Assembly (NCBI GenBank): GCA_000283635.1
Contig: HE613570.1
Span: forward strand, 1 to 12,728
From: Streptococcus macedonicus ACA-DC 198
Lineage (GTDB): Bacteria > Bacillota > Bacilli > Lactobacillales > Streptococcaceae
Reading direction: 5' to 3'
Length of the DNA: 12,728 nt
The translations under genes and the position numbers were made by a program. Positions within the stretch are counted from its first letter, which is position 1. Each line of letters opens with the position of its first letter. Shown one piece after another: positions 1 through 12,728 of the stretch. A model generated the notes under the pieces. That model was not told the origin of the DNA. It saw only the letters and a list, made by a program, of their open reading frames with translations, and searched no databases.

Positions 1-1194
1 ATGTCTAGTATACCAGAAAAACAAGAAAATCAAAAGCAGGTGCTGACCTTGAATGAACTGTCAAAAAGAAAAGTGGTAGAGCATAACAGCTTGATTACGT
101 CTATTGCTAAAATGGATAAAACCCCACTGAAAATGTTTGAGTTAGCGGTGTCTTGTATCAATACCGAAGAGCCACCAAAAGACAATATTGTTTATCTCTC
201 AAAGAGAGACCTTTTCGCTTTCTTTAAAGTATCCGATAATGACAAGCATAGTCGCTTTAAAGAAGCGATTGAGAAAATGCAAAAACAAGCCTTTTTTCAA
301 ATCAAAGAAGAAGCAGGCAAAGGTTTTAAATTTAAAAGCATTGTTCCTATACCTTACGTGGAATGGACAGATTATCATGATGAAGTAAAAATTGAATTTC
401 ATCGTGAAATTATGCCTTACTTAATCAATCTTAAAAAGAATTTTACACAACATGCTTTGTCTGACTTAGCAGAATTAAATAGCAAGTACAGCATTATCTT
501 ATATCGTTGGTTATCCATGAATTATAACCAGTACGAGCATTACAGCGCTAAAGGCGGACGGCGAGCCGAACAAGTAGAAAGCTACCAAAATCCGTCTATT
601 TCAATTAAAGAATTGCGTATCATGACTGATACTGTAAATGATTATGAACGGTTTCAGAGTTTAGAAACATGGATATTAAAAAAACCGTTGGAAGAAATCA
701 ACGCCCATACGTCTTTTAACGTGACTTATGACAAAATCAAAAAAGGACGGAGCATTGACTCTATTGTCTTTCATATCGAGAAGAAACGGTGTGCAGACGA
801 TAATAGCTACAAACTCAATGATAAAATGTATCAAGCAGAACAAGCAAAGAAAGAAGAAACAGAAGATATGCTAGCTATTGAAGCAATGAAAAATAAATAT
901 ACTAAGCTATTACTCGATAATATGCTTCTAAATTCTTATGAAATGACAGATACAGCAATTATGGCAGGCTTACAGCAACATGTTTATCCTCTCTATGATG
1001 AGTTGAAAGACTTACATGGAATAAAAGCAGTTCAAGACCATCTCTCATATGTTGCTAGTAAGCAAGAAGCTTATTCAAAACGGAATATTGCTAAATACCT
1101 TAAAAAAGCGATTGAACAATACCTCCCAACAGTTAGAGGAAGTGAGATAGAAAATATGGCAGACCTATTGAAAAAAATAGAGGGTAAAGCATGA
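1..1194 (+). CDS. repB: RepB, Rep_3-family theta replication initiator
   Basis: Initiator that binds the iterons upstream and opens the plasmid origin. The 397-residue protein has the layout of lactococcal/lactobacillal RepB proteins: an N-terminal winged-helix initiator domain (about residues 15-255, including NSLITSIAKMDKTPLKMFELAV and SKYSIILYRWL) and a more variable C-terminal helical part (about 280-397). The start is the ATG at base 1. Its ribosome binding site lies at the far end of the window (AAAGGAG, 12713-12719, 9 nt spacing), which also shows that the molecule is circular. The stop overlaps the next gene in an ATGA arrangement, so the two are translationally coupled. Expression is probably autoregulated, because an inverted half-iteron lies in its promoter. 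The family assignment is from recognised sequence pattern; the autoregulation is inferred from known relatives. Confidence 0.93.
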   Translation: MSSIPEKQENQKQVLTLNELSKRKVVEHNSLITSIAKMDKTPLKMFELAVSCINTEEPPKDNIVYLSKRDLFAFFKVSDNDKHSRFKEAIEKMQKQAFFQIKEEAGKGFKFKSIVPIPYVEWTDYHDEVKIEFHREIMPYLINLKKNFTQHALSDLAELNSKYSIILYRWLSMNYNQYEHYSAKGGRRAEQVESYQNPSISIKELRIMTDTVNDYERFQSLETWILKKPLEEINAHTSFNVTYDKIKKGRSIDSIVFHIEKKRCADDNSYKLNDKMYQAEQAKKEETEDMLAIEAMKNKYTKLLLDNMLLNSYEMTDTAIMAGLQQHVYPLYDELKDLHGIKAVQDHLSYVASKQEAYSKRNIAKYLKKAIEQYLPTVRGSEIENMADLLKKIEGKA

Positions 1195-1775
1195 GTGAAG
1201 ATTTAAAAACCATAAAAGAACTTGCAGACGAATTTAACGTATCGAAACAAGCTGTCAGGAAAAGATTAACCGAAGAATTTAGAGCAAACCATGTGGAAAC
1301 CGTTACTAGTAACGGAGTGAAAACTTTAGTAGTAACCTATACTGGATATATGTTGTTAAAACAACACTTTACCACTAGTAACGCAACTGGTAACGACAAG
1401 GTAACCGATACTAGTAACCCCACAACTGGTGATTTATCTGTAGTTAAAATACTAGAACAACAGTTATTTGTTAAAGATAAGCAACTAGAAAATAAAGATA
1501 GCCAAATATCGCAAATGCAAAATCTCTTAGACCAACAACAACGCCTAGCTTTGCAGGATAAAAAGCTACTGGAAGAATACAAGGCGGAAAATGACAGTCT
1601 AAAAGCCCTCAAAATGCCCTCACAGGAAACAGAATTCAAACACTTAGACAATCAATATAAAGATGAAGTGAACGCTCTTAAAGAGAAGTTGGAAAATTTG
1701 CAGGAACAGCTGAAAGAAAAAGACCAAGAATTAGCACAAGAAAAATCTAAAAAATGGTATCAATTTTGGAAATAG
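1191..1775 (+). CDS. RepB-associated HTH/coiled-coil protein (DUF536 type)
   Basis: A 194-residue protein coupled to repB through a 4-bp ATGA overlap. Residues about 5-30 form a helix-turn-helix (TIKELADEFNVSKQAVRKRL). Residues about 85-185 are a long, charged coiled coil rich in Q, E, K and L, and the protein ends KKWYQFWK. This is the organisation of the second gene (often called orfX or repX) of lactococcal-type theta replicons. Its role there is not well defined; copy control or stability have been suggested. The stretch between the two domains is Thr/Ser/Asn-rich and is encoded by repeated ACTAGTAAC-like DNA. No other function can be assigned from the sequence. Confidence 0.8.
   Translation: MSEDLKTIKELADEFNVSKQAVRKRLTEEFRANHVETVTSNGVKTLVVTYTGYMLLKQHFTTSNATGNDKVTDTSNPTTGDLSVVKILEQQLFVKDKQLENKDSQISQMQNLLDQQQRLALQDKKLLEEYKAENDSLKALKMPSQETEFKHLDNQYKDEVNALKEKLENLQEQLKEKDQELAQEKSKKWYQFWK
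1300..1315. repeat. 16-bp perfect palindrome plus ACTAGTAAC repeats inside the repB partner gene
   Basis: CCGTTACTAGTAACGG is self-complementary. The core ACTAGTAAC recurs at 1374-1382 and 1410-1418, with looser copies (ACTGGTAAC at 1386-1394) between. All lie in the linker-coding part of the gene. They may be simple repeat expansion or a binding site for the encoded HTH protein. Confidence 0.6.
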
Positions 1776-1906
1776 AAAGTCTTTTAAAAAGATAGAACAG
1801 TCTAAAGCATAAGAACATTATAGTGAAATATTCTTTGGATCGTTTCTAAAATCAACTACTAGCCCCATGGGGAATATCTAACAATTTTTGCCAAAATTTA
1901 TCCAGT

Positions 1907-1960
1907 TTGTTTAAAAAAAATTGATTATGATAGTATCAAGAAGAAGAGAGGGAGAAATAG
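1907..1960 (+). promoter_or_regulatory. Probable promoter and RBS of the AraC-family gene
   Basis: A TTGTTT (1907-1912) and a TAGTAT (1931-1936) are separated by 18 bp; TATGAT at 1926-1931 is an alternative -10. They are followed by a purine-rich Shine-Dalgarno (GGGAG, about 1950-1954) 6 nt before the ATG at 1961. The rest of the 1776-1960 gap shows only a CCCCATGGGG palindrome (1863-1872) and no small gene. Confidence 0.45.
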
Positions 1961-2818
1961 ATGAATGAATTTTCTGCTATTATTAATTACATTGAGGAAC
2001 ACTTAGAAGATAACATCGATATGAAAAAAATAGAGCAACTTGCTAGAGTTTCTGAGTATAATTTTCAAAAGATTTTTTCAGTTCTTTCTGGTTTAACTTT
2101 AGGTGATTATATCAGAAAAAGACGTCTCTCTAAATCACTATATGATTTAAGAGAAACCGATGAAAAAATAATCGATATTGCTTTTAAATATGGTTACAGT
2201 TCATCAGAAAGTTATAGCAGAAGCTTTCAACAACTTTTCAATATCTCTCCTTCTAAGGCACGTAAAGAACAACATGAGTTAACTATTTTCCCTAAGTTGT
2301 CTATTCGTGTCCAAATAAAAGGAGGCATTCAAATGAATTATTTAATTACAAACAAACCAGAAATGATGATCACGGGTATTAAAGAAAGTTATCCTAATAT
2401 CACAGTCGGACAAGCTAGCATTCCTAAGTTTTGGGATAGATTTAATGAATCTGATTTATTTAATCAAGTAATTAATGAAAAATCAGAGCACTCACCTAAT
2501 ACTATTTTAGGTATTTGTTTACCTCGAGAAGGTGAGGCGTATGATTATTTTATTGGAGTCTACACTGATGAAAAAACAACTGCTGATAAGCTAGAAACAA
2601 TTACACTTCCTGCTTCTGACTGGGCAGTATTTAAAGCTGTCGGTAAAGTCCCTGAAGCTATTCATCAAACGTATCAAGATATTTATAAATCTTTCTTTCC
2701 AAGTACCACTTACACTCAAAAAAAGGCTCCGGATTTTGAATCTTACCCACTTGATCTTAACCCAATGTCAGAAAATCATATAACAGAAATTTGGATTCCT
2801 ATTCATAAGAATAATTAA
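1961..2818 (+). CDS. AraC-family transcriptional regulator with GyrI-like effector domain
   Basis: A 285-residue two-domain regulator. Residues about 5-105 are an AraC/XylS DNA-binding domain with both helix-turn-helices: MKKIEQLARVSEYNFQKIF, and the signature part IIDIAFKYGYSSSESYSRSF with ISPSKAR. Residues about 125-283 match the GyrI-like small-molecule-binding fold found behind many AraC-type DNA-binding domains, which often sense amphipathic ligands or drugs (ligand unknown here). The gene stands alone, with its own promoter and a strong terminator after it. An AAAAGGAGG sequence directly precedes the Met at residue 125, so the effector domain may also be made separately. Likely targets are its own promoter or the membrane-protein gene downstream; this is inference. 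Confidence 0.88.
   Translation: MNEFSAIINYIEEHLEDNIDMKKIEQLARVSEYNFQKIFSVLSGLTLGDYIRKRRLSKSLYDLRETDEKIIDIAFKYGYSSSESYSRSFQQLFNISPSKARKEQHELTIFPKLSIRVQIKGGIQMNYLITNKPEMMITGIKESYPNITVGQASIPKFWDRFNESDLFNQVINEKSEHSPNTILGICLPREGEAYDYFIGVYTDEKTTADKLETITLPASDWAVFKAVGKVPEAIHQTYQDIYKSFFPSTTYTQKKAPDFESYPLDLNPMSENHITEIWIPIHKNN
2317..2335 (+). promoter_or_regulatory. Internal ribosome binding site at the AraC/GyrI domain boundary
   Basis: AAAAGGAGG (2317-2325) sits 7 nt before an in-frame ATG (2333). This is a better ribosome binding site than that of the full-length gene, and the Met (residue 125) is the first residue of the GyrI-like domain. It would give a stand-alone 161-residue protein ending at 2818. 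It also encodes the linker residues IKGG, so coincidence is possible. Confidence 0.5.
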
Positions 2819-2858
2819 GGGGCTATAATATCTTAATAACCCCTATAAAAAACTATTA

Positions 2859-2908
2859 AAACAGCCCCTTTAATCTAACTGTCAGATTAAAGGGGCTGTT
2901 TATTTATT
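2859..2908. terminator. Strong intrinsic terminator, possibly bidirectional
   Basis: An 18-bp perfect stem (2859-2876 with 2884-2901) closes a 7-nt loop, and T-rich sequence follows (TTTATTTATTTT). An A-rich tract precedes the left arm, so it could also work on the minus strand. It ends the AraC-family transcript and separates it from the following gene. Confidence 0.88.
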
Positions 2909-2912
2909 TTAA

Positions 2913-2935
2913 TGATATAATAACCCTAAAAGGAG
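2913..2935 (+). promoter_or_regulatory. Extended -10 promoter of the SpoIIM-like gene
   Basis: TGATATAAT (2913-2921) is a perfect extended -10 immediately behind the terminator. A good -35 is not seen. AAAAGGAG (about 2928-2935) is the ribosome binding site, 7 nt before the ATG at 2943, so the leader would be very short. Confidence 0.5.
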
Positions 2936-2942
2936 TAGACTA

Positions 2943-3524
2943 ATGAATAGATTTTTTAAACCCATTAAATATTTAGGGATCTTGATGGTTGTTATTGTTA
3001 TTTCAGCTGTAATAACCTATATTATCAATCCTAATTTATCAGATACATTAAATTCTGTATCAAGCAATGTCCCAAAATCCGTATCACAAAAATCAGGATT
3101 ACAATTAGTAGTTGCGTATATTTTTAATAATGGGTTTAAAGTCCCGATAGGTATGTTAATTTTATCAATTATACCTATCCGATTTTTATATTGGATTCAG
3201 CCACTTTTTACAGTCATACTACCTGGAATATTATTTGGTATAGTTTTTAGATATTCGTTGGCAAAAGGATTCGTTATTTTAATCTCCTCGCTCCCTCATA
3301 TGTTATTTGAGGTCTTCGCATTTTGCGTATGGATGGTAGCTTTGGATCAATTTAATAAATGGATTAGATACAAAATATCTAAGAAAAAAAGTGCCGATAC
3401 AAATCTATTGAAAGAGTTAAAATTATTATTAAGCCCTTATATTAAATATGTTCTCCCATTAATTGCTATCGCAGCTTTCACCGAAACTTACGTTGCTGAT
3501 TGGATTAGTCATATATTAAGTTAA
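2943..3524 (+). CDS. SpoIIM-like (DUF95) integral membrane protein
   Basis: A 193-residue hydrophobic protein with an N-terminal membrane segment (about 9-28), a short polar outside stretch, several membrane segments (about 66-140), a basic cytoplasmic loop (WIRYKISKKK, about 140-150) and a final segment (about 167-186). LPHMLFEVFAF (about 117-127) and IAAFTETYVADW (about 176-187) fit the two conserved Glu-containing motifs of the stage II sporulation protein M family, which also occurs widely in non-sporulating Firmicutes with no settled role. It has a good ribosome binding site, and its stop codon overlaps the ribosome binding site of the recombinase gene, so the two are probably cotranscribed. 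The function on the plasmid is unknown. Confidence 0.7.
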   Translation: MNRFFKPIKYLGILMVVIVISAVITYIINPNLSDTLNSVSSNVPKSVSQKSGLQLVVAYIFNNGFKVPIGMLILSIIPIRFLYWIQPLFTVILPGILFGIVFRYSLAKGFVILISSLPHMLFEVFAFCVWMVALDQFNKWIRYKISKKKSADTNLLKELKLLLSPYIKYVLPLIAIAAFTETYVADWISHILS

Positions 3525-3539
3525 AGGAGGAGTACTAAT

Positions 3540-4130
3540 ATGGTTCAACAAATCGTTCTACCCATCAAAGATTCAAATATCTTAAAAATGGTTCAAGACA
3601 CCTTACTTGATAGCTTTCGTTCTGGACGTCGTAACTATACGATCTTCCAAGTTGGAAAAGCAACGCTTCTACGTGTGAGTGACGTCATGAAGCTAAAGAA
3701 ATCAGACGTATTCAATCCTGACGGAACAGTAAAACAGACTGCTTTCATTCATGATCAAAAGACAGGTAAAGCGAATACTTTGTATTTAAAACCTGTCCAA
3801 CAAGATTTATTGATGTATCATGATTGGCTGGTCCAACAAAATCTGAATTCCGAGTGGCTATTTCCTTCAACTGCTCGTCCTGACCGTCATATCACGGAGA
3901 AACAGTTTTATAAGATTATGGCACGAGTTGGTGATCTTTTAGGAATTAACTATCTAGGAACGCATACCATGCGTAAAACAGGTGCGTATCGTGTTTATAC
4001 GCAATCAAACTATAACATTGGGTTAGTCATGCATTTATTAAACCATTCAAGCGAAGCCATGACCTTAACCTATCTTGGTTTAGATCAAGCTAGTCGAGAA
4101 ACTATGCTCGATCAAATTGATTTTGGATAA
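3540..4130 (+). CDS. Minimal tyrosine recombinase/integrase (intact copy)
   Basis: A 196-residue site-specific recombinase consisting almost only of the catalytic domain. The catalytic set is visible: Arg45 (LLRVSDV), Lys77 or Lys74 in the beta-hairpin (DQKTGKANTLYL), His142 and Arg145 (HTMRKTG), His169 (LLNHSS) and the nucleophile Tyr178 (LTYLGL). The usual N-terminal core-binding domain of about 100 residues is missing. This short form is common on plasmids of lactic acid bacteria and may serve multimer resolution or cassette exchange; neither is shown here. The start is fixed by AAAGGAGG (3523-3530), 9 nt before the ATG. A diverged second copy lies at 8444-8960. An IS6-family element begins 24 bp after the stop. 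Confidence 0.88.
   Translation: MVQQIVLPIKDSNILKMVQDTLLDSFRSGRRNYTIFQVGKATLLRVSDVMKLKKSDVFNPDGTVKQTAFIHDQKTGKANTLYLKPVQQDLLMYHDWLVQQNLNSEWLFPSTARPDRHITEKQFYKIMARVGDLLGINYLGTHTMRKTGAYRVYTQSNYNIGLVMHLLNHSSEAMTLTYLGLDQASRETMLDQIDFG
3615..4130 (+). repeat. Long direct repeat, copy 1 (recombinase gene)
   Basis: This 516-bp segment is colinear, without visible indels, with 8445-8960. Identity is uneven: synonymous differences are frequent in the 5' half, while a stretch starting at 3898 (matching 8728) is almost identical for about 85 bp. The two copies are in direct orientation and flank the IS6/usp/mntH/IS3 insert. Confidence 0.9.
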
Positions 4131-4154
4131 TAGTCTACTAACAATAAATTTAAT

Positions 4155-4964
4155 GGTTCTGTTGCGAAGTTTTTTAATTTCCTGTATTTATTGTAAAATG
4201 TAAGAAAAAAGGTTAGTGAGGCTTGAGAGATGAATCATTTTAAAGGCAAATAATTCCAACAAGACGTCATCATTGTCGCTGTTGGTTACTACCTGCGTTA
4301 CAATCTAAGCTATCGTGAAGTTCAGGAATTGTTATATGATCGTGGAATAAATGTTTGTCATAATAAGATTTATCGTTGGGTGAAAGAGTACAGCAAAGTC
4401 CTCTATTATCTTAGGAAGAAGAAAAATAGACAATCCTTCTATTCATAGAAAATGGACGAAACCTATATCAAAATTAAGGGACGTTGGCATTATCTTTATC
4501 GTGCAATTGATGCGGACGGCTTAACCTTAGATATCTGGTTACGAAAGAAACGGGATACGCAAGCAGCCTATGCTTTCTTAAAACGACTCCATAAACAGTT
4601 TGGTGAGCCGAAAGCAATTGTGACCGATAAAGCACCTTCTCTTGGCTCCGCCTTTAGAAAGTTACAGAGTGTGGGTTTATATACTAAGACAGAGCACCGA
4701 ACTGTGAAGTATCTTAACAATTTAATAGAACAAGACCATCGACCTATTAAACGACGAAATAAATTTTATCAAAGTCTCCGTACAGTCTCTTCCACGATTA
4801 AGGGCATGGAGACCCTTCGAGGAATATATAAAAAGAACCGAAGAAATGGACCGCTCTTCGGCTTTTCGGTGTCTACTGAAATCAAGGTATTAATGGGAAT
4901 AACAGCCTAAGATATTTGGAGTTCAGAGAGGGCGCGTTTGATTTTCAAACTTCGCAACAGAACC
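4155..4964 (+). mobile_element. IS6-family insertion sequence (ISS1/IS1216-like), transposase inactivated
   Basis: An 810-bp element, the usual size of ISS1/IS1216-type elements, bounded by perfect 18-bp inverted repeats GGTTCTGTTGCGAAGTTT (4155-4172) and its complement (4947-4964). It holds one transposase gene with two nonsense codons. The 8 bases on each side (AATTTAAT and AATTTGTC) share only the first five, so there is no clean 8-bp target duplication. This suggests a later rearrangement at one end. Both ends are intact, so it could still be moved by a related transposase supplied elsewhere. Confidence 0.93.
4230..4910 (+). pseudogene. IS6-family DDE transposase, two nonsense mutations
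   Basis: Read through, this is a full-length 226-residue IS6 transposase with no frameshift. The N-terminal HTH region is recognisable (SYREVQELLYDRG...KIYRWVKEY), followed by the catalytic domain with Asp in MDETYIK, Asp in VTDKAPS and Glu in NLIEQDHR. Codon 8 is TAA (4251-4253), where relatives have Gln (MNHFKGKQF), and codon 73 is TAG (4446-4448), where relatives have Trp (SFYSWKMDETY). Each is explained by one transition. The second stop leaves an open frame beginning at the internal ATG 4452, which would lack the DNA-binding part. Confidence 0.9.
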
Positions 4965-5008
4965 AATTTGTCCAAGATATTGACCCAAATACATATTATC
5001 TGCAATAT

Positions 5009-5446
5009 TTACTTAATAACTGTAATTGAGATTGGAGAATTTTTAACCATATAAGTAGCATGCGAACCAAAATATCCTTTAATTCCATGCATTGATCGCG
5101 ATCCAATGATTAAGATATCTGCAGATGTTGCTGGCAAAATCGTCTTAGTAATTTCCTCGGCCGGATCACCTTCTCCACTGTACAGCTGAATGTTTTTTAC
5201 ACCGCTATTTTCTGCATATTGTTTGTACTTTTTCAAATTAAGTAACAATTGACTTCGTTTCTGGCTCAAGTACTCAGGGTCTAACGCTTCATAAACATTC
5301 AACTCTTCAATTTCTAAAATTGAGGCAATCAGTAATGCGGCTCCAGTTTTACTCGCTTGCTTTACAGCATATTGAAAGGCTTTTTGAGCTCCTTCTGATT
5401 CATCTACCCCAACTAAAATATTTTTAAATTCATCAAATCCTTCCAT
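5009..5446 (-). CDS. Universal stress protein, UspA family
   Basis: A 145-residue single-domain UspA-type protein. The N-terminal strand (NILVGVDESEGAQKAFQYAV) and C-terminal strand (ISITVIK) are typical. The nucleotide-binding loop is GSRSMHGIKGYFGS (about 116-129), in which a Ser replaces the usual second Gly of GxxGx9GS, so ATP binding is likely but not certain. The start is the ATG at 5446, with AAAGG inside the end of mntH as ribosome binding site. The gene is 8 bp behind mntH on the same strand and is cotranscribed with it. An mntH-usp pair is a known arrangement in lactobacilli, suggesting a role in stress linked to manganese or oxidative conditions. No terminator is visible between its stop and the IS6 end 44 bp away. 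Confidence 0.92.
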   Translation of the reverse strand: MEGFDEFKNILVGVDESEGAQKAFQYAVKQASKTGAALLIASILEIEELNVYEALDPEYLSQKRSQLLLNLKKYKQYAENSGVKNIQLYSGEGDPAEEITKTILPATSADILIIGSRSMHGIKGYFGSHATYMVKNSPISITVIK

Positions 5447-5454
5447 AGTGCATC

Positions 5455-7032
5455 TTACCTTTCATTAATTAATTGATTATATTTTTTATTTCCTTTATAC
5501 AGTTCAATAATTGTCCACGCTAACAGTAGTAATACTGCGACGATAATGACATAGGCAATAGAATCAGCTAGTACAAGTTGGCTTGATGTCACCTTTTCAC
5601 CAAAAAAACCTTCAATTTGGCCGGGCAATCCAATCAAATTTAAATATGTCAATCCAATTACTGAACCCCATCCTAGTATCCGAATAACTATCGAATTTTT
5701 AAACCGGCTTCCCATTTCCACCTCACTATTGGTCATCATTAATAATGGTACCATCGAAAATGGTAACGCAAAAGCTAAGAAGACTTGTGAATTATTCATT
5801 AGTGTATTTAACGCTGTGTGCTCCCGAATCGTTCCTTGCCTGCTTGTAATAATTACACAGATTAACACTGGGATAACTGAAATCAAACGCGTAATTAAAC
5901 GTCTTAGCCAAATTGGCATTCTCATATGAATGAATCCCTCCATAATTACTTGTCCAGTTAAAGTTCCGGTAATCGTTGAATTTTGTCCAGAAGCTAGTAA
6001 CGCGACTGCGAATAATGTAGAAAGAAGACCTGATTTTGCAACGGTGATTAAAATTCCGTTACTCAATGTATCCGAATTTGATAAAGCCTCATACAACCCA
6101 AAGAATGATGGATCTTTCACTGCCCCTGTTTTAAAAACAGCAACTCCCATTATGAGCAATAAGGAGTTAACAAAAAAAGCGAGAGTCAATTGAATGTTAG
6201 AATCCCATGTTGAAAATCGTACAGCATTGGCGATTTCATCTTCATCCGTACGATTTATCTTTCGAGTCTGAGACACAGCCGAATGTAGATATAAATTATG
6301 AGGCATAACGGTTGCACCAATAATTCCTAATGCACCAGTTAAAGGCGTTTGACCACCAATTGAATGTGTAGAGGAGAACGTTTCACCAGTCGGAACCAAT
6401 CCTTTAAGTACATCCCCCCAATTAGGATCAGACAACGCTACTTGATAAACAAACACAAAAAGAATTACAAAAATCAAACAGACAACTATTGCTTCAATTT
6501 TTCTAAAACCAACTTTCGTTAACAACAATAATAATAAAACATCAAATACCGTAATAAAGACTGCGACGACAAGCGGAATATTAAAAAGTAAATAAAGAGC
6601 AATTGATGCGCCAATTACTTCCGCAATATCTGTTGCCATAATCGCTAATTCCGTTAAAATCCATAAAATGATTCCTAGTTTTTTACTCGTTCTCGCTCGA
6701 ATTGCTTGAGCTAAATCCATTTGACTAACAATTCCCAATTTAGCAGCCATATATTGTAATAGCATTGCAATTAAACTAGACATTAAAATGACCGACATTA
6801 ATAAATACTGGAAGTTTTGCCCACCCGTAATCGAAGTAGACCAGTTGCCTGGATCCATATATCCCACAGCAACTAATGCTCCCGGTCCAGAATAGGCGAA
6901 CAGGGTTTTCCAAAAGCCTTTGCCTTTGGGTACCCTGACAGTTCCGTTAATTTCCTCTAAAGAGGGACCATTCGCATGCTGAATTAATCGAGGTTTGTAC
7001 TCTTTACCAGACTGACTTGTTGTATCTTTCAA
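5455..7032 (-). CDS. mntH: Nramp-family Mn2+/H+ symporter MntH
   Basis: A 525-residue proton-coupled divalent metal transporter of the cytoplasmic membrane, importing Mn2+ and possibly Fe2+ or Cd2+. The two metal-binding motifs are intact: Asp60-Pro-Gly-Asn63 in the first membrane helix (GYMDPGNWS) and Met243-Pro-His245 in the sixth (VMPHNLYLHS). The Met is the residue that favours soft transition metals over Ca2+. A soluble N-terminal tail of about 40 residues precedes 11 or so hydrophobic segments; the length fits Nramp proteins of lactobacilli. The start is TTG (7030-7032), supported by the upstream AAGGAAGGTGG. A usp gene follows in the same operon. A DtxR-type palindrome upstream (7101-7114) points to Mn-responsive repression by a chromosomal MntR-like protein. 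Confidence 0.95.
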   Translation of the reverse strand: MKDTTSQSGKEYKPRLIQHANGPSLEEINGTVRVPKGKGFWKTLFAYSGPGALVAVGYMDPGNWSTSITGGQNFQYLLMSVILMSSLIAMLLQYMAAKLGIVSQMDLAQAIRARTSKKLGIILWILTELAIMATDIAEVIGASIALYLLFNIPLVVAVFITVFDVLLLLLLTKVGFRKIEAIVVCLIFVILFVFVYQVALSDPNWGDVLKGLVPTGETFSSTHSIGGQTPLTGALGIIGATVMPHNLYLHSAVSQTRKINRTDEDEIANAVRFSTWDSNIQLTLAFFVNSLLLIMGVAVFKTGAVKDPSFFGLYEALSNSDTLSNGILITVAKSGLLSTLFAVALLASGQNSTITGTLTGQVIMEGFIHMRMPIWLRRLITRLISVIPVLICVIITSRQGTIREHTALNTLMNNSQVFLAFALPFSMVPLLMMTNSEVEMGSRFKNSIVIRILGWGSVIGLTYLNLIGLPGQIEGFFGEKVTSSQLVLADSIAYVIIVAVLLLLAWTIIELYKGNKKYNQLINER

Positions 7033-7057
7033 AATATTTCCACCTTCCTTTAAGAAT

Positions 7058-7086
7058 ATTATAAGTATACACCTCTTTTTTATAAA
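7058..7086 (-). promoter_or_regulatory. Probable mntH promoter
   Basis: On the minus strand a perfect -10 TATAAT (7063-7058) lies 17 bp after TTTATA (7086-7081), a weak -35. The transcript would start about 20 nt upstream of the TTG start codon. Confidence 0.55.
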
Positions 7087-7100
7087 ATTAAAGCAAAATA

Positions 7101-7114
7101 TTAGGCAAACCTAA
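7101..7114. promoter_or_regulatory. DtxR/MntR-type operator candidate upstream of mntH
   Basis: TTAGG-CAAA-CCTAA is a perfect inverted repeat resembling DtxR/MntR-family operators. It lies about 15 bp upstream of the proposed -35 of mntH. A larger inverted relation, AATATTAGGC (about 7097-7106) with GCCTAATTTAATATT (7131-7145), surrounds it and could form a second half-site. The predicted effect is repression when Mn2+ is plentiful; no regulator gene is on the plasmid, so it would be chromosomal. Confidence 0.55.
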
Positions 7115-7223
7115 AAAAAAAATAAACATCGCCTAATTTAATATTATTTGCCTTCATTTCATTTGTATCGGAATGAATCAATTGTACACTGGACCAATGT
7201 CAAATATTTAGACACAAAATGAG

Positions 7224-8087
7224 CTATATTTTCTTAAAATAATTTTCTTCTTTCTGATTTGGAGTTAAACCCTTGTTGGCGGAATGAGGATTATAATTGT
7301 TATAAAATTGTTCGATGTATTCAAAGCAAGAGAGTTGAACTTCTTAAATGGAGTGATAAGTTCTGCGATTAATTTCTCGTTGTTTAAGATACTTGAAAAA
7401 GACCTCAGTGACGGCATTATCATAAGGATATCCAGGCTTGGAGTAAGAAGCAAGCAATTGATACTCATCTAATAACTTTCTAAAGGAAGCTGATTTAAAT
7501 TGGCTTCCTTGGTCCGAATGAAAGATAATTGGTTCCTTAGGCTTCCTCTTATTTATAGCTATCTCTAAGGTGTCACAGGCGAGTTTGGCATCAATCCTAT
7601 CACTTACTTTCCACGCAATACATTTCCTTGAGTAGAGGTCAAGAATAGCACAGAGATAAACATGTCGTTTAGGTCCTATAGAGATATAAGTGAAATCTGT
7701 TGTCCAAACTTGATTTGGGGAGTTCGGGTTAAATTCTTGTTTAAGCAGATTATCAGAAGAAAATACAGGAGCTTTCTTTGATTTAAAACGAGGTTTGATG
7801 GTTGACATTTTAGGGAGTGTCATAGACTTGAGAAGTCTTAAGATACGGCCTTAAGAAATATTAACGCCATAATCACGCAGAAGAATGATTTTAAAAGCTC
7901 TCGTTCCAATTCTTTTCTTGGCTTTCATATAAATCTCAAGGAGTGATTTTCTCAAACGTTGATTTTCTACTTCACGCTTCGAAGGATTCTTATTTATGAA
8001 GTTATAGTAGGTGGAACGATTGACATGTAAAACACGACAGAGCATAACTGTCGTGTGTTCAAATCTGAGTCTATAGATGGCTTTCAA
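7224..8087 (-). pseudogene. IS3-family transposase OrfB, two nonsense mutations
   Basis: Read through, this gives a full-length IS150-type integrase-like transposase of 287 codons. The HTH_21 region is near the start (VLHVNRSTYYNFINK), and the rve domain has the catalytic triad Asp (VWTTDFTYI), Asp (FHSDQGSQF) and Glu (VTEVFFKYLKQRE). Two in-frame TAA codons interrupt it, at 7851-7853 (after YGVNIS) and 7344-7346 (after RRTYHSI). After the second, the expected tail continues in the same frame (EVQLSCFEYIEQFYNNYNPHSANKGL...FKKI). There is no frameshift. The protein cannot be made whole. Confidence 0.88.
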
Positions 8088-8089
8088 TC

Positions 8090-8365
8090 TTACTTGGAGT
8101 TTTGCATGAATATGGCACTCGCTTTTTTTAAGATCAGATTTTCTTCCTCTAGTTGGGCATTCCTTTTTTGTAATTTTTGAATCTGTTTAGCAGTCAACAC
8201 CGTATTATCTTCAAGACGCACTTGAGAGTACTGCTTAATCCATTTTGCAAGTGCAGAAGAAGATACCCCATAATCTTTACAGAGTTCAGTTTGTGTTTTA
8301 CCAGTTTGATAGAGATTAACAAGCGATTGTTTGAAATCCTCGTTGTAACGTTTAAAAACTGACAT
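8090..8365 (-). CDS. IS3-family transposase OrfA
   Basis: A 91-residue protein with an HTH (TELCKDYGVSSSALAKWIKQY, about 32-52) and a C-terminal leucine-zipper helix (KQIQKLQKRNAQLEEENLILKKA), as in OrfA of the IS150 group. The start is ATG at 8365, preceded by AAAGGAC; a longer upstream reading would cross the IS end. The frame is intact, and an A7 run near its end is the expected slippage site for the OrfAB fusion. Alone, OrfA usually acts as a DNA-binding regulator of the element. Confidence 0.88.
   Translation of the reverse strand: MSVFKRYNEDFKQSLVNLYQTGKTQTELCKDYGVSSSALAKWIKQYSQVRLEDNTVLTAKQIQKLQKRNAQLEEENLILKKASAIFMQNSK
8123..8129 (-). other. Programmed -1 frameshift (A7) site of the IS3 element
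   Basis: On the minus strand the orfA codons TTA AAA AAA G contain the in-phase slippery heptamer A AAA AAA. A -1 slip continues as AGC GAG TGC CAT and runs without a stop into the orfB sequence (LKAIYRLRFEH), giving the expected OrfAB junction. Confidence 0.7.
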
Positions 8366-8443
8366 AAAAGTCCTTTCATTTTTGTGTCTTAATAGACAGA
8401 TTATAACACCCAATTTTCTGTCCACTTTTATAGTATAGCTCCA

Positions 8444-8960
8444 TTTTCGTGCTGGTCGTCGCAACTATACAATTTTCCAAGTTGGGAAAGCGACCTTGTT
8501 AAGAGTAAGTGATGTCATGAAATTAAAGAAAACAGATGTCTTTAATCTTGATGGAACAGTCAAACAAACTGCATTTATTCATGATCAAAAAACAGGTAAG
8601 GGAAATACGTTATATTTAAAACCTGTCCAACAAGATTTAATGCTTTATCATGCATGGCTCATCCAACAAAACATGAATTCAGAGTGGTTATTTCCTTCAA
8701 CTTCTCGTCCTGATCGTCCTATTACCGAGAAACAGTTTTATAAGATTATGGCACGAGTTGGTGATCTTTTAGGAATCAACTATCTAGGAACGCATACCAT
8801 GCGTAAAACAGGCGCTTATCGGGTCTATACCCAGTCAAACTATAATATTGGTTTAGTGATGCATTTATTAAACCATTCAAGTGAAGCCATGACCTTAACG
8901 TATCTTGGATTAGATCAAGCTAGTCGAGAAACGATGTTAGACCAAATTGATTTTGGGTAA
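8444..8960 (+). pseudogene. 5'-truncated tyrosine recombinase (second copy)
   Basis: The frame FRAGRRNYTIFQVGKATLLRVSDV corresponds to residues 26 onward of the intact recombinase at 3540-4130 and continues colinearly to the same stop. The first 25 residues and the ribosome binding site are missing, replaced by the end of the IS3 element, whose sequence puts an in-frame stop at 8436-8438. All catalytic residues are retained (Arg of LLRVSD, HTMRK, LLNHSS, Tyr of TYLGL). An internal TTG (8496) could start a peptide but has no Shine-Dalgarno sequence. Differences from the other copy are mostly synonymous, so both descend from functional genes. Confidence 0.9.
8445..8960 (+). repeat. Long direct repeat, copy 2 (recombinase remnant)
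   Basis: This is colinear with 3615-4130. Homologous recombination between the copies would remove the IS6, usp, mntH and IS3 segment (about 4.8 kb) and restore a single full-length recombinase gene. Confidence 0.9.
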
Positions 8961-8976
8961 TGAATGTTTAGAACTT

Positions 8977-9006
8977 AGTAGTCGTCCAAAAACGACTACT
9001 TTTTTT
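8977..9006 (+). terminator. Intrinsic terminator after the recombinase remnant
   Basis: A perfect 9-bp stem AGTAGTCGT / ACGACTACT (8977-8985, 8992-9000) with loop CCAAAA is followed by six T residues. It would have ended the original recombinase transcript. Confidence 0.85.
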
Positions 9007-9009
9007 GTT

Positions 9010-9029
9010 GAATCGTCCGAGGACGATTC
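9010..9029. repeat. 20-bp inverted repeat with GGACGA core
   Basis: GAATCGTCC-GA-GGACGATTC has 9-bp perfect arms and a 2-base centre, four bases after the terminator. The centre is too tight for a normal RNA hairpin, so it looks more like a protein-binding or recombination site. Confidence 0.65.
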
Positions 9030-9088
9030 GATGCTTTTGACTTATAAGAACAGGATTGAATGAAGCCATACTGTTCGCATATTTTTAG

Positions 9089-9133
9089 TGGATGAACAAA
9101 CAAAATACGAGAGATTTTTTGTTCGTTCATCCA
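9089..9133. repeat. Long hairpin, 17-bp arms
   Basis: The arms 9089-9105 and 9117-9133 (TGGATGAAC... / ...GTTCATCCA) are complementary with one mismatch and enclose 11 bases. The mismatch is a tolerated G-U pair only in a minus-strand transcript. The right arm starts with a T run. It may be a terminator or a single-strand DNA structure. Confidence 0.65.
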
Positions 9134-9142
9134 TGGTTTTAG

Positions 9143-9188
9143 AAAAAAGAGGGACGATTTCGGAAGAAGAAAATCGTCTCTTTTTTTT
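9143..9188. terminator. Hairpin followed by T8, probable terminator before oriT
   Basis: GACGATTT (9153-9160) pairs with AAATCGTC (9171-9178), and the stem extends outward through G-U and A-T pairs to an A-rich left flank and a T8 tract (9181-9188). It therefore reads as an intrinsic terminator on either strand. It shares the GGACGATT core with the repeat at 9010-9029. Confidence 0.65.
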
Positions 9189-9220
9189 CTTCTTTTTGTA
9201 TGACAAAAAGAAAGATCTTT

Positions 9221-9440
9221 TGCCCATTTTATTTTTATCAAATGGGCATTTGGCGTTTGCGTAAAGCAAATCGACACAATCCAAAGGGGATAAAAGGGGA
9301 AAGTGAAACTTCCCCCTTTTCAAGCCACATTGTAATACAAGAACGAAGTGCTTTGTATTACAATGTGATAGCTTGCAGTATTTATGGTTTTATATGGTCT
9401 ATTTTGTTATAATGATTGTAACCGAATAGGGCGCAATGCT
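9221..9440. other. Probable origin of transfer (oriT) region
   Basis: This non-coding block directly upstream of mobC is packed with inverted repeats. TGCCCATTT/AAATGGGCA lies at 9221-9229 and 9240-9248. TTTGC/GCAAA lies at about 9255-9270. GGGGAA/TTCCCC lies at 9296-9301 and 9310-9315. A perfect 15-bp pair CACATTGTAATACAA/TTGTATTACAATGTG lies at 9326-9340 and 9353-9367. On the minus strand GCATTGCGCCCTATT (around 9426-9440) contains GCGCCCT, which resembles the nic core of RSF1010/pIP501-type oriTs, although the relaxase here is of the pC221-like type. The region is assigned from position and structure; the nick position is not established. Confidence 0.6.
9405..9413 (+). promoter_or_regulatory. 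Extended -10 promoter of the mobilisation operon
   Basis: TGTTATAAT (9405-9413) is a perfect extended -10 with a poor -35. It lies just behind the 15-bp inverted repeat, so MobC or relaxase binding at oriT could repress it. The leader to mobC would be about 90 nt. Confidence 0.55.
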
Positions 9441-9512
9441 TATTACAAAATCAATGACAAAGGGCGATTGAGGAATGAGCGCTGGGGCATTTTATCTTTG
9501 AGGAGGCTATTT

Positions 9513-9878
9513 ATGGATCAGAAAGAAGTATCACAAAATCAAACAAAGTACATTCAATTTAGATTATCTGAAGAACAATACAATAAGCTGAAAATTTCAG
9601 GAGAAACATATGGACTCTCTCCGAATCTCTATGCGAAAAAATTAGCACAAAAATCTCATTTAAAAAAACCGTATCTCGAACATGACCAAGCGAAATCTTT
9701 ATTGTTAGAACTCTCAAAACAAGGAACGAATTTAAATCAAATTGCCAAGAAACTCAATCAATTCGATCGGATGGACAACCAAGATAAAGAGTTGGTCGAG
9801 GCTTTACGCTATACATACGGAGTACTCGCTCAAGCTCAAAAGGGGTATCAAGAGTTATGGCAACAATTGCAAAAATAA
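9513..9878 (+). CDS. mobC: MobC, relaxosome accessory protein
   Basis: A 121-residue protein. Residues about 12-45 (KYIQFRLSEEQYNKLKISGETYGLSPNLYAKKLAQ) look like a ribbon-helix-helix DNA-binding fold. The middle part, LSKQGTNLNQIAKKLNQ (about 70-86), is the signature of the MobC family of bacterial mobilisation proteins. MobC proteins bind oriT and help the relaxase open the DNA. The start at ATG 9513 is chosen because AGGAGG (9501-9506) lies 6 nt before it; the longer reading from further upstream runs through the oriT region. It overlaps the relaxase gene by 22 bp, so the two are translationally coupled. Confidence 0.92.
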   Translation: MDQKEVSQNQTKYIQFRLSEEQYNKLKISGETYGLSPNLYAKKLAQKSHLKKPYLEHDQAKSLLLELSKQGTNLNQIAKKLNQFDRMDNQDKELVEALRYTYGVLAQAQKGYQELWQQLQK

Positions 9879-11089
9879 GCAATGGCGCAAGTGCAGCGAG
9901 CGCCCTTAATTATGCTTTAGGTCAAAACAGACCCATGCATGAAAAAACTGAACAGTGGCTACAAGACCATCAATTGGAACGTCCTGTGGAGCTGACAAAT
10001 TGTCGGGCAGTTGCCGTGGGTGGAACCAACGGGATTGATCCCTTTATTGCCAAAGAACAATTTGATGTCATTCGACAACTTCATAACCAAACCAAAGAAT
10101 CCAATCAAGTCTTGCGTATTACCCAATCTTTCGCCTTAGATGAACTGAATCCGAAAGTTCAAAAAGACTGGCAAAAAGCCAATGATTTAGGCGTTGAATT
10201 AGCAGAAAATCTCTATCCTAACCATCAAAGTGCTGTGTATACGCATTTAGACGGAAAAAATCACGTCTTACACAACCACATCATTGTCAATAAAGTCAAT
10301 TTAGAGACAGGAAAGAAATTAAGAGAACAAAAAGGAGAAAGCGTTCAACGAGCACGAGAAATGAATGATCGACTCGCTTCTCGAGAAAACTGGCACATTT
10401 TAGAGCCACCAAAAGAGCGCCAAACAGAGACAGAAAAAGAACTAATCGCCAAAAATGAGTATTCTTACATGGATGATTTGAGAGAAAGAATCAATAAATC
10501 GCTTCAAGATGTCTCTGTGAGCTCATATGAGACGTTTAAAGAGCGTTTATCCGATAATGGTGTAATTCTATCAGAAAGAGGCCAAACGTTCTCATACGCC
10601 TTTTTAGACGCCAATAATAAGCAAAGACGAGCACGAGAGACCCGATTGGGTTCTGATTTTGGAAGGGAGACCATTTTACATGAGTTGGAAAAGAGAACAA
10701 AACAAAACGAATTTAGCGCTGTTGAACAACGAGAACCAGCGCTTACTCCGCTTGAGCGAGACACTCAACAAAGAGAATCAGAAATTGTTAGCCTTGAACA
10801 AGCAATTGAACCAAGAAAATCAGAAGCTCTCAAGCGAGAATCAACAATTAATCGATTTATTGACACAATCAAACAGTTTGCAGGACGAGTACCAGAACTT
10901 ACTCAACGCGTTACAAGAAAATTAAAGCAAACAAAAGAGAAAATCCTCGATGATTTTGAACGTCGCTTTTCAAAGGACATGAAAAATTACGAGCAAGAAC
11001 AACAGAAAAGCCTAGAAAAACAAGCGAATAGAGACGTACAGTCCGAAAAGAAACCAACAAAAGATCATGATCGGGGGATGAGTCGATGA
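9857..11089 (+). CDS. mobA: Relaxase MobA, MOB-P type
   Basis: A 410-residue DNA strand transferase that nicks oriT and pilots the strand during mobilisation. The likely catalytic tyrosine is Tyr19 (SALNYALG). The metal-binding histidines are His130, His139 and His141 in YTHLDGKNHVLHNHIIVN, the three-His motif of Relaxase/VirD2 family proteins; PNHQSAVYTH precedes it. The N-terminal 230 residues or so are the relaxase domain and resemble pC221-type MobA. The C-terminal part (about 280-410) is highly charged and low in hydrophobic structure, partly because its DNA also encodes another protein in a second frame. It is coupled to mobC at its start (22-bp overlap) and to the next gene at its stop (ATGA). 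No secretion genes are present, so a helper element is needed. Confidence 0.92.
   Translation: MATIAKISNGASAASALNYALGQNRPMHEKTEQWLQDHQLERPVELTNCRAVAVGGTNGIDPFIAKEQFDVIRQLHNQTKESNQVLRITQSFALDELNPKVQKDWQKANDLGVELAENLYPNHQSAVYTHLDGKNHVLHNHIIVNKVNLETGKKLREQKGESVQRAREMNDRLASRENWHILEPPKERQTETEKELIAKNEYSYMDDLRERINKSLQDVSVSSYETFKERLSDNGVILSERGQTFSYAFLDANNKQRRARETRLGSDFGRETILHELEKRTKQNEFSAVEQREPALTPLERDTQQRESEIVSLEQAIEPRKSEALKRESTINRFIDTIKQFAGRVPELTQRVTRKLKQTKEKILDDFERRFSKDMKNYEQEQQKSLEKQANRDVQSEKKPTKDHDRGMSR
10680..10925 (+). CDS. Nested leucine-zipper protein inside mobA (alternative frame)
   Basis: An 81-residue protein read in a frame different from mobA and lying wholly inside it. Leucines occur at exact seven-residue spacing from residue 15 to 57 (15, 22, 29, 36, 43, 50, 57), and the heptad NxENQxL is repeated (NNENQRL, NKENQKL, NQENQKL, SSENQQL). 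This is an ideal parallel coiled coil with buried Asn. GGAAGGGAG (10661-10669) stands 10 nt before the ATG. ColE1-type plasmids also nest small mobilisation genes (mbeB, mbeD) inside the relaxase gene, and MbeD-like proteins are small and helical. I infer an analogous mobilisation or entry-exclusion role, without claiming homology. The regular heptads are in this frame, not in that of mobA, which argues for real coding. Confidence 0.7.
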   Translation: MSWKREQNKTNLALLNNENQRLLRLSETLNKENQKLLALNKQLNQENQKLSSENQQLIDLLTQSNSLQDEYQNLLNALQEN

Positions 11090-11712
11090 ATAAAGATGAA
11101 CAACTCGTTGTTCAAGTATTAAATGCTTATAAAAATGGCAAAATTGATTTCAGTAACGTTCCAGAACTATACCGCTTAGTCCGTCAAGAAGTTAATAAAG
11201 ACTTTCGGGACTACCAAGAAAAAATAGAAGCTGTTGCGAATCAAAAAATGGAGTCTGCCATTCAAGAACAACTCCATCGTTTAGAGGCAGAAAACTTAAA
11301 AGCGACCATACTGAAAGACATTCAAGTTGAAAAACAAGCATTACTCGCTTTGAAAAAAGAACTGAATGAACAAAAAGAGCAGATAAAAGCAGATCGCAAA
11401 CGTGAGATTGTCGAACGTTACGGTATTCTGATTGCGAACATTGTCTGCCTGTTCTGTTTCTTAGTTGTCGGTATTCTCATCGGACGATGGATTTATAAAG
11501 GTATCTGGGATGGTTGGGGTTTACATATTTTGTATGATACTGTGATTGAGATACAGCCTAAACATCCTTATGGGGCAGTCGTTCTTGGATTAGGTGGATT
11601 TGGATTAATCGGTGCTGGAATCTATGGCAGTTTTCGATTGATGTATGAAGCTTCAACGACTTGGTTAGATCAACGTCCAAAAATCTTTAAAAGAATCTTT
11701 CCGAAAAAATAG
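11086..11712 (+). CDS. Mobilisation-operon membrane protein with coiled coil and two TM segments
   Basis: A 208-residue protein that starts in the ATGA overlap with mobA. Residues about 1-40 are soluble, about 40-108 form a Glu/Lys/Gln-rich coiled coil, about 113-137 (YGILIANIVCLFCFLVVGILIGRWI) and about 161-186 (YGAVVLGLGGFGLIGAGIYGSFRLMY) are membrane helices, and the C-terminus is basic (RPKIFKRIFPKK). Both ends would therefore face the cytoplasm. Its place suggests that it links the relaxosome to the membrane or a coupling protein, but I do not recognise a named family. Similar genes are expected behind relaxase genes of other plasmids of lactic acid bacteria. Confidence 0.75.
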   Translation: MNKDEQLVVQVLNAYKNGKIDFSNVPELYRLVRQEVNKDFRDYQEKIEAVANQKMESAIQEQLHRLEAENLKATILKDIQVEKQALLALKKELNEQKEQIKADRKREIVERYGILIANIVCLFCFLVVGILIGRWIYKGIWDGWGLHILYDTVIEIQPKHPYGAVVLGLGGFGLIGAGIYGSFRLMYEASTTWLDQRPKIFKRIFPKK

Positions 11713-11728
11713 AGAGTGAGGTAATCCT

Positions 11729-12331
11729 GTGGTTTTAGAAAATAAATTAGGCTTAACCAATTCAGCAGAATTAGCTAAACAAGAAGAGTTATTAACGAAA
11801 AAAAGAGCCAAAGAATTGTTTGAGTCTGGCAAAATAGAGGATCTGGCAATTGGGACGTTTCAAGGTTTATCTGATATTCATCAGTTTTTATTCCAAGATA
11901 TTTACGACTTTGCGGGAAAAATTCGAGAAGTGAATATTGCGAAAGGAAACTTTCAATTTGCGCCACGTATTTTTTTAGCGCAAACACTTGAATATATTGA
12001 TAAATTACCTCAAGAAACATTTGATGAAATTATTGATAAGTATTCGGATATGAATGTGGCGCATCCTTTTAGGGAAGGCAATGGACGAGCCACTCGTATC
12101 TGGTTGGATTTAATTCTTAAAAATAAACTACACAAAATCGTCGATTGGAATCAAATTGATAAGGATGAATATTTAAATGCCATGATCCGTAGTACAGTCA
12201 GCACCAATGAATTAAAATATTTGATTCAAAAGGCATTAACCGATGATTTAGGAAAAGAACAATTCTTTAAAGGAATTGATGCGAGTTATTATTACGAGGG
12301 CTATTACGAAATTAAAACAGAAGATCTATAA
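11729..12331 (+). CDS. fic: Fic-domain protein adenylyltransferase (class III-like, self-inhibited)
   Basis: A 200-residue Fic enzyme that transfers AMP from ATP to hydroxyl groups of target proteins. The complete active-site motif HPFREGNGR (about 112-120) follows DMNVA, and the flap KGNFQFAP (about 72-79) precedes it. Near the C-terminus Ser186-Tyr-Tyr-Tyr-Glu190-Gly matches the inhibitory motif (S/T)xxxE(G/N). Its position at the C-terminal end and total length agree with class III Fic proteins such as the one described from Enterococcus faecalis, in which the Glu blocks productive ATP binding. The start is GTG at 11729, with GAGTGAGGT 6-7 nt upstream. The gene is 16 bp behind the membrane-protein gene and is the last of the mobilisation operon. 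No separate antitoxin gene is seen, as expected for self-inhibition. Its targets are unknown. Confidence 0.92.
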   Translation: MVLENKLGLTNSAELAKQEELLTKKRAKELFESGKIEDLAIGTFQGLSDIHQFLFQDIYDFAGKIREVNIAKGNFQFAPRIFLAQTLEYIDKLPQETFDEIIDKYSDMNVAHPFREGNGRATRIWLDLILKNKLHKIVDWNQIDKDEYLNAMIRSTVSTNELKYLIQKALTDDLGKEQFFKGIDASYYYEGYYEIKTEDL

Positions 12332-12350
12332 ACACGTATAAACACGATTT

Positions 12351-12400
12351 AAAGAAACAGACTGCTCAATATAAAACTTGAGCAGTCTGTTTCTTTTTTT
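12351..12400 (+). terminator. Strong terminator of the mobilisation operon
   Basis: A perfect 19-bp stem (12351-12369 with 12378-12396) with an 8-base loop runs into a T7 tract (12394-12400). It insulates the replication origin from the mob-fic transcript. The A-rich left base may allow action on the other strand. Confidence 0.92.
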
Positions 12401-12541
12401 GGATGATTTTGACCTTTGGTTTTAAATTTTTGAAAAAAATAAAAAATAGGCGAAGCCTATTATATATTTATCTTATATATTTTAATCTTTTATTCTTTTG
12501 CGTGCCCAAAAAGTCAGCAATAGTAAGGCTATGCAGATTTT
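12401..12541. other. AT-rich part of the replication origin
   Basis: This very AT-rich stretch includes TATATATTTATCTTATATATTTT (12461-12483), the likely melting region of the theta origin. A short hairpin AATAGGC-GAA-GCCTATT (12445-12461) sits at its left edge. No gene is seen. Confidence 0.7.
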
Positions 12542-12624
12542 TATAGCAAGAAAAAACTGTGTATATAGCAAGAAAAAACTGTGTATATAGCAAGAAAAAA
12601 CTGTGTATATAGCAAGAAAAAACT
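12542..12624. repeat. Origin iterons: three and a half 22-bp direct repeats
   Basis: Three identical tandem units start at 12542, 12564 and 12586 (each TATAGCAAG, A6, CTGTGTA), followed by a partial fourth at 12608-12624 that keeps 17 of 22 bases. The period of 22 is two helical turns. This 3.5-unit array just upstream of repB is the hallmark of lactococcal-type theta origins and is the expected RepB binding site. Confidence 0.95.
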
Positions 12625-12652
12625 AGATAACCTTGCTATATTATGATATAAT
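12624..12652 (+). promoter_or_regulatory. repB promoter with an inverted half-iteron
   Basis: A perfect TATAAT (12647-12652) with a TGA extension before it lies 17 bp after TAGATA (12624-12629), a moderate -35 that overlaps the end of the last iteron. CCTTGCTATA (12631-12640), between them, is the inverted copy of the iteron start TATAGCAAG, so RepB could bind here and repress its own gene. Confidence 0.75.
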
Positions 12653-12656
12653 AAAA

Positions 12657-12694
12657 GCATAGAGAAAATTCACGACGAAATGACTTCTCTATGC
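12657..12694. repeat. Inverted repeat in the repB leader
   Basis: Perfect 10-bp arms GCATAGAGAA (12657-12666) and TTCTCTATGC (12685-12694) are separated by 18 bases, downstream of the repB -10. They could form an mRNA leader hairpin or a regulator site. Related lactococcal origins carry inverted repeats at this position. Confidence 0.7.
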
Positions 12695-12712
12695 CTACTT
12701 AAAATCACTCAC

Positions 12713-12728
12713 AAAGGAGTAACTTTCT
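12713..12728 (+). promoter_or_regulatory. repB ribosome binding site at the window end
   Basis: AAAGGAG (12713-12719) lies 9 nt before the last base, and base 1 begins the repB ATG. The spacing is right only if the molecule is closed, so this site both sets the repB start and supports circularity. Confidence 0.85.

Follow-up and report, generated by a model that had tools for sequence, protein, structure and literature searches.

The window, as the whole 12,728-nucleotide stretch of DNA analysed here is called, is a plasmid-like contig, and its last third is a mobilisation region (Table 1). The nested ORF, mobA and the protein encoded from 11086 each have a 100% match in a 12,729-base plasmid of Streptococcus macedonicus. 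The hexamer that follows the inverted repeat of the probable oriT is the one postulated as the nic hexamer in Lactococcus garvieae plasmids (PMC3387028). The frame of mobC extends open to an earlier ATG at 9384. The MOBP type assigned to mobA is the typing given for its close relatives; the tail of this relaxase gene is overlapped by the nested gene under study, and its stop codon by the start of the 11086 gene (ATGA).

Table 1. Features of the mobilisation region, in window coordinates
Feature	Position	Strand	Basis and remarks
Probable oriT	9326..9377	+	Perfect 15-nt inverted repeat 9326-9340/9353-9367, then CTTGCA 9372-9377
mobC, relaxosome accessory protein	9513..9878	+	NikA-like PF21983, MobC PF05713
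mobA, MOBP-type relaxase	9857..11089	+	Pfam Relaxase PF03432 at residues 47-179
Shine-Dalgarno GGAAGGGAG of the nested gene	10661..10669	+	Within mobA codons 269-271 (G-R-E); ends 10 nt before the nested ATG
Nested gene, predicted 81-aa leucine zipper/coiled coil, unannotated	10680..10925	+	+1 frame inside mobA; ATG at 10680, stop ends at 10925
Downstream 'mobB', 208 aa	11086..11712	+	N-terminal half charged and coil-like, followed by hydrophobic segments (by eye)
fic, protein adenylyltransferase	11729..12331	+	NF046029; last gene of the mob cluster

Beyond the mob cluster, an antisense RNA (ctRNA_pND324, RF00238, 83.6 bits) occupies 12644-12728 on the minus strand, at the contig end just before rep. 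Copy-control RNAs of theta plasmids are located just before rep. By eye, a repeat containing tatagcaagaaaaaact occurs about four times ahead of the antisense RNA, at about 12540-12624, and these copies are perhaps iterons. In the remainder of the window, a very similar pair of integrase-like ORFs (3540-4130 and 8496-8960, both on the plus strand) flanks a stretch of other ORFs, among which a universal stress protein-like ORF (5009-5446), an Nramp-type metal transporter-like ORF (5455-7032) and IS3-like transposase pieces (7344-8464) were recognised by eye only.

Leucine heptads in the +1 frame of mobA

The nested product carries leucine at residues 15, 22, 29, 36, 43, 50 and 57, which makes seven in register, and asparagine at residues 19, 33, 40, 47 and 54 in the other core register; heptads with leucine at d, by which a leucine zipper or coiled coil is recognised, are thus present. 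The initial annotation had described a seven-heptad leucine zipper in a frame other than that of mobA, together with NxENQxL repeats. The zipper lies in the +1 frame as described, and the repeat is exact at three places, a fourth reading SSENQQL. The claim that such regularity is very unlikely by chance was also borne out, as evident from the occurrence of the seven-leucine run in 0 of 1000 synonymous recodings of mobA and in 0 of 5000 shuffles of the product's residues. The mobA frame over the same bases is irregular, as had been stated, with a leucine-heptad run of 1 and a longest heptad run of any one residue of 4.

When mobA was recoded with its own codons and the MobA protein kept, the nested stretch was left open in none of the 1000 recodings. 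The longest open run of the +1 frame in the 3' 45% of the window mobA is 105 codons as compared to a shuffle mean of 44, and 1 of 500 shuffles is as long; the +2 frame is ordinary, its longest open run being 29 codons as compared to a shuffle mean of 29.8. Neither tandem repeats nor direct repeats of at least 15 nt were found behind the zipper, and its regularity is therefore no by-product of repeated DNA.

Seven-leucine heptad runs are also present in the nested products of L010, L011 and L021. The run is not general: it comprises 4 leucines in L058, a length equalled or exceeded in 63 of 1000 shuffles, and 2 in L012, for which the corresponding figure is 933 of 1000. Two protein matches, P0004 and P0005, are without 35 of the zipper residues, which equals five heptads, and the nested lengths of 81, 95 and 110 are roughly a whole number of heptads apart, which would fit a coil that grows or shrinks by heptads.

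More distant relatives were compared as 33 clusters, obtained by clustering 59 intact mobA sequences at 90%, and the open run was scored in the 3' 45%. This set leaves out L015, L016 and L020 (no mobA match), L019 (a copy of the window), L007, L008, L029 and L030 (broken mobA), L017 (masked), L018, L037, L061, L069 and L071 (cut short or with a stop) and L073-L090. In 16 clusters, no more than 25 of 500 shuffles have a +1 open run as long as the real one; the remaining 17 exceed that number, and the +2 open run is as rare as this in 1 of the 33. It is scarcely credible that the nested frame is a chance product of favourable composition or an echo of repeated DNA. The amino-acid composition of the mobA tail does favour long +1 frames (shuffle means of 44 codons in the window and up to about 150 in L066), but the zipper arises in 0 of 1000 shuffles, DNA repeats were not found, and relaxases that share about 30-50% identity have a nested ORF at the corresponding place.

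Start site, conservation and selection

Twenty-eight of the 33 mobA clusters carry a nested ORF with a length of 60 aa or more. Its start maps to a single alignment column, at mobA residue 275 where relaxase and tail join, in 24 of these 28, the window's cluster included; the four that start off this column are L023, L062, L027 and L052. Starts were assigned as the first ATG with a Shine-Dalgarno, or else the first start codon, a preference that favours finding a Shine-Dalgarno. The good ribosome binding site claimed earlier was upheld in part: the Shine-Dalgarno listed in Table 1 is present, but it is only fair and weaker than the AAGGAG(G) of most relatives, the window codons being AGG GAG and not AAG GAG. 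In the relatives it often lies within the codons for the motif Y-E-K-E. Where Lys-Glu stands at this place, it is written AAG GAG in 17 of 17 clusters as compared to a mean of 5% expected from their own usage, the 17 clusters being related and so not 17 independent events. The background usage in these genes is 4-54% AAG for Lys (AAG plus AAA) and 6-50% GAG for Glu.

In 12 of the 28 clusters, a stop codon precedes the nested start by no more than three codons, and in L058, L011, L021, L014 and L040 it abuts the start; the nested gene in the 12 must therefore have its own start. This bears on the possibility that translation enters the nested frame solely through +1 frameshifting from mobA, extending MobA at its C-terminus into a relaxase-zipper fusion. 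The window itself would permit such a reading, its nested frame being open for 24 codons before the ATG, but the upstream stops of the relatives and the maintenance of the Shine-Dalgarno by codon choice make it highly improbable.

Close relatives were represented by 25 gapless full-length copies, the window included, and in all 20 of their haplotypes the nested frame runs uninterrupted to one shared stop; gapped copies (L007, L008, L029, L030 and L082) and partial ones (L015 and L016) were left out of this set. On a tree of 19 haplotypes, from which L084 was also left out for a stop inside mobA, 13 of the 52 changes that fall in the nested stretch are synonymous for mobA, as are 143 of the 208 upstream of it and 28 of the 56 downstream. 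The scarcity in the nested stretch has a Fisher p of 1.2e-8 as compared to upstream and 0.0099 as compared to downstream, values to be read with the changes not being independent, because many of them arise repeatedly on the tree, which points to recombination.

Variable sites at mobA codon positions 1/2/3 number 28/12/92 upstream, 10/8/8 in the nested stretch and 12/5/20 downstream, so that the third position holds 92 of 132, 8 of 26 and 20 of 37 of them, respectively. At the level of sites, the contrast of the nested stretch has p = 0.0003 against the 5' part and p = 0.078 against the short 3' flank. The usual third-position excess of mobA is gone where its third position is the second of the nested gene, and this is the codon-position bias in favour of the nested frame that the initial annotation had predicted.

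Copies in which mobA is broken by a frameshift or stop (L007, L008, L029, L030, L082 and L084, the last of which is also counted among the 20 haplotypes) keep the 81-aa nested ORF intact in 5 of 6 cases. Stops in the nested frame of homologues had been named beforehand as the observation that would speak against a nested gene, and they were met with at the edges only: L030, with its broken mobA, is damaged in the nested frame as well, and 5 of the 33 distant clusters are without a nested ORF of at least 60 aa.

Within the overlap, conservation of the +1 frame exceeds that of mobA in three of four distant clades, with identities of 0.84 as compared to 0.73 in the Carnobacterium-type clade (L025 and nine loci), 0.46 as compared to 0.39 in the pNZ4000-type clade and 0.69 as compared to 0.60 in the L. 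plantarum-type clade (three loci). Upstream of the overlap the order is the opposite, the +1 frame and mobA having identities of 0.64 and 0.85, 0.41 and 0.69, and 0.61 and 0.84, respectively. The +1 frame of the staphylococcal type (six loci) is not better conserved (0.29 as compared to 0.35). Among identical mobA residues, the fraction with different codons decreases from upstream to overlap in the three clades (0.29 to 0.07, 0.46 to 0.26 and 0.29 to 0.09) and in the staphylococcal type (0.48 to 0.39). Together with the intact frame of the gapless haplotypes, this conservation agrees with the earlier proposal that selection acts on the nested frame. Because the nested frame is the more conserved in three of the four clades tested, the locus is also a clean system for studying overlapping genes.

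Short and long nested forms

In 21 of the 28 clusters the nested ORF is of a long form that passes the mobA stop, and a hydrophobic segment typical of a membrane helix is present in 20 of these 21; in the exception, L067, the hydrophobic segment sits in the next open frame. The other seven (the window, L058, L010, L011, L021, L012 and L014) are of a short form that ends inside mobA, and none of them has a hydrophobic segment. The window product ends 55 codons before the mobA stop, and its best 19-residue hydropathy of -0.23 is not that of a C-terminal membrane helix. Five of the seven short forms, all of pNZ4000 type, are followed by an ATGA-overlapping gene with a coil-like half and then hydrophobic segments (by eye), and no hydrophobic ORF was seen in the 400 nt after mobA in L012 and L014.

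This division has a bearing on whether the constraint on the overlap acts on RNA or DNA, such as an mRNA structure or a regulatory site, the zipper being an untranslated by-product. Synonymous constraint alone cannot tell protein from RNA. However, the leucine heptads in four of six short forms tested, the hydrophobic C-terminal segment of the long forms and the common start column all argue for a protein, and an Rfam search of 9200-12728 at the gathering threshold returned nothing but the antisense RNA at the far end. An explanation at the level of nucleic acid is thus very unlikely.

In a relaxase tree of 30 sequences, the short forms constitute one clade (bootstrap 96), in which the five of pNZ4000 type group at 100. 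The short clade is placed among the long forms, the nodes for this placing having a support of 49-70 and the root being ColE1 on a long branch. In our reading, the nested gene of the short branch probably lost its membrane part, which a separate gene would have taken over.

Comparison of profiles gave a probability of 48 over 22 columns for short against long nested proteins (A1 v A4; reversed control 1.5) and of 0.2 for the short against the staphylococcal type (A1 v A2; reversed control 6.6). The 11086-type protein against A2 gave 66 for the whole length and 0.75 for the membrane halves alone (reversed controls 0.4 and 0.2). By these comparisons, the short product cannot be shown to be homologous to the long nested proteins beyond coil-likeness, nor the membrane half of the 11086 protein to DUF334, and a model in which MobB is split between two genes therefore rests on position and complementarity.

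Known nested relaxase genes, proposed role and annotation

Nested relaxase genes are of a known kind. MobB and MobD of ColE type are termed 'internally encoded' (PMC9282650), mobB of RSF1010 lies inside mobA/repB in another frame (PMC2200642), and mobA, mobB and mobC of pKKS49, from an MRSA isolate, partly overlap (PMC6157413). The pNZ4000-type mobCABD operon of Lactococcus has the same genes as the window, and pNZ4000 itself (L031) carries the nested ORF. The region is described with four genes, mobC, mobA, mobB and mobD, and that of pNZ4000 as shown to be functional (PMC6098607); the nested gene, for which the pNZ4000 record has no feature, would be the fifth.

The nested mobB of pC221 resembles the window gene in its +1 frame relative to mobA, its start on the same alignment column, its purine-rich ribosome site in mobA codons, its coil-like N-terminal part and the mobC-mobA order. 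It differs in that the pC221-type MobB passes the mobA stop and ends in hydrophobic segments, whereas the 81 aa of the window product lie wholly within mobA. DUF334 (PF03904) is absent among the eight profile matches listed up to E = 1 for the window protein. It is present in 2 of 10 nested proteins scanned, both of staphylococcal type (L024, 1e-73; L063, 1e-9), and not in L064, the third of that type, or in the seven others. Staphylococcal MobB is required for mobilisation and dispensable for nicking.

A parallel with the ColE1-type nested genes, without evident sequence similarity, had been drawn in the initial annotation, and the layout proves to be even closer than stated. Both mbeB and mbeD lie in the +1 frame of the relaxase gene mbeA, mbeB starts 12 alignment columns, or seven mobA residues, upstream of the common nested start column, and MbeD is a coil-like protein of 77 aa. 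The alignment that places ColE1 and pC221 leaves out L046 and L054-L057, which have no nested ORF. Unlike the window, ColE1 has two nested genes instead of one and belongs to the Proteobacteria and not the Firmicutes. MbeB (PF04837) and MbeD (PF04899) are absent among the eight matches listed up to E = 1 for the window protein, ColE1's own proteins do match these profiles as a control, and no similarity to MbeD was detectable by profile comparison. The window gene has nearer relatives than these in the nested mobB of Gram-positive MOBP plasmids such as pC221. The mobB of RSF1010/R1162, likened here by description, is also an accessory mobilisation gene in another frame of a relaxase gene, although that relaxase is of a different family, MOBQ; the MobB of R1162 is membrane-associated.

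The stretch 10680-10925 is almost certainly a real, selected protein-coding gene, and its position, frame and start make it very probably the counterpart of a nested mobB. Our main reading, held with a probability of roughly 0.8, is that of a real, translated overlapping gene, which would be the pNZ4000-type counterpart of the nested mobB of Gram-positive MOBP plasmids and an accessory to the relaxosome. Frameshift fusion, RNA-level constraint and chance were set aside, chance being already contradicted by the shuffles, the repeat search and the recurrence of the ORF.

Under the main reading, ribosomes would start independently on the mobC-mobA mRNA, at the Shine-Dalgarno built into the mobA codons. 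The product is likely a soluble parallel coiled coil, judging from its heptads, and would form a dimer with leucine at d and mostly asparagine at a. We infer from the sequence that it is translated, dimerises, binds partners and has a role in transfer, most likely as a relaxosome accessory that would couple the MobA-MobC-oriT complex to the membrane and to the coupling protein of a helper plasmid. In most relatives the nested protein would do so with its own C-terminal membrane helix; the window branch has no such helix, and there the membrane part probably comes from the separate 11086-11712 protein. That the nested product is a relaxosome-to-membrane adaptor working with the 11086 protein has, in our estimate, about an even chance.

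The short nested form and the downstream membrane-protein gene in the pNZ4000-type clade fit such a split MobB. The alternative that survives best is also a real gene, whose product would act alone or on MobA only, in relaxase dimerisation, exclusion or regulation, and would not be half of a split MobB. By its form (77-81 aa, coiled, no membrane helix) the product resembles ColE1 MbeD, named in its record as a mobilization/exclusion protein. In the MobQ plasmid L088, a protein related to that of 11086 is encoded at 3001-3693 without a nested coil, and the 11086-type protein therefore does not always need a nested partner. The position of the nested gene, however, matches MbeB and pC221 MobB and not MbeD, which lies further downstream in mbeA, and the gene arrangement of the pNZ4000-type clade agrees with a split; we regard this alternative as a serious one that falls short of even odds. 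Plasmids of Lactiplantibacillus and Furfurilactobacillus also carry relatives of the 11086 protein beside relaxase genes annotated as MobQ, and the protein looks like a module exchangeable between relaxase families.

A wider form of the split model, which we consider doubtful, would see one ancient overlapping gene at the MOBP relaxase-tail junction, from Firmicutes to ColE1, in the +1 frame and encoding a relaxosome membrane adaptor. It would have split in the pNZ4000 branch, the coil being kept in mobA and the anchor passing to an exchangeable gene that also joins MobQ relaxases. If this were true, the relaxase tail would be largely a passenger of the nested gene.

The nested gene looks like an overlooked, reduced version of the accessory genes of other mobilisable plasmids, and it is unannotated in the records examined. 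Constructs that change the mobA tail would affect two proteins at once. The ORF matches 126 plasmid records from dairy and other Gram-positive bacteria; among the 60 of these 126 listed, the annotation under the match is a relaxase, one 'hypothetical protein' that lies in the mobA frame, nothing, or no annotation at all. Among 5.8 billion proteins searched, the 81-aa product has five relatives, the contigs of four of these being shorter than mobA, and in Pfam and NCBIfam it has weak matches only, none near a curated cut-off. No description of the nested gene was found in a literature search whose scope did not take in the original pNZ4000 paper, and it is not mentioned in the gene lists for the pNZ4000 type in PMC6098607 (four genes) or PMC4420470 (mobC, mobA and mobB).

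The long nested mobB is annotated only by a downstream piece, mostly the part projecting beyond mobA, in L025 (1188-1343), L023 (2474-2857), L027 (2516-2710), L028 (1435-1587) and L085 (1290-1745), where its start has probably been mis-called. Because five related records annotate only such a piece, nested mobB is probably under-reported. In the record of L024, the long nested gene is annotated nearly whole.
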